The notes under the pieces are model-generated. The model was not told the DNA's origin and made no database searches. It saw nothing but the letters and a program-made list of their open reading frames with translations. Source: Halobacteroides halobius DSM 5150 (GTDB lineage: Bacteria > Bacillota > Halanaerobiia > Halobacteroidales > Halobacteroidaceae). Taken from it: a stretch of 64,000 bases of DNA. A program made the translations under genes and the position numbers. Below, piece after piece: positions 1 through 64,000 of this stretch. Every line of letters starts with the position of its first letter. Position 1 is the first letter of the stretch. The DNA lies in assembly GCF_000328625.1 (NCBI RefSeq), contig NC_019978.1, forward strand, positions 992,001 to 1,056,000. The letters run 5' to 3'.

Positions 1-2
1 GT

Positions 3-236
3 AAAAAAGCTAATTTTAAAGAAATAACCCCTCTAGTTTATACAGTAATTAATGAAAACTTTGAGAAAAATTATTATTCTTATCAAATTGCTCATATGAT
101 GAAAGATTGGCTAGTTAATGAAGATGAAATTGAGGAAGAAAAGTTGAATAACTGGTTAAATGATTTAAAAGAAATAGATGAAAAAAATGATTTCTTCTAC
201 TCAATAAATAGAAATCTTGTAATTTGTAAAAAATAA
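3..236 (+). CDS. C-terminal fragment, possibly a SAM-dependent methyltransferase
   Basis: An open frame runs from the window edge to a TAA at 234-236, giving 77 residues with no start in view. The fragment is charged and helical. It ends in FFYSINRNLVICKK, which resembles the last beta-strand of class I methyltransferases (a tail such as FFFSxxxxLVxGRK), but this is a weak fold-level resemblance with no catalytic motif visible. About 80 bases after the stop lies the first attC-like dyad (317-447), so this could be the distal end of a cassette gene. The product stays uncertain without the upstream sequence. Confidence 0.45.
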   Translation, partial: KKANFKEITPLVYTVINENFEKNYYSYQIAHMMKDWLVNEDEIEEEKLNNWLNDLKEIDEKNDFFYSINRNLVICKK

Positions 237-316
237 AGTATAAGCGAATCCTAAAATGAATTTTCATGAATATTTTGAGATATCATGAATATGTTGGGAA
301 AACCCCGCCACACTTC

Positions 317-447
317 AGATAACAGCACGTTAGCGACATCCCAATTTAGATGTATAAAGAGGGTTGGGCTGACTTACATTAGATTTATGGGTTTATATAA
401 GATTAGGAGCATTGGCGGGGACGTCGCGAATCTGCGGGACGTTGTAT
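317..447 (+). repeat. attC-like imperfect dyad, site 1
   Basis: The left end reads AGATAAC (317-323), then a non-pairing stretch, then GCGACATCCC (333-342). The right half mirrors it: GGGACGTCGC (418-427), a non-pairing stretch, then GTTGTAT (441-447). The 10-base blocks pair with one mismatch, CCAAT/ATTGG can extend the stem, and AAC pairs with GTT at the outside. Outer box, unpaired spacer, inner box and variable middle is the architecture of integron attC sites. The same blocks recur in site 2. A second hairpin, TATGTCCAGC with GCTGGACATA, follows up to the intron start at about 476. The dyad is visible in the sequence; calling it attC is inference. Confidence 0.45.
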
Positions 448-475
448 GTCCAGCGAAGCTGGACATATCCAACGG

Positions 476-2178
476 GTGAAAGTCCCGTCAAGGTAAAAGT
501 CAAAGCCTTGTAGTAGGATAGCAGTGTGGTGAGAGATCTAAACATTGAAGTCTATTGACAAAGATATCGTTAGGATATCGAGCAAGTATTCAGACTATAA
601 CACCAGTGAACGCATACTAGCTTCGAAAGGGGTAAAATTTGGTGGTCGAACCTTTAACGTCTGGGTGAAGACAGGATATATAAATGAAAATGACTGAAAC
701 ATTTATATACACCAGCGGAGTATTAGCGGTAGTATGGATACAAGGATATGTCTGGAACTGGAGAAGCCCTACTTCTTCCTGTGAGAAATCACTTGAGCAA
801 AGAAGATTTTATAACTAAGACCTAGGAAATGAATTGGAAAAGAAGAGGGTGGCGGACGGGTTTGTAGTAGCGAAGATTATGAAGTAAATATAACTTCATA
901 TAGCAAAGGAACCCTACTATTTAATAATTTCTCTAACAATACAGGAGGTAAGGGTGAAATGATAAAAGCATCCATTAGTTTACAAGACTTGAGAAGGAGA
1001 ATATATCTTAAATCTAAAAAGGAAGAATCTCATAAATTCTGGGGGATGTATGTTCATGTATGCAAAATGGACACACTTAGGAAAGCATATATAATGGCAA
1101 AAGAGAAAGCTGGTTCTTCAGGAATAGATAGAGTGACATTTGAAGATATTGAAGAAATAGGAGTAACAAAATATCTGAAAGAAATAAGAGAAGAACTAGT
1201 AAATAGGACATATAAACCACAGATAAATCGAAAACAAGAGATACCAAAAGAAAATGGGAAAGTAAGAGTGCTAGGAATTCCAACTATTAAAGATAGAATA
1301 GTACAGGGAGCTTTAAAATTAATATTAGAGCCGATATTTGAAGCAGATTTTCAAGAAGGTTCTTATGGATATCGCCCAAAAAGGAATGCTCATCAAGCAG
1401 TAAAGAAAATAGAAAAAGCAATAATAACGGGGAAAAGAAAAGTAATAGACTTAGATTTATCAAATTACTTTGATACAGTAAAACATCATATTCTGCTAGC
1501 TAAAGTGGGAAAGCGAGTAATAGATAAAGATATAATGCATCTGATAAAGCTAATATTAAAAGCTAGTGGAAAAGAAGGTGTACCTCAAGGTGGAGTTATT
1601 TCTCCATTATTTGCTAATTTTTATTTAAATGAAGTTGATAAAATGCTTGAAAGAGCAACCGAGGTGACAAAGAGTAAAGGGAGATATACAGAGGTAGAAT
1701 ATGCCCGCTTTGCAGATGATATTGTAATAGCAGTATCGAGCCATTACAGTATGAATTGGTTGCTTCCAAAAGTAATGAAAAGGCTGAAAGAAGAATTTAA
1801 CAAGATACAAGTAAAGATAAACAAAGAAAAGACTAAGATAGTGAACTTAGAAGAAGGAGATTCAAGAAATTGCTTTTCTTATATCAGAGATTATGTAGAA
1901 AAGAAAGTAAGAAGGTATCTAATGAAGCAGCGGGGAAAACAAGGATATGGCTGGAAGAGATGGAGTAGCGATTGGTTGTACAATAAAGTAGGTTTATTTA
2001 ATGATTATAAAGTAGCTTATTATCAACCATAGTGAAAGTTAGTACAGCTTAAAACTTATAAGATTTAAGACGAAGTTAATAGGAAAGCCGTGTACGGGAG
2101 AACCGTACGCACGGTTTGCAGAGGCGGAGTTTGGGAATTTAATATAGATAAATGTTAATCTAAATTAAAGCACCAGCT
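476..2178 (+). mobile_element. Group II intron, copy 1 (family A), with RT gene
   Basis: The 5' end is placed at GTGAAAGTCCCG (476), which fits the GUGNN start of group II introns and matches GTGCAAGTCCCG in copy 4. Structured RNA domains fill 476-958, the reverse transcriptase is at 959-2032, and a domain V-like hairpin is at about 2083-2130 (core AAAGCCGTGTACGGGAGAAC, then GTACGCACGGTTT). A domain VI-like stem follows. Sequence shared with copy 2 ends at about 2178. The intron sits just downstream of a hairpin and the attC-like dyad, as seen for group II introns that target hairpins or attC sites. Mobility is probably lost because the encoded protein carries a deletion. Confidence 0.8.
959..2032 (+). 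CDS. Group II intron reverse transcriptase/maturase, internally deleted
   Basis: The product is a 357-residue intron-encoded protein. The N-terminal MIKASISLQDLRRRIY block, GSYGYRP, VPQGGVISP and the catalytic YARFADDIV (the usual form in this family) are intact. After NLEEGDS the sequence jumps directly to RNCFSYIRDYVEKKVRRYLM, which belongs to the end of the maturase domain. Complete relatives are, from memory, about 420-430 residues and carry FSFLGFDF and a WVNYF-type thumb/X segment between these two points. About 70 residues are therefore missing in frame, and splicing or reverse transcription is unlikely without a helper. No HNH endonuclease domain is present. A ribosome site (aggaggtaagg) precedes the ATG. 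Confidence 0.85.
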   Translation: MIKASISLQDLRRRIYLKSKKEESHKFWGMYVHVCKMDTLRKAYIMAKEKAGSSGIDRVTFEDIEEIGVTKYLKEIREELVNRTYKPQINRKQEIPKENGKVRVLGIPTIKDRIVQGALKLILEPIFEADFQEGSYGYRPKRNAHQAVKKIEKAIITGKRKVIDLDLSNYFDTVKHHILLAKVGKRVIDKDIMHLIKLILKASGKEGVPQGGVISPLFANFYLNEVDKMLERATEVTKSKGRYTEVEYARFADDIVIAVSSHYSMNWLLPKVMKRLKEEFNKIQVKINKEKTKIVNLEEGDSRNCFSYIRDYVEKKVRRYLMKQRGKQGYGWKRWSSDWLYNKVGLFNDYKVAYYQP

Positions 2179-2257
2179 TCGACCCTACATCTGACATATC
2201 ATCTAAAATCATTTTATCCCTTTAAATTATTTTCAACAATGTATTTTTTGAAAACAA

Positions 2258-2286
2258 TTGACCATAATAGTAATATGTATTATAAT
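2258..2286 (+). promoter_or_regulatory. Predicted sigma-A promoter of the first fic gene
   Basis: TTGACC (2258-2263) is followed after exactly 17 bases by TATAAT (2281-2286), about 44 bases before the ATG. It lies in the spacer between the intron end and the gene, so this gene has its own promoter. Confidence 0.65.
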
Positions 2287-2329
2287 GAAATGCATAAATT
2301 GAAAATAATAAATAGGGAGATGATTTCAT

Positions 2330-3415
2330 ATGAAACCTTTTGAACCGCTCGAACTACCAATAGAAGACCATATTAATCCTTTGGAATTTTATGATGAATT
2401 GATTTCTGCTAATATGAATGTTGGAAAATATGAGGTAATGTTAAAAAAATCTAAAATAAATGAAGATTTCCTTATTACTCCTTTAAGTTTACAAGAGGCA
2501 TTTCAATCAACTAAGATAGAGGGGACACAGGTTACTTTTGATGAAGTTTTAGAGTTTGATATTGATAAAAAAGAAAATAATGATGAGGCTCAAGAAGTGT
2601 TAAATTATTATGATGCTTTACAATATGGTAAGAAAGCTTTATCGAGATTACCTATTTCAACAAGATTATTTAAAGAACTTCATGGAATATTATTAAGTGG
2701 TGGAGTAAGAGGTGAAAGTAGAGCACCTGGTGAATATCGTTCAGTACAAAATTTTATTGGTCCAGAAGGTTGTACAATGGAAACAGCGACTTTTGTACCA
2801 CCAGCACCACAATCAGTAGATGATTGTATGGCAAATCTAGAAAAATATATAAATGAACCTAATGATGATTTACATCCTTTGGTTAGAATTGCTATTATTC
2901 ATGCTCAATTTGAAACTATTCATCCTTTTTTAGATGGGAATGGTCGGATAGGTCGAATTTTGATCCCATTATATTTATATGATGTTGATTTAATTGATTT
3001 TCCTAATTTATTTATAAGTGAAACGTTAGAAAAAGATAAGCATAAATATTATAGATTACTTAATGGAACAAGAAGAGAAGAAGGTTGGAATGAGTGGATA
3101 AAGTTTTTCTTGGAAAGTGTAAATAAACAGGCATTAAAAAATATTGATACTATTGAAGATATTGATAAACTTTATGAAAAAGATTTAGAGAAAACAATGG
3201 ATTTAATTAATAGTACTAATGTAGTAGATTTAGTTAAGACTATGTTTCAGAGACCTATTTTTAATGTAAAAATGATTAGTTCATTAGCAGGGATTCCTGA
3301 CTCTACGTGTAGAAGATACTTGTCTATTTTAGAAGAAGAGCAGATTATATATTCTGATAATAAAGTCAGAAATAGAAAGTATTATTATTATAACTTACTT
3401 GATTTATTGCGTTAG
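2330..3415 (+). CDS. Fic family protein, class II, with winged-helix C-terminus
   Basis: This is a 361-residue protein of the Fic/DOC superfamily, which typically transfers AMP from ATP to target hydroxyls. The Fic motif HPFLDGNGRIGR is complete at about residues 198-209 (catalytic His198). The N-terminal inhibitory helix motif S-T-K-I-E-G at 60-65 ((S/T)xxxE(G/N)) marks a self-inhibited class II Fic with an N-terminal Fic domain. The last 60 residues look like a winged helix (PIFNVKMISSLAGIPDSTCRRYL), suggesting DNA binding or autoregulation. It is a single gene with its own promoter and an SD (agggagatgatttcatATG), followed 20 bases after its stop by attC-like site 2. The target is unknown; a stress or phage-defence role is possible. 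Confidence 0.9.
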   Translation: MKPFEPLELPIEDHINPLEFYDELISANMNVGKYEVMLKKSKINEDFLITPLSLQEAFQSTKIEGTQVTFDEVLEFDIDKKENNDEAQEVLNYYDALQYGKKALSRLPISTRLFKELHGILLSGGVRGESRAPGEYRSVQNFIGPEGCTMETATFVPPAPQSVDDCMANLEKYINEPNDDLHPLVRIAIIHAQFETIHPFLDGNGRIGRILIPLYLYDVDLIDFPNLFISETLEKDKHKYYRLLNGTRREEGWNEWIKFFLESVNKQALKNIDTIEDIDKLYEKDLEKTMDLINSTNVVDLVKTMFQRPIFNVKMISSLAGIPDSTCRRYLSILEEEQIIYSDNKVRNRKYYYYNLLDLLR

Positions 3416-3435
3416 AAATAAGTTCAAAACAAGTC

Positions 3436-3542
3436 AGATAATAGCAACTTAGCGACATCCCAATTATAGAGTATATGCAAGAATTGGACTAACTTATAGG
3501 ATGGTATCTTTAATTATAAGTTAGAGCGTTTATGGGGACGTC
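3436..3542 (+). repeat. attC-like imperfect dyad, site 2, right end lost
   Basis: AGATAAT (3436-3442) and GCGACATCCC (3452-3461) repeat the left half of site 1, and GGGACGTC (3535-3542) repeats the inner right box. The middle differs and contains AACTTATA/TATAAGTT and CCAATT/AATTGG inverted repeats. The right outer box is missing because intron copy 2 joins directly at GACGTCCCG. It begins 20 bases after the fic stop codon. Confidence 0.45.
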
Positions 3543-4047
3543 CCGTCAAGGTAAAATTCAAAGCCTTGTAGTAGAATAGCAGTGTGGTGAGAGATCTAAA
3601 CATTGAAATCTATTGACAAAGATATCGTTAGGATATCGAGCAAGTATTCGGATTATAACATCAGTGAACGCATACTAGCTTCGAAAGGGGTAAAATTCGG
3701 TGGTCGAACCTTTAACGTCTGGGTGAAGAATTGGAAAAGAAGAGGGTGGCGGACGGGTTTGTAGTAGCGAAGATTATGAAGTAAATATAACTTCATATAG
3801 CAAAGGAACCCTACTATTTAATAATTTCTCCAACAATACAGGAGGTAAGGGTGAAATGATAAAGCATCCATTAGTTTAAAAGACTTGAGAAGGAAAATAT
3901 ATCTTAAATTTAAGAAGTAAATACTTATAAGATTTAAGACGAAGTTAATAGGAAAGCCGTGTACGGGAGAACCGTATGCATGGTTTGCAAAGACGGAGTT
4001 TGGGAATTTAATATAGATAAATGTTAATCTAAATTAAAGTACCAGCT
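3540..4047 (+). mobile_element. Group II intron, copy 2 (family A), ORF-less remnant
   Basis: The sequence is nearly identical to copy 1 but heavily shortened. It begins within the 5' domain (CCCGTCAAGG). It lacks about 165 bases that copy 1 carries between GTCTGGGTGAAGA and ATTGGAAAAGAAG. It keeps only the first codons of the RT (ATGATAAAGCATCC, already frameshifted and followed by a TAA) before jumping to the 3' domains. The domain V-like hairpin survives (about 3954-3985). Shared sequence stops at about 4047. It cannot be autonomous. Confidence 0.75.
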
Positions 4048-4200
4048 AGGTGAAATCAGAATTGCTGATATTAATTTGTATCTACCGCTATGATAATAGT
4101 ATACTTATATATAGAAGCAATTTTTAAAGTGTTAATTTAATTTTAGAATAAATTTGTTATATATTTTAATGATAAACTATAAATATAAGGGGTGAAAATT

Positions 4201-4932
4201 TTGTTTGAAGAAATTGATGAGAAAAAAAGAAAGATTAAAGAAAAAAGACCTTTGCCTGATAAAACTGTAGAAAGTATAAGAGAAAAGCTAATGTTAGATT
4301 GGACATATAATTCTAATGCTATTGAAGGAAATACATTAACTTTATCTGAAACAAAGGTAGTTTTAGAGGATGGAATAACAATTGGTGGAAAAACATTAAA
4401 AGAGCATCTTGAAGTTGTAAATCATAAAGAAGCAATTTTATATATAGAGGATATTGTTAAAGAAAAAGAACCATTATCAGAAAGACAAATAAAAAATATT
4501 CATAATTTGATTTTAAAAGGAATAGATGATGAAAATGCTGGAGTATACAGAGATCAGAAAGTGGTTATCAGTGGTGCAGAGCATAAACCGCCAGAACCTT
4601 TTAATATAAAACCCAAAATGGAGAATTTAATAGAATGGTATAAAAACGAAGGACAGGAACTTCATGTTGTTGAAAGGGCTGCGCGATTGCATACTGATTT
4701 AGTAAAGATACATCCATTTATTGATGGGAACGGTAGAACAGCAAGATTACTATTAAACTTTGAACTTATGAAGAACGGATATCCTCCAGTTATTATTAGA
4801 AATGAAGATAGAGCAAGTTATTATGAATCATTAGATAAGGCTCATACTACTGGTGATTATGCAGATTTTATCAAAATAATAAAAGAAACATTAAATAGAA
4901 GTTTAGATTTGTATTTGGAATTAATAGATTAA
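4201..4932 (+). CDS. Fic family protein, class II, compact
   Basis: This is a 243-residue Fic protein, a probable AMP transferase. The motif HPFIDGNGRTAR lies at about residues 171-182, and the N-terminal inhibitory motif S-N-A-I-E-G at about 38-43 makes it a class II enzyme. The TTG at 4201 is preferred over the GTG at 4192 because AGGGGTG (4189-4195) is spaced correctly only for the TTG. There is no C-terminal DNA-binding domain, unlike the first Fic protein. It lies between two intron remnants, and 11 bases after its stop begins a third motif of the ACCTAACAGCA type. Confidence 0.88.
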   Translation: MFEEIDEKKRKIKEKRPLPDKTVESIREKLMLDWTYNSNAIEGNTLTLSETKVVLEDGITIGGKTLKEHLEVVNHKEAILYIEDIVKEKEPLSERQIKNIHNLILKGIDDENAGVYRDQKVVISGAEHKPPEPFNIKPKMENLIEWYKNEGQELHVVERAARLHTDLVKIHPFIDGNGRTARLLLNFELMKNGYPPVIIRNEDRASYYESLDKAHTTGDYADFIKIIKETLNRSLDLYLELID

Positions 4933-4942
4933 TTCTGACTTC

Positions 4943-4982
4943 ACCTAACAGCAGCTTAGCGGGGGAGCGGCCGTTAATGCTG
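4943..4982 (+). repeat. Partial attC-like motif, site 3
   Basis: ACCTAAC (4943-4949) fits the RYYYAAC box of attC sites. It is followed by AGCAGCTTAGCG, which is close to the ACAGCACGTTAGCG of site 1 and the ATAGCAACTTAGCG of site 2. CAGCA and TGCTG (4949-4953, 4978-4982) can pair. No clear right half is seen before intron copy 3 starts at about 4996. It begins 11 bases after a stop codon. Confidence 0.3.
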
Positions 4983-4995
4983 ATGATCTAACAAG

Positions 4996-5468
4996 GTGTA
5001 AGTCCTTGTATCACCAATTAGTCGAATCGGGTGATTAGCATATCCAACGTATGATAAGGTAACGAGTCATAATGATGCTTGGAAGTAAACGCCATGGTGG
5101 CCTATATTGTGAGAACATAGCAAGGGTCAGAACAGTCTGTATGGCAAGCAAACCTGAGGGTTTGAAGGATGGAAACGAATACTGCAGCCTCGAAAACTAT
5201 GTCCTTTCAGAAACTGTTGAAAGGGAATTTGTGTAGTGCCGAACTAGTGAAGGCCGTAGCTTTATAGGAAGAAACGACTAAATGCACTGTAAAGACAGCC
5301 GGGGTAAGGGTTCTTACACTCAGGGATGGAATATTTCTTCATTAAAACTAATACTTTAATCTAAGATTATTAGTGGAAGGTTCTTTAGAAAAAGTTATCA
5401 TTGCAAACCGGATTTGGGAAAACTGACTGTCCGGGATTAAAGGGGGGGCTTTGGGAAACGTAGTTAAA
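4996..5468 (+). mobile_element. Group II intron, copy 3 (family B), ORF-less remnant
   Basis: It begins GTGTAAGTCC (4996), a group II 5' end. Its sequence differs from family A throughout the 5' domains. Near the 3' end, GCAAACCGGATTTGGGAAAA and ACTGACTGTCCGGGATT can fold as domain V, followed by CTTTGGGAAACGTAG. No reverse transcriptase frame remains. The 3' part (5383-5468) is almost the same as 6789-6874 in copy 4. Confidence 0.65.
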
Positions 5469-5502
5469 GAATCATTTATTTTATATTTTGAAACCAATAT
5501 TT

Positions 5503-5531
5503 TTGTTAAAAAATGTTATAATTGTTATAAT
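5503..5531 (+). promoter_or_regulatory. Predicted promoter of mntA-hepT
   Basis: TTGTTA (5503-5508), 17 bases, TATAAT (5526-5531), then an SD (gtgagggataattATG). It lies downstream of intron copy 3, so the toxin-antitoxin pair does not depend on read-through. Confidence 0.55.
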
Positions 5532-5569
5532 AATAGTATAGAAATAGACAATGAAAGTGAGGGATAATT

Positions 5570-5860
5570 ATGATTAGTAAAAAAACACTAGAAAATAAAT
5601 TAAAAGAATTAAAACCTTTATTGGAAAAACAGTATAAAGTTAAAAAGCTTGGTTATTTTGGTTCTTATGCTAGGAATGAGGCTAGTGAAGATAGTGATGT
5701 AGATATACTTGTAGAATTTTCTGGTGATGTAGGTTGGGAGTTTTTAGATTTAAAAGATCTTTTAGAAAATAATTTAAATACTGAGGTAGATTTAGTTACA
5801 ATGAATGCTTTAAAGCCTCAATTAAAAGATGAAATATTAAAAGATGTGATTTATCAATGA
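5570..5860 (+). CDS. mntA: MntA-type nucleotidyltransferase antitoxin
   Basis: This is a 96-residue minimal nucleotidyltransferase of the pol-beta fold. GS at 31-32, then ten residues, then D-V-D at 43-45 is the GSx10DxD active site. A third acidic residue is in TEVDLV at about 74. In characterised MNT-HEPN pairs this protein neutralises the HEPN RNase toxin by adding AMP units to a tyrosine. Its stop overlaps the start of hepT by four bases (ATGA), so the two are translationally coupled. All catalytic residues appear intact. Confidence 0.88.
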   Translation: MISKKTLENKLKELKPLLEKQYKVKKLGYFGSYARNEASEDSDVDILVEFSGDVGWEFLDLKDLLENNLNTEVDLVTMNALKPQLKDEILKDVIYQ

Positions 5861-6198
5861 GAAGAGATAATTTGTTTATAGAAGATCTATTGGATGCTAT
5901 GAATAAAATTTTCAAATATACTAAAGAGATGGATAAGAAAGAATTTAAGAAAAACGAATTAGTAATTGATGCTGTTTTAAGAAATATTGAAATTATAGGT
6001 GAAGCAGCTAATAAAGTTTCTGCTGAAATGAGATCTGATTATCAAGATATTCCATGGAGTAAAATGATAGGTTTAAGAAATATAGTTATCCATGATTATT
6101 TTGGGATTGACTTAGATATTATTTGGGAAGTTATTACTGTTAATTTACCTAGAACTAAGCCTAAAATTAAAGAGATATTGAAAGATTATTCATTATAA
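5857..6198 (+). CDS. hepT: HepT-type HEPN RNase toxin
   Basis: This is a 113-residue all-helical HEPN-domain protein (HepT/DUF86). The catalytic motif Rx4HxY is present as R74-NIVI-H79-D-Y81. The Tyr is the residue modified by MntA in studied systems. The ATGA overlap with mntA identifies the partner. A family A/B chimeric intron starts only about 7 bases after its stop codon, where the other cassette-like genes have a dyad. Confidence 0.88.
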   Translation: MRRDNLFIEDLLDAMNKIFKYTKEMDKKEFKKNELVIDAVLRNIEIIGEAANKVSAEMRSDYQDIPWSKMIGLRNIVIHDYFGIDLDIIWEVITVNLPRTKPKIKEILKDYSL

Positions 6199-6204
6199 AA
6201 ATGG

Positions 6205-6874
6205 GTGCAAGTCCCGTCAAGGTAAAAGTAAAAAACTTGTAGTAGAATAGCAGTGTGGTGAGAGATCTAAACATTGAAGTCTATTGACAAAGATTATCGA
6301 GCAAGTATTCAGACTATAACACCAGTGAACGCATACTAGCTTCGAAAGGGGTAAAATTTGGTGGTCGAACCTTTAACGTCTGGGTGAAGACAGGATATAT
6401 AAATGAAAATGACTGAAACATTTATATACACCAACGGAGTATTAGCGGTAGTATGGATACAAGGATATGTCTGGAACTGGAGAAGCCCTACTTCTTCCTG
6501 TGAGAAATCACTTGAGCAAAGAAGATTCTATAACTAAGACCTAGGAAATGAATTGGAAAAGAAGAGGGTGGCGGATGAGTTCGTAGTAGCAGGGATTATG
6601 AAGACAAAATAACTTCATATAGCAAAGGAGCTCTATTATTTAATAATTTCTCCGACAAAATAGGAGGTAAGGATGAAATGATAAAAGCATCCATTTGTTT
6701 ACAAGACTTGAGGAGGGAAATGATGGAAAAATCAAAATCTGAGATTATTTCTAATGTGGAGAAAATGATAAAAGCTCCAGAAGAAAAACCTTTAGAAAAA
6801 GTTATCACTGCAAACCGGATTCGGGAAAACCGACTGTCCGGGATTAAAGGGGGGCTCTGGGAAACGTAGCTAAA
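6205..6874 (+). mobile_element. Group II intron, copy 4, chimera of families A and B
   Basis: The 5' part from GTGCAAGTCCCG (6205) to about 6718 follows copy 1, including the RT start MIKASICLQDLRR (6678 onward). From about 6789 to 6874 it follows copy 3 instead (AAAAAGTTATCACTGCAAAC, domain V, GGGAAACGTAG). The middle, about 6718-6789, encodes SKSEIISNVEKMIKAPEEKP and matches neither copy clearly; it may be the start of the family B reading frame. The 63-residue frame at 6678-6869 is a fusion by-product, not a working RT. The element is presumably dead or dependent on a helper. Confidence 0.65.
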
Positions 6875-6879
6875 CAATT

Positions 6880-6947
6880 ATTTAACAAACGCACCCGGCA
6901 TCTACCCGACTACGTCCTGGCAGGGTATATAGTGTGACTTGTTGTGC
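6880..6947 (+). repeat. attC-like dyad, site 4
   Basis: ATTTAAC (6880-6886) fits RYYYAAC. AACAA (6884-6888) pairs with TTGTT (6939-6943). After unpaired bases on both arms, CAC pairs with GTG, and further in TACCC (6903-6907) pairs with GGGTA (6923-6927). The right end is GTTGTGC (6941-6947), one base off GTTRRRY and similar to GTTGTAT in site 1. Paired ends with an unpaired spacer are typical of attC, but the stems are short. Confidence 0.35.
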
Positions 6948-6974
6948 AAAACAAAGCATTGAGTATGGTGTTTA

Positions 6975-7145
6975 TTGGAAGATAAAGTTCTAGGTGAACT
7001 TAACAAGTTTCGTTTAAAAGTAGAAAACGATAGTATCAGAATTTTACCTATCGTTATTTCTAGTGAGTGTAAAAAAGGTATTAAAGTCAACTGTGTGAAT
7101 AGAATTCAAGAAGTATTGAATTTATCAAGGAGGAGAAAATTATGA
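6975..7145 (+). CDS. Small ORF of unknown function, uncertain
   Basis: A TTG-initiated frame of 56 residues (LEDKVLGELNKFRLKVEND, then a segment with Cys at SSECKKG and VNCVNRI) ends at TGA 7143-7145, overlapping the next ATG. No family is recognised and there is no good SD before the TTG. It may be a decayed C-terminus of a longer gene. It covers most of the otherwise empty stretch between the intron and the methyltransferase. Confidence 0.2.
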   Translation: MEDKVLGELNKFRLKVENDSIRILPIVISSECKKGIKVNCVNRIQEVLNLSRRRKL

Positions 7146-7822
7146 AAAAAGATAAACCTATAGAAAAAGAAATTTTAAAGAAACAATGTCAACATTGGGA
7201 AAATAAATTTAGTAATAAAACTGATATGTTTGGTGTAGAGGCGAGTGTTCCTGCTCAAAAAGCAGCAAGAAAGTTTAAAAAGGAAGGAAAAAATAAGATT
7301 CTTGAACTTGGTGGTGGGCAGGGAAGAGATACTATTTTCTTTGCTCAAAATGGTTTTGAAGTTTATGTATTAGATTATTGTAAAAGTGGAGTTGAGGCTA
7401 TTAATAAAAAAGCAGACAAAATGAATTTATCAGATTCAATTAACGTAAAGTGTCATGATGTTAGAGATCCGCTTCCTTTTTCAGAGGAAGTATTCGATGC
7501 TTGTTATTCTCATATGTTATATTGTATGGCTTTCACAACTTCAGAATTGGAATTTATTTCAGATGAGATAAAAAGGATATTAAAGCCAAATGGGTTGAAT
7601 ATATATACAGCTAGAAATACAAATGATGCTGATTATGGTACAGGAGTTCATCGCGGAGAAAATATGTATGAAGTAGGTGGATTTATTGTTCATTTCTTTA
7701 GTGAGGAAAAAGTAGAACATTTAGCAAAAGGATTTAAGATAATTGATATTAATGAATTTAAAGAAGGGGGACTTCCTAGAAAGTTGTTTCAAGTAACACT
7801 CAGAAAAATTGATAGTAATTGA
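7142..7822 (+). CDS. Class I SAM-dependent methyltransferase
   Basis: This is a 226-residue methyltransferase. Motif I is ILELGGGQGRD (about residues 53-63), the acidic loop follows at VYVLDYC, and a C-terminal substrate domain completes the fold. Overall it resembles TehB/thiopurine-type small-molecule methyltransferases. The substrate cannot be read from sequence. SD aaggaggagaaaatt precedes the ATG. It is a single gene in the accessory island, with no partner. A detoxification role would fit but is inference. Confidence 0.8.
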   Translation: MKKDKPIEKEILKKQCQHWENKFSNKTDMFGVEASVPAQKAARKFKKEGKNKILELGGGQGRDTIFFAQNGFEVYVLDYCKSGVEAINKKADKMNLSDSINVKCHDVRDPLPFSEEVFDACYSHMLYCMAFTTSELEFISDEIKRILKPNGLNIYTARNTNDADYGTGVHRGENMYEVGGFIVHFFSEEKVEHLAKGFKIIDINEFKEGGLPRKLFQVTLRKIDSN

Positions 7823-8113
7823 GATTATATCACTAGCGTTGCATCGTTTTTTATAAAAAGTTATTGAAAAATAAAACTCCTTTGATTAAAATGCAGATTA
7901 TAAAGTTTATAAACTAACAACTCTAAAATCTATCTCACAGAAGACAATAATTAAATACTTCGTGGTCTAAGCTCCTACCTCGCTAAATATTAAGAATATA
8001 CAGTACACTATTAGGTCTTTCTAGAAAGAAGACAGAAGCCAATAGGAAGTCAGATATTTTTATAGTACTTAAGAAATCGAGTAATTTTGATGGAGGAAAA
8101 GAGTTAATAACAG

Positions 8114-8293
8114 ATGGAACTGCAAGTGAGGGACATATCGCCTGGACTCAGAACTAGGAAATCAGTGAGAGCAAAACTTACTTGCATAGCACAAAGAGCA
8201 CGTAAAGATAAAGAAATAAAACGTGAAGCCTTTAAGAGACAGCATCTCCAGGTGTTGACCAAGAGACTAAAGAGAGCTATAAAGAGAATTTAG
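8114..8293 (+). pseudogene. Possible N-terminal remnant of another group II intron RT
   Basis: A 59-codon frame starts MELQVRDISPGLRTRKS and continues to AKLTCIAQRARKD, then loses similarity and ends at TAG 8291-8293. The opening resembles the N-termini of some intron-encoded RTs (a pattern like LRTRxAVxxKLxxIAxRAR), recalled from family knowledge and not verified. The rest of 7823-8360 has no recognisable gene. It is AT-rich, with the short block TCTTTCTAGAAAGAAGACAG at 8017-8036 forming an imperfect hairpin. Confidence 0.3.
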
Positions 8294-8360
8294 AAAAAAT
8301 ATTGGAGGTTATTTTTTATTTATTTAAAAGCAATTTAAATCAACTAGAAAGGAAGTAAAA

Positions 8361-8801
8361 ATGGAAAACAAACAAATGATAGTAGATGCATGGTTTATAA
8401 ATGAAAATGATGAAATTAGAAGAAATTATAATAAATTACCTTATCTTATAGAACATAAGGGGTATCACTTTAATAATAATCAGTTTAAAATTACAAAAGA
8501 AAGTGACAAAGCATATCAGATTAATAATAAGTTTTGGATTCCTAAATCTACAGTTAGTTTCGAGCCAAATATTAAGAAAGAGAATGAGGATAAAATTTTT
8601 ATAATTAAAGGTAAATTTATAGACAGGGACAATTTTCATTTAACCTTTATACTTCCATTAAAAGCTTATATGGATAAGTATAGGATAGAAAGTAAATATT
8701 TTAAGATCACTTATGAGACTGAAAAAGCATATAAATTTAATGAAAAATATTGGATTCCTAAAACAGTAGTTACAATTGAAGAAGAATCTCAGAATAATTA
8801 G
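8361..8801 (+). CDS. Hypothetical protein with two tandem repeats
   Basis: This is a 146-residue basic protein with no signal peptide or membrane segment. Two copies of a roughly 55-residue unit are visible: the first ends FKITKESDKAYQINNKFWIP and the second FKITYETEKAYKFNEKYWIP, each followed by a K(S/T)xV strand. The FKIxxExxKAYxxNxKxWIPK signature suggests a small beta-rich module that duplicated. The family is not recognised. SD aaggaagtaaaa precedes the ATG. The end of the accessory island suggests a mobile or selfish origin, but nothing shows function. Confidence 0.7.
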   Translation: MENKQMIVDAWFINENDEIRRNYNKLPYLIEHKGYHFNNNQFKITKESDKAYQINNKFWIPKSTVSFEPNIKKENEDKIFIIKGKFIDRDNFHLTFILPLKAYMDKYRIESKYFKITYETEKAYKFNEKYWIPKTVVTIEEESQNN

Positions 8802-8835
8802 TTGAATATATTTTTCTCCACTTCAACCTAGAAAT

Positions 8836-9111
8836 ATGGAATGGTTAGTAGTTTATGATGAAGATGAGGTTGTTAGTAATATTTGTCTAGAAAAGGTAGA
8901 TAACAGGACTTATATTTTATCAAATTTTTATACTGCTCCTTCTGAACGTAATAAAGGGATAGGAAGAAAGTTTTTAAGTACTGTATTAAATGATTATACT
9001 AGAAATACATTCTTATTATTTGTTAATGAAGAAAATAAAGGAGTAATTAGCTTATATAATAAATTAGGATTTGAAATTTGTGATAAAGTTTTAGATATAG
9101 AAAATCAATAA
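8836..9111 (+). CDS. GNAT acetyltransferase, N-terminally shortened
   Basis: The 91-residue open frame contains the GNAT core: the acetyl-CoA loop APSERNKGIGRKFL (about 35-48) followed by VNEENKGVISLYNKLGFE. The usual N-terminal beta1-alpha1-alpha2 segment is missing, and no SD precedes the ATG at 8836. In the same frame a TGA lies about 36 bases upstream. The gene is therefore probably a truncated relic, or it needs an unusual start. The substrate is unknown. Confidence 0.6.
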   Translation: MEWLVVYDEDEVVSNICLEKVDNRTYILSNFYTAPSERNKGIGRKFLSTVLNDYTRNTFLLFVNEENKGVISLYNKLGFEICDKVLDIENQ

Positions 9112-9194
9112 AGTAGTATTGCTTTTATTTAAGGAATAATTATACATAAGCTATGAAGATGCCCTTTTTTATTATTGAGGAGCTGTAAACCTAA

Positions 9195-9224
9195 TTCACA
9201 ATAATGGGTTGTATGGAATATAAT
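9195..9224 (+). promoter_or_regulatory. Predicted promoter of the ferritin-like gene
   Basis: TTCACA (9195-9200), 18 bases, TATAAT (9219-9224), 24 bases before the ATG at 9248. Confidence 0.45.
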
Positions 9225-9247
9225 GTAACAGAACAGGAGGTGACTAA

Positions 9248-9772
9248 ATGAATAACTTTACTAACAAAGATTTATTTAGGATTAGTAAGAGATTAATGGA
9301 GATTAAACGAGATAGAGCACAGACTCAACGATTAAATGGTGATGGATTGGAACATTTATTACAGGAGATGTATTTATCTATTGAAGAACAATTGAGGGCT
9401 GCTGCTTATTATAGAGCATTAGCTGATATAGCACCTAATCAGTTTGCAGCAGGAATGATTGAAGAATTTGCTGCTGATGAGCGAGAACATGCCTATCAAT
9501 TACAACGTGCTTATGAAAGATTAACCGGGGAGACGTTTGTTTCTGAGTATGAGTATGAATTTGATCTAAATCCGGATGATTATGTTGAGTATTTAGAAGA
9601 GCGAGTTATAGAAGAAACAAATGATTATAAAAAGTATAAAAGTTTTTATTTAATGACTGATAATAATTATTTACGGGATATCTTTTTTAATGCTATGCAT
9701 GATGAAATGTATCATGCCCTACGTGAGATGTATTTAATACATCGAGCTATGACTGATATGGGTATGATGTAG
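9248..9772 (+). CDS. Ferritin-like domain protein
   Basis: This is a 174-residue four-helix protein with paired acidic/His signatures typical of the ferritin-like superfamily: EEQLRAAAYYRAL, then EEFAADEREHAYQLQ (E-x6-ExxH type), then IEETNDYKKYKSFY and HDEMYHALREM. A di-iron site is therefore likely. It does not match classical ferritin, rubrerythrin (no rubredoxin domain) or Dps closely. It probably acts in peroxide or iron stress in the cytoplasm or spore. SD aacaggaggtgactaa is strong. A weak hairpin and T-run follow. Confidence 0.7.
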   Translation: MNNFTNKDLFRISKRLMEIKRDRAQTQRLNGDGLEHLLQEMYLSIEEQLRAAAYYRALADIAPNQFAAGMIEEFAADEREHAYQLQRAYERLTGETFVSEYEYEFDLNPDDYVEYLEERVIEETNDYKKYKSFYLMTDNNYLRDIFFNAMHDEMYHALREMYLIHRAMTDMGMM

Positions 9773-9803
9773 TTAAAGTCCCTTTTTAAGAGGCTTTTTT
9801 TCT
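9773..9803 (+). terminator. Weak rho-independent terminator
   Basis: AAGTCCCTTTTT and AAGAGGCTT pair imperfectly, followed by seven Ts. It lies just after the ferritin-like stop codon. Confidence 0.45.
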
Positions 9804-9841
9804 GGTATTATATAAGCAGATTAAAGATTAGAGGTGGAAAA

Positions 9842-9906
9842 ATGAGTAAAGAAAAATAAAGCTAGAATTAGATGAGTGGGAGCAAGAAGTTAAGGAGAGA
9901 AATTAA
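9842..9906 (+). pseudogene. Tiny gene broken by a frameshift in an A-run
   Basis: With an SD (gaggtggaaaa) the ATG at 9842 gives only MSKEK then TAA. Shifting frame within the A-run at 9851-9856 continues IKLELDEWEQEVKERN to a TAA at 9904-9906, a coherent charged peptide. It may be a decayed small antitoxin-like or regulatory gene; the evidence is slight. Confidence 0.25.
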
Positions 9907-9926
9907 AATTTATACTTTGGTATAGA

Positions 9927-10604
9927 TTATCCAGTATTTTTTGATATGGATAACTTACCAGAAGTATCTAGTTCAGCTAGATTAACTTCATTCTTATAAT
10001 TATTAATTCCTTTCTTTTTTAATTTATTTAGCAGCCATTCCTTGGTCAAATTAACATGTTCTAAATTTCTTTCGATAATTACTCCATCAATGATTAAAGG
10101 GATTGTTAGTCCTTCATATTGAGTATTAATATTTAGATCACTAGGTTGAATAGGTCTTTTTTGTGATTTGGGAATAACAGATAGCTGTCCTTGGGGTTCT
10201 AATAGAGCATATTCTACACTAGATACTTTATCATATCCTTTTTGTCTTAATAGACCTTTCATCTGGTTTAAAGTTAAGTCCATATTTTTAAGAGCATGCA
10301 TATCAAGTTGTCCATCCTTAATTAATACTGTTGGTTTATGCTCTAAAATGGGGGTTAATTTATCAATAAGAGCTAATCTACTAGTTAAGATGATTAAAAA
10401 AACAATAAATCCAGTTCCAAATAGTGCTTTGGTAGTAACGCTAGTACTCAGTGGTTCAGTAGCAACATTTGTTAAAATTATTACTCCTGCCATCTCGTAG
10501 GCTGTCATTTGGGCAATAGCTTTTTTAGAGAGCAATCTAGTACTAAAATAAGTAAAGCTAAAAACTATTAAAACCCTAGTAGCATAAGATAAAAAATCTA
10601 TCAT
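9927..10604 (-). CDS. DUF421 (YetF/YrbG-like) membrane protein
   Basis: This is a 225-residue protein with about three N-terminal membrane helices (residues 5-25, 38-55, 60-80) followed by the cytoplasmic alpha/beta domain of the DUF421 family (KPTVLIKDGQLD, LRQKGYDKVSSVEYALLE). Family members are small membrane proteins of unknown biochemical role, often linked to spores or stress in Bacilli and Clostridia. A strong SD (aaaggagtgatataa) precedes the ATG on the minus strand. It lies 13 bases downstream of a DUF4363 gene, a common pairing, so the two probably form an operon. Confidence 0.85.
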   Translation of the reverse strand: MIDFLSYATRVLIVFSFTYFSTRLLSKKAIAQMTAYEMAGVIILTNVATEPLSTSVTTKALFGTGFIVFLIILTSRLALIDKLTPILEHKPTVLIKDGQLDMHALKNMDLTLNQMKGLLRQKGYDKVSSVEYALLEPQGQLSVIPKSQKRPIQPSDLNINTQYEGLTIPLIIDGVIIERNLEHVNLTKEWLLNKLKKKGINNYKNEVNLAELDTSGKLSISKNTG

Positions 10605-10617
10605 TTATATCACTCCT

Positions 10618-10989
10618 TTAAGGTCCTGGGAAAACATCTGTTAAATTTTTTAGTATTACTTTTAAGGTTCCTATATACTCGAGTGCATCATCTTCTTTGT
10701 GTTGTATTAGTGTTTTTAAATGGCCTAATGTTCTTTCAAATTCATAAACTTCTGTAGATCCATTACTAATCTGTATCATCAATTTGTTAGCTTGCCAAGT
10801 ATCTTCTAATTTATTAAGGTTTTTATGAGTTAAATCCCAGTTCTCATTTACAATTGATTCTTCTAGATCGTTTAAGTTATTAATAAATGGCTCAACTGAT
10901 AATGATAACTGTAATGTGCTCCATAAAACTATAAAAGAAATAATCCAGCAAATCATTATAATATAACGCATATGTAAACGATCAAACAT
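10618..10989 (-). CDS. DUF4363 family membrane-anchored protein
   Basis: This is a 123-residue protein with one N-terminal transmembrane helix (about residues 9-30) and a helical extracytoplasmic domain (WDLTHKNLNKLEDTW, FERTLGHLKTLIQHKEDDAL). It fits the DUF4363 family, which is often next to DUF421. The function is unknown; the pairing suggests a shared membrane complex. SD ggggaggtggcaat precedes the ATG. It is the first gene of a two-gene minus-strand unit. Confidence 0.75.
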   Translation of the reverse strand: MFDRLHMRYIIMICWIISFIVLWSTLQLSLSVEPFINNLNDLEESIVNENWDLTHKNLNKLEDTWQANKLMIQISNGSTEVYEFERTLGHLKTLIQHKEDDALEYIGTLKVILKNLTDVFPGP

Positions 10990-11185
10990 ATTGCCACCTC
11001 CCCAAAAGAATAATTACAGTATATATTATTAGCCGATCTGAATTTTTATATACGTGATGATTATTAGTAGCAGTTATTTTAATTTAATATTTATTTGAAG
11101 TTTTAAAGAAATTTAGTATTTTCTTAATATTTTCTTAACATTCACTTTATATACTATGTACAAGAGATAATAGGAGGAGATAATT

Positions 11186-11749
11186 ATGAAAAAAACTTTA
11201 AGTTTAGGTTCAGTGATGGTGTTAGTAATAAGCCTTGCAGCTATTTCTTTTGCTCATGGTGGTGGATATGGTTTTAACAGAAATCAAGGTGGGCCAAGGT
11301 TTAATGAAGGAGCAGGTTATTATCAAGGTCAGCTTGGTTTATCAGCTAATCAGCAAGATCAAATTGAAGAGCTACAAGACAGCTATTATGATCAGATGAG
11401 AGATATTGCTTATCAATTAAGAGATAAGCAATATGAATTAAGAGAGGTTTATTTAGATAAGAATGTTAGTCGAGATGAAATAGTTAAATTACAGAATGAA
11501 GTTATGCAGTTAAGAAATAAGATGTCTAGATTAAGAACTAATATGCGATTAGATTTAAGAGATATTTTATCTAGTGAACAATTAGAAGTAATGGGTAATT
11601 ATAATTATGGGATGATGGGCTTTAGCCCAATGATGGGCCAATATGGTATGATGAATGGTTATGGTATGATGAGAGGAGGACCACAAGGGTTTAGAGGTCA
11701 TATGGGTGCTCCAGGAATGATGCATGGCAATGATATGATGGGCTGGTAA
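11186..11749 (+). CDS. Spy/CpxP-like periplasmic protein with Met-rich tail
   Basis: The 187-residue protein has a signal peptide (residues 1-23, ending SFAHG). An LTxxQ-like segment, LGLSANQQDQIEELQDSYY (about 50-68), precedes a long helix, as in Spy/CpxP/ZraP. The C-terminus is rich in Met, Gly and His (YGMMNGYGMMRGG, PGMMHGNDMMGW), suggesting binding of copper or another soft metal. A periplasmic chaperone or metal sensor implies a diderm envelope, which agrees with the beta-barrel candidates nearby. SD ataggaggagataatt is strong. The next gene starts three bases after its stop. Confidence 0.75.
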   Translation: MKKTLSLGSVMVLVISLAAISFAHGGGYGFNRNQGGPRFNEGAGYYQGQLGLSANQQDQIEELQDSYYDQMRDIAYQLRDKQYELREVYLDKNVSRDEIVKLQNEVMQLRNKMSRLRTNMRLDLRDILSSEQLEVMGNYNYGMMGFSPMMGQYGMMNGYGMMRGGPQGFRGHMGAPGMMHGNDMMGW

Positions 11750-11751
11750 GT

Positions 11752-12246
11752 ATGAAAAAATTTAGTTTGATTTTAGTCTTTACACTTTTATTAAATTTTG
11801 GGCTAGCTCCTTTAGCCTTTGCTAATGAAGCCACTATTGATTTTCAAAAGAAGATTTTTAAATATGAAGAAGAGAAGAAAAATCCATTAGCTGCTGCAGG
11901 AATGTCTTTTGTTTTACCATCATCAGGCCACGCCTACTCAGGAAATTGGAAAAGAGGTCTAATCTTTTTAGGTATTGAAGCAATTGAGGCAGGTATTATG
12001 ATATCTAGAGCTAATAAATTAGAAGAAGTAGTAGTAGATTCATTTTATCACAATCAGTATATGCTAGAAGATAATGTATTTATGCTTGCTCGGATTGCAT
12101 TATTGGCAACTAAAGCTTGGGAAGCAGTAGATTCTTATCAGACAGCTAAAGAATACAATAAGAATTTAAAAGAAGAATTAGGATTAAGACCTCAATTATC
12201 AGTAACTAGTGATCAAGTTAAAGTATCTATTCAATCTAACTTTTGA
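11752..12246 (+). CDS. Hypothetical exported/membrane protein
   Basis: This 164-residue protein has a signal peptide (1-24, cleavage near AFANEA). The middle has PLAAAGMSFVLPSSGHAY and GNWKRGLIFLGIEAIEAG, a P-G-x-x-Y plus hydrophobic pattern seen in some membrane-embedded DUF5683-like proteins. This is only a loose resemblance. It is almost contiguous with the Spy-like gene, so the two are probably co-expressed. A terminator follows directly. The function is unknown. Confidence 0.6.
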   Translation: MKKFSLILVFTLLLNFGLAPLAFANEATIDFQKKIFKYEEEKKNPLAAAGMSFVLPSSGHAYSGNWKRGLIFLGIEAIEAGIMISRANKLEEVVVDSFYHNQYMLEDNVFMLARIALLATKAWEAVDSYQTAKEYNKNLKEELGLRPQLSVTSDQVKVSIQSNF

Positions 12247-12252
12247 CCTAAG

Positions 12253-12275
12253 GCCACCTGCAAGGGTGGCTTTTT
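12253..12275 (+). terminator. Rho-independent terminator
   Basis: GCCACC and GGTGGC pair around TGCAAG, followed by TTTTT. It ends the Spy-like/hypothetical pair. Confidence 0.75.
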
Positions 12276-12296
12276 AACAAATCAAGGAGGGATTTT

Positions 12297-13022
12297 ATGA
12301 AAAAAGGAAGAGTTATAGTGATATTATTTTTAGGGGTGTTTTTAATTAATTCTGTTATTTTATTAGATTCAGTTGAGGCTTTTGGAAGATTTGGATTACA
12401 TCATAATATGATGAATAGAGAATTGTTTAATAGAAGAAGATTTGTGGGCAGACCAGGTGAAGTTGGGCCAATGATAAATGAAAGAAGAATCTTTACTAGG
12501 TCAAATGATTTTAGAGCCAATCTTGGCCCAATGATAGGTGTGTTAAGGCTAGATTTAGCTAAATTAAATAACAAAATTTCTCAAGAAGGTTTTGCTACTT
12601 TAGATGAGGATATGGTCTTAGAAGGATTTGGAGGTACTATTGGTTCTATAATAGATGACAGATTTGGGATTTATAAATTAAATGGAACTGTTAAATCTAT
12701 TAATAAATCTGGTCAAGAAGCAAGTTTAACTTTAGATTATACAGGTTTATTATATGAAGAAGGGATTGCAAATTCATTTCGAACAGGGACCGATTTAGCT
12801 ATAGGTGCTTTAATTGGTCTAGGTAGGGCTAAGGTAAATTATTCTAATAGGTTTGAAGAAGAATTTATTGCTCTAGAGCCTAAATTACATCTTCATCAAC
12901 AGCTGGCAAGACTGATAGGTTTGGATTTATCAGCTGGTTATCTAATGACCCATAGTTTTAAGGAAAAGTTAGTTGATTTAAATGGGCCAAGTCTTAATCT
13001 AAGGTTAAGTCTAGGATTTTAA
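12297..13022 (+). CDS. Secreted protein, possible outer-membrane beta-barrel
   Basis: The 241-residue protein has a signal peptide (1-30, ending VEAFG). After an Arg/Asn-rich segment come alternating strands, ending LNGPSLNLRLSLGF with a C-terminal Phe. That is the usual outer-membrane protein sorting signature in diderms. No family is recognised. SD caaggagggatttt precedes the ATG. Two more proteins with the same end pattern are found at 15442-16131 and 16308-16859. Confidence 0.55.
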   Translation: MKKGRVIVILFLGVFLINSVILLDSVEAFGRFGLHHNMMNRELFNRRRFVGRPGEVGPMINERRIFTRSNDFRANLGPMIGVLRLDLAKLNNKISQEGFATLDEDMVLEGFGGTIGSIIDDRFGIYKLNGTVKSINKSGQEASLTLDYTGLLYEEGIANSFRTGTDLAIGALIGLGRAKVNYSNRFEEEFIALEPKLHLHQQLARLIGLDLSAGYLMTHSFKEKLVDLNGPSLNLRLSLGF

Positions 13023-13103
13023 AGTCATAAAAAATTATACTCTTCTCCTATATTATATTTTTAAATGTATAAAATAATAATAAAAGGAGGAAGAGCCATA
13101 ACT

Positions 13104-13394
13104 ATGAAGAAAATAATGAGTATGATTTTAATTGTTATTTTAATGCTACCAATTGTGGCGTTGGCCCATGGTGAAGATCATGATAATGAACCGGACCAAT
13201 TACCTAGTGAAGAGTATGAAAAGACAATACCAGAGAGACGAAAAGATCATATGGATGAATACATGAATCAAGAAGGAGAAAGAAGGATGTCGGTACATAG
13301 AAAAAATGGATGGTTTGGAGCTAGTATACCCATTGGTTCATTAATAGTTATATTACTTATAGTGTTTGGTCTTTATTTTATCATTCAAAGATAG
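13104..13394 (+). CDS. Small His/acidic-rich exported membrane protein
   Basis: The ATG at 13104 is preferred because the signal-like stretch MKKIMSMILIVILML starts there and GGAGG lies at 13086-13090. The 96-residue product has a signal peptide (ending ALAHG), a polar HGEDHDNEPD-rich segment that could bind metal ions, and a C-terminal transmembrane helix (about 73-93). The function is unknown. It may belong with the Spy-like metal-stress genes upstream. Confidence 0.55.
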   Translation: MKKIMSMILIVILMLPIVALAHGEDHDNEPDQLPSEEYEKTIPERRKDHMDEYMNQEGERRMSVHRKNGWFGASIPIGSLIVILLIVFGLYFIIQR

Positions 13395-13418
13395 TGTATA
13401 GTAAAGCAAGGAGGACGT

Positions 13419-14732
13419 ATGATGCAGCGAGTCAAAATCAATCTAATGACAAAACTATTAACTTGTTCTATAATAGTTATTTTATTTTTAGGAGGCATAG
13501 TATATTATGGTAATCATCATTTGACTAAATTAAATCAGGCATTAGAAAAGTTAGATGCTCAACATAAGGATTTAAAAAATATTAATCAACTTACTGTTCA
13601 AGAATTAAAACCTATTGTATTAGAGATGATGCGATATACTAAACAGGTAGATAAATTAGCTACTGAATTAAATGGTTTTTTGTTAAAAAGTGTAGTTATT
13701 ATGGGAGCAATAACAATTTTATTAGGTTTAGTAATTACATGGTTGATTACTATTCCTATTAAAAGATTAATTAAAGGTGCCAAAAAAATTGCTAATGGTG
13801 ATTTAACAACAACTATTGAGGTTAATACTAGAGATGAAATAGAAGAACTGGCTGATATCTTTAATTGGATGACAGAAAGCTTAAGAGAATTGATTGTTAA
13901 TATAGACCAAGAATCTGAGCAGGTTAATAGTGCTAGTCAAGAATTAAGTGCAATTTCTCAAGAAGTAGCAGCTATCACAGATACTCAAGCAGTCAGTGTA
14001 GAAGAGAATTTAAAATTGATTCAAGAATTTAATAATTTAATTGAAGAGACAAAGAAGGATATTGAATATATTACAGAAATCACTACTCAAACGAGTGATT
14101 TAGCTACTAAAGGAGTAGAAAATAATAGTCAATTAGTTCAGGATATGGAGAAGATAGATAAGAGAACTTTAGAATTAAACCAGATTATAGATGAAGTAGA
14201 TGATAGTGCTCAAGAAATAAATGAAGTTATTGAGACTATAGATGATATAGCTGAAGAAACCAATATTTTAGCCTTAAATGCTGCAATAGAAGCAGCTAGA
14301 TCAGATAAAGAAGGACAAGGTTTTGCAGTGGTTGCAGAAGAGATTAGAAAGCTAGCCAATGATGTAAAAAAATCAACGTTAAATATTGAAGAATTAATTA
14401 ATAAATTGCAGGTAAAAACAAAAAAAGCAGTTAAGAATAGTAATCAAAACTATAAATTGATTAAAAAAGGCACTACAAGTACTTTAGAAACAGTAGATGA
14501 TTTTAATCAGATTAAAGAGAATATCGAAGAGATAACCCAACAGATGTTAGATGTTAAGTCAGTGACAGGAGAAGAAGTAGATAAACTAGAAAGGATAGTA
14601 GATAATACAAAAACTATTAATGAAATTATTCAAGGTTTATCCTCAAGTGCTAAAAATACAGCAATTTCTTCAAATCGGTTAAAAGATTTTGCTCAAAATT
14701 TAGATAATAAAGTGGAAGAATTTAGAGTATAG
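13419..14732 (+). CDS. Methyl-accepting chemotaxis protein
   Basis: This 437-residue receptor has TM1 at about 11-30, a short extracytoplasmic loop (31-86), TM2 at 88-112, a HAMP domain (to about 165) and a long signalling coiled coil. The conserved hairpin tip is present (EETNILALNAAIEAAR, then GQGFAVVAEEIRKLA). The short loop has no known ligand-binding domain, so it may sense through partners or the membrane. There is no C-terminal CheR-binding pentapeptide. SD aaggaggacgt precedes ATGATG. The methyltransferase downstream is not CheR. Confidence 0.92.
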   Translation: MMQRVKINLMTKLLTCSIIVILFLGGIVYYGNHHLTKLNQALEKLDAQHKDLKNINQLTVQELKPIVLEMMRYTKQVDKLATELNGFLLKSVVIMGAITILLGLVITWLITIPIKRLIKGAKKIANGDLTTTIEVNTRDEIEELADIFNWMTESLRELIVNIDQESEQVNSASQELSAISQEVAAITDTQAVSVEENLKLIQEFNNLIEETKKDIEYITEITTQTSDLATKGVENNSQLVQDMEKIDKRTLELNQIIDEVDDSAQEINEVIETIDDIAEETNILALNAAIEAARSDKEGQGFAVVAEEIRKLANDVKKSTLNIEELINKLQVKTKKAVKNSNQNYKLIKKGTTSTLETVDDFNQIKENIEEITQQMLDVKSVTGEEVDKLERIVDNTKTINEIIQGLSSSAKNTAISSNRLKDFAQNLDNKVEEFRV

Positions 14733-14752
14733 TTAGTTTGGAGGTAGTAGTT

Positions 14753-15397
14753 TTGAAAAAGACTGAAACTGAAAAAATCAAGAACAGATATAATCGGATT
14801 GCTTCAATTTATGATAGCTGTGAAGCATTAATGGAAGAACGAAAGATGGGGGATTGGCGTCAAAATTTATGGCAACAAGTTGCAGACAGAACTGGTGATA
14901 AAAAGGTTAATTTATTAGAAGCTGGAGTAGGAACAGGAAAGAATATTCCTTACTACCCAGAGGGAACTAAAGCATATGCAATAGATTTTAGTAAGCAGAT
15001 GTTAGCTGAAGCAAGAAAGAAGGCCAAACAATCAGCAACAGAGGTTAAGTTATTTGAAATGGATATTCAGAATCTTGATTTTGAAGATAATTTTTTTGAT
15101 GTGATTATTACTACTTGTGTCTTTTGTTCTGTACCTGATCCTATAAAAGGATTAAAAGAGTTAAAGAGAGTTTGTAAGCCTAATGGAGAGATTTTAATGT
15201 TAGAACATATGAGATCAAATAAGGAACCTATTGGTTATTTAATGGATTCAATTAATTGGATAAGTCTTTTAATGTGGGGAGCTAATATTAATCGAAAGAC
15301 TATGAAAAATATTAAAGAGGTAGGGTTTAAAGTAGTTAAAGAAGAAGATTTGTGGTTTGATATAGTTAAAGAATTAATACTTACTCCTAAAAATTAG
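14753..15397 (+). CDS. Class I SAM-dependent methyltransferase (UbiE/PmtA-like)
   Basis: The product is 214 residues from the TTG at 14753, which has GGAGGT eight bases upstream; the earlier TTG at 14738 overlaps that SD. It starts with YNRIASIYD, followed by motif I LLEAGVGTGKNIPYY, and YAIDFSKQM for the ribose-binding acidic residue, then motif LMLEHMRS. This organisation is typical of UbiE or phospholipid N-methyltransferase relatives. A lipid or quinone-like substrate is possible, though context does not decide. It probably shares a transcript with the chemotaxis receptor, since only about 20 bases separate them. Confidence 0.82.
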   Translation: MKKTETEKIKNRYNRIASIYDSCEALMEERKMGDWRQNLWQQVADRTGDKKVNLLEAGVGTGKNIPYYPEGTKAYAIDFSKQMLAEARKKAKQSATEVKLFEMDIQNLDFEDNFFDVIITTCVFCSVPDPIKGLKELKRVCKPNGEILMLEHMRSNKEPIGYLMDSINWISLLMWGANINRKTMKNIKEVGFKVVKEEDLWFDIVKELILTPKN

Positions 15398-15410
15398 AGT
15401 TGAGTATAAA

Positions 15411-15443
15411 AGAGTCGTGAATTTAAATTCACGACTCTTTTTT
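15411..15443. terminator. Bidirectional terminator
   Basis: A perfect inverted repeat, AGAGTCGTGAATTT and AAATTCACGACTCT, occupies 15411-15438. Ts follow on the plus strand and an A-rich side precedes it. It serves both the methyltransferase and the convergent minus-strand gene that ends at 15442. Confidence 0.85.
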
Positions 15444-16131
15444 AGTAATGAACTCTTACTCCTAGAGAAATACCTTGTTTAGAACCTACAGCTGAGCCAA
15501 TAGTTTTATAACTGATAGTTCCTTTTACATTTCCTTTGATTCTTACCTCTAATCCAATCTGACTATTAAATAACCAACCACCAGTTTCATCGGGATCATA
15601 AGCGAATTTGGCACTAGAAAAGAAATTATAATTTTCCCAACGAGAGCGGCTTAAAACACCAGCTATAAAATAAATTTTATTTAGATTTTGTACTATTCCA
15701 TTATTCTTAGGACTTATTACATTTCCTCTATAAGTTTTGAGTCCTACTTGAATAGCATTTAAAGCATCAGGGGTTACAAATAAAGGGTGTCTAGGAATAT
15801 ACTGATAACCAATATCTAAGATTGGCCCTTCTAAGTAAAAATGATTTACACCTATTCCCTTATAACTCGGAACAATAAAATCCATTATTGGTTTCTCCCC
15901 ATCTTTAACTTCATTAGTTTGGGTTAATTTAAAATTAATAGAGGACTGGTTACTAAGTCCAAAACCAACTAAAAATGATTGCAACCTTAATCTAGTCCCT
16001 GCATTAAAACTTTCAATTTTAAAGGTATGTTTTCCTGTTCCAGTAGTAAATGTAGCATAACTTGTAGTAGTGTAACAGATGATTGCTAATCCTATGATAA
16101 GTAGTGAAGCTAGTTTTTTATTTAAGTGCAT
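15442..16131 (-). CDS. Exported protein, probable outer-membrane beta-barrel
   Basis: The 229-residue protein has a signal peptide (1-26, ending TTSYAT). The mature part is rich in alternating polar/hydrophobic strands and Gly and aromatic residues, and ends GISLGVRVHY with a C-terminal Tyr. This is the pattern of an outer-membrane barrel. No family is recognised. SD aaaggagttcaata precedes the ATG on the minus strand. It is divergent from the similar barrel gene at 16308, and the two could be distant relatives (both start with a short polar strand after the signal peptide). Confidence 0.55.
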   Translation of the reverse strand: MHLNKKLASLLIIGLAIICYTTTSYATFTTGTGKHTFKIESFNAGTRLRLQSFLVGFGLSNQSSINFKLTQTNEVKDGEKPIMDFIVPSYKGIGVNHFYLEGPILDIGYQYIPRHPLFVTPDALNAIQVGLKTYRGNVISPKNNGIVQNLNKIYFIAGVLSRSRWENYNFFSSAKFAYDPDETGGWLFNSQIGLEVRIKGNVKGTISYKTIGSAVGSKQGISLGVRVHY

Positions 16132-16307
16132 TATTGAACTCCTTTCTATAAGCTAGTTAAATATTAATTCTTATCATCATTAGTATTCTATACTTATATT
16201 TAAGAATCCTTTTTTTATTTAATAGAAGAGAAAATGATTATAGGCAGGAAAAAATGTATTTGTAGAGAATAAATACAAAGAATAATAGAGAAATTAGGAG
16301 GGATTGA

Positions 16308-16859
16308 ATGTTAAATAGAAAATCATTTGTTTTAATAGTAGGTATTGTGTTATTATTTAGTAGTAGTACAGTTGCATCTAATTTTAATCTTGGAGTAGGG
16401 AATAATAATCTTAAAGTAACTAATTTTAGTTTTAAGCAGCAAGATTATATTTTATTGGATGTCGGGTATGGTGTTGATAAGTATACTGGTTATGGTTTAG
16501 AGGTACTTACTGGTGCTAAACAAGGATTACTTGGTTTAGAATATCAATTTTTGCCCCACCAATTAAGAAATAAAAGGAAACTCAATTACGCTCTTAAACT
16601 AGGTTTGGTAAGTGGTACTGTCTTTAATGAATCTGCTAGATCATTTAAAGCAGGGTTTATAGTGGAGAAAGAGTTGGAAATGAAGGATATTTATTTTAAT
16701 TTTGATGTAATTGCTAGCTCTGAACCTGTGATAGATGCTGAAGTTGGTATTTCTGGTAAGATAGCTAATGGTATTTTAGGAGTACTAGGTGGGAAAGTAA
16801 TAACTAAGCAAGATGAATCTAGTAGTAGTATTAATTATGGAATTAAAATGGAGTTTTAA
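16308..16859 (+). CDS. Exported protein, probable outer-membrane beta-barrel
   Basis: The 183-residue protein has a signal peptide (1-23, ending TVASN). Repeated strands such as YGLEVLTGAKQGLLGLEYQF and a final INYGIKMEF with C-terminal Phe indicate a small barrel. The family is unknown. It lies divergent to the previous barrel gene across a 176-base spacer, which holds AT-rich sequence and the SD taggagggattga but no further gene. Confidence 0.55.
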   Translation: MLNRKSFVLIVGIVLLFSSSTVASNFNLGVGNNNLKVTNFSFKQQDYILLDVGYGVDKYTGYGLEVLTGAKQGLLGLEYQFLPHQLRNKRKLNYALKLGLVSGTVFNESARSFKAGFIVEKELEMKDIYFNFDVIASSEPVIDAEVGISGKIANGILGVLGGKVITKQDESSSSINYGIKMEF

Positions 16860-16897
16860 AGGTTAATTTTACATAAATTAAAATAGGAGTGATGGAG

Positions 16898-18295
16898 ATG
16901 AGTTTTTTTGATAAGGTAAAGATTAAAGATGTTTTAGCTACTAATGTAGAGGATATGTCAAATGTAACAGTCTACGGTTGGACAAGAACTAAACGAGGTT
17001 CTAAAAATATTGCTTTTCTGGAATTAAATGATGGAAGTTGCCTTAAAAATTTACAGATTGTTATTTTAAATCCTAGTAATTTTCCTAAGTTAGATAAGAT
17101 TAATACCGGAACTAGCCTTAAGGTGACAGGTTATATAGAACAAGTAGAAGGTAGAGAACAAAGTGTAGAAATGAAGGCCGAAAGTATTGAGATTATAGGA
17201 GATTGTCCAGCAGATTATCCATTACAAAAGAAAGAACATTCATTTGACTTTTTACGGGAGAATGCGCACTTAAGGCCACGGACTGATACATTTGGAGTTA
17301 TGAATAGATTTAGAAGTAAAATGTCTTATGCTGTCCACCAATTCTTTCAAGAAAGAGATTTTAATTATATCCAAACACCAATTATTACTGCTAATGATAC
17401 TGAAGGAGCAGGAGAAGTTTTTCAGGTAACTAATTTTGATTTAGCTGATATTCCATTAGATGAAGCAGGTCAAGTAGATTATACGCAAGATTTTTTTGCC
17501 GAAAAGACTGGTTTAACAGTAAGTGGTCAATTAGAAGCAGAGATTTTAGCTTGTGGTTTAGGTGATGTTTATACATTCGGGCCAACCTTTAGAGCAGAAA
17601 ATTCTAATACTTCTCGTCATGCAGCAGAATTTTGGATGATTGAACCTGAAATGGCCTTTTGTGATTTAGATGATAATATGGAAGTGATTGAAGAATTCTT
17701 AAAGTATTTATTTAAGTATGCTCTAGAGGAATGTCAAGAGGAGATGGAATTCTTTAATCAACAGATTGCAGCTGAAGATAAGATAGCTACACTAAAAGAA
17801 ATTATAGCTACTGATTTTGGTAAGATTACATATACAGAAGCAATTGAAATTTTAGAAAAGGCAGAGCAAGATTTTGAATATCCAGTTAAGTGGGGGATTG
17901 ATCTTAAGACTGAACACGAACGTTACCTAACAGAAGAGTATTTCGAAAAACCAATTATGGTTACTGATTATCCATTTGATATTAAAGCATTTTATATGCG
18001 GTTAAATGATGACCAAAAGACAGTTAGGGCTGTTGATTGTTTAGTACCTGGAGTAGGAGAGATTGTTGGAGGTAGTCAACGGGAAGAAAGATATGATGTA
18101 TTAATTGATCTAATGCAACAGATGGATATGGATTTAGACAAGTATGATTGGTTTTTAGAATCAAGAGAGTATGGTACAGTACCCCACTCTGGTTTTGGAT
18201 TAGGTTTTGAAAGAATTTTAATGTATATTTCTGGTATGAGTAATATTCGAGATGTTATCTCATTTCCTAGAACTCCTGGTAATGCAAAATTTTAA
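16898..18295 (+). CDS. asnS: Asparaginyl-tRNA synthetase
   Basis: This 465-residue class IIb synthetase charges tRNA-Asn. An N-terminal OB fold (VTVYGWTRTKRGSKNIAF) is followed by the catalytic core with motif 2 (TFGPTFRAENSNTSRHAAEFW) split over 17577-17640 and motif 3 (GFGLGFERILMYI) near the end. Length matches E. coli AsnS. The ATG at 16898 is chosen because AGGAG is eight bases upstream; the GTG and ATG at 16889-16892 fall too close. No T-box leader is visible in the short spacer. Confidence 0.95.
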   Translation: MSFFDKVKIKDVLATNVEDMSNVTVYGWTRTKRGSKNIAFLELNDGSCLKNLQIVILNPSNFPKLDKINTGTSLKVTGYIEQVEGREQSVEMKAESIEIIGDCPADYPLQKKEHSFDFLRENAHLRPRTDTFGVMNRFRSKMSYAVHQFFQERDFNYIQTPIITANDTEGAGEVFQVTNFDLADIPLDEAGQVDYTQDFFAEKTGLTVSGQLEAEILACGLGDVYTFGPTFRAENSNTSRHAAEFWMIEPEMAFCDLDDNMEVIEEFLKYLFKYALEECQEEMEFFNQQIAAEDKIATLKEIIATDFGKITYTEAIEILEKAEQDFEYPVKWGIDLKTEHERYLTEEYFEKPIMVTDYPFDIKAFYMRLNDDQKTVRAVDCLVPGVGEIVGGSQREERYDVLIDLMQQMDMDLDKYDWFLESREYGTVPHSGFGLGFERILMYISGMSNIRDVISFPRTPGNAKF

Positions 18296-18310
18296 TCATA
18301 GATTATATTT

Positions 18311-18338
18311 AGACATCCTTCGGGATGTCTTTTTTCTT
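18311..18338 (+). terminator. Rho-independent terminator of asnS
   Basis: AGACATCC, TTCG loop, GGATGTCT, then TTTTTTC. The UUCG loop makes it a stable hairpin. Confidence 0.9.
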
Positions 18339-18400
18339 TTTAATATTATTTATATTTTTTAGGTATCCTAAAGTTAAAAGTCTTAAAGGAGGAGCTAGAA

Positions 18401-20986
18401 GTGCAAGTTACTAATAAAGAAGAGTTAAATAAACTAATTCAAAATGTTAAGCGAGCTCAAGAAAGATATAGTGATTACTCACAACAAGAAGTTGATGAGA
18501 TATTTAAACAAGCTGCTATAGCTGCTAATGATAAACGCATTGAGTTAGCTAAATTAGCTGTAGAGGATACCCAGATGGGAGTTGTAGAAGATAAAGTAAT
18601 TAAGAATCATTTTTCAGCTGAGTATATTTATAATAGGTATAAAGATAATCAAACCTGTGGTGTCATTGAAGAGGATGATTCCTATGGCATAAAAAAGATA
18701 GCGGAACCAATTGGAGTCATTGCTGGAATAGTACCAGTCACCAATCCTACTTCAACAACTATCTTTAAGTCATTATTATCTCTTAAGACCAGAAATGCTA
18801 TTATATTCTCACCGCACCCAAGTGCTAGAGAGTGTACTATTGAGGCTGCTAAAACTGTTTTAGAAGCTGCAGTTGAAGCTGGAGCACCAAGAGATATTAT
18901 TGGTTGGATTGATGAGCCTTCGATTGAATTATCTCAAATGGTAATGAAGCATGATGATGTAAATATGATTTTAGCTACTGGAGGGCCAGGTATGGTTAAA
19001 GCTGCTTATTCTTCTGGAAAACCAGCTATTGGAGTAGGAGCTGGAAATACTCCTGCTATCATTGATGAAACTGCACATCTTAAGATGGCAGTTAGTTCCA
19101 TTTTAATGAGTAAAACATTTGACCACGGAGTTATTTGTGCCTCAGAACAATCAGTAACAGTAGTAGATGAAGTCTATGATGAGGTAAAACAAGAGTTTGA
19201 TGAGCGGGGAGCTTATATATTATCTCCTAAGGAGAAAGAAAAAGTAGCTAATACTTTAGTAGAAGATGGTAAGATAAACGCAAAGATTGTGGGCCAACCT
19301 GCTCATTATATTGCTAGTCTAGCTGGTCTGGAAGTTCCTCGAGAGACTAAAGTATTAATAGCAGAAGTAGAAGATGTCGGGACTGAGGAACCATTTTCTT
19401 ATGAAAAATTATCCCCTACTTTAGCTATGTATAGAGCTGAAGATTTTAAGGATGCAGTAGATAATGCAACTGCTTTAGTTAAGTTTGGAGGAATTGGTCA
19501 TACTTCAGTTTTATATACAGATCAGATTAATGAGCAGCGCAGGGATTACTTCGCTTCCAAAATGAAAACAGGAAGAATCTTAATTAATATGCCATCTTCT
19601 CAAGGAGCTATTGGGGATATTTATAACTTTAAGTTACAACCATCGTTGACCTTAGGTTGTGGTAGTTGGGGTGGTAACTCAGTTAGTGAGAATGTAGGAG
19701 TGAGACACTTATTAAATATTAAGACTACTGCACAAAGACAAGAGAATATGTTATGGTTTAAGGTACCAGAAGATATTTATTTTAAATATGGTTCTTTACC
19801 TACTGCTTTGACTGAACTTAAGGGTAAGGAGCGAGCCTTTGTAGTGACAGATCAAGAATTATATGATCTTGGTTATGCTGAAGAAGTTACAGATGAATTA
19901 GATAAGAATAATATAGACTTTAGGGTCTTTTCTGATATTGAACCTGATCCTACAATTGATATTGTTGAAAAGGCAGTAGAGCAGATGAAAAGCTATGAAC
20001 CTGATTTAATTATTGCTCTTGGTGGAGGTTCGCCAATGGATGCTGCTAAGATCATGTGGTTAATCTATGAACATCCTGAGGTTGAATTTAAGGAATTAGC
20101 AATGACTTTTATGGATATTAGAAAGAGAATTTATGAATTTCCCGAGTTGGGAAATAAAGCTGAGCTAGTTGCAATTCCTACTACTTCTGGAACTGGATCG
20201 GAAGTAACTCCCTTTGCAGTAGTAACTGATGATCAATCAGGGATTAAATATCCTATTGCAGATTATGAATTAACTCCTAGTATGGCCATAGTTGATCCTG
20301 ATTTAGTATTAAGTATGCCACCTAAACTAACTGCTTACTCAGGAATTGATGCTTTAGTACATGCTATTGAAGCTTATACATCTGTATTATCTAATGAGTA
20401 CACTAAGGGCTTGGCCCTAGAAGCAAGTAGATTAGTCTTTAAGTATCTCCCACGCTCTTATCATAATGGTGGAGATGATAGAAAAGCTCGGGCCAAGATG
20501 CACTATGCTGCGACTACCTCAGGGATGGCCTTTGCTAATGCTTTTTTAGGGGTTTGCCATTCAATGGCCCATAAACTTGGTTCTGCTTTTCATCTACCTC
20601 ATGGATTAGCTAATGCTTTATTAATTGAACAGGTAATAAAATATAATGCTAGTGATGTACCACTTAAACAAACCTCTTATCCTCAATATAAGTATCCTTT
20701 AGGAAAAAGAAGATATGCTAAATTAGCTAATCATTTAGGTCTAGGAGGTAATAGTGATGCTGAAAAGGTTGATTTATTAATTGAAGCAATTTCTGAATTG
20801 AAACAAGAATTAGATATTCCAAGTAGTATAGCTGATCTTGGAATTACAGAGCAGGAGTTTTATAGTAAACTCGATGAAATGTCTGAATTAGCTTTTGATG
20901 ATCAGTGTACAGCTGCTAATCCTAGATACCCATTAATTAGTGAAATAAAGGGATTATATCTAAAAGCATATAAAGGAGAGGTTTAA
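18401..20986 (+). CDS. adhE: Bifunctional acetaldehyde-CoA/alcohol dehydrogenase
   Basis: This 861-residue AdhE converts acetyl-CoA to ethanol in two NADH-dependent steps. The aldehyde dehydrogenase half carries the catalytic Cys at about 246 (GVICASEQS). The iron alcohol dehydrogenase half begins near 450 with GGGSPMDAAK and the metal ligands in FHLPHGLANALLI and the preceding CHSMAHKLG. Length is normal. The start is a GTG at 18401 with AAGGAGGAG upstream. It stands alone, with its own terminator. It marks a fermentative metabolism. Confidence 0.96.
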   Translation: MQVTNKEELNKLIQNVKRAQERYSDYSQQEVDEIFKQAAIAANDKRIELAKLAVEDTQMGVVEDKVIKNHFSAEYIYNRYKDNQTCGVIEEDDSYGIKKIAEPIGVIAGIVPVTNPTSTTIFKSLLSLKTRNAIIFSPHPSARECTIEAAKTVLEAAVEAGAPRDIIGWIDEPSIELSQMVMKHDDVNMILATGGPGMVKAAYSSGKPAIGVGAGNTPAIIDETAHLKMAVSSILMSKTFDHGVICASEQSVTVVDEVYDEVKQEFDERGAYILSPKEKEKVANTLVEDGKINAKIVGQPAHYIASLAGLEVPRETKVLIAEVEDVGTEEPFSYEKLSPTLAMYRAEDFKDAVDNATALVKFGGIGHTSVLYTDQINEQRRDYFASKMKTGRILINMPSSQGAIGDIYNFKLQPSLTLGCGSWGGNSVSENVGVRHLLNIKTTAQRQENMLWFKVPEDIYFKYGSLPTALTELKGKERAFVVTDQELYDLGYAEEVTDELDKNNIDFRVFSDIEPDPTIDIVEKAVEQMKSYEPDLIIALGGGSPMDAAKIMWLIYEHPEVEFKELAMTFMDIRKRIYEFPELGNKAELVAIPTTSGTGSEVTPFAVVTDDQSGIKYPIADYELTPSMAIVDPDLVLSMPPKLTAYSGIDALVHAIEAYTSVLSNEYTKGLALEASRLVFKYLPRSYHNGGDDRKARAKMHYAATTSGMAFANAFLGVCHSMAHKLGSAFHLPHGLANALLIEQVIKYNASDVPLKQTSYPQYKYPLGKRRYAKLANHLGLGGNSDAEKVDLLIEAISELKQELDIPSSIADLGITEQEFYSKLDEMSELAFDDQCTAANPRYPLISEIKGLYLKAYKGEV

Positions 20987-21003
20987 TTTTAAGTATGAAA
21001 GCA

Positions 21004-21034
21004 AACTCAGTCCTTAAGGGCTGAGTTTTTTTAA
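21004..21034 (+). terminator. Rho-independent terminator of adhE
   Basis: AACTCAG and CTGAGTT pair (with CCTTAAGG in the middle) and are followed by a run of Ts. Confidence 0.85.
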
Positions 21035-21143
21035 TTATAGAAGAAATAAAAAATAGAGGTAATATAAAGTTTAATTAGAAAGTATTTATATAGAGATCTG
21101 TTATTTTTTAATTAATTAAAAATAGATAAAAAGGGGATGAACA

Positions 21144-21686
21144 ATGAAAGAAGAACAAAAGGTGATTGTTGTATATAAAAGTAAGTATGGTAGTACAAAA
21201 TGTTATGCAGAATGGATTGCTCAAGCTGTTAAAGGAGATTTATTTGAAAGTTCTGAAGTTAAGTCTGCTGATCTTTTTAAATATGATACTATAATTTTTG
21301 GTGGTGGACTTTATGCAGTAGGTATTATTGGGGTTGATATAATTAAGAATAATTTTGAACAGTTAAAAGATAAAAAATTAATAGTATATGCTGTAGGAGC
21401 TTCTAGTGGTAAAGAGGAAGATAAAAATAATGTTTTGAATAATAATTTTACTGCTAAAATGAAAGAAAAGATAGATTTTTTTATGCTCAGAGGTGCTTTT
21501 AATCGCAAAAGATTAAATTTAATAGATAGATTTTTAATGTGGATTTTAAAATTAAAGTTAAAAAGCAAAGACCCTAAAGAGTTAAAATCAGATGAAAAAG
21601 GGATATTAGATTGTTATGATACTCCTATGGATTGGACAAATAAGGAAGCAATTATCCCTATTGTGGAGTCTATAAATAATAGGTAG
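21144..21686 (+). CDS. Flavodoxin-domain protein
   Basis: The 180-residue protein has the FMN phosphate loop SKYGSTKCYAEWIA (about 13-26) and a later IIFGGGLYAVGI segment, typical of the flavodoxin_5/HemG-like group. It is probably a cytoplasmic FMN-dependent electron carrier or oxidoreductase. A Lys/Leu-rich insertion (LKLKLKSKDPKELKSD) near residues 130-150 could contact the membrane. It is a single gene; SD aaaaggggatgaaca precedes the ATG. Confidence 0.8.
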   Translation: MKEEQKVIVVYKSKYGSTKCYAEWIAQAVKGDLFESSEVKSADLFKYDTIIFGGGLYAVGIIGVDIIKNNFEQLKDKKLIVYAVGASSGKEEDKNNVLNNNFTAKMKEKIDFFMLRGAFNRKRLNLIDRFLMWILKLKLKSKDPKELKSDEKGILDCYDTPMDWTNKEAIIPIVESINNR

Positions 21687-21706
21687 TATCATTGTTTCTA
21701 ATTAAT

Positions 21707-21735
21707 TTGACAAAATATAAAGAGTATACTAAAAT
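21707..21735 (+). promoter_or_regulatory. Predicted promoter of the SLC13-type transporter
   Basis: TTGACA (21707-21712), 17 bases, TAAAAT (21730-21735), about 99 bases before the TTG start. Confidence 0.5.
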
Positions 21736-21833
21736 TTATAATGAAAAGTTTACTAACTAGATAGGGATATATTTTTTTGAATATAAAATCTAGTTTATCG
21801 GTAGGGAATAGACAGATTAAAGGAGGGATCTAT

Positions 21834-23756
21834 TTGATTGAGCAAGTTAAAAAAATCACTTCTATATTATTAATAACAAGTATAGTCTTGGTTTTTCTTT
21901 CATCTGGAGTAGTTACAGCAGCTAATTTAAATAAAGTGGCAAGTGTAAAGCTTAACTTTAACAGAAAAATAGCTATAGTTAGTTTGTTAATAATAGTAAC
22001 CTTAGTGTTATTTATTTGGGAGCCATTACCAATAGGTATTATAGCGTTAGCAATACCAGTAATTCTTGTATCATTAAATAAATGGACCGAAGTTTCTGCT
22101 AATCAAGCATTATCCGGATTTAGTAATAATGCTACTATTACTGTTATGGCCATGTTTGTGTTAAGTAAGGGTATCCAAAATAGTGGAGTAGTTCAGATTA
22201 TTGGTAGTAAAATAGAAGAAGTTACAGGTGGTAATGAACGAAAACAGGTAGGGGTAATTTCTGCTTTGACAGGAACTATTGCAAGTATTATTAATAATAC
22301 CCCTGTAGTGGCTGCTTTTGTACCGATGGTAACTAATCTAGCTCGAAGAACTAAAGTATCACCATCGAAGTTACTTATTCCTCTTTCTTATGCATCTATG
22401 TTGGGAGGAACTATAACTTTATTAGGGACGTCTACTAATATTTTAGCTAGTCAATTATCCGGACGACTGATTGAACATCCTTTTGGAATGTTTGAATTTA
22501 CTAAATTAGGGATTATAGTATTTGTAGTGGGATTACTGTACTTAATTACAATCGGATATTATTTAATTCCAGAACGAATAATTTATGAAGCGGAAGATCT
22601 AATGGAAGGTTATAAGATGGATAAATTTTTAACTGAGGTAGAAATTAAAGAAGAGTCTCCTTTGCTAGGAAAAAGTATTGGAGAGGTTTTTAAAGATTTG
22701 GATAAAGATTTAGATGTAATCCAAATGACTCGTGAAGGAGAACAGTTTATGGAACCATTGAATGTTAAAACTATTAGACCTGGAGATCATTTAGTGATTA
22801 AAGCTAATCAAAAGACGTTATTAGACTTTATTGAAACTAAAGGAATCAGGATCTTACCAGATATTGAGGTTAGTCAAAAGCAGTTAGAAGATGCAGTGCA
22901 AGGTCAAAAGGTTATAGAAATGGTTGTGCCTGATAATTCGTTTATAACTGGACAGACTATTAGTGATGTTAATTTTCTTGAACGATATGATGCTAGTCTG
23001 CTTGCTATTAGACATGGAGAAAGAACATCACATGGAGAATTAAAAGATTTTACTTTAAGAGCAGGAGATGTATTACTTCTTTTAGTAACAGAAGATACGT
23101 TGGATAGATTAGATGATAATACTAATTTTATTATTGAAGAGGGGTCTGAAACTTCTGATTATCAATTGGAACAAATTTTTATTACTCTAGGTATTGTAGG
23201 TGCCGTGATTACTTTAGCATCATTAAATATTATTTCTATTGCTATTGCAACTTTAGGAGGAGTAATAGCACTGGTAGCTACTAATTTAGTAAAACCTAAG
23301 GAAGTGTATGAAGCAATAAATTGGGAAGTCTTTTTCTTACTAGCAGGATTAATTCCTTTAGGAGGAGCAATTCAAGAGACAGGGACTGCAAAATATATAG
23401 CTACGCAATTATTAAGTATTACTGGATCTTTACCTTTAGTTGTAATTTTAGGTATCTTTTATTTATTTACTGCAATACTAACTAATGTTATAAGTAATAA
23501 TGCTAGTGTAGTACTAATGATTCCAGTAGCAGTAGGAGCGGCTAATCAAATCGGGGCCAACCCTTTTGCTTTTGTTTTAGCAGTAACTTTTGCAGCTAGT
23601 TCTGCTTTTGCAAGTCCAATTGGCTATCAAACAAATTTAATGGTGTATGGTCCTGGTGGATATAAATTTCGGGACTTTTTACTTGTAGGAGCCCCATTAC
23701 AAATATTATTATCGATTATAGTTCCTATTTTCATTTCTTTCTTTTGGGGCATCTAG
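21834..23756 (+). CDS. SLC13/ArsB-like anion permease with two TrkA-C domains
   Basis: The 640-residue membrane protein of the divalent anion:Na+ symporter type has about 11 helices interrupted by a cytoplasmic insertion. The insertion holds two RCK_C/TrkA-C modules (about residues 265-440, LGKSIGEVFKDL and ITGQTISDVNFLERYDASLLAIRHG). Signature stretches are NNTPVVAAFVPMV and LGTSTNILAS. Sulfate or a carboxylate is the likely substrate but is not proven. The TTG at 21834 is chosen because AGGAGGG lies just upstream. It has its own promoter and terminator. Confidence 0.85.
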   Translation: MIEQVKKITSILLITSIVLVFLSSGVVTAANLNKVASVKLNFNRKIAIVSLLIIVTLVLFIWEPLPIGIIALAIPVILVSLNKWTEVSANQALSGFSNNATITVMAMFVLSKGIQNSGVVQIIGSKIEEVTGGNERKQVGVISALTGTIASIINNTPVVAAFVPMVTNLARRTKVSPSKLLIPLSYASMLGGTITLLGTSTNILASQLSGRLIEHPFGMFEFTKLGIIVFVVGLLYLITIGYYLIPERIIYEAEDLMEGYKMDKFLTEVEIKEESPLLGKSIGEVFKDLDKDLDVIQMTREGEQFMEPLNVKTIRPGDHLVIKANQKTLLDFIETKGIRILPDIEVSQKQLEDAVQGQKVIEMVVPDNSFITGQTISDVNFLERYDASLLAIRHGERTSHGELKDFTLRAGDVLLLLVTEDTLDRLDDNTNFIIEEGSETSDYQLEQIFITLGIVGAVITLASLNIISIAIATLGGVIALVATNLVKPKEVYEAINWEVFFLLAGLIPLGGAIQETGTAKYIATQLLSITGSLPLVVILGIFYLFTAILTNVISNNASVVLMIPVAVGAANQIGANPFAFVLAVTFAASSAFASPIGYQTNLMVYGPGGYKFRDFLLVGAPLQILLSIIVPIFISFFWGI

Positions 23757-23776
23757 ACAAAATTAATAATTTGTTT

Positions 23777-23802
23777 AAAAGGCCAAATTTGGCCTTTTTT
23801 TG
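23777..23802 (+). terminator. Rho-independent terminator
   Basis: AAAAGGCCAAA and TTTGGCCTTTT form a near-perfect hairpin ending in Ts. Confidence 0.88.
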
Positions 23803-23857
23803 TTTTACTTGATTTGATATAATAATGATGAATTGTGAAAGAGAAAGGACTGAACTA

Positions 23858-26800
23858 ATGGATTTAGAAAGTATTTATAATAGTAAGTTTAATCAAAATC
23901 AATTACTACAGCTAATTAGCCATTGGGGAGGAGAACTAAAAAAAGAAACTGAGAGATTAGAAATTCCTCTTAAGTATCAAGAACAAGTGGTTAGTTATCA
24001 ACAGATCGCTATATATAATGATCTTAACCAGTATAAATTACCAATTATTAGAATGAAATTGAAAAATTATGATGTAGAGATTATGAGGCAGTTATTAGTA
24101 GAACTTGAATTCGAGCAGGTAATAGTAGCTAGCCATTATCAACAGCGAAAGTGGCAGTTATCATTTGTTGATTTAAGATTTCAAAGCCCTAGGATTTATT
24201 CTTGGGTTTTAGGAGCAAAGAAGAGTAGTTATTCTTTTAAGCAGTTAGTAGGGGGGTTAAGTAATTCACCGTCTTTAGCTAAAATTAGACAAGCCTTTAA
24301 TCCTCAATCAATAATAGATCAGTTTTTGATAGACTGTAAAGGGCTAATTTCTATTTTAGAGGAGGAGTTAGATGGCCAAGTTGATAAGGCATTTAAGTTG
24401 GCCCGGAAGGTTTTATTACAGATACTAATTTTTAATTTTTTACAATTGATTAGTCAGGATAATTTTGCAGATAAATTATCTTTAGATTTAAAAGGGCCAA
24501 TTATTAGTAATAGCTTGTTGGCTGAGATTAATCCTGAATTTAGTTTATCTAATCAGATTCACCAGGAGATAACAACTGTTTTAGGAAAATATAACTTTAT
24601 ACTCAAGACAAATACACCTTATCAACAACAACTTAGTTTAACTCCGCAAATTTTGGCTGATTTTTTTGAAAGGTTAGTTAAGAGTAGTGATCGAAAAAGA
24701 ACTGGTGTCTTTTATACCCCCCAAGAGATAGTCTATTATATCTGTCAAGAGAGTATACTTAATTATCTAGTAACTGAGTTAGAGATTGAAATTTCTCAAA
24801 AAGAGTTACAGAATTTAGTCTATAAAAATGAAGTAAGCCCTAAAATAAAGGAATATAGTTTACAAGTTGATCAGTTGCTAAGTCAGATTAAAATTTGTGA
24901 TCCAGCAGTAGGTTCAGGGGCTTTTGTTATTGGGATGTTAGAGGAGCTTGTTAGGCTTAGACAACTTTTAACTGAGCAAAAGACTAGTTATCAACTTAAA
25001 CTAGAGACGATAAAAAACTCTTTATATGGAGTTGATCTTGATGGGCCGGCAATAGAAATTACTAAGCTAAGAGTCTGGTTTTGTTTATTAGCTGAGTCAA
25101 AAGATAACCAGCTTGTTGAACCACTATCTACACTAAGGTATAAGTTTGTAGAGGGGAATTCATTATTAACCCGAGAAAATAATTTGTTTAATCTAGCGGG
25201 AAATAAATTAAAAAGATTAAAAAAAGACTACTATCAAACTAATGATAGGGCCCAGAGAAGAAGATTGGCCCAAGAAATTGATTCTTTACTACAAGAATTA
25301 TTAGGTGAAACTTTTTCTTTTCATTTTTATTTTAGTGAAGTATTTACTAAACAAGCAGGGTTTGATTTAATTATTGGTAATCCACCTTATGTAGGAGAAA
25401 AGGGTAATAAAGAGTTATTTAGAAAGATAAAGGAATATGCACTAAATAAGTATTATACAGGGAAGATGGATTTGTTTTATTTCTTCTTTCATTTAGGACT
25501 TGATTTAACTAAACATAGAGGACATTTAGCTTTAATTACTACTAATTATTATTTGCGAGCTACAAGTGCTGATAAACTAAGGGCAGATTTAAAGGAAAGA
25601 AGCACAATAAAGCAGTTAATTAATTTTAATGAGTTGAAACTATTCCCAACAGCCATGGGCCAACATAATTTAATCACAATTTTAATGAAGGGCTCAGAAG
25701 ATATTCCCGCTCAAACGACTGTTACCTATAGACAGGGAATAGCAGATATAAAAACAATCTCTAAAATACTATCTGGTGTAGATAATAAGACTAATTATTA
25801 TTCTGTCTTGCAAAGATTATTATATGAAGGCGAGAATAATTATTTGAGGTTAGAAATAGGAGATTTAGAAACAATATTGACTAAAGTTAAAGAACAAGGA
25901 GTTAGATTAGACCAAGTATGTAATATTAATCAAGGAATTGTAACAGGATGTGATAGAATATCTAATCGTCATTTAAAGCGCTATGACCTTGATTTACCAG
26001 CTGGTCGGGGAGTTTTTGTCTTAGCTAAACAAGAGGTAGAGTCTTTAGATTATAATCAAGAGACTAACTTTTTTTTAAAGTCGTGGTTTAAAAATTCTGA
26101 TATAAATAAATGGTTACCAGAGCTTGAAAGTGATGATTATTTATTATATCTTAATCATAACTTAGATGATATTCCTAAGAAAATAAAATCTTATTTAACA
26201 CCTGCGCAAATAGTACTTCAAGAGCGAAGGGAGGTTAAACGAGGGCTAATTAATTGGTGGCAGTTACAGTGGCCTAGGGAAGAAAGGATTTTTGTTGGCC
26301 CTAAAATAGTTGCTCCCCAAAGGAGTAAAAGAAATGTGTTTGCTTACACAGAAGAAGCTTGGTATGCTAGTGCAGATGTTTATTTTATAACCCAATTTAA
26401 GAACAAAATTAATTTAAAGTATATTTTGGCCCTGTTAAACTCTGACCTTTACTATTTATGGTTATATAGGAAGGGCAAGAAGAAAGGAAACTTATTAGAA
26501 TTATACCAAGGCCCTTTAGCAGAAGTACCAATTAAATTGATTTCACCTACTAAACAACAACCCTTTATTAAAGCGGCAGAATTGATGATAGAGAAACAAA
26601 AAGAACTAACTCATCTAAAAGCTATTACTTGGCAAGATTTATTGCCCCCCTTTATAAAACAGACCAGTTTAGCACAATTAAGTAGTCAGCTTAAGCCTCT
26701 TTATCAGGGCCAAGCTCATAAAGTGCGTCAAATAAAAATAGAAATTAATAATAAAAAAGTAACCATCTTTAGTGCTAAGGCCAAAAAAGGTTGGTACCAA

Positions 26801-27130
26801 GTATTAGAATTTGAAGCTAAAACGATTTATTTAGCTAATTATATTAAATATCATTTAGAAAATTTACTCATAGCTGATTTAGAAAAAATCAATACTACTT
26901 TAGAAGGTGGATTAGTAGATAAAGTAAAGCAGATTAAGTTACCTCAATACACTAGAGAACAGATTGAACGGTTAGTTAAAGAATGGATTACTTTAGAACA
27001 GAAGATAGAAGAATTGAAAAATGATTTACAATCAGGCCAGGAGAAGATAAATCGGTTGGTTTATAATTTATATGGTTTAAATGAAGAAGAGATTAAAGTA
27101 ATAAATAAAAAAAGGGAGGAATTAAAATGA
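23858..27130 (+). CDS. Eco57I-like type IIG restriction-modification protein
   Basis: This 1090-residue protein combines an N-terminal region (1-250, possible nuclease, no clear PD-ExK seen), a helical spacer and an N6-adenine methyltransferase core. The SAM motif is CDPAVGSGAF at about 347-356 and the catalytic NPPY at about 508-511. A TaqI-like target recognition C-terminus follows (KIVAPQRSKRN and AEVPIKLIS at about 810-900). It likely modifies, and may cut, DNA in one chain. No partner R or S gene is next to it. The ATG at 23858 has AAAGGA upstream; the ATG pair at 23825 has no SD. The next methyltransferase overlaps its stop by ATGA. Confidence 0.82.
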   Translation: MDLESIYNSKFNQNQLLQLISHWGGELKKETERLEIPLKYQEQVVSYQQIAIYNDLNQYKLPIIRMKLKNYDVEIMRQLLVELEFEQVIVASHYQQRKWQLSFVDLRFQSPRIYSWVLGAKKSSYSFKQLVGGLSNSPSLAKIRQAFNPQSIIDQFLIDCKGLISILEEELDGQVDKAFKLARKVLLQILIFNFLQLISQDNFADKLSLDLKGPIISNSLLAEINPEFSLSNQIHQEITTVLGKYNFILKTNTPYQQQLSLTPQILADFFERLVKSSDRKRTGVFYTPQEIVYYICQESILNYLVTELEIEISQKELQNLVYKNEVSPKIKEYSLQVDQLLSQIKICDPAVGSGAFVIGMLEELVRLRQLLTEQKTSYQLKLETIKNSLYGVDLDGPAIEITKLRVWFCLLAESKDNQLVEPLSTLRYKFVEGNSLLTRENNLFNLAGNKLKRLKKDYYQTNDRAQRRRLAQEIDSLLQELLGETFSFHFYFSEVFTKQAGFDLIIGNPPYVGEKGNKELFRKIKEYALNKYYTGKMDLFYFFFHLGLDLTKHRGHLALITTNYYLRATSADKLRADLKERSTIKQLINFNELKLFPTAMGQHNLITILMKGSEDIPAQTTVTYRQGIADIKTISKILSGVDNKTNYYSVLQRLLYEGENNYLRLEIGDLETILTKVKEQGVRLDQVCNINQGIVTGCDRISNRHLKRYDLDLPAGRGVFVLAKQEVESLDYNQETNFFLKSWFKNSDINKWLPELESDDYLLYLNHNLDDIPKKIKSYLTPAQIVLQERREVKRGLINWWQLQWPREERIFVGPKIVAPQRSKRNVFAYTEEAWYASADVYFITQFKNKINLKYILALLNSDLYYLWLYRKGKKKGNLLELYQGPLAEVPIKLISPTKQQPFIKAAELMIEKQKELTHLKAITWQDLLPPFIKQTSLAQLSSQLKPLYQGQAHKVRQIKIEINNKKVTIFSAKAKKGWYQVLEFEAKTIYLANYIKYHLENLLIADLEKINTTLEGGLVDKVKQIKLPQYTREQIERLVKEWITLEQKIEELKNDLQSGQEKINRLVYNLYGLNEEEIKVINKKREELK

Positions 27131-27696
27131 CACATAAATTTGATCCTAAGAAAAAGCATAAATTATTAAGTGAAAAGAGGCACCAAATGTTACCACCGGA
27201 AGAGACTTTACAGAAGTTAGAATTAAAAAAGGGGGATGTAGTTGCTGATATTGGTTGTGGAGTAGGATTTTTTTCTGTACCAGCAGCTAAGTTAGTAGGA
27301 AATGAGGGAAAGGTTTATGCTATTGATGTTGTTGAAGAAATGTTAACTGAATTAAGAAAAAGAAAAGAAGAAGCAGAGAATATTGTATTAGTCCAGGGAA
27401 CAGAGTATTCAGCAGAGATTGCAGATCATGCAATAGATTTTATGTTAATCTCTAATGTTTTACACGAGATAGAGGATAAAAATAAATTTTTGCAAGAATA
27501 TATAACTAAGTTATCTACTAAAGGAAGATTAGCCTTAATTGAATGGAAGAAGAAAGAAACTATTCATGGGCCAACGAAGAAACATAGAATTAGTAAACAA
27601 GAAATAAAAAAGTTATTTAAAGAAATTGGATTAAAAATAAGTAAAGAAGTAGATTTAAATATTAATCAGTATGGAATTGTTGCTCACAAAGATTAA
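27127..27696 (+). CDS. Class I SAM-dependent methyltransferase
   Basis: The 189-residue methyltransferase has motif I VVADIGCGVGFFSVPAAKLV (about 37-56), YAIDVVEEM and LMISNVLHEI. It resembles UbiE-like small-molecule methyltransferases. Its ATG overlaps the stop of the type IIG gene (ATGA), so expression is coupled, though a role in restriction is not implied. The SD lies in the AGGGAGGA just upstream. The substrate is unknown. Confidence 0.82.
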   Translation: MTHKFDPKKKHKLLSEKRHQMLPPEETLQKLELKKGDVVADIGCGVGFFSVPAAKLVGNEGKVYAIDVVEEMLTELRKRKEEAENIVLVQGTEYSAEIADHAIDFMLISNVLHEIEDKNKFLQEYITKLSTKGRLALIEWKKKETIHGPTKKHRISKQEIKKLFKEIGLKISKEVDLNINQYGIVAHKD

Positions 27697-27770
27697 TATC
27701 TTAGGTCACTCCTTTTATTTAACACATATTTAACAATATTGAATATAGTATTGTAGAAAGGAGTGATCAA

Positions 27771-28295
27771 ATGGTTACTAATCGAGATTGTCCTCCTAAT
27801 ACTAAAGCATATGTAATTAAAGCAGGGGATACTCTTTATGAATTAGCACAACAATTTGATACTACAGTTCCTGCTATTATAGGGGCTAATCCTAATTTAG
27901 ATCCCGATAATTTACAAGTAGACCAAAAAATTTGTATTCCTTTACAGGAAAGATACCCTTCTTGTCCTGAAGGGAATTATTACAAAATTAAAACTGGAGA
28001 TACTTTATATGAAATTGCTCAAAGATATAATATATCTGTAGCTGATTTAAAAGAAGCTAATCAAAGAGTTGATCCTCAAAATCTCAAGGTTGGCGAGATT
28101 ATTTGTATTCCTTTAGCTACACCACCTGTTGAATGCCCAGAAGATTCTATAACTTATGAAGTTAAACGTGGTGATACTTTTTATTCAATAGCTAGAGAAT
28201 ATGAAATTACAGTTGACCAGTTAAGAGAAGCCAATCCTAATATAAATCCTAATGCTTTATTAATTGGTCAAATTTTATGTATTCCCCAAGATTAA
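27771..28295 (+). CDS. Triple LysM-domain protein
   Basis: The 174-residue protein consists of three LysM repeats (about 10-55, 67-112, 124-170), each of the form YxIKxGDTLYEIAQxY ... NLxVGQxICIPL. It has no signal peptide or catalytic domain. Such proteins bind peptidoglycan or occur in spore coats (SafA-like, YkzQ-like). Since it lacks a secretion signal, a spore-coat or mother-cell location is plausible in this sporulating lineage. SD gaaaggagtgatcaa precedes the ATG. Confidence 0.85.
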   Translation: MVTNRDCPPNTKAYVIKAGDTLYELAQQFDTTVPAIIGANPNLDPDNLQVDQKICIPLQERYPSCPEGNYYKIKTGDTLYEIAQRYNISVADLKEANQRVDPQNLKVGEIICIPLATPPVECPEDSITYEVKRGDTFYSIAREYEITVDQLREANPNINPNALLIGQILCIPQD

Positions 28296-28303
28296 GTTTA
28301 TTT

Positions 28304-28332
28304 ACTAAAGCCTTTTGGCTTTAGTATTTTTT
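28304..28332. terminator. Terminator between convergent genes
   Basis: ACTAAAGCC, TTTT loop, GGCTTTAGT, then a run of Ts. It serves the LysM gene and abuts the end of the convergent minus-strand gene. Confidence 0.85.
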
Positions 28333-28338
28333 TTAGGT

Positions 28339-28902
28339 TTATAATTTTATAGAAGTAATAACTTTTTTATCAGAATCTAAAGTAGGTCGCCAGATTTCTA
28401 TAGCTTTTGCGCTAGTAGAGATAGGTTGGCCAAGCCCATCTAAATTAAGGCATAGTTTTTTTAATTCGGGTTGAGGGATAGGATTAGCAGTGAGAAAATT
28501 ACTAATTAAAGTGATATGGAATTTCCAATTGTTATAATTATTTATACTAGAAATACCTGCTTGGGTTAATTTACTATGTAATTTATTAGCTAGTTTAGTT
28601 AAAGTTTCAGTTTCTTTAACCTCTAGTACGATAAAACTTTCTTTGGTCATAAGGCACTCTAAATTAGTAATATTTATATTAACTTTATTAATATCTGTTG
28701 CTATTTCATTTAAGATTTTTTTTCCTGTAGTAATTTCTTTTTTATTGATCCGATTTAAAGTAATATGCAATTCTGGATAATTATTATGGGGGTATAAATT
28801 ATATTCTTTAGAGATTAATTCTTGGATTTTTAAGGCCGCAGATAAATCTTTTTGTGGTAAGGTTAGCACAATAAACAGTTCATTAGATAAATCAGCCTCC
28901 AT
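28339..28902 (-). CDS. 2H phosphoesterase (2'-5' RNA ligase-like)
   Basis: The 187-residue protein has the two HxT motifs of the 2H superfamily, HIT at about 46-48 (ELHITLN) and HIT at about 129-131 (KFHITLI). Members hydrolyse cyclic phosphodiesters such as 2',3'-cyclic nucleotides or tRNA-splicing by-products. Both catalytic motifs are intact. SD ggaggaagaaac precedes the ATG. It is a single minus-strand gene. The exact substrate is unknown. Confidence 0.8.
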   Translation of the reverse strand: MEADLSNELFIVLTLPQKDLSAALKIQELISKEYNLYPHNNYPELHITLNRINKKEITTGKKILNEIATDINKVNINITNLECLMTKESFIVLEVKETETLTKLANKLHSKLTQAGISSINNYNNWKFHITLISNFLTANPIPQPELKKLCLNLDGLGQPISTSAKAIEIWRPTLDSDKKVITSIKL

Positions 28903-28988
28903 GTTTCTTCCTCCTTAGTAATTAAAAATATAAGTAGCAGTCTTTAATTTCATCTGTTAAATCAATAATTTATCATAAAATGGTTATA

Positions 28989-29018
28989 TTGTCAATTGAA
29001 AGATAATAATATTATAAT
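28989..29018 (+). promoter_or_regulatory. Predicted promoter of glycerate kinase/GntP operon
   Basis: TTGTCA (28989-28994), 18 bases, TATAAT (29013-29018), followed by SD GGAGGT and a TTG start at 29061. Confidence 0.55.
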
Positions 29019-29060
29019 GGAAGATTAAACTAAAAAAGAAAAATGGAGGTGATATAAGAG

Positions 29061-30209
29061 TTGAAGGTATTAATAGCTCCGGATGCATTTAAAGGAAGTT
29101 TAACTGCTATTGAGGTAGCTAAAAGTTTAGAAAAAGGGCTCAAAAAAGCTAGCACAGAATTTGAGATTGAAAAAGTTCCTATGGCAGATGGCGGAGAAGG
29201 GACTGTTAGATCTTTAGTTGATGCTACAAATGGTCAGATTATGACTAAAGAGGTAGTTGGCCCGTTAGGAGATAAAGTGGAAGCCTATTTAGGTATTTTA
29301 GGGGATCAAAATACAGCAGTAATTGAGATGGCAGCTGCTTCAGGATTACCTCTAGTACCTAAAGAAAAGAGAGACCCTACTAAAACAACAACTTATGGGA
29401 CTGGAGAATTGATTAAATATGCTTTAGACAAAGGCTGCAGAAATTTAATCATTGGTATTGGAGGTAGTGCTACTAATGATTGTGGAGTAGGTATGGCCCA
29501 GGCTTTAGGGGTAAAATTTCTTAATGCCAAAGGAAAAGAAGTAGGTTTTGGAGGAGAAGAGTTAGAGAATATAGAAAAAATTGATCTTGCTAATAGGGAC
29601 CCTAGAATTAAAGAGACTACTATCCAGGTAGCTTGTGATGTAGATAATCCGTTATATGGTAAAGAAGGAGCTGCTTATGTTTATGGAGCACAAAAAGGGG
29701 CAACTCCTGAAATGATAGAAAAATTAGACCAAGGTTTACAAAAGGTTGCTCAAGTAATTAAATTAGATCTAGGAATAGAGATTAATGATATACCCGGAGC
29801 TGGTGCTGCTGGAGGATTGGGTGCTGGATTATTAGCATTCTTAAATGCTAATTTGAAATCGGGAATAGATATTGTATTAGACACCATTGCATTTAGTAAA
29901 AAGGTAAAGGATGTAGATTTTGTTATAACTGGTGAGGGGATGATTGATTCTCAGACGATATACGGAAAAACCCCTATTGGAGTGGCTAAAGTAGCTAAAA
30001 AATATTCTATTCCTGTAATAGGTATAGCAGGAAGTTTAGATTCTAATTCAGATGAAATCTATCAAGCAGGGATTGATGCTTTATTTTCTATAATTGATAG
30101 ACCAATGAAATTAGAGACTGCTATGAAAAGGGCCCCAATTTTATTGGCGAAGACAGGTGAGAATATTGGACGATTGGTAAAAAGTTTAGATATAAGGGGG
30201 GAGTTATGA
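29061..30209 (+). CDS. Glycerate kinase
   Basis: This 382-residue glycerate 2-kinase (GlxK/GarK family) makes phosphoglycerate from glycerate with ATP. N-terminal IAPDAFKGSLTA, then PMADGGEGT, GIGGSATNDCG and DFVITGEGMID are the family signatures. The start is TTG at 29061 after GGAGGTGATATAAGAG. Its stop overlaps the ATG of the GntP permease, so they form an operon for uptake and phosphorylation of glycerate or a related sugar acid. Confidence 0.93.
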   Translation: MKVLIAPDAFKGSLTAIEVAKSLEKGLKKASTEFEIEKVPMADGGEGTVRSLVDATNGQIMTKEVVGPLGDKVEAYLGILGDQNTAVIEMAAASGLPLVPKEKRDPTKTTTYGTGELIKYALDKGCRNLIIGIGGSATNDCGVGMAQALGVKFLNAKGKEVGFGGEELENIEKIDLANRDPRIKETTIQVACDVDNPLYGKEGAAYVYGAQKGATPEMIEKLDQGLQKVAQVIKLDLGIEINDIPGAGAAGGLGAGLLAFLNANLKSGIDIVLDTIAFSKKVKDVDFVITGEGMIDSQTIYGKTPIGVAKVAKKYSIPVIGIAGSLDSNSDEIYQAGIDALFSIIDRPMKLETAMKRAPILLAKTGENIGRLVKSLDIRGEL

Positions 30210-31540
30210 TGGTGCAAGGGCCAATCTTACTTGTGATTTTATTGGCTGCTATAGGTTTTATAGTTTTGATGACTGCTAAATTTAGAATGCATGCTTTTCT
30301 TGTCTTATTATTGACTGCTTTTGGAGTAGGATTATCATCAGGTATGGCACCACTACAGGTTATTGAAACAATATCTGATGGATTTGGTGGAACTTTAGGT
30401 TTTATTGGAATTGTAATTATTGCTGGAACAATCATTGGTACTTTATTAGAAAAGTCTCGTGGAACGCTAACTATGGCTAATACAGTATTGAACTTGGTAG
30501 GGCGGGCTAGGTCTGCTTTAGCAATGGCTGTTACGGGAGCTATTGTCTCTATTCCTGTGTTTTGTGATAGTGGTTTTGTAATTTTATCATCCTTAAATAA
30601 GTCATTAGCTAAGAAAACGAATAAATCCATGGCAGTGATGGCAGTTGCTTTATCTTCTGGATTGTATGCAACGCACACTTTAGTTCCTCCAACTCCTGGG
30701 CCAATTGCAGCCGCAGGAACGGTTGGTGCAGATTTAGGAATGGTTATTATGTTTGGAGTGGTTACTGCTATTCCAGCTATTACCGCTGGTTATTTATGGG
30801 CTACAAGATTTGCCTCCAATTATGATATAGAACCAGATATTGAAATAGAAGAGAATGATACCACAAATCTTCCTAGTCCAAGTGAAGCTTTTGCTCCTAT
30901 TGTAGTTCCGATTATCTTAATTGCTTTAAAATCAGTGGCTGATTTTCCTAGTCATCCTTTTGGTACAGGAGGAGTTAAGACCTTTTTTGATTTCTTTGGA
31001 AATCCAATTGTAGCTTTAATTTTAGGTATTTTTCTTGGTTTTAGACTTATTCCTAAATGGAGTGAAGAATACATTAATGGTTGGGTAGGTGAAGGATTAA
31101 AGAATGCAGCTACAATTATTATGATTACTGGTGCTGGAGGAGCTTTTGGTGCTATTTTAGGTGCTACTCCAATTGGTGATTATTTAGGATCTATTTTATC
31201 CCAGTATAATCTTGGTATCTTCTTACCATTTATTATTGCTGCTGCATTAAAGACAGCTCAAGGTTCTTCTACAGTAGCTTTAATTACTACTGCATCATTA
31301 GTAAGTCCTCTATTAGGAGATTTAGGTTTAACTACTGAGGCAGCTAAAGCATTAGTTGTTATGTCCATAGGGGCTGGTGCTATGACTATGTCTCACGCTA
31401 ACGATAGTTATTTTTGGGTAGTTAGTCAATTTTCAGGTATGGATACTTCTACTGCTTATAAGACTCATTCAATGGCTACTTTAGTGCAAGGAGTAACAAC
31501 AATTATTACAGTATTTATTTTATCGCTAGTATTTATTTGA
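30206..31540 (+). CDS. GntP family sugar-acid permease
   Basis: The 444-residue inner-membrane transporter has 11-12 helices, with GntP signatures HTLVPPTPGPIAAAG (about 155-170) and KTAQGSSTVALITTA (about 349-363). The gluconate:H+ symporter family also moves glycerate and other sugar acids, and the coupled glycerate kinase points to glycerate. The ATG at 30206 overlaps the previous stop; SD AAGGGGGGAG. Confidence 0.92.
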   Translation: MMVQGPILLVILLAAIGFIVLMTAKFRMHAFLVLLLTAFGVGLSSGMAPLQVIETISDGFGGTLGFIGIVIIAGTIIGTLLEKSRGTLTMANTVLNLVGRARSALAMAVTGAIVSIPVFCDSGFVILSSLNKSLAKKTNKSMAVMAVALSSGLYATHTLVPPTPGPIAAAGTVGADLGMVIMFGVVTAIPAITAGYLWATRFASNYDIEPDIEIEENDTTNLPSPSEAFAPIVVPIILIALKSVADFPSHPFGTGGVKTFFDFFGNPIVALILGIFLGFRLIPKWSEEYINGWVGEGLKNAATIIMITGAGGAFGAILGATPIGDYLGSILSQYNLGIFLPFIIAAALKTAQGSSTVALITTASLVSPLLGDLGLTTEAAKALVVMSIGAGAMTMSHANDSYFWVVSQFSGMDTSTAYKTHSMATLVQGVTTIITVFILSLVFI

Positions 31541-31547
31541 TCAAGTA

Positions 31548-31580
31548 AGCAGCCTAAGGAAAATCTTAGGCTGCTTTATT
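31548..31580 (+). terminator. Terminator of the glycerate operon
   Basis: AGCAGCCTAAG, GAAAAT loop, CTTAGGCTGCT, then TTATTTATTT. Long perfect stem with an interrupted T-tract. Confidence 0.75.
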
Positions 31581-31663
31581 TATTTAAAGATATAATAAAA
31601 GTTAATTTTTATGAGATAATACTTTAATGGATAGGTAAAAAGATAATAGTAGGTGATTGTGGA

Positions 31664-32773
31664 ATGCAAGTAATTGGGGGCCAAGCTTTATTCTTTCTAG
31701 TATTAATATTTGTAATTGGAAATACAGGTTTATATGCTTTAGGAGTTCAGTTAGCAAAACAAGATGCCTGGATTGCTTTATTATTAGCAATGTTTTCAAG
31801 TTATATATTATTATGGATCTATGTTAAGTTACAGAATTATTATCCAGAAGATAATTTAGCCCAAATAATTATTAAAATAACAGGAAAGTGGTTAGGCTAT
31901 AGTTTAATACTTTTATATTCAGCTTACTTTTTTTACATATCTTTATTAAATTTAAGCATGTATACTGAGTTTATTCAGGTATATCTTATACAAGGGGTTG
32001 CAAAGTCTGTAATAAGTTTCTTACTTATATTTAATTTTACTTATCTTATATTTTCAGGGGTTGAGGTTATAGCCCGAGTATCTGAATTAATCACACCATT
32101 TATTATATTCGCTATAGTAATTGTCTATATACTTGTTTTTAGTTCAGGAGCAGTTGACTTTAAGAGGTTGCAACCAGTACTTAGTAACGGAATCCAGCCT
32201 ATAATTGAGGTTACAATACCAGAACTAATAATATTTCCTTTTGGGGATTTAGTTCTTTTTTTAATGTTCTGGAAGTATGTGAATGATAAAAAAAGTATTT
32301 TTAAGATTTCATTTTGGGGTATGACAATAGCTGGATTAATAATTACTTTTGCAGTAATTATAATTTTAGCTGTATTAGGAGTTAATTTAGCTATTAGAGC
32401 ATATGTGCCGAATATGCTAGTAAGCCAGATGATTCAAATAAAGTGGTTAGCTAATATAGATGTGATAATTGTTTTGATAATATTATTATTAGGTTTCTAT
32501 AAGATGGTACCTTTTTTCTATGGTAGTGTAGCAATAGTTGCTACTGGATTTAAATTTGATAATAAAGTTTTTATTTCTATTTTATATGGTTTATTATTAC
32601 TAATATTTTCTTATGCTCCGTTTACTGGATTTCCATTTCATAGATGGATCAATAGTTTTGGCCCGAGAATAGAACGATTTATGGAGTATATGCATGTTTT
32701 ATTTCAGATGATTATTCCTACTATATTATTAGTTGTAACGTGGTTGAAAAAATCAGAATTATTTAAAAAATAA
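31664..32773 (+). CDS. GerAB-type spore germination permease, orphan
   Basis: The 369-residue protein has about ten membrane helices of the APC-superfamily GerAB/GrkB/YndE group. Recognisable stretches are FPFGDLVLFLMFWKYV and the C-terminal RWINSFGPRIERFMEY. In a complete germinant receptor this B subunit binds the nutrient and works with GerAA and GerAC. Here no A or C gene is next to it. It could combine with receptor parts encoded elsewhere or be a decayed operon. SD tagtaggtgattgtgga is weak. Confidence 0.82.
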   Translation: MQVIGGQALFFLVLIFVIGNTGLYALGVQLAKQDAWIALLLAMFSSYILLWIYVKLQNYYPEDNLAQIIIKITGKWLGYSLILLYSAYFFYISLLNLSMYTEFIQVYLIQGVAKSVISFLLIFNFTYLIFSGVEVIARVSELITPFIIFAIVIVYILVFSSGAVDFKRLQPVLSNGIQPIIEVTIPELIIFPFGDLVLFLMFWKYVNDKKSIFKISFWGMTIAGLIITFAVIIILAVLGVNLAIRAYVPNMLVSQMIQIKWLANIDVIIVLIILLLGFYKMVPFFYGSVAIVATGFKFDNKVFISILYGLLLLIFSYAPFTGFPFHRWINSFGPRIERFMEYMHVLFQMIIPTILLVVTWLKKSELFKK

Positions 32774-32832
32774 AGTTTCTTAATAAATATTTAAAATTTG
32801 AAGTCTTAGAAGAGATTAAAACCCATTGGCAC

Positions 32833-32861
32833 TTTACATAAATTGTTAATAGTGGTATCAT
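32833..32861 (+). promoter_or_regulatory. Predicted malQ promoter
   Basis: TTTACA (32833-32838), 17 bases, TATCAT (32856-32861), about 83 bases upstream of the malQ ATG. Confidence 0.5.
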
Positions 32862-32882
32862 ATAATTGTATGATCTTTATCT

Positions 32883-32896
32883 TGCAAACGTTACCA
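32883..32896 (+). promoter_or_regulatory. cre-like LacI-family operator before malQ
   Basis: TGCAAACGTTACCA differs from the cre consensus TGWAARCGYTWNCW at one position. It lies just downstream of the predicted -10, where a bound CcpA or MalR-type repressor would block transcription. Confidence 0.45.
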
Positions 32897-32943
32897 TAGA
32901 TAAAGACTGTAAAACTATTTCTCAATTTATAGGAGGGATGTTA

Positions 32944-34467
32944 ATGAGGTTTGAAAGAAGTAGTGGTATATTCTTACATCCAACTTCTTTACCTAGTAAG
33001 TATGGTATAGGGGCATTAGGGCAAGCAGCTTATGATTTTATTGATTTTTTAAATGAATCTGGGCAGAAGTTATGGCAGATATGCCCATTAGGGCCAACCG
33101 GTTTTGGTGATTCTCCTTACCAGTGTTTTTCCGCTTTTGCAGGCAATCCAATCTTAATTGATCTAGAAAAATTAAGAGAAGCAGGATATTTATTAAAAGA
33201 AGATTTGCATGTTGAGCAAGAATTTGCTGATGATGAAGTTGAGTATGGAAAGGTGATTAACTTTAAGTATCCTCTTTTTAATAAGGCTTTTAAACGCTTT
33301 AGAGAAGTAGCTCCATCCAAGGAAGAAGATGAATTTATTGCTTTTTGTCAAGATAATATTGAATGGTTAGAGAACTATGCTTTATTTATGGCTCTAAAAG
33401 ATTACTTTGATGGTAGCCCCTGGACTAAATGGGATGATGATATTAAGTTTAGGAAATCTACTGCAATTGATAAGTATAAAGCAAAGTTAAAGGAAAAAAT
33501 GGATTTTCATAAATTCATGCAGTATATTTTCTTTAAACAATGGGCTGATGTTAAAGAGTATGCCAATCAGAATAATATTCAGATAATTGGTGATATTCCA
33601 ATTTTTGTAGCGTTTGATAGTGCAGATGCTTGGGCTAATCCTCATTTATTTTTATTTAATGAGCAAAAGGAACCTACTAAGGTTGCTGGAGTGCCACCAG
33701 ATTACTTTAATGAAAATGGGCAATTATGGGGAAATCCATTGTATGATTGGGATAAATTAGAGAAGAATAATTATAGTTGGTGGATTAATAGAGTAAAATC
33801 TCAACTTGAATTAGTTGACATAATTAGATTTGATCATTTTAGAGGTTTTTCTCAGTATTGGGCTGTACCTGCTGATGCTACAACTGCGATTAATGGGCAA
33901 TGGAAGGATGGCCCGGGAAAGGAATTGTTCAAAACTATTAAAGATGAATTAGGTGAATTACCAATTATTGTAGAGGATTTAGGGGTTATAACTGAAGATG
34001 TAGAGGAATTAAGAGATTATTTTGGCTTTCCAGGAATGAAAATCCTCCAATTTGCCTTTGATAGTAAAGAAGAAAATGATTATACACCTCATGAATATTC
34101 TGAAAATTGTGTTGTTTATACAGGAACCCATGATAATAATACTACTCTAGGTTGGTACCAAGATGATGCTATTGAGAAAGATAAAAAAGATATGCTTAAG
34201 TACTTAGATAAACATTTAGCTAAAGAAGATCGTCATGATAATATAGTCTGGGACTTATTAGAATTAGCATGGGGGTCTGTGGCTGTTTTTGCTATTGCCC
34301 CATTACAGGATATTTTATGTTTAGATAGTGAAGCGCGAATGAATATTCCAGGGACCTCTTCAGGAAATTGGAGATGGCGATACAGAGAGGATATGTTAAC
34401 TGAGAATCTACAGGAAGAATTATCTAAAATGACCACTAAGCATCGAAATGGGTTAAAGCACTCTTAA
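32944..34467 (+). CDS. malQ: 4-alpha-glucanotransferase (amylomaltase)
   Basis: The 507-residue GH77 enzyme transfers maltodextrin chains between glucans. The nucleophile lies in IIRFDHFRGF, the acid/base in PIIVEDLG, and the third carboxylate in TGTHDNNT. Length and order are normal. The ATG at 32944 is chosen because GGAGGG is six bases upstream; longer frames run over the promoter and operator. It is a single gene in the glycogen/maltose theme, with a cre-like operator. Confidence 0.93.
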   Translation: MRFERSSGIFLHPTSLPSKYGIGALGQAAYDFIDFLNESGQKLWQICPLGPTGFGDSPYQCFSAFAGNPILIDLEKLREAGYLLKEDLHVEQEFADDEVEYGKVINFKYPLFNKAFKRFREVAPSKEEDEFIAFCQDNIEWLENYALFMALKDYFDGSPWTKWDDDIKFRKSTAIDKYKAKLKEKMDFHKFMQYIFFKQWADVKEYANQNNIQIIGDIPIFVAFDSADAWANPHLFLFNEQKEPTKVAGVPPDYFNENGQLWGNPLYDWDKLEKNNYSWWINRVKSQLELVDIIRFDHFRGFSQYWAVPADATTAINGQWKDGPGKELFKTIKDELGELPIIVEDLGVITEDVEELRDYFGFPGMKILQFAFDSKEENDYTPHEYSENCVVYTGTHDNNTTLGWYQDDAIEKDKKDMLKYLDKHLAKEDRHDNIVWDLLELAWGSVAVFAIAPLQDILCLDSEARMNIPGTSSGNWRWRYREDMLTENLQEELSKMTTKHRNGLKHS

Positions 34468-34485
34468 AAGGGTGCTTTTTTTATT
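34456..34485 (+). terminator. Rho-independent terminator of malQ
   Basis: AAGCACTCTT and AAGGGTGCTT pair (with one G-U) and are followed by seven Ts. The stem includes the stop codon. Confidence 0.82.
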
Positions 34486-34528
34486 TTGTGGTCTTGTTAG
34501 AGGTCTGATCTTTCAATTAATGGAATAA

Positions 34529-34580
34529 AACTTAAAAAAATTTAATTAAACTTGAATTTTTTTAAGTTTATTAATATAAT
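34529..34580 (+). promoter_or_regulatory. Promoter/operator of the ridA-dpaL purine operon
   Basis: TTGAAT (34552-34557), 17 bases, TATAAT (34575-34580) is a near-consensus promoter. A perfect 14-base inverted repeat (34529-34542 with 34555-34568) overlaps the -35. ACTTAAA and ACTTGAA recur 20 bases apart (34530 and 34550). About 40 of 52 positions match 58954-59005 before hydA, so both probably bind the same regulator. Confidence 0.65.
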
Positions 34581-34639
34581 AATAATGTAAGAGAAGTAAA
34601 TAAATGTAATAAAAATAATGGAAAGTTAGGAGGAATAAG

Positions 34640-35026
34640 ATGGAGGAAAAAGCTGTTATCACTACTGATGAGAGTCCAGCCGCAGTTGGCCCTTATTCTC
34701 AAGCCATTAAATACAATGGTTTTGTAATAACTAGTGGTCAAATACCATTTACTAAAGATGGAGAGTTAATTAGTGATGATATTCAAGAACAGACTAAACA
34801 GTCACTAAAGAATATTGAGAATATTTTGACAGAGGTAGGTTCTGGAGTTGATCAGTTGATTAAATGTACCATATTTATTAGTGACATGGATGATTTTTCT
34901 AAAGTTAATCAAGTTTATAAAGATTATTTAAAAAAGCCTTATCCTGCTCGTAGTTGTGTAGAAGTATCTCGTTTACCTAAAGATGTTAAGATAGAGATTG
35001 AGGCTATAGCTTCCTATGAGGATTAA
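34640..35026 (+). CDS. ridA: RidA family enamine/imine deaminase
   Basis: The 128-residue YjgF/YER057c protein hydrolyses reactive 2-aminoacrylate and similar enamines. SPAAVGPYSQAIKYNG at the start and PYPARSCVEVSRLPKD near the end (with the catalytic Arg) are intact. It lies 34 bases before dpaL, whose PLP reaction passes through 2-aminoacrylate, so the placement makes chemical sense. SD gttaggaggaataag precedes the ATG. Confidence 0.94.
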   Translation: MEEKAVITTDESPAAVGPYSQAIKYNGFVITSGQIPFTKDGELISDDIQEQTKQSLKNIENILTEVGSGVDQLIKCTIFISDMDDFSKVNQVYKDYLKKPYPARSCVEVSRLPKDVKIEIEAIASYED

Positions 35027-35060
35027 TTAAGCTAATTATTTAAAGGAAGGAGGGAGTAAT

Positions 35061-36290
35061 ATGTTAAACATAGAGGAGCCAGTTAAATTGCAGTTTCTCT
35101 CAAATGATGGTTTAGGAGGTCTAACACCTGACTTTTTAGATCAAGAGCAGGTAAAACAGGTGAAGAGGTTTCATTCTACTTTTGCTGATTATAAAGCTAC
35201 TCCTTTAGTAAGTTTAGATAACTTAGCTGCTAAGTTAAATGTAAAGAAAATTTATATTAAAGATGAGGCATATCGGTTTGGATTGGATGCTTTTAAAGTA
35301 TTAGGCGGAGCCTATGCAATTGCTAAGTTACTTTGTAAAAAATTAGGAGTAGAACTTGATGAAATTGATTTTAATTATTTAAAATCTAAGGAAGTTAAAG
35401 AAGAGATTGGTGATGTAACTTTTGTTACTGCTACTGATGGAAATCATGGTAGAGGGGTGGCTTGGGCTGCTAGTCAACTTGGTTATCAAGCTATTGTTTA
35501 TTTACCTAAAGGTTCAGCTAAGAGAAGAGTTGAAGCCATTAGAGAAACTGGGGCCAAGGCAGTTGTTACTGATGCAAATTATGATAAGACAGTAAGTTAT
35601 GCAATCAATAAGGCTGAAATAGAAGATTGGTTGATTGTACAGGATACAGCATGGGAAGGCTATGAAGAAATCCCAAGTTGGATTATGCAAGGTTATACTA
35701 CAATGGCAGATGAAGCATTACTCCAAATGGAATTAGATGGTATTGATAAACCAACCCATCTTTTCTTACAGGCTGGTGTTGGTTCAATGGCAGGTTCAGT
35801 TCTTGGTTATTATGCTAATTATTATGATGGAAAACCTCCTATAACAACTATCGTTGAGCCTAATGATGCAGCTTGTATTTTTAAATCAGCTTTTGTTGGT
35901 GATGGTTTAGCACATAATGTGGATAGTGATTTAAAGACTGATATGGCAGGTTTAGCTTGTGGAGAGCCTAATCCTATAGCTTGGCAGATTTTAAGGGATT
36001 TCAGTAAGATGAACGTTAAATGTGATGATAGTGTTGCTGCTACTGGCATGCGTATGTTAGCCAATCCATTGGGGAATGATCCAAGGGTTATTGCTGGAGA
36101 ATCTGGAGCCGTTGGATTAGGTTTGCTTACATTATTAATGAATGATTCTAAGTTAAATGAAGTACGAGAGGAACTAGATTTAAACGAAGATTCAGTTGTT
36201 TTGTTATTTAATACTGAAGGAGCTACAGATCCTATTAATTATCAACGGATAATCTGGGGAGGCAAGGGTTCATTAGCACTTAATTTATGA
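35061..36290 (+). CDS. dpaL: Diaminopropionate ammonia-lyase
   Basis: The 409-residue PLP enzyme (YgeX) converts 2,3-diaminopropionate to pyruvate and two ammonia. The PLP Lys is in GLDAFKVLGGAYA (about Lys79), a phosphate-binding GVGSMAGSV follows at about 239-247, and TATDGNHGRGVAWAA is the substrate loop. Length matches E. coli YgeX. It is followed by ygeW and ygeY, as in the E. coli purine region. SD aaggaagggag fits the ATG. Confidence 0.95.
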   Translation: MLNIEEPVKLQFLSNDGLGGLTPDFLDQEQVKQVKRFHSTFADYKATPLVSLDNLAAKLNVKKIYIKDEAYRFGLDAFKVLGGAYAIAKLLCKKLGVELDEIDFNYLKSKEVKEEIGDVTFVTATDGNHGRGVAWAASQLGYQAIVYLPKGSAKRRVEAIRETGAKAVVTDANYDKTVSYAINKAEIEDWLIVQDTAWEGYEEIPSWIMQGYTTMADEALLQMELDGIDKPTHLFLQAGVGSMAGSVLGYYANYYDGKPPITTIVEPNDAACIFKSAFVGDGLAHNVDSDLKTDMAGLACGEPNPIAWQILRDFSKMNVKCDDSVAATGMRMLANPLGNDPRVIAGESGAVGLGLLTLLMNDSKLNEVREELDLNEDSVVLLFNTEGATDPINYQRIIWGGKGSLALNL

Positions 36291-36357
36291 TAAACATGTA
36301 TTACTTTTGTCTGTTATGTTAACTTAATTCAAATATTTTTCAAGGAGGAGATAAAAG

Positions 36358-37344
36358 ATGCAGACAGTACTTAGAGGAAAGGATTTTATTTCTTTACAAG
36401 ATTGGAGTAAAGAAGAGGTTGATACACTATTAGATGTTTCATTTGATTTAAAGCGTAAGTTTGCGATGGGGATAGATACTCCATATTTGCAAAACAAGAC
36501 TGCTATGTTAATGTTCTTTGAAGAATCAACTAGAACTAGAAACTCTATGGAAGCTGGGTTGGCTCAATTAGGGGGGCATGCTAATTTCTTAGATACTAGT
36601 ACTATGCAGGTTAATCATGGTGAAGTAGCTAAGGATACAGGTGTTATTTTAGGTAGTTTTGGCCATGCAATTGCTTGTCGTAATTGTTTTTGGGGAGAAG
36701 GAAATGGTAATGAATATTTAAGAAGTTTAGCTGAGCATGCTCCAGTACCTATTATGAATTTACAGTGTAACTTATATCATCCAATGCAGGGCTTAGCTGA
36801 TTTAATGACTATCCAAGAGAAAAAGGAAGAGACTAAAGAGCTTAATGTATCTATTATTTGGGCCTATGCTACTAGTCATAAGAAGCCTATTTCTGTTCCA
36901 GTAACACAGGCTTTATTATTCCCGCGTTATTCTATGAATGTAACTGTGGCCCATCCCGAAGGCTTTGAGTTACCTGATTGGGTACTTAAGCAGGCTGAAG
37001 AAAATGCTAAAAAACATGGTGGTTCCTTTAAGGTTACTAATAATATGGAAGAAGCATATCAAAATGCTGATATCGTTATTCCTAAAAATTGGGGTAGTTG
37101 GGTTAACCACCCAGATGGTGGAGAAGAATTATTAGAAGCCAATAAAGATTGGAAGTGTAGTGAAGAGATGATGGAGTTAGCAAAAGATGATGTAAGCTAT
37201 ATGCATGCTTTACCTGCAGATAGAGGGAACGAAGTGGAAGATTCTGTAATAGATGGACCCCATTCTATTGTCTATGATGAAGCTGAAAATAGATTGCATA
37301 CTGCTAAGGCAGTTATGACTGTAACTATGGGCGGAAAAGGTTAA
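36358..37344 (+). CDS. ygeW: YgeW knotted carbamoyltransferase
   Basis: The 328-residue aspartate/ornithine carbamoyltransferase-fold protein keeps the carbamoyl-phosphate motif STRTR (57-61), the region with HPMQGLADL (about 141-149), and MHALPADRGNEV near the C-terminus. YgeW forms a knotted trimer. In current models of anaerobic purine breakdown it cleaves a ureido compound such as 2,3-diureidopropionate phosphorolytically, yielding carbamoyl phosphate that ArcC uses for ATP; this link is from recalled literature. SD aaggaggagataaaag. A hairpin lies just after the gene. Confidence 0.93.
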   Translation: MQTVLRGKDFISLQDWSKEEVDTLLDVSFDLKRKFAMGIDTPYLQNKTAMLMFFEESTRTRNSMEAGLAQLGGHANFLDTSTMQVNHGEVAKDTGVILGSFGHAIACRNCFWGEGNGNEYLRSLAEHAPVPIMNLQCNLYHPMQGLADLMTIQEKKEETKELNVSIIWAYATSHKKPISVPVTQALLFPRYSMNVTVAHPEGFELPDWVLKQAEENAKKHGGSFKVTNNMEEAYQNADIVIPKNWGSWVNHPDGGEELLEANKDWKCSEEMMELAKDDVSYMHALPADRGNEVEDSVIDGPHSIVYDEAENRLHTAKAVMTVTMGGKG

Positions 37345-37355
37345 AAATTATATTA

Positions 37356-37387
37356 TTTAGGATTGGTTATAGTTAATCAATCCTAAA
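37356..37387 (+). other. Intercistronic hairpin between ygeW and ygeY
   Basis: TTTAGGATTG and CAATCCTAAA pair, enclosing GTTA/TAGTTAA. No T-run follows, so it may be a processing or stability element rather than a terminator. Confidence 0.5.
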
Positions 37388-37429
37388 TTAAGTTATTAGA
37401 TTAAGTTATTAAAAAGGAGGTAATAGCTG

Positions 37430-38629
37430 ATGGAAAGAGCAGAAATGATTAAGCAGATCAAAGAGAGATTAGATAATTATCAAGATGATATGATTAATTT
37501 TATGAGAGATATGATTAGAATTCCTAGTGAGAGTTGTCAAGAAAGAGAAGTAGTTCAGCGCATTAAAGAAGAAATGGAACAATTAGGTTTTGATGAGATT
37601 AGAATTGATCCAATGGGTAATATTCTTGGTAGGGTAGGTAGTGGTGATCGAGTAATTGCTTATGATGCTCATATTGACACTGTAGGTGTAGGAAATCCAG
37701 ATGAATGGGATTGGGATCCTTTTGCAGGTAAGTTTGAAGATGGAATAATTTATGGTCGAGGTGCTACTGACCAGGAAGCTGCTATGGTTAGTATGCTCTA
37801 TGCTGGAAAAGTAATTAAGGATCTTAATTTACACCAAGAATTTAGTCTATATTTTGTCGGAAGTATTCAAGAAGAGGACTGTGATGGTTTGTGTTGGCAA
37901 TATATTATTAATGAGGATGATTTAGAACCCGAAATGGTTGTTGTAACTGAGCCAACGAATTTAAATATTTATCGTGGTCATAGAGGTAGAATGGAAATGG
38001 AAGTAACAACTGAGGGAGTTTCTTGTCATGGTAGTGCACCTCATCGAGGGGAAAACTCACTTTATAAAATTGCACCAATTATATCAGGAATTGAAAGATT
38101 AAATAAAATATTAAAGAAAGATGATTTCTTAGGGAAAGGGACTATAACTGTAACTCATATCTATAATGATACTCCTAGTTTATGTGCTGTACCTAATAAA
38201 TCTACTATCCATCTTGACCGTCGCTTGACTGCTGGTGAGGATAAGGAATTAGCTCTACAACAGGTAGAAGAGGTAATAGAGGAAGTTGGGGTGGATGCTA
38301 AGGTAGAGATTTTAAATTATGATACCCCCAGTTATACTGGTTTAGTATATGAAACTGAAAAGTATTATCCTACTTGGGTATTAGAAGAAGATCATGATTA
38401 TATTCAAGGAGCAGTTAGTGCTTATAGAGATTTATTTGACGAAGAACCAACAGTAGATAAATGGACCTTTAGTACGAATGGAGTTTCTATTATGGGGCGG
38501 TGTGGAATTCCATGTATTGGTTTTGGCCCTGCAAATGAGATCTATGCTCATACAGTAAATGATCAAGTTCCAGTAGATCACTTACTTAAAGCAGCTAAGT
38601 TTTATGCTCTCTATCCAGATTCTATTTAA
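37430..38629 (+). CDS. ygeY: YgeY selenium metabolism-linked M20 hydrolase
   Basis: The 399-residue M20/ArgE-DapE-like metallohydrolase has intact zinc ligands: DAHIDTVG (about His84 and Asp86), GRGATDQEAAM (about Asp120), QEEDCDG (acid/base Glu and ligand Glu) and a late AHTVNDQVP His. It is the standard YgeY member found beside selenium-dependent hydroxylases. It probably hydrolyses a ureido or amide intermediate of ring breakdown. SD aaaggaggtaatagctg. It lies in the dpaL-ygeW-ygeY unit. Confidence 0.93.
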   Translation: MERAEMIKQIKERLDNYQDDMINFMRDMIRIPSESCQEREVVQRIKEEMEQLGFDEIRIDPMGNILGRVGSGDRVIAYDAHIDTVGVGNPDEWDWDPFAGKFEDGIIYGRGATDQEAAMVSMLYAGKVIKDLNLHQEFSLYFVGSIQEEDCDGLCWQYIINEDDLEPEMVVVTEPTNLNIYRGHRGRMEMEVTTEGVSCHGSAPHRGENSLYKIAPIISGIERLNKILKKDDFLGKGTITVTHIYNDTPSLCAVPNKSTIHLDRRLTAGEDKELALQQVEEVIEEVGVDAKVEILNYDTPSYTGLVYETEKYYPTWVLEEDHDYIQGAVSAYRDLFDEEPTVDKWTFSTNGVSIMGRCGIPCIGFGPANEIYAHTVNDQVPVDHLLKAAKFYALYPDSI

Positions 38630-38677
38630 GTTGAAGTTGTTAGTAATTAATCCTTAAGAAATGGGTGGTGTTAAAGT

Positions 38678-40009
38678 ATGGAGTTTAATTTAGAGGGACA
38701 GGTTAACAAGTCAGAGGAAGTTTATAACTTGAATAATAAACCACCGTTTTGGGAGACGGTACTACTTGGTTTTCAGCATATGTTAGCAATGTTTGTAGGG
38801 ATTATTACGCCACCGTTAATTGTTTGTGGTGTGGTTGGTTTTAATGCAATAGAAACTAGTTTTATTGTAAGTATGACTTTAATAGTATCAGGGATCACCA
38901 CTTATTTACAATGTACAAAATTAGGGCCAATTGGTTCAGGGTTGTTAGGAGTACAAGGAACTAGTTTTACTTTTGTACCAATGGCTATTGCTGCAGGTAG
39001 TGCAGGGGGGTTACCTTTGATTTTGGGTATGTCTTTGGTTGGCTCTACAGTAGAAATGATTGTAAGTAGGTTTATCAAACAAGTTAAAAAATATTTTCCA
39101 CCTGTAGTCTCAGGAACAGTAGTGATGATGATCGGCCTTAGCCTTATGGAAGTAGGAATCACTGATTTTGCTGGGGGGCAAGGAGTTCAAAATTTTGGTA
39201 GTCCTCAAAATTTAATGTTAGGCTTCTTTGTATTGATAATAATCATTCTTTGTAATCGCTTTGGTACAGGGGTAATTAAAGCAGGAGCGATTGCTATTGG
39301 AATAACGGCTGGTTATATAGTTTCTATCTTTTTAGGATTAATTAACTTTGGCCCTATAGCAGAAGCTGGTTGGTTTACTATTCCTATTCCTCTAAAATAC
39401 GGAATAGCATTTGACTGGAACCATTTATTGCCATTTGTTTTGGCCTATTTAGTAACTAGTATTGAGACGGTTGGTGATTTAACTGCTATTGCTAATATAT
39501 CTGGTGAACCTATAGAAGGTGAACTTCATGCCAAACGTTTGAGTGGTGGGTTATTGGCTGATGCTTGTGGTAGTGCTCTTGCTGCTATATTTAACTCATT
39601 ACCCAATAGTACTTTTAGTCAAAATACTGGTGTGATTCAGATTACAAAGGTAGGTAGTAGAGTGGTTGGGGTTGCTGTAGCTGGATTTCTTGTGTTACTT
39701 GGTTTATTACCTAAATTTGGAGCCATTATTTCTGTAATGCCTGCTTCTGTATTAGGGGGAGCTACAGTTGCTTTATTTGGCATGGTTGCTACATCTGGAA
39801 TGAAGATTGCTGTTAAAGATGGTTTGACAGATCGTAAGTTATTTATTTTAGCTATTGCGTTAAGTTTTGGACTAGGAGTTACTATGAAGCCTGAGGTTGT
39901 AGCCCAACTTCCTCAATGGTTATCAGCTTTAGCATCATCGGGAGTAGCAGTCGGAGCCTTATTTGCCTTTATGCTTAATTTGATTCTACCTAAGAATAAT
40001 ACTAATTAA
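38678..40009 (+). CDS. NCS2 xanthine/uracil permease (UraA/XanQ-like)
   Basis: The 443-residue nucleobase:cation symporter has about 14 helices. SIETVGDLTAIANISG and NSLPNSTFSQNTGVIQ carry the substrate and cation residues of the family (the NxSxxxQNxGxI motif). QGTSFTFVP is the other conserved half-helix. Position between ygeY and a xanthine dehydrogenase suggests import of xanthine or urate. The SD (gggtggtgttaaagt) is weak. Confidence 0.92.
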   Translation: MEFNLEGQVNKSEEVYNLNNKPPFWETVLLGFQHMLAMFVGIITPPLIVCGVVGFNAIETSFIVSMTLIVSGITTYLQCTKLGPIGSGLLGVQGTSFTFVPMAIAAGSAGGLPLILGMSLVGSTVEMIVSRFIKQVKKYFPPVVSGTVVMMIGLSLMEVGITDFAGGQGVQNFGSPQNLMLGFFVLIIIILCNRFGTGVIKAGAIAIGITAGYIVSIFLGLINFGPIAEAGWFTIPIPLKYGIAFDWNHLLPFVLAYLVTSIETVGDLTAIANISGEPIEGELHAKRLSGGLLADACGSALAAIFNSLPNSTFSQNTGVIQITKVGSRVVGVAVAGFLVLLGLLPKFGAIISVMPASVLGGATVALFGMVATSGMKIAVKDGLTDRKLFILAIALSFGLGVTMKPEVVAQLPQWLSALASSGVAVGALFAFMLNLILPKNNTN

Positions 40010-40037
40010 TAATAGATTAAATTATGGAGGTGGAAGA

Positions 40038-42332
40038 ATGGGATATGATAAAGTTAATAAATCTGCTAAGCGGGTAGATGCTTATGAGAAAGTAACGGGC
40101 AGGGCCAAATTTGGAGCTGATCATTACTTTCATAATATGTTATATGCTAAGGTGCTTATGTCTGACTACCCTCATGCAGAAATTTTGGATATTGATGTAA
40201 AACAGGCTAGAGAACTACCAGGCGTTAAAGCAGTATTGACAGCAGATAATATTCCTAATAATGAATTTGGGGTAATTATAGAGAACCAACAAGTATTAGC
40301 TAAAGAAAAAACTATGTATATTGGTGATGGAGTTGCTCTTGTGGCTGCAGAGAGCAAAAAAATTGCTAAAAGAGCACTTGAGTTAATTGAAGTAGAGTAT
40401 AAGGAATTAGAAGGAGTATATGATCCTTTAGTAGCTAGAAAAGCAGATGCTAAGTCAATTCATGCTGACTTAGATAATAATCAGGTTGTACATCATCCTC
40501 TACGGAAAGGGGATGTAAAAGAAGGATTTGCTAAAGCAGATGTTATCTTAGAACGGGAATATACAACTCAGTTTATTGAACATAGTTATATAGAACCTGA
40601 ATCTATAGTAGTAGTACCGTATGAAAGAAATTGTCTAGTTAGCATTTATGGTTCTATCCAAAACCCGTATGCTACTCGTGATGCTGTTGCTTCAGTATTA
40701 CAGACTGATTTAAGTAATGTTCGGGTGAATCAAAATAATATGGGAGGAGCTTTTGGAGGAAAAGATGAAAATATGTCCTCAATGGCAGCTAGAGCTGCAG
40801 TTTTAGCTTTAGAAACTGAGCGCCCAATAAAAATGGTTAATAGTCGAGAGGAATCTATGTTAGAAAGTTATAAAAGACACCCTTATTCTTTACAGTATAA
40901 AGTAGGAGCCAGTGAAGATGGTGAATTGTTAGCTATGGAGATTGAAGCAGTAGCTGATAGTGGAGCTTATGCTTGCCAAACACCATTTGTTACTTGGCGT
41001 TCTGTAGTTCAAGCTACTGGTCCTTATGAAATTCCTAATGTAAAAACTGATACTTATGGTTTTTATACTAATAATGTTTATACAGGAGCTATGCGTGGTT
41101 ATGGTTCACCTCCAACTATTTTTGCTCAAGAATCATTAATGGATGAGTTGGCCCAAGAATTAGATATAAAGCCAGATGAGTTGCGAAAAAAGAATATGTA
41201 TCGTAATGGTTCAGTAACTGCTAGTGGCCAGAAGCTAAATAAACATGAAGTAAGTTTAAAGCAAGTAATGTCTGAGGCTATGGAAGCTATTGATTATCAA
41301 GAAAAATATAATAAATATAGTAATGATCAACCTTGTGATAAGAAGCGAGGCATTGGGATGTCAATTAGTTTTCGAGGTGTTAGTTTAGGAGCTGAAGGGG
41401 TTGATGCTGCTGGTGCAATAGTATCTATTCAAAAGGATGGAAGCTTGATTATTCATGGTGCTTTAGCAGAAAATGGTCAGGGTTTAAAGACGGTCTTCTC
41501 TCAGATGGTAGCTGAAGAGTTAGGTGTTAGTTTAGATAGTATCAATTATATGGAAGTTGATACTTCTGTAGCTCCTGAAAGTGGTTCTACAGTTGCCTCT
41601 CGAAGTACCTTAGTAGGTGGTAATGCAGTTAAAGATGCTGCTGTAAAACTAAAGGGGATAATTAAAGAATTTACTGCTAAAGAGTATGATTTAGCAGAAG
41701 AAAATATTATTTTACAAGATGATTATCTATATACTACTGCTGGAGAAAAAATAGCTTCTTTCAAAGAGATTATTAGTCAAGCTTATGGCTCTGGAGTCTT
41801 TTTATCTGCTTATGGTTGGTATCAAAGTCCAGATATTAGTTGGGATGAAGAAACAGGTCAGGGAAGTCCATATTTTACTTATGTGTATGGTTGTCAGATA
41901 GCAGAAGTTGAGGTTGATACTGGAACAGGTCAAGTTGATGTTTTAAATATGACAGCAGCTCATGATGTAGGTAAGGCAATAAATCCAGCTAATGTAAGGG
42001 GCCAAATTTATGGTGGTGTTGTAATGGCTATGGGCCATTGTATTATGGAAGATTTAGAGACTGAGAATGGTTATATTAAGACCACTAATTTTGATGAATA
42101 TTTAATTCCAACCGCTAAAGATATTCCTGATATCACACCAATTATTGTAGAAAATCCTGATCCTGATGGGCCATACGGAGCAAAGTCTATTGGGGAACCA
42201 ACTTTAGAATTAGGTAGTGCTGCAATTAGTAATGCTGTTGCTCAAGCGACAGGTAAAAGAATCAGGGATTTACCACTCAATTTAGAACGAGTCTTGATTG
42301 GTCGCTCTTTGAGTAAAGGAGGTAATAAATAA
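40038..42332 (+). CDS. xdhA: Xanthine dehydrogenase-type hydroxylase, molybdopterin subunit
   Basis: The 764-residue large subunit of the xanthine oxidase family binds the molybdenum cofactor (in this context probably with a selenido ligand) and hydroxylates a purine or related ring. GGAFGGKDE (about 233-241), AMRGYGSPP (about 349-357), NGQGLKT and the active-site Glu in GAKSIGEPTLEL near 715 are all present. It is full length, unlike the split enzyme downstream. The FAD subunit starts at its stop codon (TAATG), and the Fe-S subunit follows. The precise substrate is not decided by sequence. Confidence 0.93.
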   Translation: MGYDKVNKSAKRVDAYEKVTGRAKFGADHYFHNMLYAKVLMSDYPHAEILDIDVKQARELPGVKAVLTADNIPNNEFGVIIENQQVLAKEKTMYIGDGVALVAAESKKIAKRALELIEVEYKELEGVYDPLVARKADAKSIHADLDNNQVVHHPLRKGDVKEGFAKADVILEREYTTQFIEHSYIEPESIVVVPYERNCLVSIYGSIQNPYATRDAVASVLQTDLSNVRVNQNNMGGAFGGKDENMSSMAARAAVLALETERPIKMVNSREESMLESYKRHPYSLQYKVGASEDGELLAMEIEAVADSGAYACQTPFVTWRSVVQATGPYEIPNVKTDTYGFYTNNVYTGAMRGYGSPPTIFAQESLMDELAQELDIKPDELRKKNMYRNGSVTASGQKLNKHEVSLKQVMSEAMEAIDYQEKYNKYSNDQPCDKKRGIGMSISFRGVSLGAEGVDAAGAIVSIQKDGSLIIHGALAENGQGLKTVFSQMVAEELGVSLDSINYMEVDTSVAPESGSTVASRSTLVGGNAVKDAAVKLKGIIKEFTAKEYDLAEENIILQDDYLYTTAGEKIASFKEIISQAYGSGVFLSAYGWYQSPDISWDEETGQGSPYFTYVYGCQIAEVEVDTGTGQVDVLNMTAAHDVGKAINPANVRGQIYGGVVMAMGHCIMEDLETENGYIKTTNFDEYLIPTAKDIPDITPIIVENPDPDGPYGAKSIGEPTLELGSAAISNAVAQATGKRIRDLPLNLERVLIGRSLSKGGNK

Positions 42333-43210
42333 TGTTAAAGTATGAGTTTTTAACCACCAAGGAATTAGACCAAGCTTTAGATTATTTAAAAGAGTATGAT
42401 AACGTAGAAATAATTGCTGGTGGTACAGATGTTCTGGTTAATATGCATAATCAGGATTTTGATAATTCAAATCTGGATTATGTGTTAGATATTTCTAATC
42501 TTAAGGGATTAGATAAGATAAAGAAAGAGGAAGAATATATTAAGCTTGGCCCGCTTGTGACTCATGCTAATATAATGAAGAATCCAATTATTCAAAAAGA
42601 GTATCCTTTATTAGCAAAAGCAGCTAGTACAATAGGCTCAACCCAAATTAGAAACCGGGCTACTGTCGGAGGAAATATTATTAATGCTTCTCCGGCAGCT
42701 GATTTACTACCTCCTTTAATAGCTTTAGATGCTAAGGCTGTTTTAGAGTCCCAAACCAAAAGAAGGGTTTTACCTTTAAGTAATTTAGTTACTGGTCCTT
42801 ATAGAACGGATATTAAGTCTAATGAAATACTAACTGAGCTTAAGATTCCTTTAGATAATCAGCAATTATATGGTAATTTTCAAAAAATAGGGAGAAGAAA
42901 GGCACTAGCTATTGCTAGATTAAACCTAGCTTTAGTAACTAAAGTGGATGCTAATCAATTTTTTGCAGATACAAGGCTAGTGCCAGGTGCAGCTACCCCT
43001 TCTCCACAAAGATTTGAAAAATTAGAAGCAGCTATTGATGGGGAAAAGATTGCTGATATTAATCTAGAAGAGATTGGTAGATTGGCCCATCAAGAAATGG
43101 TTTCTATTACAGGAGAAAGATGGTCTACCCCATATAAAAAACCAGCTATTGCTACCTTAGTACAACGCGCCCTACGGGAGATAATTAAGGAGGTAAATCA
43201 TAATGAATAA
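42332..43210 (+). CDS. xdhB: Xanthine dehydrogenase-type hydroxylase, FAD subunit
   Basis: The 292-residue FAD-binding subunit carries AGGTDVLVN (about 30-38) and the second nucleotide-binding loop TVGGNIINASPAADLLP (about 111-127). It passes electrons from the Fe-S subunit to an acceptor such as NAD+. Starts with TAATG overlap on xdhA and overlaps the Fe-S gene by eight bases, so the three are one translationally coupled enzyme. SD AAAGGAGGT. Confidence 0.95.
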   Translation: MLKYEFLTTKELDQALDYLKEYDNVEIIAGGTDVLVNMHNQDFDNSNLDYVLDISNLKGLDKIKKEEEYIKLGPLVTHANIMKNPIIQKEYPLLAKAASTIGSTQIRNRATVGGNIINASPAADLLPPLIALDAKAVLESQTKRRVLPLSNLVTGPYRTDIKSNEILTELKIPLDNQQLYGNFQKIGRRKALAIARLNLALVTKVDANQFFADTRLVPGAATPSPQRFEKLEAAIDGEKIADINLEEIGRLAHQEMVSITGERWSTPYKKPAIATLVQRALREIIKEVNHNE

Positions 43211-43664
43211 AATTGAAGTGACTCTTATAGTAAATCATAAGAAAGAAAATTTAGAGGTAGCTCCAGATGAACGCTTATTAGATACTTTACGAGAACAATT
43301 GAATTTAACAGGGGTTAAAGAAGGATGCGATGTTGGTGAATGTGGGGCTTGCACAGTAATTCTTGATGGAGAAGCAGTCCATTCATGTATGATTCTTACT
43401 GCTCAAATAGATGGTGGTGAGATATTAACAGTTGAAGGTTTGGAGATAGGTGGGAAACTGGATCCTTTACAACAAGCTTTTATTGACCATCAAGCAGTAC
43501 AGTGTGGTTTTTGTACTCCTGGTATGTTAATGTCTGCTAAGGCATTATTAAATAAAAATTCTAATCCTAGTAGAGAAGAGATTAAAACAGCAATTGATGG
43601 AAATCTCTGTCGTTGTACGGGGTATGAACAGATAATTGGAGCTATTGAAAGTGTAACCAAATAG
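43203..43664 (+). CDS. xdhC: Xanthine dehydrogenase-type hydroxylase, 2Fe-2S subunit
   Basis: The 153-residue subunit has two [2Fe-2S] clusters. The plant-type N-terminal cluster is CDVGECGACTVI plus a Cys in VHSC; the all-helical second is QCGFCTPGM with GNLCRCTGYE. All eight cysteines are in place. It connects the molybdenum and FAD subunits. SD aaggaggtaaatcata. (The symbol follows E. coli xdhABC and should not be confused with the XdhC maturation factor.). Confidence 0.95.
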   Translation: MNKIEVTLIVNHKKENLEVAPDERLLDTLREQLNLTGVKEGCDVGECGACTVILDGEAVHSCMILTAQIDGGEILTVEGLEIGGKLDPLQQAFIDHQAVQCGFCTPGMLMSAKALLNKNSNPSREEIKTAIDGNLCRCTGYEQIIGAIESVTK

Positions 43665-43695
43665 AAACTATATATTTTGGTAAGGAGGAAAAGAG

Positions 43696-45054
43696 ATGTC
43701 TTCCATTTTGATAAAAAATGTTAAAGAAATTATAACTATGGACCAAAAACGTAATAGATTGCAGGGGTATGATATATTAATTGAGGAAAATAAAATTAGT
43801 AAAATAGATCAGGAGATAAAGCAAGATGCAGAAGAGGTAATTGATGGGACAGATTATTTTCTTTATCCAGGCTTAATTAATACTCATCATCATTTTTATC
43901 AAACTTTAACTAGAAATATAGCAGCAGCTCAAAATATAGAATTATTTGATTGGTTAAAGTATCTTTATCCTATTTGGGCCAATCTAACCCCTAGGGCAGT
44001 TTATTATAGTACTTTAGTTGCTTGTGGAGAATTACTAAAGACTGGCTGCACTACAGCTGTTGATCAGTTTTACGTCTTTCCCCATAACCAACCAGATAAT
44101 TTGATTGATCAGCAATTTAGAGCGGCACATAAAATAGGTATTAGATTTCATGGCTCCCGAGGCAGTATGTCTTTAAGCGAAAAGGATGGGGGCCTTCCTC
44201 CTGATGAAGTTGTACAGACAGAGGAGGAAATTTTACAAGATTCACAACGAGTAATTGAAAAATACCACGATAATGATCCATTCTCTATGCAACGAGTGAT
44301 ACTTGCTCCATGCTCTCCTTTTTCGGTAACAGAAAATTTGATGAAGGAATCGATTAAATTGGCCCGTAGATATGGAGTGCAAAGCCATACCCATCTTGCT
44401 GAAACAAAAGATGAAGAAGAATTTTGCCAAGAAACATTTGGAATGCGTCCTCTTGAATATATGAAAAAAGTAAACTGGATTGGTGATGATGTTTGGTATG
44501 CTCATGGTATTCACTTAACTAAAGAAGAATTAAAGCGGATGGCCGAGACTAAAACTGGTGTAGCTCATTGTCCAGTATCAAATCAAAAATTAGCATCAGG
44601 AGCAGCAAAGGTTCCCTATATGTTAGAAGAAGGAGTTCCAGTTGGATTAGCGGTTGATGGTAGTGCAAGTAATGATTCTTCTAATATGATATTAGAAATG
44701 AAGGCTGCTTTTTTGTTACACCGTTTAGTATCAGGTATTTCTAGTATAACTGCTGAGGATGTTTTAGCTATGGCTACTAACGGAGGGCGTAATATCCTAA
44801 ATCAATCTCAGATAGGTAGTATTGAAGAAGGGAAAGCAGCAGATATGTTTATGGTAAATAAAAACAGACTTGGGTTTGCCGGAGGATTATCTGATCCAGT
44901 TTCTGCTCTAGTTAACACAGGAGATACTCAAATAGTAGATATGACAATAGTAAATGGAGAGATTGTCGTTCGTAATGGAGAATTAGTTGCTGTAGATGAA
45001 AGTGAAATTATTAATAAGGCTAATAAAGTTTCTCAAGAAATGATTAACCAGTAA
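43696..45054 (+). CDS. 8-Oxoguanine deaminase
   Basis: The 452-residue amidohydrolase of the TrzA/AtzB group deaminates 8-oxoguanine to urate. PGLINTHHHFYQTLTR (metal HxH), TAVDQFYVF, THTHLAE, HCPVSNQKLASG and AVDGSASNDSSN fit this family closely (the same proteins are often labelled hydroxydechloroatrazine ethylaminohydrolase). Metal ligands and the catalytic His and Asp are intact. SD aaggaggaaaagag. It feeds oxidised guanine into the purine pathway. Confidence 0.88.
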   Translation: MSSILIKNVKEIITMDQKRNRLQGYDILIEENKISKIDQEIKQDAEEVIDGTDYFLYPGLINTHHHFYQTLTRNIAAAQNIELFDWLKYLYPIWANLTPRAVYYSTLVACGELLKTGCTTAVDQFYVFPHNQPDNLIDQQFRAAHKIGIRFHGSRGSMSLSEKDGGLPPDEVVQTEEEILQDSQRVIEKYHDNDPFSMQRVILAPCSPFSVTENLMKESIKLARRYGVQSHTHLAETKDEEEFCQETFGMRPLEYMKKVNWIGDDVWYAHGIHLTKEELKRMAETKTGVAHCPVSNQKLASGAAKVPYMLEEGVPVGLAVDGSASNDSSNMILEMKAAFLLHRLVSGISSITAEDVLAMATNGGRNILNQSQIGSIEEGKAADMFMVNKNRLGFAGGLSDPVSALVNTGDTQIVDMTIVNGEIVVRNGELVAVDESEIINKANKVSQEMINQ

Positions 45055-45096
45055 TTTAGTCAAAAAATTCTTCATTAAAGACAGGGAGAGATTTAT

Positions 45097-46428
45097 ATGT
45101 TTATTTTAGGCCATGGAACAGTCGTTACTATGACTGAAGATGCTATGATTATTCGTGATGGTGGAGTGGTAGTGGACGGAGAAGAAATTATTAAGGTTGG
45201 AAAAACAAATAAATTAAAGGAAGAATATGCTAAGGCTGATTTTAGAGATGTATCAGGAAAATTGATAATGCCTGGATTGATTAATACTTACATGCATCTA
45301 TATAGTACTTTTGCTCGGGGGATGGATCTTAAGACAGATAATTCTCCTAAGAACTTTACTGAAATACTGAAAAAACTATGGTGGAGATTAGATGCCAAAT
45401 TAAATAAGGATGATATATATTATAGTGCTTTATATGCCATTATTGATAGTATAAAACGAGGAACTACGACCATTTTTGATCATCATGCTAGTTTTGGTTT
45501 TATTGATGGTAGCTTAGATATAATAGCTAAAGCAGTAAAGGAAGCTGGGATAAGAGCTAATTTATCATATGAGGTTTCTGATAGGCATGGTTTTCAAAAA
45601 GCAATGGCAGCTTTAAATGAAAATAAAAGATTTATAAATTCTCTAAAGGGTAAAGAGAATAATTATTTAGGAGGGACTATTGGTTTACATGCTTCATTTA
45701 CTTTAGAAGATAAAACTTTAGAGCAAGCAGCAAATTTAGCCGATGAATTAAAAGTTCCTTTTCATCTTCATACAGCTGAAGGATGGGCTGATGTAAAAAA
45801 TAGTAGACAAAGAGGTTATAAAGGAGTTATTGATAGATTAGATAGATATAATATCTGGCGGCCTCAAACATTAGCTATCCATGGGGTTTATTTAAGTAGA
45901 GATGAACTAGAAAAATTAGCCGATAAAAAATGTTATTTAATTCACAACCCCCAGTCAAATATGGGAAATGCAGTTGGTGTAGCTCCAGTTAAATCAGCTT
46001 TTGATTCTAGCCTTACAGTAGGGTTGGGTACGGATGGTTATACAACAGATATGTTTACAAGTACTAAAGTAGCTAATCTTTTACAGTCACACAAACAAGG
46101 TGATCCTCGGGCTGGTACTAATGAAGCAAGAAAAATGGCTCTAGTAAATAACAATCTCATTGCTAATAACTTCTTTGCTCCGGATTTAGGGCAATTAAAG
46201 CAAGGGGCTGCTGCTGATATCATTGTAGTAGATTATACTCCTCCGACACCTATTACTAAAGATAACTCCTTTTTTCATCTGCTAATGGGGTTACAAGGTA
46301 GTATGGTAGATACTACGATTATTGGTGGAAAAGTCCTTATGGAAAATCGGGAGGTGAAATGTGTAGATTATGAGCAGATATGTCGAAAAAGCCAAGAGCA
46401 AGCAAAAGATTTCTGGAGAAGATTTTAA
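45097..46428 (+). CDS. ssnA: SsnA amidohydrolase, with altered metal-binding His
   Basis: The 443-residue SsnA amidohydrolase is a standard member of selenium-dependent hydroxylase clusters and is thought to open or deaminate a purine-derived ring. Most signature residues are present: PFHLHTAEG, AIHGVYLS, LGTDGYTTDMF. However the first metal-binding His of the usual HxH is Tyr here (NTYMHLYSTF, codon TAC at 45289-45291), whereas the E. coli protein has SHNHFY as I recall it. The enzyme might be inactive, use another ligand, or contain a sequencing error. The next gene overlaps its 3' end by 59 bases. Confidence 0.9.
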   Translation: MFILGHGTVVTMTEDAMIIRDGGVVVDGEEIIKVGKTNKLKEEYAKADFRDVSGKLIMPGLINTYMHLYSTFARGMDLKTDNSPKNFTEILKKLWWRLDAKLNKDDIYYSALYAIIDSIKRGTTTIFDHHASFGFIDGSLDIIAKAVKEAGIRANLSYEVSDRHGFQKAMAALNENKRFINSLKGKENNYLGGTIGLHASFTLEDKTLEQAANLADELKVPFHLHTAEGWADVKNSRQRGYKGVIDRLDRYNIWRPQTLAIHGVYLSRDELEKLADKKCYLIHNPQSNMGNAVGVAPVKSAFDSSLTVGLGTDGYTTDMFTSTKVANLLQSHKQGDPRAGTNEARKMALVNNNLIANNFFAPDLGQLKQGAAADIIVVDYTPPTPITKDNSFFHLLMGLQGSMVDTTIIGGKVLMENREVKCVDYEQICRKSQEQAKDFWRRF

Positions 46429-47281
46429 AGGATATTTTGCGCCTGAAGGTATAGAAGGAGCAATTAATCTATTAGAAGAATATGGAGACCAAGTGGTTAT
46501 AGTGGCTGGTGGAACTGATCTACTAGTTGATTATAATGAGAGATTATATGATTTAGATGGTATCTTAGATCTAAAAAATATTGAGAAATTATCAAAAATA
46601 AATGTTAAAGAAGATCATATTGAGATTGGAGCTATGGTAACTCACACAGAAATTGAAAAATCAGCTAGTTTAAAAGAGTATTTACCTATATTAAGTCAGG
46701 CTGCAGCAGATGTTGGTTCTCCTCAAATTAGAAATCGAGGCACAATTGGAGGTAATGTTGTTACTGCTTCTCCAGCGGGTGATTTATTACCAGCGTTGTT
46801 AGCCTATAAGGCAGAGTTTGAATTGGTTTCTATTAAGGGAAAAGAGAGGGTATTAGCTAAAGATTTTTTTACAGGTCCTAAAAAGGCAGTTATTACTCCA
46901 GAACAATTATTAACCAAAATTATAATTCCTAAGCCTAAAGAAACTACATTTAGTGTTTGGAAAAAAGTAGGCAAAAGGAAAGCTTTAGCCATCTCAAGTA
47001 TAACCCTAGCTTTAGTTATTGAGTTTAATCAGGATAATCTAATTAGTGATGCTAGAGCTTGTATGGGGGCAGTAGCTCCTACTCCAATAGAGATTAAAGA
47101 ATTCAAGAGTAAACTACAAGATAAAAGTATAGAACAAATAGATTACCAAAAGTTGGGCCAAATAATAGCAGATAATATTTCACCGATTGATGATATAAGA
47201 GGAACTGAAGAATATCGTAGAGATACTGGAAGAGATATTATGATAAGTGCTCTAAAGGAATTAAATTCAAACTGGAGGTGA
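46370..47281 (+). CDS. ndhF: Nicotinate dehydrogenase-like hydroxylase, FAD subunit
   Basis: The 303-residue FAD subunit carries AGGTDLLVD and TIGGNVVTASPAGDLLP. It is about the size of Eubacterium barkeri NdhF (33 kDa), and the F-S-L-M gene order matches that enzyme. The ATG at 46370 lies inside ssnA (59-base overlap) with GGAGG about 15 bases upstream, so the exact start is somewhat uncertain; the flavin core begins near residue 20. It is followed by the Fe-S gene after six bases. Confidence 0.88.
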   Translation: MSRYVEKAKSKQKISGEDFKGYFAPEGIEGAINLLEEYGDQVVIVAGGTDLLVDYNERLYDLDGILDLKNIEKLSKINVKEDHIEIGAMVTHTEIEKSASLKEYLPILSQAAADVGSPQIRNRGTIGGNVVTASPAGDLLPALLAYKAEFELVSIKGKERVLAKDFFTGPKKAVITPEQLLTKIIIPKPKETTFSVWKKVGKRKALAISSITLALVIEFNQDNLISDARACMGAVAPTPIEIKEFKSKLQDKSIEQIDYQKLGQIIADNISPIDDIRGTEEYRRDTGRDIMISALKELNSNWR

Positions 47282-47287
47282 AATAAC

Positions 47288-47773
47288 TTGAAAATCACAC
47301 TAACAGTAAATGGTGATAGAAGGAAGGTAGAAACTACCCCAACTACTCGTTTGCTTGATCTGTTAAGGGATGATTTAGGCTTAACTGGTGCCAAAGAGGG
47401 GTGTGGAAAAGGTGAATGTGGTGCCTGTTCTGTGATAATGAATAATGAATTGGTAAACTCATGTCTTATTTTGGCGCCACAAGCAGATGGTGCAGAGATC
47501 TTGACTATAGAAGGGTTAAATGTTGAGGGGGATCTACATCCTATTCAAGAATCTTATATTGAAGCTGGTGCTATTCAATGTGGTTTTTGCATTCCAGGTA
47601 TGGTTCTAGCTAGTAAAAAATTACTAGATAAAAATCCCCACCCTAATGAAAAGGAAATAAGAAGAGGAATTTCAGGTAATATCTGTCGTTGCACGGGTTA
47701 TCAAAAGATAATAGATGCTGTTAAAATATCAGCAGAAAAATTAAATAGTAAAAAGGGGGGAGAACATGAGTAA
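47288..47773 (+). CDS. ndhS: Nicotinate dehydrogenase-like hydroxylase, 2Fe-2S subunit
   Basis: The 161-residue two-cluster ferredoxin subunit has CGKGECGACSVI, VNSC, QCGFCIPGM and GNICRCTGY, with all eight Cys present. It starts at a TTG with GGAGGTG upstream and overlaps the large-subunit gene by eight bases. Together with its neighbours it forms the second hydroxylase of the cluster. Confidence 0.93.
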   Translation: MKITLTVNGDRRKVETTPTTRLLDLLRDDLGLTGAKEGCGKGECGACSVIMNNELVNSCLILAPQADGAEILTIEGLNVEGDLHPIQESYIEAGAIQCGFCIPGMVLASKKLLDKNPHPNEKEIRRGISGNICRCTGYQKIIDAVKISAEKLNSKKGGEHE

Positions 47774-49079
47774 AAAGGTGGTCGGGAAGAATATAAAAAA
47801 GGTTGATGCAAAGGATAAAGTAACTGGTCAGGCCCCATACACCCGTGATATAAACTTTGAAGATATGTTATATGTGAAAGTCAAGAGGGCTACACGACCT
47901 CATGCTTATTTACGCAAACTTGATGTTAGTCAGGCAGAGCAACTAGCTGGGGTAGTTAAGATAATTACTGCTAAGGATTATCCTGATTTAAATAATTTTG
48001 GCTTAATTATAAAAGATCAGCCTGTCCTAATTGATATTGGTGATAAGATGCGATTCATGGGGGATGTTTTGGCTATAGTGATTGCTAAAACTGAAGAAAT
48101 AGCTACTAAAGCTCTTGAGTTGATAGAAGTTGAAGTTGAAGAATTAGAAATTATAACTGATCCATTAGAAGCTATGGAAGAAGATGTGCCAGCAATTCAT
48201 GAAGCTGAAAGCGAACTAATTTCTGAATATTTAGATAACAATATTTCTTCTAATAATATATTATGTGATCATTATCTAAAAAAGGGAGATGTAGAAGAAG
48301 GATTCTCTCAAGCTGATTTAATAGTAGAAAATGAATATAAGACACAACATATAGATCAGGTTCCCTTACAGGTAGAAGCTGGAGTAGGATTGTATGATGA
48401 AGAAACTGGATTAATTAAAATCTGGGCTGCTACCCAGTGGTTACATGATACACAAGCAGATATTGCTCAGTCTATAGGTCTTCCTAAAGAAAAAGTAAGG
48501 ATCATTCAGCCAACTATAGGTGGTGCCTTTGGAAAAAAAGAAGATATTTCGGTTCATATCCACCTTGCTTTAGCAGCTATGGAAGTAAAACAACCAGTTA
48601 AGTTCAGTTATACTAGAGAAGAATCAATGATTTCTCAATCTAAACGACATCCAATGACTATTAGACATAAAACTGGAGTAACTAATGAAGGTTATCTAAC
48701 AGCTTGGCAGACAGAAGTTATAGGTGATGTAGGTGCATATGCTTCAAGTAGTCCAGCAGTAGTTCATAAAAGTTTATATCATTGTACAGGGCCATATAAT
48801 GTAGAAAATGTCAAGGGAGTTTCTTATGCTGTTTACACAAATAACACTTATACAGGTGCAATGAGAGGATTTGGTGCTACTCAAATGGGATTTGCTTATG
48901 ATTCTCAGATAGATATTATAGCAGAAAAACTAGGTATGGATCCCTTTGAATTCCGTCTCCAAAACACTTATCAGCTAGGGTCAACAACCCCTAATGGTCA
49001 GGTTCTAACCAAAAGTGTAAATGTAAAAAGAACAATTCAAGAAGTAAAGGATATGTCGAAAAGGGGGGATGATCGGTGA
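47766..49079 (+). CDS. ndhL: Nicotinate dehydrogenase-like hydroxylase, large molybdopterin subunit
   Basis: The 437-residue protein corresponds to the N-terminal 60 percent of a xanthine dehydrogenase large subunit. It carries GGAFGKKED (about 256-264) and AMRGFGATQ (about 365-373) and ends after VNVKRTIQEV. The other part is the next gene, and their sum (766 residues) equals the 764 residues of the intact paralogue at 40038. Its size (about 48 kDa) fits E. barkeri NdhL (50 kDa). The stop overlaps the GTG of ndhM, and AAAGGGGGG supplies an SD for it. Confidence 0.88.
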   Translation: MSKKVVGKNIKKVDAKDKVTGQAPYTRDINFEDMLYVKVKRATRPHAYLRKLDVSQAEQLAGVVKIITAKDYPDLNNFGLIIKDQPVLIDIGDKMRFMGDVLAIVIAKTEEIATKALELIEVEVEELEIITDPLEAMEEDVPAIHEAESELISEYLDNNISSNNILCDHYLKKGDVEEGFSQADLIVENEYKTQHIDQVPLQVEAGVGLYDEETGLIKIWAATQWLHDTQADIAQSIGLPKEKVRIIQPTIGGAFGKKEDISVHIHLALAAMEVKQPVKFSYTREESMISQSKRHPMTIRHKTGVTNEGYLTAWQTEVIGDVGAYASSSPAVVHKSLYHCTGPYNVENVKGVSYAVYTNNTYTGAMRGFGATQMGFAYDSQIDIIAEKLGMDPFEFRLQNTYQLGSTTPNGQVLTKSVNVKRTIQEVKDMSKRGDDR

Positions 49080-50065
49080 AAAAATACGGTAAAGGAATTT
49101 CAACTATAATGTTTGGCTTTGGGTATGGAGAAGGATTTCCCGACCATTCTATTGCTTCAGTTGAAATCGAAGCTGGCGGAACTATTCTTGTTAAAACAGC
49201 AGCAGCTGATGTGGGCCAAGGGGTTTTAACGGTAGTTGCGCAGATTACAGCAGAAGTTTTAAAAGTTAGTCCTGATATAATCAAAGTTAGCCAGGGGGAT
49301 ACCCATTTAACAAAGAATGCAGGTTCTACTTCTGCTACTAGACAGACCTTTTTTACCGGTAATGCTGTAAAAGAAGCAGCAGAAGAATTATTAAGTAAGA
49401 TATATCATCATGCTAGCTTAGAATTTAGGAGTAATCACCCTGAAATGGGGGTAGAAAATGGTTATATCTTTAGACATGATAAGCCTAATAATAAAATTAG
49501 TTATTGGGATTTAGCTAATAAAGTAAAAGATAAGGGAGAAGAACTTAAAGCAGAGGCCTCTTACTTTCCTAAAACTTATGAACCAGATCCAGCTACTGGC
49601 CAAGCTAAAAAAGTATATGTAGCATATACATTCATGACCCAAGAGATTGAGGTAGAAGTAGATACCACTACAGGAGAAGTTGAAGTTTTAAATGTAAATA
49701 CAGCTATTGATTTAGGTAAAGCTATTAATCCTAAAGGAGCAGAAGGTCAGATAGAAGGAGGAACTGTTCAGGGTGTAGGGATGGCTCTTATGGAAGAACA
49801 AGTAATAAAGGAGGGAATAACTTTTAATCCTGATTTAAGTGGATATGTAATACCTACTGCTATGGATAGTCCTAATTTTAAATCTCGATTGGTTGAAGAT
49901 GAAGATTCAGATGGGCCGTTTGGTGCTAAGGGTATTGGAGAACCAACTACTATTGGTGCAGCGCCAGCAATTGCTAATGCTATATATGATGCTATAGGAA
50001 TTAGATTTTATCAACTGCCTATAACCCCTGATAGAGTAAAGAAGGCTTTAAAGAAAAGAGGATAA
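49076..50065 (+). CDS. ndhM: Nicotinate dehydrogenase-like hydroxylase, medium molybdopterin subunit
   Basis: The 329-residue protein equals the C-terminal 40 percent of the large-subunit fold. It carries the cofactor-binding ADVGQGVLT and SGSTSATR-like AGSTSATRQ region and the catalytic Glu in GAKGIGEPTTIG. It begins at a GTG whose SD is the AAGGGGGG at 49058-49066; an in-frame TGA just before (49070-49072) rules out a simple upstream extension. NdhL and NdhM are separate in E. barkeri too, so the split is probably natural. The substrate may be a purine rather than nicotinate, given the neighbours. Confidence 0.86.
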   Translation: MKKYGKGISTIMFGFGYGEGFPDHSIASVEIEAGGTILVKTAAADVGQGVLTVVAQITAEVLKVSPDIIKVSQGDTHLTKNAGSTSATRQTFFTGNAVKEAAEELLSKIYHHASLEFRSNHPEMGVENGYIFRHDKPNNKISYWDLANKVKDKGEELKAEASYFPKTYEPDPATGQAKKVYVAYTFMTQEIEVEVDTTTGEVEVLNVNTAIDLGKAINPKGAEGQIEGGTVQGVGMALMEEQVIKEGITFNPDLSGYVIPTAMDSPNFKSRLVEDEDSDGPFGAKGIGEPTTIGAAPAIANAIYDAIGIRFYQLPITPDRVKKALKKRG

Positions 50066-50089
50066 AATAAATCTTAGGAGGAGATTTAT

Positions 50090-51172
50090 ATGACAAACTT
50101 AAGTTTAGATCTTTTTGGAATTGACTTTGCAAATCCGGTTATGCCAGCCGCAGGGCCACCTATTAAAGATGGTAAAGCAGCCCATAAAGCTAAAGAAGGA
50201 GGCGCTGGTGCCATCGTAACAAAGACTATATCTGTTAAAGCTGCTCAAGTACCAAGACCTAATATGGCAGAGGTTAAGAGCGGATTTATAAATACTGAAT
50301 TATGGTCGGAATTATCTCCGGAACAATGGTTAGAAGAAGAATATCCTAAGGTAAAAGAAACTGGTTTGCCAGTCATTGTAGGATTGGGCTATTCAGCAGA
50401 AGAGATAAAAGAGTTGGCCCAAAAGGTAGAACCTTATGCTGATGCTTTAGAATTATCAACTCATTATCTGGGTGATGATACTTCACCAGTAGTTAATAGT
50501 ATTAAAGCAGCTAAAGAAGCAACTGACATTCCAGTGATAGTTAAAGTAAGTCCTCAAGTTGATATACCTGTATTTGCTAAAGCTGCAGAAGAGGCTGGTG
50601 CAGATGGGATTGTATTAATAAATTCCTTTGGACCTACTCTTGATATTGATCTTAAAACTGGAAAGCCTGTAATGGGTAGTGATAATGGTTATGGTTGGTT
50701 ATCAGGAGATGCTATCTTTCCTCTAGCGCTAAGATGTGTTTTTGAAGCGGTTGAGGCAGTTGATATTCCAGTTATTGGTGTGGGAGGAGTTTCGACTGGT
50801 GCAGATGCACTAAAGATGATTATGGCTGGAGCACAAGCGGTACAAATTTGTACGGCAGCTATTGTTGATGGGCCTAAAGTATATGGTGAAGTTGTAAAAG
50901 AAATGGAGGATTTAATGTCTAAGTTAGGATATAGTAGTTTAGATCAGATTAGAGGCTTGGCCCATAAAGAACGATCAGAGACTGCTAATTTTGAGACTAT
51001 TGCACCAGATGTAAATTACGAGTCTTGTACGGGGTGTGGTTTATGTGTAACTAGTTGTGTTTATAATGCTATTAAGTTAAATGAAGAGAATAAAGCAGTT
51101 ATTGATGAGAAGAAATGTGAAGGTTGTGGACTTTGTGTAACCAGATGTAATTTTGCGGCTCTTAGTTTATAG
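50090..51172 (+). CDS. PreA-like dihydropyrimidine dehydrogenase subunit
   Basis: The 360-residue flavoprotein has a dihydroorotate dehydrogenase TIM barrel (VIGVGGVSTGADALKMIMAG as the FMN phosphate site) and a C-terminal ferredoxin with two [4Fe-4S] motifs: CTGCGLCVTSC and CEGCGLCVTRC. NAD-dependent dihydropyrimidine dehydrogenase (PreA) has this layout. In purine clusters such a domain is found in YgfK. It may reduce a purine or pyrimidine ring here, with electrons from the GltD-like partner at 61367. SD cttaggaggagattt precedes the ATG. Confidence 0.88.
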   Translation: MTNLSLDLFGIDFANPVMPAAGPPIKDGKAAHKAKEGGAGAIVTKTISVKAAQVPRPNMAEVKSGFINTELWSELSPEQWLEEEYPKVKETGLPVIVGLGYSAEEIKELAQKVEPYADALELSTHYLGDDTSPVVNSIKAAKEATDIPVIVKVSPQVDIPVFAKAAEEAGADGIVLINSFGPTLDIDLKTGKPVMGSDNGYGWLSGDAIFPLALRCVFEAVEAVDIPVIGVGGVSTGADALKMIMAGAQAVQICTAAIVDGPKVYGEVVKEMEDLMSKLGYSSLDQIRGLAHKERSETANFETIAPDVNYESCTGCGLCVTSCVYNAIKLNEENKAVIDEKKCEGCGLCVTRCNFAALSL

Positions 51173-51249
51173 AATAATATTAAATCTTAATTTATTCATT
51201 AATTTAACAAGGTAGTTGCTAAAAACAGAGGTATAGAGGAGGGGTATAT

Positions 51250-52971
51250 TTGAATTTAGATTTATTAAATAAAGCTCGGGGGAAGAAAAAGGCTGATTTA
51301 GTATTGAAGAATGGTAAAGCAGTAGATGTTTTTAATGAACAAATAAAAAAGCTAGATGTAGCTATAGCTAATGGTGTAATTATTGGAATTGGGTCTTATA
51401 AAGGCCAAGAAGAAATAGATTTACAGGGTAAAGTACTTGCACCTGGTTTTATTGACGGGCATTTACACCTTGAAAGTGCTATGACTAAAGTAAGGGATTT
51501 TGCTCAGCAAGTGATTTCATTGGGGACTACTACAGTTGTAGCTGATCCACATGAGATAGCAAATGTTATGGGGTTAGAAGGTATTAGGTATTTATTAGAA
51601 GCAGGCCTTTCTCTTCCTTGGAATTTTAATTTATTGTTGCCCTCCTGTGTTCCTGCAACTAAATTTGATACTTCAGGTGCTATTCTAAAAAGTGAAGATT
51701 TAGAGGAATTAATTACAGCCAATGGAGTCTTTGGGCTTGGTGAAGTTATGAATTTTACTGGTGTAATCAATGGGGAAAAGAGTCTTTGGGAAAAGTTAAA
51801 TTTATTTAAGGATTATTTTATAGATGGTCATGCTCCTGGATTGACAGCTAAGGATTTAAATGCTTATTTACTAGGAGGCATTAAAGCTGACCATGAGTGT
51901 ACAACTTCTCAAGAAGCTATTGAGAAGATCAGTAAAGGAATGTATATCATGATTAGAGAGGGGTCAGTAACTCGAGATCTTAAAAGATTACTACCAGCAG
52001 TAAATGAACAAAATAGTAACCGTTTTTTATTTGCTACTGATGATCGCCATCCTAGAGATTTAGTTAAAGAAGGCCATATTAATTTTCTAATAAAAAAAGC
52101 AATAAAGAATGGTCTAAATCCTTTACAAGCAATAAAGTTTGCTACTATAAATTCAGCTACTGCTTTAGGTTTAGAGAATACAGGAGCTATAGCTCCTGGG
52201 TATAAGGCTGATTTAGTTGTTATTGATGGTCTAAAAGAGTTAAAGGTTAAACAAGTCTTTAAAGATGGTAAACTTGTAGCTGAAGATGGCAAATTTATTT
52301 TGGATTCTAAAGAAGAACACCAGATTTCTGAAATTAAGAAACAGAAGATTTATAATTCAATCAATATTGGTAAAATAGAAAAATCAGATTTTATCTTACC
52401 AGTAAGTAATAAGTATCGGGTAATGGAGTTAATTAAAGATCAGATAATAACTAAGCAATCTACTGTTAAGCTAACTTCTCAACAAATATCATCTAAGCAA
52501 CTAATTGAAAAGAACTTAGTTAAATTAGCAGTAGTAGAACGACATCAAAAGACAGGGAATGTTGCCTTGGGGTTACTAAAAGGTTTAGGTTTACAAACTG
52601 GAGCAATAGCTACTTCTATTGCTCATGATTCTCATAATATCATTGTAGCCGGACTAGATGCTAAAGATATGTTATTAGCAGTAAAGGAGATAGAAAAGAT
52701 CCAAGGAGGCATTGTTATCACTAATAAGGGGCAAGTAGTAGAACAGTTAGCCTTACCTATTGCTGGTTTAATGTCAGATAAACCTTTGCTTAAGGTTGCA
52801 GAAAAAATAACTAGCTTAAGGAAAGTTGCACATTCATTAGGAGTTACTTATCAAGAACCATTTATGACACTATCCTTTATGTCACTTCCTGTTATTCCTG
52901 AATTAAAGATCACGGATAAGGGTTTATTTTCTGTAGAAGAATTTCAATTTGTTCCTTTGGTTGTAGAGTAA
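51250..52971 (+). CDS. ade: Adenine deaminase
   Basis: The 573-residue amidohydrolase converts adenine to hypoxanthine. Metal ligands are in FIDGHLHLESAM, GLGEVMN, DGHAPGL and the Asp in FATDDRHPRD. The C-terminal adenine deaminase domain (SIAHDSHNIIVAGLD and the final ITDKGLFSVE) is complete. The start is a TTG at 51250 after GAGGAGGGG. It is followed by an AzgA-like permease, so adenine is likely taken up and deaminated as one unit. Confidence 0.95.
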   Translation: MNLDLLNKARGKKKADLVLKNGKAVDVFNEQIKKLDVAIANGVIIGIGSYKGQEEIDLQGKVLAPGFIDGHLHLESAMTKVRDFAQQVISLGTTTVVADPHEIANVMGLEGIRYLLEAGLSLPWNFNLLLPSCVPATKFDTSGAILKSEDLEELITANGVFGLGEVMNFTGVINGEKSLWEKLNLFKDYFIDGHAPGLTAKDLNAYLLGGIKADHECTTSQEAIEKISKGMYIMIREGSVTRDLKRLLPAVNEQNSNRFLFATDDRHPRDLVKEGHINFLIKKAIKNGLNPLQAIKFATINSATALGLENTGAIAPGYKADLVVIDGLKELKVKQVFKDGKLVAEDGKFILDSKEEHQISEIKKQKIYNSINIGKIEKSDFILPVSNKYRVMELIKDQIITKQSTVKLTSQQISSKQLIEKNLVKLAVVERHQKTGNVALGLLKGLGLQTGAIATSIAHDSHNIIVAGLDAKDMLLAVKEIEKIQGGIVITNKGQVVEQLALPIAGLMSDKPLLKVAEKITSLRKVAHSLGVTYQEPFMTLSFMSLPVIPELKITDKGLFSVEEFQFVPLVVE

Positions 52972-53040
52972 TTTTAGGGAGGTGATAAATTTTATTAACT
53001 AAGGAGTTGGGCAGGCGATTAAAATAAAGGAGGTTAAAAT

Positions 53041-54390
53041 ATGAGTGACCCTAATCCTAAAACAGGGGGAAGTATTAATAATAGTGGCATTCTAGAAAGA
53101 ACATTTCAGTTAAGTGAGCATAATACAGATATTAAAACTGAAGTGTTAGCTGGTATTACCACATTTTTAACTATGGCCTATATTATTTTTGTCAATCCTT
53201 CAATTTTGAGTGATGCAGGTATGCCTTTTGGAGGAGTTTTTATAGCTACTATTGCTGGGGCAATAGTAGGAACATTAAGTATGGCTTTGTTAGCTAATTA
53301 TCCGTTTGCTTTAGCATCTGGTATGGGCTTGAATGCTTTTTTTGCTTATACTGTAGTTGGTAATATGGGAGTTCCTTGGCAGGCTGCATTAGGTGTAGTA
53401 TTTTTAGAGGGGATAATCTTTATTCTACTTAGTGTAACCCCGGTTAGAAAAAAGATAGTTAACTGTATCCCTATGTCTTTAAAGTCTGGTATTTCTTCTG
53501 GTATAGGTTTGTTTATATCCTTTATTGGTTTACAGAATGCAGGTCTTGTTGTATCTAGTTCAGCTACTTTGGTAAAGATGAGCCCTGATCCATTATCAGG
53601 AGCTTCACTTGTAGCTATTATAGGAATGATAGTAACAGGGGTATTATATGCCTTACAGGTTAAAGGAGCTCTTTTATTAGGGATAATTATATCGACAATC
53701 ATTGGCTGGTTTAATGGAGTTACGCCCCCTTTAGAAGGAATAATCGCTATGCCAAAGTTTGGAGAGTGGTCTTCAGTTTTATTTAAGTTAGATATTAAAG
53801 CGGCTATAGATGTTGGAATTATCAGTGTTTTGCTCTCGTTTCTATTTGTTGACTTGTTTGATACAGCTGGCACTTTAGTAGGTGTTAGTAAACAGGCGGG
53901 ATATATTGATGAAGATGGTAATTTGCCAAAAGCTAATAAAGCTTTATTAGCTGATGCTATTGGTACTACATGTGGTGCTTTATTTGGGACTTCAACAGTA
54001 ACCACTTTTGTAGAGTCTTCATCAGGTGTAGCTGAAGGTGGCAGAACTGGTTTAACAGGGGTAGTAGTTTCATTTTTATTCTTTCTAGCTTTATTTTTCA
54101 AGCCTTTAATTTCTATTGTACCAACAGCTGCTACTGCACCAGCGTTACTTTGTATAGGAACAATGATGATGGCAAATATTGTTGATCTTGATTGGGATGA
54201 CTTTACTGAAGTATTTCCAGCCTTTATTGCTATGATTGCTATGCCTTTAACCTATTCTATCTCTCATGGGATAGCACTTGGATTTATTCTTTATCCACTG
54301 GTTAAAGTATTTACTGGGAGAAAGGATGAAGTTAATTGGCTGGTTTATTTGTTGGGTGTAGTCTTTTTAGGTTATTTTATTTGGATGTAG
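53041..54390 (+). CDS. AzgA-like adenine/hypoxanthine/guanine permease
   Basis: The 449-residue NCS2 permease of the AzgA/GhxP subfamily has about 12-14 helices, with LTMAYIIFVNPSIL, GMGLNAFFAYTVV and FVDLFDTAGTLVGV as subfamily signatures. Purine uptake is its likely task. SD aaaggaggttaaaat precedes the ATG; a second GGGAGG lies further upstream (52978) without an obvious gene. A strong 12-bp hairpin follows the gene. Confidence 0.93.
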   Translation: MSDPNPKTGGSINNSGILERTFQLSEHNTDIKTEVLAGITTFLTMAYIIFVNPSILSDAGMPFGGVFIATIAGAIVGTLSMALLANYPFALASGMGLNAFFAYTVVGNMGVPWQAALGVVFLEGIIFILLSVTPVRKKIVNCIPMSLKSGISSGIGLFISFIGLQNAGLVVSSSATLVKMSPDPLSGASLVAIIGMIVTGVLYALQVKGALLLGIIISTIIGWFNGVTPPLEGIIAMPKFGEWSSVLFKLDIKAAIDVGIISVLLSFLFVDLFDTAGTLVGVSKQAGYIDEDGNLPKANKALLADAIGTTCGALFGTSTVTTFVESSSGVAEGGRTGLTGVVVSFLFFLALFFKPLISIVPTAATAPALLCIGTMMMANIVDLDWDDFTEVFPAFIAMIAMPLTYSISHGIALGFILYPLVKVFTGRKDEVNWLVYLLGVVFLGYFIWM

Positions 54391-54404
54391 AAGCAATAAA
54401 GAGT

Positions 54405-54431
54405 AAGGAGGGAAGACGATCTTCTCTCCTT
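54405..54431 (+). other. Stable intercistronic hairpin before mocA
   Basis: AAGGAGGGAAGA and TCTTCTCTCCTT pair fully (one G-U) around CGA. No T-run follows. The left arm contains an SD-like AAGGAGGG, which the hairpin hides; its use is unknown. Confidence 0.5.
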
Positions 54432-54463
54432 GTAAATTAAATAATAAGGATGTGTTCTAACTA

Positions 54464-55057
54464 ATGATTACAGCAGTTATATTAGCAGCGGGTGAAGGAA
54501 GTAGAATGGGGACTTTAAAACAATTGTTACCTTGGGAAGATAGTACAATTTTGGAGACAGTGATTAAAAATATTGCAGAGACTAGATTTGTTGATGATGA
54601 AATTAGAGTTATCTTAGGAGCTCAAGCAGATAGAATTGAAAAGATCTTAAGTTGCTGGGACGAAAAGAGATTAAAAGTGTTAAGAAACAACAATTATAAG
54701 GAAGGCATGCTAACTACCGTGCGTCAAGGGATAAAAGATATTCCTATTACTACAGAATATATTATGTTAGCTCTAGGAGACCAGCCTTTAATAACTACTG
54801 ATATTTTTAATCTGGTTCTAAAAGAGTGTTTAAGAAAAAAACCGGATATAATGGTACCAGTAGTTAATGGAAAAAGAGGTCATCCTTTACTTATAAATAA
54901 AAGGCTAATTCCTGAAATTCATCTTCTTAAGAAACAAGGAGGATTACGTAACTTATTACATAAATATCCAGAAAGAGTATATCATTTTAATATTAATGAT
55001 GAAAGTATTATAGTTGATCTTGATTATTATGAAGATTATCAAAAACATAGAAGATGA
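54464..55057 (+). CDS. mocA: MocA-type molybdenum cofactor cytidylyltransferase
   Basis: The 197-residue nucleotidyltransferase has LAAGEGSRMGTLKQLLPW (about 7-24) and LGDQPLI (about 106-112). It attaches CMP to molybdopterin to give the dinucleotide cofactor of the xanthine dehydrogenase family. It is the usual neighbour of yqeC/yqeB. No strong SD is visible (AAGGATG is 17 bases upstream). A second relative begins at 63850. Confidence 0.92.
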   Translation: MITAVILAAGEGSRMGTLKQLLPWEDSTILETVIKNIAETRFVDDEIRVILGAQADRIEKILSCWDEKRLKVLRNNNYKEGMLTTVRQGIKDIPITTEYIMLALGDQPLITTDIFNLVLKECLRKKPDIMVPVVNGKRGHPLLINKRLIPEIHLLKKQGGLRNLLHKYPERVYHFNINDESIIVDLDYYEDYQKHRR

Positions 55058-55061
55058 CTAA

Positions 55062-55090
55062 TTTACAATAAATTCATAATTTGTTATAAT
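55062..55090 (+). promoter_or_regulatory. Predicted promoter of the yqeC-yqeB maturation genes
   Basis: TTTACA (55062-55067), 17 bases, TATAAT (55085-55090). The palindrome ACATGACATGT (55095-55105) sits at the expected transcription start. Confidence 0.6.
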
Positions 55091-55094
55091 AAAC

Positions 55095-55131
55095 ACATGA
55101 CATGTTAGCATTATATGAAATCATATAGTGC
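55095..55131 (+). promoter_or_regulatory. Operator-like palindrome and hairpin before yqeC
   Basis: ACATG-A-CATGT (55095-55105) is a perfect palindrome just after the -10 box. It is followed by GCATTATATG and CATATAGTGC (55108-55131), which pair with one G-U. The regulator is unknown. Confidence 0.45.
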
Positions 55132-55158
55132 ATAATTATTTAATTAGGAGTGAAAAAG

Positions 55159-55908
55159 ATGGGAAAAACATTACAAAGATCTTTAGATATTAAACCAGCA
55201 GATGTAATTACAGTAGTAGGAGCTGGGGGTAAAACTTCTACCATTATAGCTTTAGTACGAGAGCTAATTAGAAAGCGATTGATAATTACAACAACTACTC
55301 ATTTTAACAAATTTAAGCAATTTTATCATAAGGAGGTTTTGACTTCCAAGCAAGAAGATTTAATAAAAAAGATAAATAATATTTTAAGAGAGCAACCTAA
55401 CCAAAAAATAGTTATAGGTCAGAAAAGAATTGATGATAAAATCAAAGGTATTCCTCCGAGTTGAATAGATAATTTTAAAGCTACCTTTTCTAATTTTAAT
55501 ATATTAGTTGAGGGGGATGGTGCTGCGAAAAAACCAATTAAAGCTCCAGCTTCTTATGAACCCGTAGTTCCTAAAAAAACTGATATATTAATTCCAGTCT
55601 TAGGAATGAGTGTACTAGGGAATAAACTTAATGAGCAATATTGTCATCGCTTACAGCAACTTAGAAAACTAACTGATAAAAGTATAGTTGATCAGAAATT
55701 AATAGTAAAAATATTAACCTCAGTCAATTCATATGGTTATTATCAAAAAAGAGTGAGAGATTACATTCCTATTTTAAATCAGGTTACAAAGAATAATTTA
55801 GTAAGAGTAAGAAAGATTGCTTTTAATTTAATAGAGCTAGGTATCAAAAGAGTAATTATTGCTAATACTCGAGGTTATAATCCTGTATTAGAGGTAATTC
55901 AAAGCTAA
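55159..55908 (+). pseudogene. yqeC: yqeC, interrupted by one in-frame TGA
   Basis: The frame continues through 249 codons apart from a single TGA at 55462-55464 (codon 102, in GIPPS-stop-IDNF). On both sides it matches YqeC, the selenium-dependent hydroxylase maturation protein: P-loop-like VVGAGGKTSTI at the start, VEGDGAAKKPIKAPA after the stop, and ANTRGYNPV at the end. Homologues usually have Trp near this position as I recall, so a TGG-to-TGA change is the simplest explanation. No Sec hairpin is seen downstream. The ATG at 55159 has TAGGAG upstream. It may be a true mutation, a read error or read-through. Confidence 0.85.
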
Positions 55909-55924
55909 GATGATAGGGGGGAAC

Positions 55925-56770
55925 ATGTTTAATGATATGTCTAAAATAAATGTATTGCTTAAAGGTGGAGGGGATTTAGCCTCTGGGATTGCTTATAGAT
56001 TATATCAAAGTGGTTTTAATGTAGCAATTAGTGAGATTAAACAGCCCTTGATGGTTAGAAGAACAGTTTCTTTTGCTGAGGCTGTCTATAAAGGAGAACA
56101 TGAAGTAGAAGGGATAAAAGCTCAATTTACTACAGAATGGAGTCTTTTTAAAGCTATTATAGACCAAGGAGAAATACCTGTATTTATTAAGGAGCAATTA
56201 TCTTATTTTAAGGAAAGATTTAAGCCACAGGTAATAATAGATGGGCGGATGTTAAAGCAGAAACAAGAGACTAATTTAAAGGAAGCTTCTATAGTTATTG
56301 GTATAGGACCAGGGTTTAGGGCTGGGGAGGATGTAGATGCGGTTATTGAAACTTGTAGAGGGCATTATTTAGGGAGAGTAATTTACCAAGGGACTACCAT
56401 TCCTAATACGGGCCAACCAGGAAAAATCATGGGTTATAGTCAACAGAGGGTTTTACGTGCTCCTTGTGATGGCATATTTCGAAGTAAGAATAAGTTAGGA
56501 GATAAAATTAAGCAAGGAGAACTATTTGGACTGATAGGTGATAGACCACTAAAGGCAGAGCTTAGTGGAGTAATTAGGGGCCAAATCCACCCTGGGGTCA
56601 ATGTTAAAAAAGGTATGAAGATAGGTGATATAGATCCGAGAAATGATAGAGATTACTATAACAAAATTTCTGAAAAAGCTCTTGCGGTTGGTGGTGGAAC
56701 TTTAGAAGCTATACTACATTTGGCTAATAAAAAGCTAAAGGAGGAATCAGTTACCAGTGGAACAAATTGA
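55925..56770 (+). CDS. yqeB: YqeB selenium-dependent hydroxylase maturation protein
   Basis: The 281-residue protein has LLKGGGDLASGIAYRLY at the N-terminus (a nucleotide-binding loop) and a C-terminal biotin-like hairpin region (APCDGIFRS and AELSGVIRG). It belongs to the YqeB/EF2563 group found only with selenium-dependent molybdenum hydroxylases. It probably helps insert selenium into the molybdenum cofactor. The ATG at 55925 follows AGGGGGG. It overlaps the following gene by 14 bases. Confidence 0.9.
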   Translation: MFNDMSKINVLLKGGGDLASGIAYRLYQSGFNVAISEIKQPLMVRRTVSFAEAVYKGEHEVEGIKAQFTTEWSLFKAIIDQGEIPVFIKEQLSYFKERFKPQVIIDGRMLKQKQETNLKEASIVIGIGPGFRAGEDVDAVIETCRGHYLGRVIYQGTTIPNTGQPGKIMGYSQQRVLRAPCDGIFRSKNKLGDKIKQGELFGLIGDRPLKAELSGVIRGQIHPGVNVKKGMKIGDIDPRNDRDYYNKISEKALAVGGGTLEAILHLANKKLKEESVTSGTN

Positions 56771-57524
56771 TTTTTATACACAGATAGCAGTTGCTTATAA
56801 ACAGGATGAAAAAGCTATGGTCGGTACAATTACTGCCATTAAAGGGGATAGTAATTTTCAGTTTGATCCTGTAGGGAGTAAAATTTTAGTATATCAGGAA
56901 GATGAACTAGTTTATCCAACTAATCGAATCGAATTATGGCAACAAATTAGGGATAATATAGAATCATTTAATCAACTAATGGATTTAGATCATCCAACAT
57001 TAAAAAAAGTAGCTATTAGTCAGGAGACTGAAGTTGAGATCTATTTTGAGCCAATTATAGAAGAACCCCGATTATTAGTTTTTGGAGCAGGCCATGTTGC
57101 TCAGCCTTTGGCTCAGATAAGTAAAATGGCAGATTTTAAGGTGACAGTAATTGATGATAGAGCAGATATGGTAAATAAGCAACGCTATCCTCAGGCTGAT
57201 AAGCTAGTTTGTGCTGAATTTGATAACTATCTACAAGATTTAAAGATAAGAGAGAATGATTATTTAGTGATTATTACCCGAGGACATCAACATGATTATA
57301 AGGTTTTACGAGAGGTAGTTACAAGTAAAGCAAAGTATATAGGAATGATTGGTAGTAGCCGTAAAGTTAAAATATTATTTGATCAGTTAAGAGAAGAAGG
57401 TATAAGTCAAGAATTAATAGATAAGGTTTATGCCCCAATAGGAGTAGATATTGCTAGTGAAACTCCAGCAGAAATAGCTGTTTCAATTACTGCAGAGATG
57501 ATTTCTATAAGGAGGAATGAATAA
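56757..57524 (+). CDS. XdhC-family maturation protein, Rossmann-domain form
   Basis: The 255-residue protein has a degenerate XdhC/CoxI N-terminal part and a complete C-terminal NAD-type Rossmann fold (LLVFGAGHVAQPLAQI at about 106-121, VTVIDDR, then IGMIGSSRKVK). XdhC proteins bind the molybdenum cofactor and deliver it, sulfurated or selenated, to the hydroxylase. The GTG start has AAAGGAGGA about 12 bases upstream. TAATG overlap with the next gene suggests the two proteins act together. Confidence 0.9.
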   Translation: MEQIDFYTQIAVAYKQDEKAMVGTITAIKGDSNFQFDPVGSKILVYQEDELVYPTNRIELWQQIRDNIESFNQLMDLDHPTLKKVAISQETEVEIYFEPIIEEPRLLVFGAGHVAQPLAQISKMADFKVTVIDDRADMVNKQRYPQADKLVCAEFDNYLQDLKIRENDYLVIITRGHQHDYKVLREVVTSKAKYIGMIGSSRKVKILFDQLREEGISQELIDKVYAPIGVDIASETPAEIAVSITAEMISIRRNE

Positions 57525-57844
57525 TGGATAGAGATTTAGTAGATAAAATTATAGAGTATAAGGGCGAGGATTATTTGGCCCTTGCTACTGTCATTTCGGC
57601 TACAGGATCTTCACCAAGAAATAGTGGAGCACAAATATTAGTTTATCCTAATGGTAGTATTTATGGAACGGTTGGAGGAGGTTTATCTGAAGCAGAGACT
57701 ATTAAAAAAGCCCAAGAGTTGATACAAATTGGGGAGAGTAAAAAATATTCATTTGATATGAGTAATGACCAAGTGGCTAAAGCTGGGGGAGTATGTGGGG
57801 GCCAAGTTGAGATTTTTATTGAAACTATAAAAGTAAGTAATTAA
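57524..57844 (+). CDS. XdhC/CoxI N-terminal domain protein
   Basis: This 106-residue protein is only the N-terminal cofactor-binding domain of XdhC (ATGSSPRNSGAQILVYPNG, TVGGGLSEAE, AGGVCGGQVEIFIE). The upstream gene has the Rossmann half with a weak N-terminal domain, so the two complement each other. Cys in GGVCGGQ is the usual conserved residue. Starts at TAATG with SD AAGGAGGAA. Confidence 0.88.
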   Translation: MDRDLVDKIIEYKGEDYLALATVISATGSSPRNSGAQILVYPNGSIYGTVGGGLSEAETIKKAQELIQIGESKKYSFDMSNDQVAKAGGVCGGQVEIFIETIKVSN

Positions 57845-57913
57845 CAGGTTTTACTGATTAAGAAGAGGAAGTTTGAAAAATTAAAAGCTATTTAATTAGG
57901 AAGGGGATTATTA

Positions 57914-58939
57914 ATGGGAATTAAAAAGATACCTGTTGAAGAAGCAGTAGGTAGAGTGGTAGCTCATGATATGACTCAAATTGTCCCAGAAAAATTTAAA
58001 GGAGCTAGATTTAAAAAAGGGGATCTGATTGATAATAGTGATATATCTACATTAAAGGATATGGGCAAAGAACATATATATGTTCTTACTTTAGAGGAAG
58101 GAATTATCCATGAAGATGATGCAGCTTATCGAATTGCTAAGCATGTAATCGGAAAAAATATTGCTTTATCAGAAGTTAATGAAGGAAAAATTACTCTTAA
58201 GGCGCAGCAAAAAGGTATTTTAAAGGTAGAGAAAGATTTATTATTAAAAGTTAATAGTAGTAATCAAATTTTAATAACTTCTAGTCATAATAATATGTTT
58301 TTACAGGCTGGAGATTCTATAGCTGGAGTGAGGATTAATCCTTTAACTATTGAAGAAGAGAAGTTAGAAAAAGTTGAAGATATTATTAGAGATCAAAGCA
58401 TTTTTAAGATAGAACCTATTGTTAATAAGAAAGTAGGCATAGTAGTCACTGGGAGTGAAGTTTATAATGGGCGCATTAAGGATCAATTTGTGCCAACTTT
58501 ACAGAAAAAGTTTCAGCGCTGGGGAGGAGAATTATTAAATTCTATTATTGTTCCTGATGAAGTTGATCAAATTACAGCAGCTTTATCTAGTTTAAAAGAA
58601 TCTGGGGCAGAGATACTGATTACTGGTGGGGGAATGTCAGTTGACCCTGATGATTTGACGCCCCAAGGAATAAGAAATACTGGAGCTCAGATTATTAAGT
58701 ATGGCATACCAGTATTACCAGGAAATAAGTTAATGTTGGCTTATTGGGATGATATACCTATACTAGGACTACCAGCCTGTGTTATTTTTGAAAAAATTAC
58801 TGTTTTTGATCTAGTGTATCCTCGTCTTTTAACTGAAGAACATATAACAAGAAATGATTTGATAGAGTTAAGTTATGGTGGATACTGTCACCATTGTGAA
58901 ATATGTCAGTTTCCTAAGTGTTCTTTTGGTAGATTTTAA
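57914..58939 (+). CDS. Molybdopterin-binding protein with C-terminal Cys cluster
   Basis: The 341-residue MoeA/MogA-fold protein has VGIVVTGSEVYNGRI (about 174-188) and TGGGMSVDPDDLTP (about 237-250), which bind molybdopterin. The N-terminal half (VEEAVGRVVAHDMTQI) resembles MoeA domain I. The tail GGYCHHCEICQFPKCSFG has four cysteines spaced C-x2-C-x2-C-x4-C, perhaps a metal or Fe-S site. It is a common member of selenium-hydroxylase clusters, probably for cofactor trafficking. SD taggaaggggatta. Confidence 0.85.
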   Translation: MGIKKIPVEEAVGRVVAHDMTQIVPEKFKGARFKKGDLIDNSDISTLKDMGKEHIYVLTLEEGIIHEDDAAYRIAKHVIGKNIALSEVNEGKITLKAQQKGILKVEKDLLLKVNSSNQILITSSHNNMFLQAGDSIAGVRINPLTIEEEKLEKVEDIIRDQSIFKIEPIVNKKVGIVVTGSEVYNGRIKDQFVPTLQKKFQRWGGELLNSIIVPDEVDQITAALSSLKESGAEILITGGGMSVDPDDLTPQGIRNTGAQIIKYGIPVLPGNKLMLAYWDDIPILGLPACVIFEKITVFDLVYPRLLTEEHITRNDLIELSYGGYCHHCEICQFPKCSFGRF

Positions 58940-58953
58940 TTTTTAAAAACTTT

Positions 58954-59005
58954 TACTTAAAATTTTTTAATATAACTTGAAATATTTTAAATTTAATATT
59001 ACAAT
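58954..59005 (+). promoter_or_regulatory. Promoter/operator of the hydA operon
   Basis: TTGAAA (58977-58982), 17 bases, TACAAT (59000-59005). ACTTAAA (58955) and ACTTGAA (58975) lie 20 bases apart as in the ridA element. About 40 of 52 positions agree with 34529-34580. Confidence 0.6.
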
Positions 59006-59057
59006 AATTGTAAAGGGATTAAAAATTATACTTTAGCGTTGAGGAAGGCGATAAGAT

Positions 59058-60422
59058 ATGATTTTAAAAAATGGTAAAGTAGTTATTAATAATTTTTTAA
59101 AAGAGGTAGATATTAAGATTAAAGGCAGTAAAATTGTAGCTATAGAAAATGAGTTAAAGTCAAAGGAAGAAGAGGAAGTTATTAATTTGGCTGGAAAGTT
59201 AGTTTTTCCCGGCTTGATTGATAGTCATACTCACTTTCAACTTAAATCTAGAGGAACAGTAACTGTTGATGATTTCTATTATGGGACTAGATCAGCTGCT
59301 TACGGTGGGGTTACAACTATCATTGATTATGCTGAACAAACTACAGAGTCTATTATAGCTGGGTTGAAAGAAAGAAAAAAGGAAGCGAATGAAGAAGCAG
59401 TAGTTGATTATACTTTTCATCTTGTTATTAATAAAGATTTTAATCCGGAAAAACACCTAAATGAATTATATCAACTAAAAAGGCTAGGAATTTCAAGTTT
59501 AAAAATATTTACTACGTATGAGGACTTATATATGTTAGATGAAGATAAATTAGATATTTTATTTAAAACTGTTGCAGATAGTGGATTATTAATTACAGTT
59601 CATGCTGAGGATAATCAAATAATTAAAACACAACAAGAAAAGTATAAGGATTTAGATAAAACAGATATTAGTTATCATCCTGATATAAGGCCTGGGTTAG
59701 CTGAGCAGAAGGCAATTGAAAAATTAAATAAGCTTAGTAAAAAAAGAGGAACCTCCCTTTATATAGTTCATCTATCTTCTAAACAAGGGTATAAAGTAGT
59801 AAAGGAGGCTAAAAAATCAAATTCAAACTTATATGTTGAAACAGCTCCTCATTATCTTACTTTAACTAGAGATGAGTTAGAAAAACCAACTGGTAGATTA
59901 AGTTTAATGACTCCTCCATTGAGAAATGAAGCAGATAATCAAATGTTATGGCAAGGGATTATAGATAATATGATAGATGTTATTGCTACAGATCATTGTG
60001 CTTTTAGTAAAGAACAAAAAGCAATTGGTAATGATTCATTGGATATTTTCCCTGGTATACCTGGAGTAGAAACAATGTTACCTTTGATTTATACTTATGG
60101 TGTAGACTACGAACGTATTTCATTAACCAGATTAGTAGATTTGCTTGCTGTTAAACCAGCTAAGCTTTTTGGTCTTTATCCGCAAAAAGGTAGTCTTAAA
60201 GAAGGAACTGATGCTGATATAGTGATATATGACCCTACAGTAGAATGGACTTTAAAGGATGATAACCTACATTCTCAAGCTGGCTACACTCCTTATCAGG
60301 GTCTAGCCGTAAAAGGGAAAGTAGCTATGACTATGATTAGAGGAGAGATCATAGTTAAGGATAATAAATTTAAAGGAAAGAGAGGCTATGGTGATTTTAT
60401 TAAAGCTAACTTAACTACTTAA
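59058..60422 (+). CDS. hydA: Dihydropyrimidinase/hydantoinase
   Basis: The 454-residue cyclic amidohydrolase opens dihydropyrimidine or hydantoin-type rings. DSHTHF gives the first metal ligands, ISSLKIFTTY the carboxylated Lys (about 149), VHAED and IVHLSS the next His, and IATDHCAF the catalytic Asp. All are intact. In purine clusters this enzyme (HyuA/YgeZ-like) opens the reduced ring. SD gaggaaggcgataag. It starts a transcript with the electron-transfer pair below. Confidence 0.93.
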   Translation: MILKNGKVVINNFLKEVDIKIKGSKIVAIENELKSKEEEEVINLAGKLVFPGLIDSHTHFQLKSRGTVTVDDFYYGTRSAAYGGVTTIIDYAEQTTESIIAGLKERKKEANEEAVVDYTFHLVINKDFNPEKHLNELYQLKRLGISSLKIFTTYEDLYMLDEDKLDILFKTVADSGLLITVHAEDNQIIKTQQEKYKDLDKTDISYHPDIRPGLAEQKAIEKLNKLSKKRGTSLYIVHLSSKQGYKVVKEAKKSNSNLYVETAPHYLTLTRDELEKPTGRLSLMTPPLRNEADNQMLWQGIIDNMIDVIATDHCAFSKEQKAIGNDSLDIFPGIPGVETMLPLIYTYGVDYERISLTRLVDLLAVKPAKLFGLYPQKGSLKEGTDADIVIYDPTVEWTLKDDNLHSQAGYTPYQGLAVKGKVAMTMIRGEIIVKDNKFKGKRGYGDFIKANLTT

Positions 60423-60530
60423 AGAAAATGATGATGCTAAATTTGTTAGAAAATTTAGAACTAAGGAGTACTTGTAATGGGAATATGGTTTAATTGGGAG
60501 GTTGGAATTACAAGGAAGGAGAGTAATTTG

Positions 60531-61385
60531 ATGTATAAGATAATTAAAAATAAAGTTTTAGCTCCTATGATAACAAAGTTAGAGGTTAAGGCTCCAGAAG
60601 TAGCTGCTAAAGCGAAGCCAGGTCATTTTCTAATTGTCAGAGTAGATGAGCAGGCAGAAAGAATTCCATTGACAATAGCTGATTACAATCGAGATAAAGG
60701 AACAATTACAATTATTATTCAGGAGGTAGGTTTTAGTAGTCGTCAGATCTGTAACCTAGATAAAGGAGATGCCTTTTTAGATTTAGTTGGCCCGTTAGGG
60801 GAGCCAATTGAAACTAAAGATTATGATAAAGTAGTCTGTATTGGTGGAGGGTTAGGTAATGCACCATTATATCCTAAGGCTAAGTCTCTAAAAGAGCATG
60901 GAGCAGAAGTAGTTAGTATTTTAGGGGCTCAGACAGCTGCGAAGTTGATCTTAGAAGAAGAATTTAATGAAGTGAGTGATAAATTATATATAGCAACTGA
61001 TGATGGCTCTAAAGGTAAAGAAGGCTTTGTAACAGATATTTTAGAAGAGTTATTAGAAGCAGGAGAGGAATTTGAATTAGCGATTGCTATTGGGCCAATG
61101 ATTATGATGAAAGCTGTATCTGAATTGACAGCAAAATATGATTTAGAGACAATGGTTAGCTTAAATTCCTTAATGATTGATGGTACAGGGATGTGTGGAG
61201 GTTGTCGAGTAACAGTTGCTGGAGAAACTAAATTTGCTTGTGTAGATGGGCCAGCCTTTGATGGACATCTAGTAGATTTTGATGAACAGCTGAGAAGACA
61301 ACAATTTTACAAAGAACATGAAGCAAAAGTTAAGCAACAGTCTGAGCATGCTGGAGGTGAGCACCAATGTCACAAGAAGAAGTAA
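60531..61385 (+). CDS. PyrK/NfnA-like FAD-NAD(P) and 2Fe-2S subunit
   Basis: The 284-residue protein of the ferredoxin-NADP reductase family has a flavin domain (PLTIADYN, near RIPLTI), a nucleotide loop GGGLGNAPLYP (about 107-117) and a C-terminal [2Fe-2S] binding set (GTGMCGGCRVTVAGE and FACVDGPAF). It resembles the small subunit of NADH-dependent ferredoxin:NADP oxidoreductase. The ATG at 60531 follows AAGGAGAG; the ORF could extend 54 bases upstream but without reason. It overlaps the GltD-like gene by 19 bases. Confidence 0.9.
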   Translation: MYKIIKNKVLAPMITKLEVKAPEVAAKAKPGHFLIVRVDEQAERIPLTIADYNRDKGTITIIIQEVGFSSRQICNLDKGDAFLDLVGPLGEPIETKDYDKVVCIGGGLGNAPLYPKAKSLKEHGAEVVSILGAQTAAKLILEEEFNEVSDKLYIATDDGSKGKEGFVTDILEELLEAGEEFELAIAIGPMIMMKAVSELTAKYDLETMVSLNSLMIDGTGMCGGCRVTVAGETKFACVDGPAFDGHLVDFDEQLRRQQFYKEHEAKVKQQSEHAGGEHQCHKKK

Positions 61386-62752
61386 AATATGAGATGCCAG
61401 AACAAGATCCAGTAGAACGAACTGATAATTTTTCTGAAGTAGCTTTAGGTTATGACGAAGAGACTGCCATTAAAGAGGCTGAGCGTTGTTTACAATGCTC
61501 TAATCCTAAGTGTAAAACAGGATGTCCAGTAGAGGTTGATATTCCAGAGTTTATTGAATTAGTGGCAGAAGGTAAGTTTGAAAAGGCAGCTAAGAAGGTT
61601 AAAGAAAAGAATAACTTGCCAGCTATCTGTGGACGGGTCTGTCCCCAAGAAGAGCAGTGCGAAGCTGAATGTATAGTAGGAATTAAGAATGAACCAGTAG
61701 GAATTGGTAGATTAGAGAGATTTGTAGCTGATTATATTCGAGATAGTGAAAAAGTTAAGCCAGTGAAACAAGATAAAGGTAAGGTGGCAGTTGTTGGTGC
61801 TGGACCAGCTGGATTGACTGCTGGGGCTGATTTAGCTAAAATGGGTTATCAAGTGACTATCTTTGAATCTTTTCATAAACCAGGTGGAGTTTTAACTTAT
61901 GGAATCCCTGAATTTAGACTACCAAAAGAGATTGTTCAAGATGAAGTAGAGAAGATTAAGGATTTAGGGGTAGAGATTAAGCTTAATAAAGTAGTCGGTA
62001 AGATTAAAGGAGTCGATGAATTATTTGCAGAAGGTTATGATGCTGTCTTTGTAGGAACAGGAGCTGGTTTACCAAAGTTTTTAGGCTTAGAAGGAGAAAA
62101 CTTAAATGGAGTTTATTCTGCTAATGAATTTTTAACTCGAGTTAATTTAATGAAGGCCTATAAATTTCCTAAGTACAAAACACCAGTTCATGTTGGAGAT
62201 AAAGTAGCAGTTGTAGGGGCAGGTAATGTAGCTATGGATGCTGCTCGAACAGCATTAAGATTAGGGGCCAAGGAATCAATGATCGTTTATCGTCGAGGTC
62301 GAGAAGAGATGCCAGCTCGAGAAGAAGAAATTCATCATGCTCAAGAAGAAGGAGTTGAGTTTAAGTTACTAAATAATCCAACTCGTATTTTAGGAGATCA
62401 AGATGGATTTGTAAGAGGTATGGAATGTGTTAAGATGGAGTTAGGAGAGCGTGATGAATCAGGTCGAAGACGTCCGATTGCAATTGAAGGATCTGAATTT
62501 GAAATAGATGTTGATACAGTAATTATGGCAATTGGACAAAATCCTAATCCAATTCTTTTACAGGATACTCCAGAGATAAAAACAACTGATTGGGGTACAA
62601 TCAAAACTGATGAGAGTAAAGAAACAAGTAAAGAAGGTGTCTTTGCTGGTGGAGATGTAGTAACTGGTGCTGCTACAGTAATTGAGGCTATGGGAGCAGG
62701 TAAACAGGCTGCTCAATCTATTGATCAATATATAAAAAGTAGAAAGAAATGA
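61367..62752 (+). CDS. GltD/NfnB/PreT-like NAD(P)H oxidoreductase
   Basis: The 461-residue glutamate synthase small-subunit fold has an N-terminal two-cluster ferredoxin region (CLQCSNPKCKTGCPV and CGRVCPQEEQCEAEC), an FAD loop VAVVGAGPAGLTAG (about 143-156) and an NADPH loop VAVVGAGNVAMDAAR. It pairs with the PyrK-like subunit (19-base overlap). No GltB is near. It could feed the PreA-like enzyme at 50090 as PreT does in dihydropyrimidine dehydrogenase, or act as an Nfn-type transhydrogenase. SD GGAGGTG. Confidence 0.92.
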   Translation: MSQEEVKYEMPEQDPVERTDNFSEVALGYDEETAIKEAERCLQCSNPKCKTGCPVEVDIPEFIELVAEGKFEKAAKKVKEKNNLPAICGRVCPQEEQCEAECIVGIKNEPVGIGRLERFVADYIRDSEKVKPVKQDKGKVAVVGAGPAGLTAGADLAKMGYQVTIFESFHKPGGVLTYGIPEFRLPKEIVQDEVEKIKDLGVEIKLNKVVGKIKGVDELFAEGYDAVFVGTGAGLPKFLGLEGENLNGVYSANEFLTRVNLMKAYKFPKYKTPVHVGDKVAVVGAGNVAMDAARTALRLGAKESMIVYRRGREEMPAREEEIHHAQEEGVEFKLLNNPTRILGDQDGFVRGMECVKMELGERDESGRRRPIAIEGSEFEIDVDTVIMAIGQNPNPILLQDTPEIKTTDWGTIKTDESKETSKEGVFAGGDVVTGAATVIEAMGAGKQAAQSIDQYIKSRKK

Positions 62753-62905
62753 ATATTGTATTAGGGATATTATTAGATTAGAAAAGAAATATTTTAGCCA
62801 AAAACTATGATGCGATTTAAAATAGCCTACTGCTTCATATAATTAATAACCTATAAAATCCCTGAGCAATTAGTTTGGTTTAATTATAATCTAAGGAGGG
62901 ATATT

Positions 62906-63838
62906 ATGTCTAGAATGGTAGTGGCTTTAGGAGGGAATGCTTTAGGAGAAACTCCTTTAGAACAAAGGGAAATAGTACAACATACAGCTAAACAGATTGT
63001 TGATTTCATAGAGGAAGGTCATGAGGTTATTTTAGCGCATGGTAATGGCCCACAAGTGGGGATGATTAATCTTGCCTTTGAAAATTCAGCCCAATGCCAG
63101 GGCCAAACTCCTAAGATGCCATTTCCAGAATGTGGAGCAATGAGTCAAGGCTATATAGGATATCACTTGCAAAATGGTATTAAAGAGGAATTAAATAATA
63201 GAGGGATTGATAAAGCTGTTACTTCGGTAGTTAGTCAAGTGATTGTAGATAAAGATGATAATGCTTTTAAAAATCCTACTAAACCAATTGGTAGTTTTTA
63301 TTCTAAAACAGAAGCAAAAAAGTTAGAAAAAGAAGGATATGATTTTATAGAAGATTCTGGTCGAGGCTATCGTCGTGTTGTTCCAAGTCCTATGCCGGTA
63401 GATATAGTAGAGAAGGATGTGATTAGTACTTTAGTAGAGAATGAACATATTTTAATTGCTTGTGGTGGGGGTGGGGTTCCTGTAGTAAGAGAAAATGGAA
63501 GTTTAAAAGGAGTTTCAGCTGTAATTGATAAAGATTTTGCTAGTGAAAAACTTGCAGAAATATTAGAAGTAGATTTATTTCTGATTTTAACCGCTGTAGA
63601 GAAGGTAGCAATTAATTTTGGAACTACTAATGAAGAATGGTTATCTAAGATGGATATTAAAACTGCAAAAAGATATTGTCAAGAAGGTCATTTTGCTCCT
63701 GGTAGTATGTTACCTAAAGTTAAAGCAGCAATTAAATTTGCTGAAAGTAAAAAAGATAGAAAGGCATTAATAACTTCTTTAGATAAATCTAAAGAAGCTT
63801 TATTAGGGCAGACAGGAACAATTATATATGATGATTAG
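62906..63838 (+). CDS. arcC: Carbamate kinase
   Basis: The 310-residue kinase makes ATP from carbamoyl phosphate and ADP. ALGGNALGE, ILAHGNGPQVG, ACGGGGVPV and FAPGSMLPKV are the family signatures. It is the ATP-yielding partner of YgeW (carbamoyl phosphate) in purine or ureide fermentation. The 153-base spacer before it (62753-62905) holds no gene and no strong promoter; SD taaggagggatatt. It is followed after 11 bases by a mocA-like gene. Confidence 0.95.
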   Translation: MSRMVVALGGNALGETPLEQREIVQHTAKQIVDFIEEGHEVILAHGNGPQVGMINLAFENSAQCQGQTPKMPFPECGAMSQGYIGYHLQNGIKEELNNRGIDKAVTSVVSQVIVDKDDNAFKNPTKPIGSFYSKTEAKKLEKEGYDFIEDSGRGYRRVVPSPMPVDIVEKDVISTLVENEHILIACGGGGVPVVRENGSLKGVSAVIDKDFASEKLAEILEVDLFLILTAVEKVAINFGTTNEEWLSKMDIKTAKRYCQEGHFAPGSMLPKVKAAIKFAESKKDRKALITSLDKSKEALLGQTGTIIYDD

Positions 63839-63849
63839 AGGAGATAAAA

Positions 63850-64000
63850 ATGGTTTCAGCGATAGTTTTAGCTGCTGGGATGTCAACTAGATTAGATAAA
63901 GATAAATCTAAGCAATTACTTTCACTAGGTAAGAAAACAATTATAGAAACTGTTATAAATAAATTATTAGCTAGTGAGGTAGAAGAAATAATAGTAGTTG
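63850..64000 (+). CDS. Second MocA-like nucleotidyltransferase, 5' part
   Basis: The first 50 codons begin MVSAIVLAAGMSTRLDKDKS and continue KQLLSLGKKTIIETVI, the N-terminal loop of the MobA/MocA nucleotidyltransferase family. SD agaggagataaaa. It is cut by the window edge. It follows arcC directly, so it probably shares its transcript. A second MocA next to the cluster could serve another cofactor form. Confidence 0.85.
   Translation, partial: MVSAIVLAAGMSTRLDKDKSKQLLSLGKKTIIETVINKLLASEVEEIIVV

Follow-up and report, generated by a model that had tools for sequence, protein, structure and literature searches.

The window examined here, a stretch of 64,000 nucleotides from Halobacteroides halobius DSM 5150, contains a yqeC gene that is interrupted by a TGA codon. 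The genome is equipped to decode selenocysteine (Sec): it has selA, selB and a gene for tRNA-Sec, and its selD and grdA genes contain TGA, so UGA can mean Sec in this organism. The locus raises the question of whether the TGA specifies Sec, is read through in some other way, reflects an error in the sequence, or is an ordinary nonsense change. An earlier note on this DNA had preferred a simple nonsense change to Sec. That preference is supported by the present analysis, with the ancestral codon refined to a probable TGG or TTA, and the best explanation, to which a probability of roughly 0.7 can be given, is an ordinary nonsense substitution from one of these codons in the sole yqeC of a selenium-using bacterium.

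The interrupted yqeC reading frame

The yqeC frame lies on the forward strand at positions 55159 to 55908 and comprises 249 codons, from an ATG at 55159 to a TAA at 55906–55908. Base reading and translation of the window place a TGA at codon 102 (55462–55464), where the sequence of 55456–55473 is CCGAGT TGA ATAGATAAT. That this TGA is in frame within yqeC, as the earlier note held, is borne out by the bases and by matches to YqeC profiles on either side. If read through, the frame exceeds the cut-offs of both the Pfam YqeC family (PF19842; 135.5 bits) and TIGR03172 (144.8 bits, against a cut-off of 73.05). Codons 1–101 score 48.8 bits and codons 103–249 score 72.6 bits with the Pfam profile; with TIGR03172 the C-terminal half alone reaches 88.7 bits and the N-terminal half alone 45.5. 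The two halves cover consecutive positions of the Pfam profile (1–81, then 92–144) and therefore represent a single interrupted gene, not two genes.

Termination at the TGA would leave an N-terminal fragment of 101 codons (55159–55461, forward strand), which includes the P-loop-like GAGGKT motif and is without 27 of the 40 columns that are invariant in a six-sequence alignment. The C-terminal half, 147 codons at 55465–55905 on the same strand, carries no further lesion, and its first in-frame ATG, GTG or TTG is the ATG at 55606. A search for a ribosome-binding-site pattern followed by ATG gave no useful site for yqeC. When the six-sequence alignment was compared with the PDB, the best relative (E = 0.00024) was a Mur ligase aligned over query residues 15–96, a match taken to reflect a shared nucleotide-binding motif. 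The gene is single-copy in a genome assembled as one contig of 2,649,255 bases and estimated as 99.99% complete, and the intact second yqeC whose existence the earlier note had proposed checking is not found there.

Neighbouring genes

Directly upstream of yqeC, at 54464–55057 on the forward strand, is an intact mocA/ygfJ-like nucleotidyltransferase gene that itself ends in TGA and scores 160 bits with TIGR03310, under that model's cut-off of 186. Directly downstream is the intact partner gene yqeB (55910–56770, forward strand, with a possible start at ATG 55925), which scores 334 bits with TIGR03309 (cut-off 220). Xanthine-dehydrogenase-like subunits are encoded among positions 40038–42332 and 46370–50065, none of them scoring above a curated cut-off. 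One of these, a molybdenum subunit, is split over two genes (47766–49079 and 49076–50065) that overlap in GTGA. The nicotinate dehydrogenase of Eubacterium barkeri is also split, and the window's molybdenum subunit can be likened to it. An XdhC-family maturation factor is likewise divided, its halves being encoded by separate genes, in reversed order, at 56757–57524 and 57524–57844; two XdhC-like genes (encoding 255 and 107 amino acids) lie in the same order at locus L002, which carries the closest homologue of this yqeC. Positions 57914–58939 encode a 341-residue protein with a Cys- and His-rich tail and without an NCBIfam match at 1e-20.

Codon 102 and the state of yqeC in related genomes

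The alignment column corresponding to codon 102 was compared in 103 homologous loci, from which two fragments of a single gene (L020 and L025, genome G042) were excluded. Of the 103, 42 have Trp, 20 have Leu, 10 have Thr, 8 have Phe and a single one has Cys, and a TGA occurs at this column in the window's yqeC alone. The 103 loci contain at least five apparently duplicate pairs (L004/L042, L005/L048, L009/L052, L012/L106 and L024/L105), all with Trp; with each pair counted once, Trp is present in 37 of 98 loci. The description of this position in the earlier note as a usual Trp is correct insofar as Trp is the commonest residue, and is qualified by the frequency of Leu, which is also the residue (TTA) in the closest homologue, the yqeC of genome G009, 67% identical to that of the window. 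Because the outgroup carries TGG at this column and G009 carries TTA, the ancestral codon was probably one of these two.

An even sample of the phylum yielded YqeC matches in 135 of 398 genomes, 113 of them above the TIGR03172 cut-off. Among the matches listed, the only internal stop is that of the window's yqeC, in a comparison that is blind to stops outside the family model and would miss an N-terminal TGA such as that of G009. In a second set of 61 genomes, consisting of that of H. halobius and its relatives, 23 have a YqeC match, and three of these (the window's own genome, G009 and G004) have a stop noted; the set listed no other genome of the same species or genus, and no close sister species was found. 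The TGA of G004 (L011) is at the extreme end of the frame, outside the conserved domain, and is not counted as an interruption. In G009 the TGA is near codon 7 (L002:1516–1518), after ATG ATG and ahead of the conserved domain, in that genome's only yqeC; its yqeB (L174) is intact and on a different contig. Among the open reading frames listed, the first common start codon past this TGA is a GTG at 1597, beyond the P-loop, and a rarer start, such as an ATT after AAGGAG, is possible on sequence grounds. No relatives were found in viral contigs.

Two observations among these relatives count against an ordinary nonsense change. The first is that, in the order to which H. halobius belongs, yqeB and yqeC occur together in 8 of 13 genomes (G000–G012) and are both missing from the other 5, with no exceptions. 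This distribution suggests that the pair is retained or lost jointly, and therefore argues that YqeC is needed wherever yqeB is kept. The second is the TGA in G009, which is less well explained by plain chance: that sister genes should both have been hit is somewhat more than coincidence would lead one to expect. One-step paths from sense to stop codons in yqeC number 58 to TAA, 34 to TGA and 28 to TAG, and by this crude count the chance of both hits being TGA is about 0.08, which is weak evidence.

Consequences of a probable nonsense change

The nonsense interpretation is favoured by a TGA that is in frame between two halves of one family and by a yqeC that is single-copy, as well as by the residues of the column, the tRNA complement and the use of TGA as a stop (below); yqeC is otherwise intact, and its partner yqeB is intact. 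Release factor 2 would be expected to end most translation at codon 102, producing a 101-residue fragment that keeps the P-loop and lacks the later half of the conserved core. The near-cognate tRNA-Trp(CCA) may occasionally decode UGA, a leaky stop, as Trp. Since no other residue is as frequent as Trp at this column, a small amount of normal YqeC may be made. Persistence of the TGA would then mean that the change is recent, or that little or no YqeC is required.

Identity between the yqeC genes of the window and G009 is 58% before the TGA and 71% after it, and after the TGA the window gene and that of G009 are about equally distant from the outgroup G043 (45% and 46% identity, respectively). 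As identity is no worse past the stop and the distances to the outgroup are alike, neither comparison points to prolonged decay. The comparison would not date the change, the nearest sequence, at 67% identity, being too distant.

With regard to the requirement for YqeC, Haft and Self proposed an accessory role for it in the selenium-dependent molybdenum hydroxylases, one that may be confined to a smaller subset of them (PMC2276186, from the part available). In the available part of a study on Clostridium difficile (PMC11448449), deletion of yqeC alone gave no growth phenotype, and a yqeB yqeC double mutant was only partially rescued by yqeB. The suggestion in the earlier note that the strain might mature its hydroxylases poorly is weakened because the C. 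difficile yqeC deletion by itself showed no growth phenotype, the incomplete rescue of the double mutant being the only effect. According to the accessible part of Belinky et al. 2021 (PMC7918605), bacterial genes that are otherwise conserved widely carry in-frame stops, which are mostly short-lived; the paper also cites a read-through of 6% at TGA in Bacillus subtilis. The present case fits this picture. Literature searches (YqeC with stop codon; titles and the starts of abstracts) returned no report of an interrupted yqeC, and none was found on selenoproteins of Halobacteroides.

Possible sequencing error and the use of TGA as a stop

An error of sequencing or assembly would mean that the organism has a sense codon at this position and an intact yqeC. 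Such an error would need to involve a single base, the gene and its neighbourhood are otherwise intact, and the stop is the sole internal one among the family matches listed from the 398-genome sample. The explanation is nonetheless unlikely, given the quality of an assembly that is in one contig and 99.99% complete, and given that no cluster of similar interruptions is apparent by eye in a 304-kb sample (the window and 12 further stretches). In that sample 27 long same-frame neighbours are split by one stop, of which by eye two look like single interrupted genes: yqeC, with its TGA, and an integrase-like frame (L160:6329, minus strand) broken by a TAG. The latter has the appearance, by eye, of a decayed insertion sequence.

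TGA closes 31 of the 189 frames of at least 200 codons in the same 304 kb, and UGA is therefore a working, normal stop in this genome. Global recoding of UGA was rejected on this basis and on that of the Trp tRNAs, which have the anticodon CCA.

Possible read-through of the TGA

It is also conceivable that the TGA has been kept, with leaky decoding as Trp by a near-cognate tRNA setting a low but useful level of YqeC. Read-through of this near-cognate type has been proposed to be frequent (from the available portion of PMC7918605). The absence of visible decay past the stop, the prevalence of Trp at the column and the TGA in the only yqeC of G009 fit such a role. The TGAs of the window and G009 are at different positions, however, so neither is conserved, and the complement of tRNAs offers no dedicated means of reading UGA. 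Rfam models detect 75 tRNAs, all of which (75/75) were recovered by ARAGORN, and no anticodon UCA was found among them. No suppressor tRNA for UGA other than tRNA-Sec was found among the tRNAs of the genome. The three tRNA-Trp genes (L139, L140 and L148) differ in sequence and all have the anticodon CCA; read by eye, they have 5-bp anticodon stems, GAGC in the D stem and G24, and look normal. A tRNA-Trp with A24 is the Hirsh suppressor. UGA can also be read by a tRNA-Trp with a 4-bp anticodon stem, according to the part of PMC13092985 available. Neither mechanism applies to tRNAs with 5-bp stems and a GAGC D stem, and neither a tRNA-Trp with anticodon UCA nor one with CCA on a 4-bp stem, as would accompany reassignment of UGA to Trp, is present. 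Functional read-through is accordingly regarded as improbable.

A more elaborate version holds that in a Sec-decoding lineage lone yqeC genes repeatedly gain in-frame UGAs that are read through at a low level, and that competition for the UGA between release factor, tRNA-Trp and tRNA-Sec makes the amount of a maturation factor for the selenium cofactor depend on the selenium or translation state of the cell. This scenario is a speculative one and is considered highly improbable.

Selenocysteine and split-gene alternatives

That residue 102 is Sec, and YqeC here a selenoprotein, is suggested by the Sec-decoding capacity of the genome; a check of selC and selB had been proposed in the earlier note, and both selB and the tRNA-Sec gene are present. 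In homologues of a selenoprotein the corresponding column would be expected to hold Cys (or Sec), whereas Cys is found in just 1 of 103 loci and Leu in the closest homologue. The 50 bases from the yqeC TGA fold at −1.5 kcal/mol, and 181 of 200 shuffled sequences fold at least as well; by comparison, the first 48 bases of the selD Sec site fold at −16.0 kcal/mol. Published limits for the bacterial SECIS (a hairpin 16–37 nt after the UGA, with G in the first two loop positions and a stability of −7.5 kcal/mol or lower; PMC13188914, as given in the part available) are satisfied by no candidate hairpin at the yqeC TGA, whereas the selD site includes a hairpin of −11.3 kcal/mol that satisfies them. 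The same screen passes 7 of 221 codon positions of yqeC and only one of the two positive controls; since it misses grdA, a known Sec gene, the negative folding result alone is not conclusive. Together with the column residues it led to the rejection of Sec at codon 102, which is a very remote prospect, and upholds the earlier note's view that neither Sec nor a SECIS element is present. Least credible of all is a split gene whose halves are made as separate polypeptides that act together. In its favour, neither half has another stop, but restart within the gene was rejected because no in-frame ATG, GTG or TTG occurs for 48 codons after the TGA, the next lying past the VEGDGAAKKPIKAPASYEPVVP stretch with its many invariant residues.

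Comparison with known systems

The locus serves mostly as a caution: finding TGA within a selenium gene does not in itself prove a selenoprotein, even where the genome uses Sec. If YqeC is truly lost here while the hydroxylases work, the strain would amount to a naturally occurring knock-out with relevance to the role of YqeC, a role that the C. difficile deletion leaves unsettled in the available part of PMC11448449.

The window gene matches YqeC (PF19842, TIGR03172), a putative accessory of selenium-dependent molybdenum hydroxylases, in both of its halves. Its setting agrees as well, a purine-oxidation cluster with a mocA/ygfJ-like gene on one side and yqeB on the other; unlike any other family match listed from the 398-genome sample, it is shown with an internal stop, the TGA at codon 102. 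It shares with bacterial selenoprotein genes, such as selD and grdA of the same genome, an in-frame TGA in a Sec-decoding background, but differs from them in having neither a Cys/Sec column nor a SECIS-like hairpin within published limits. With its one stop, no other lesion and no visible decay thereafter, yqeC resembles the genes with in-frame stops described in the accessible part of PMC7918605.
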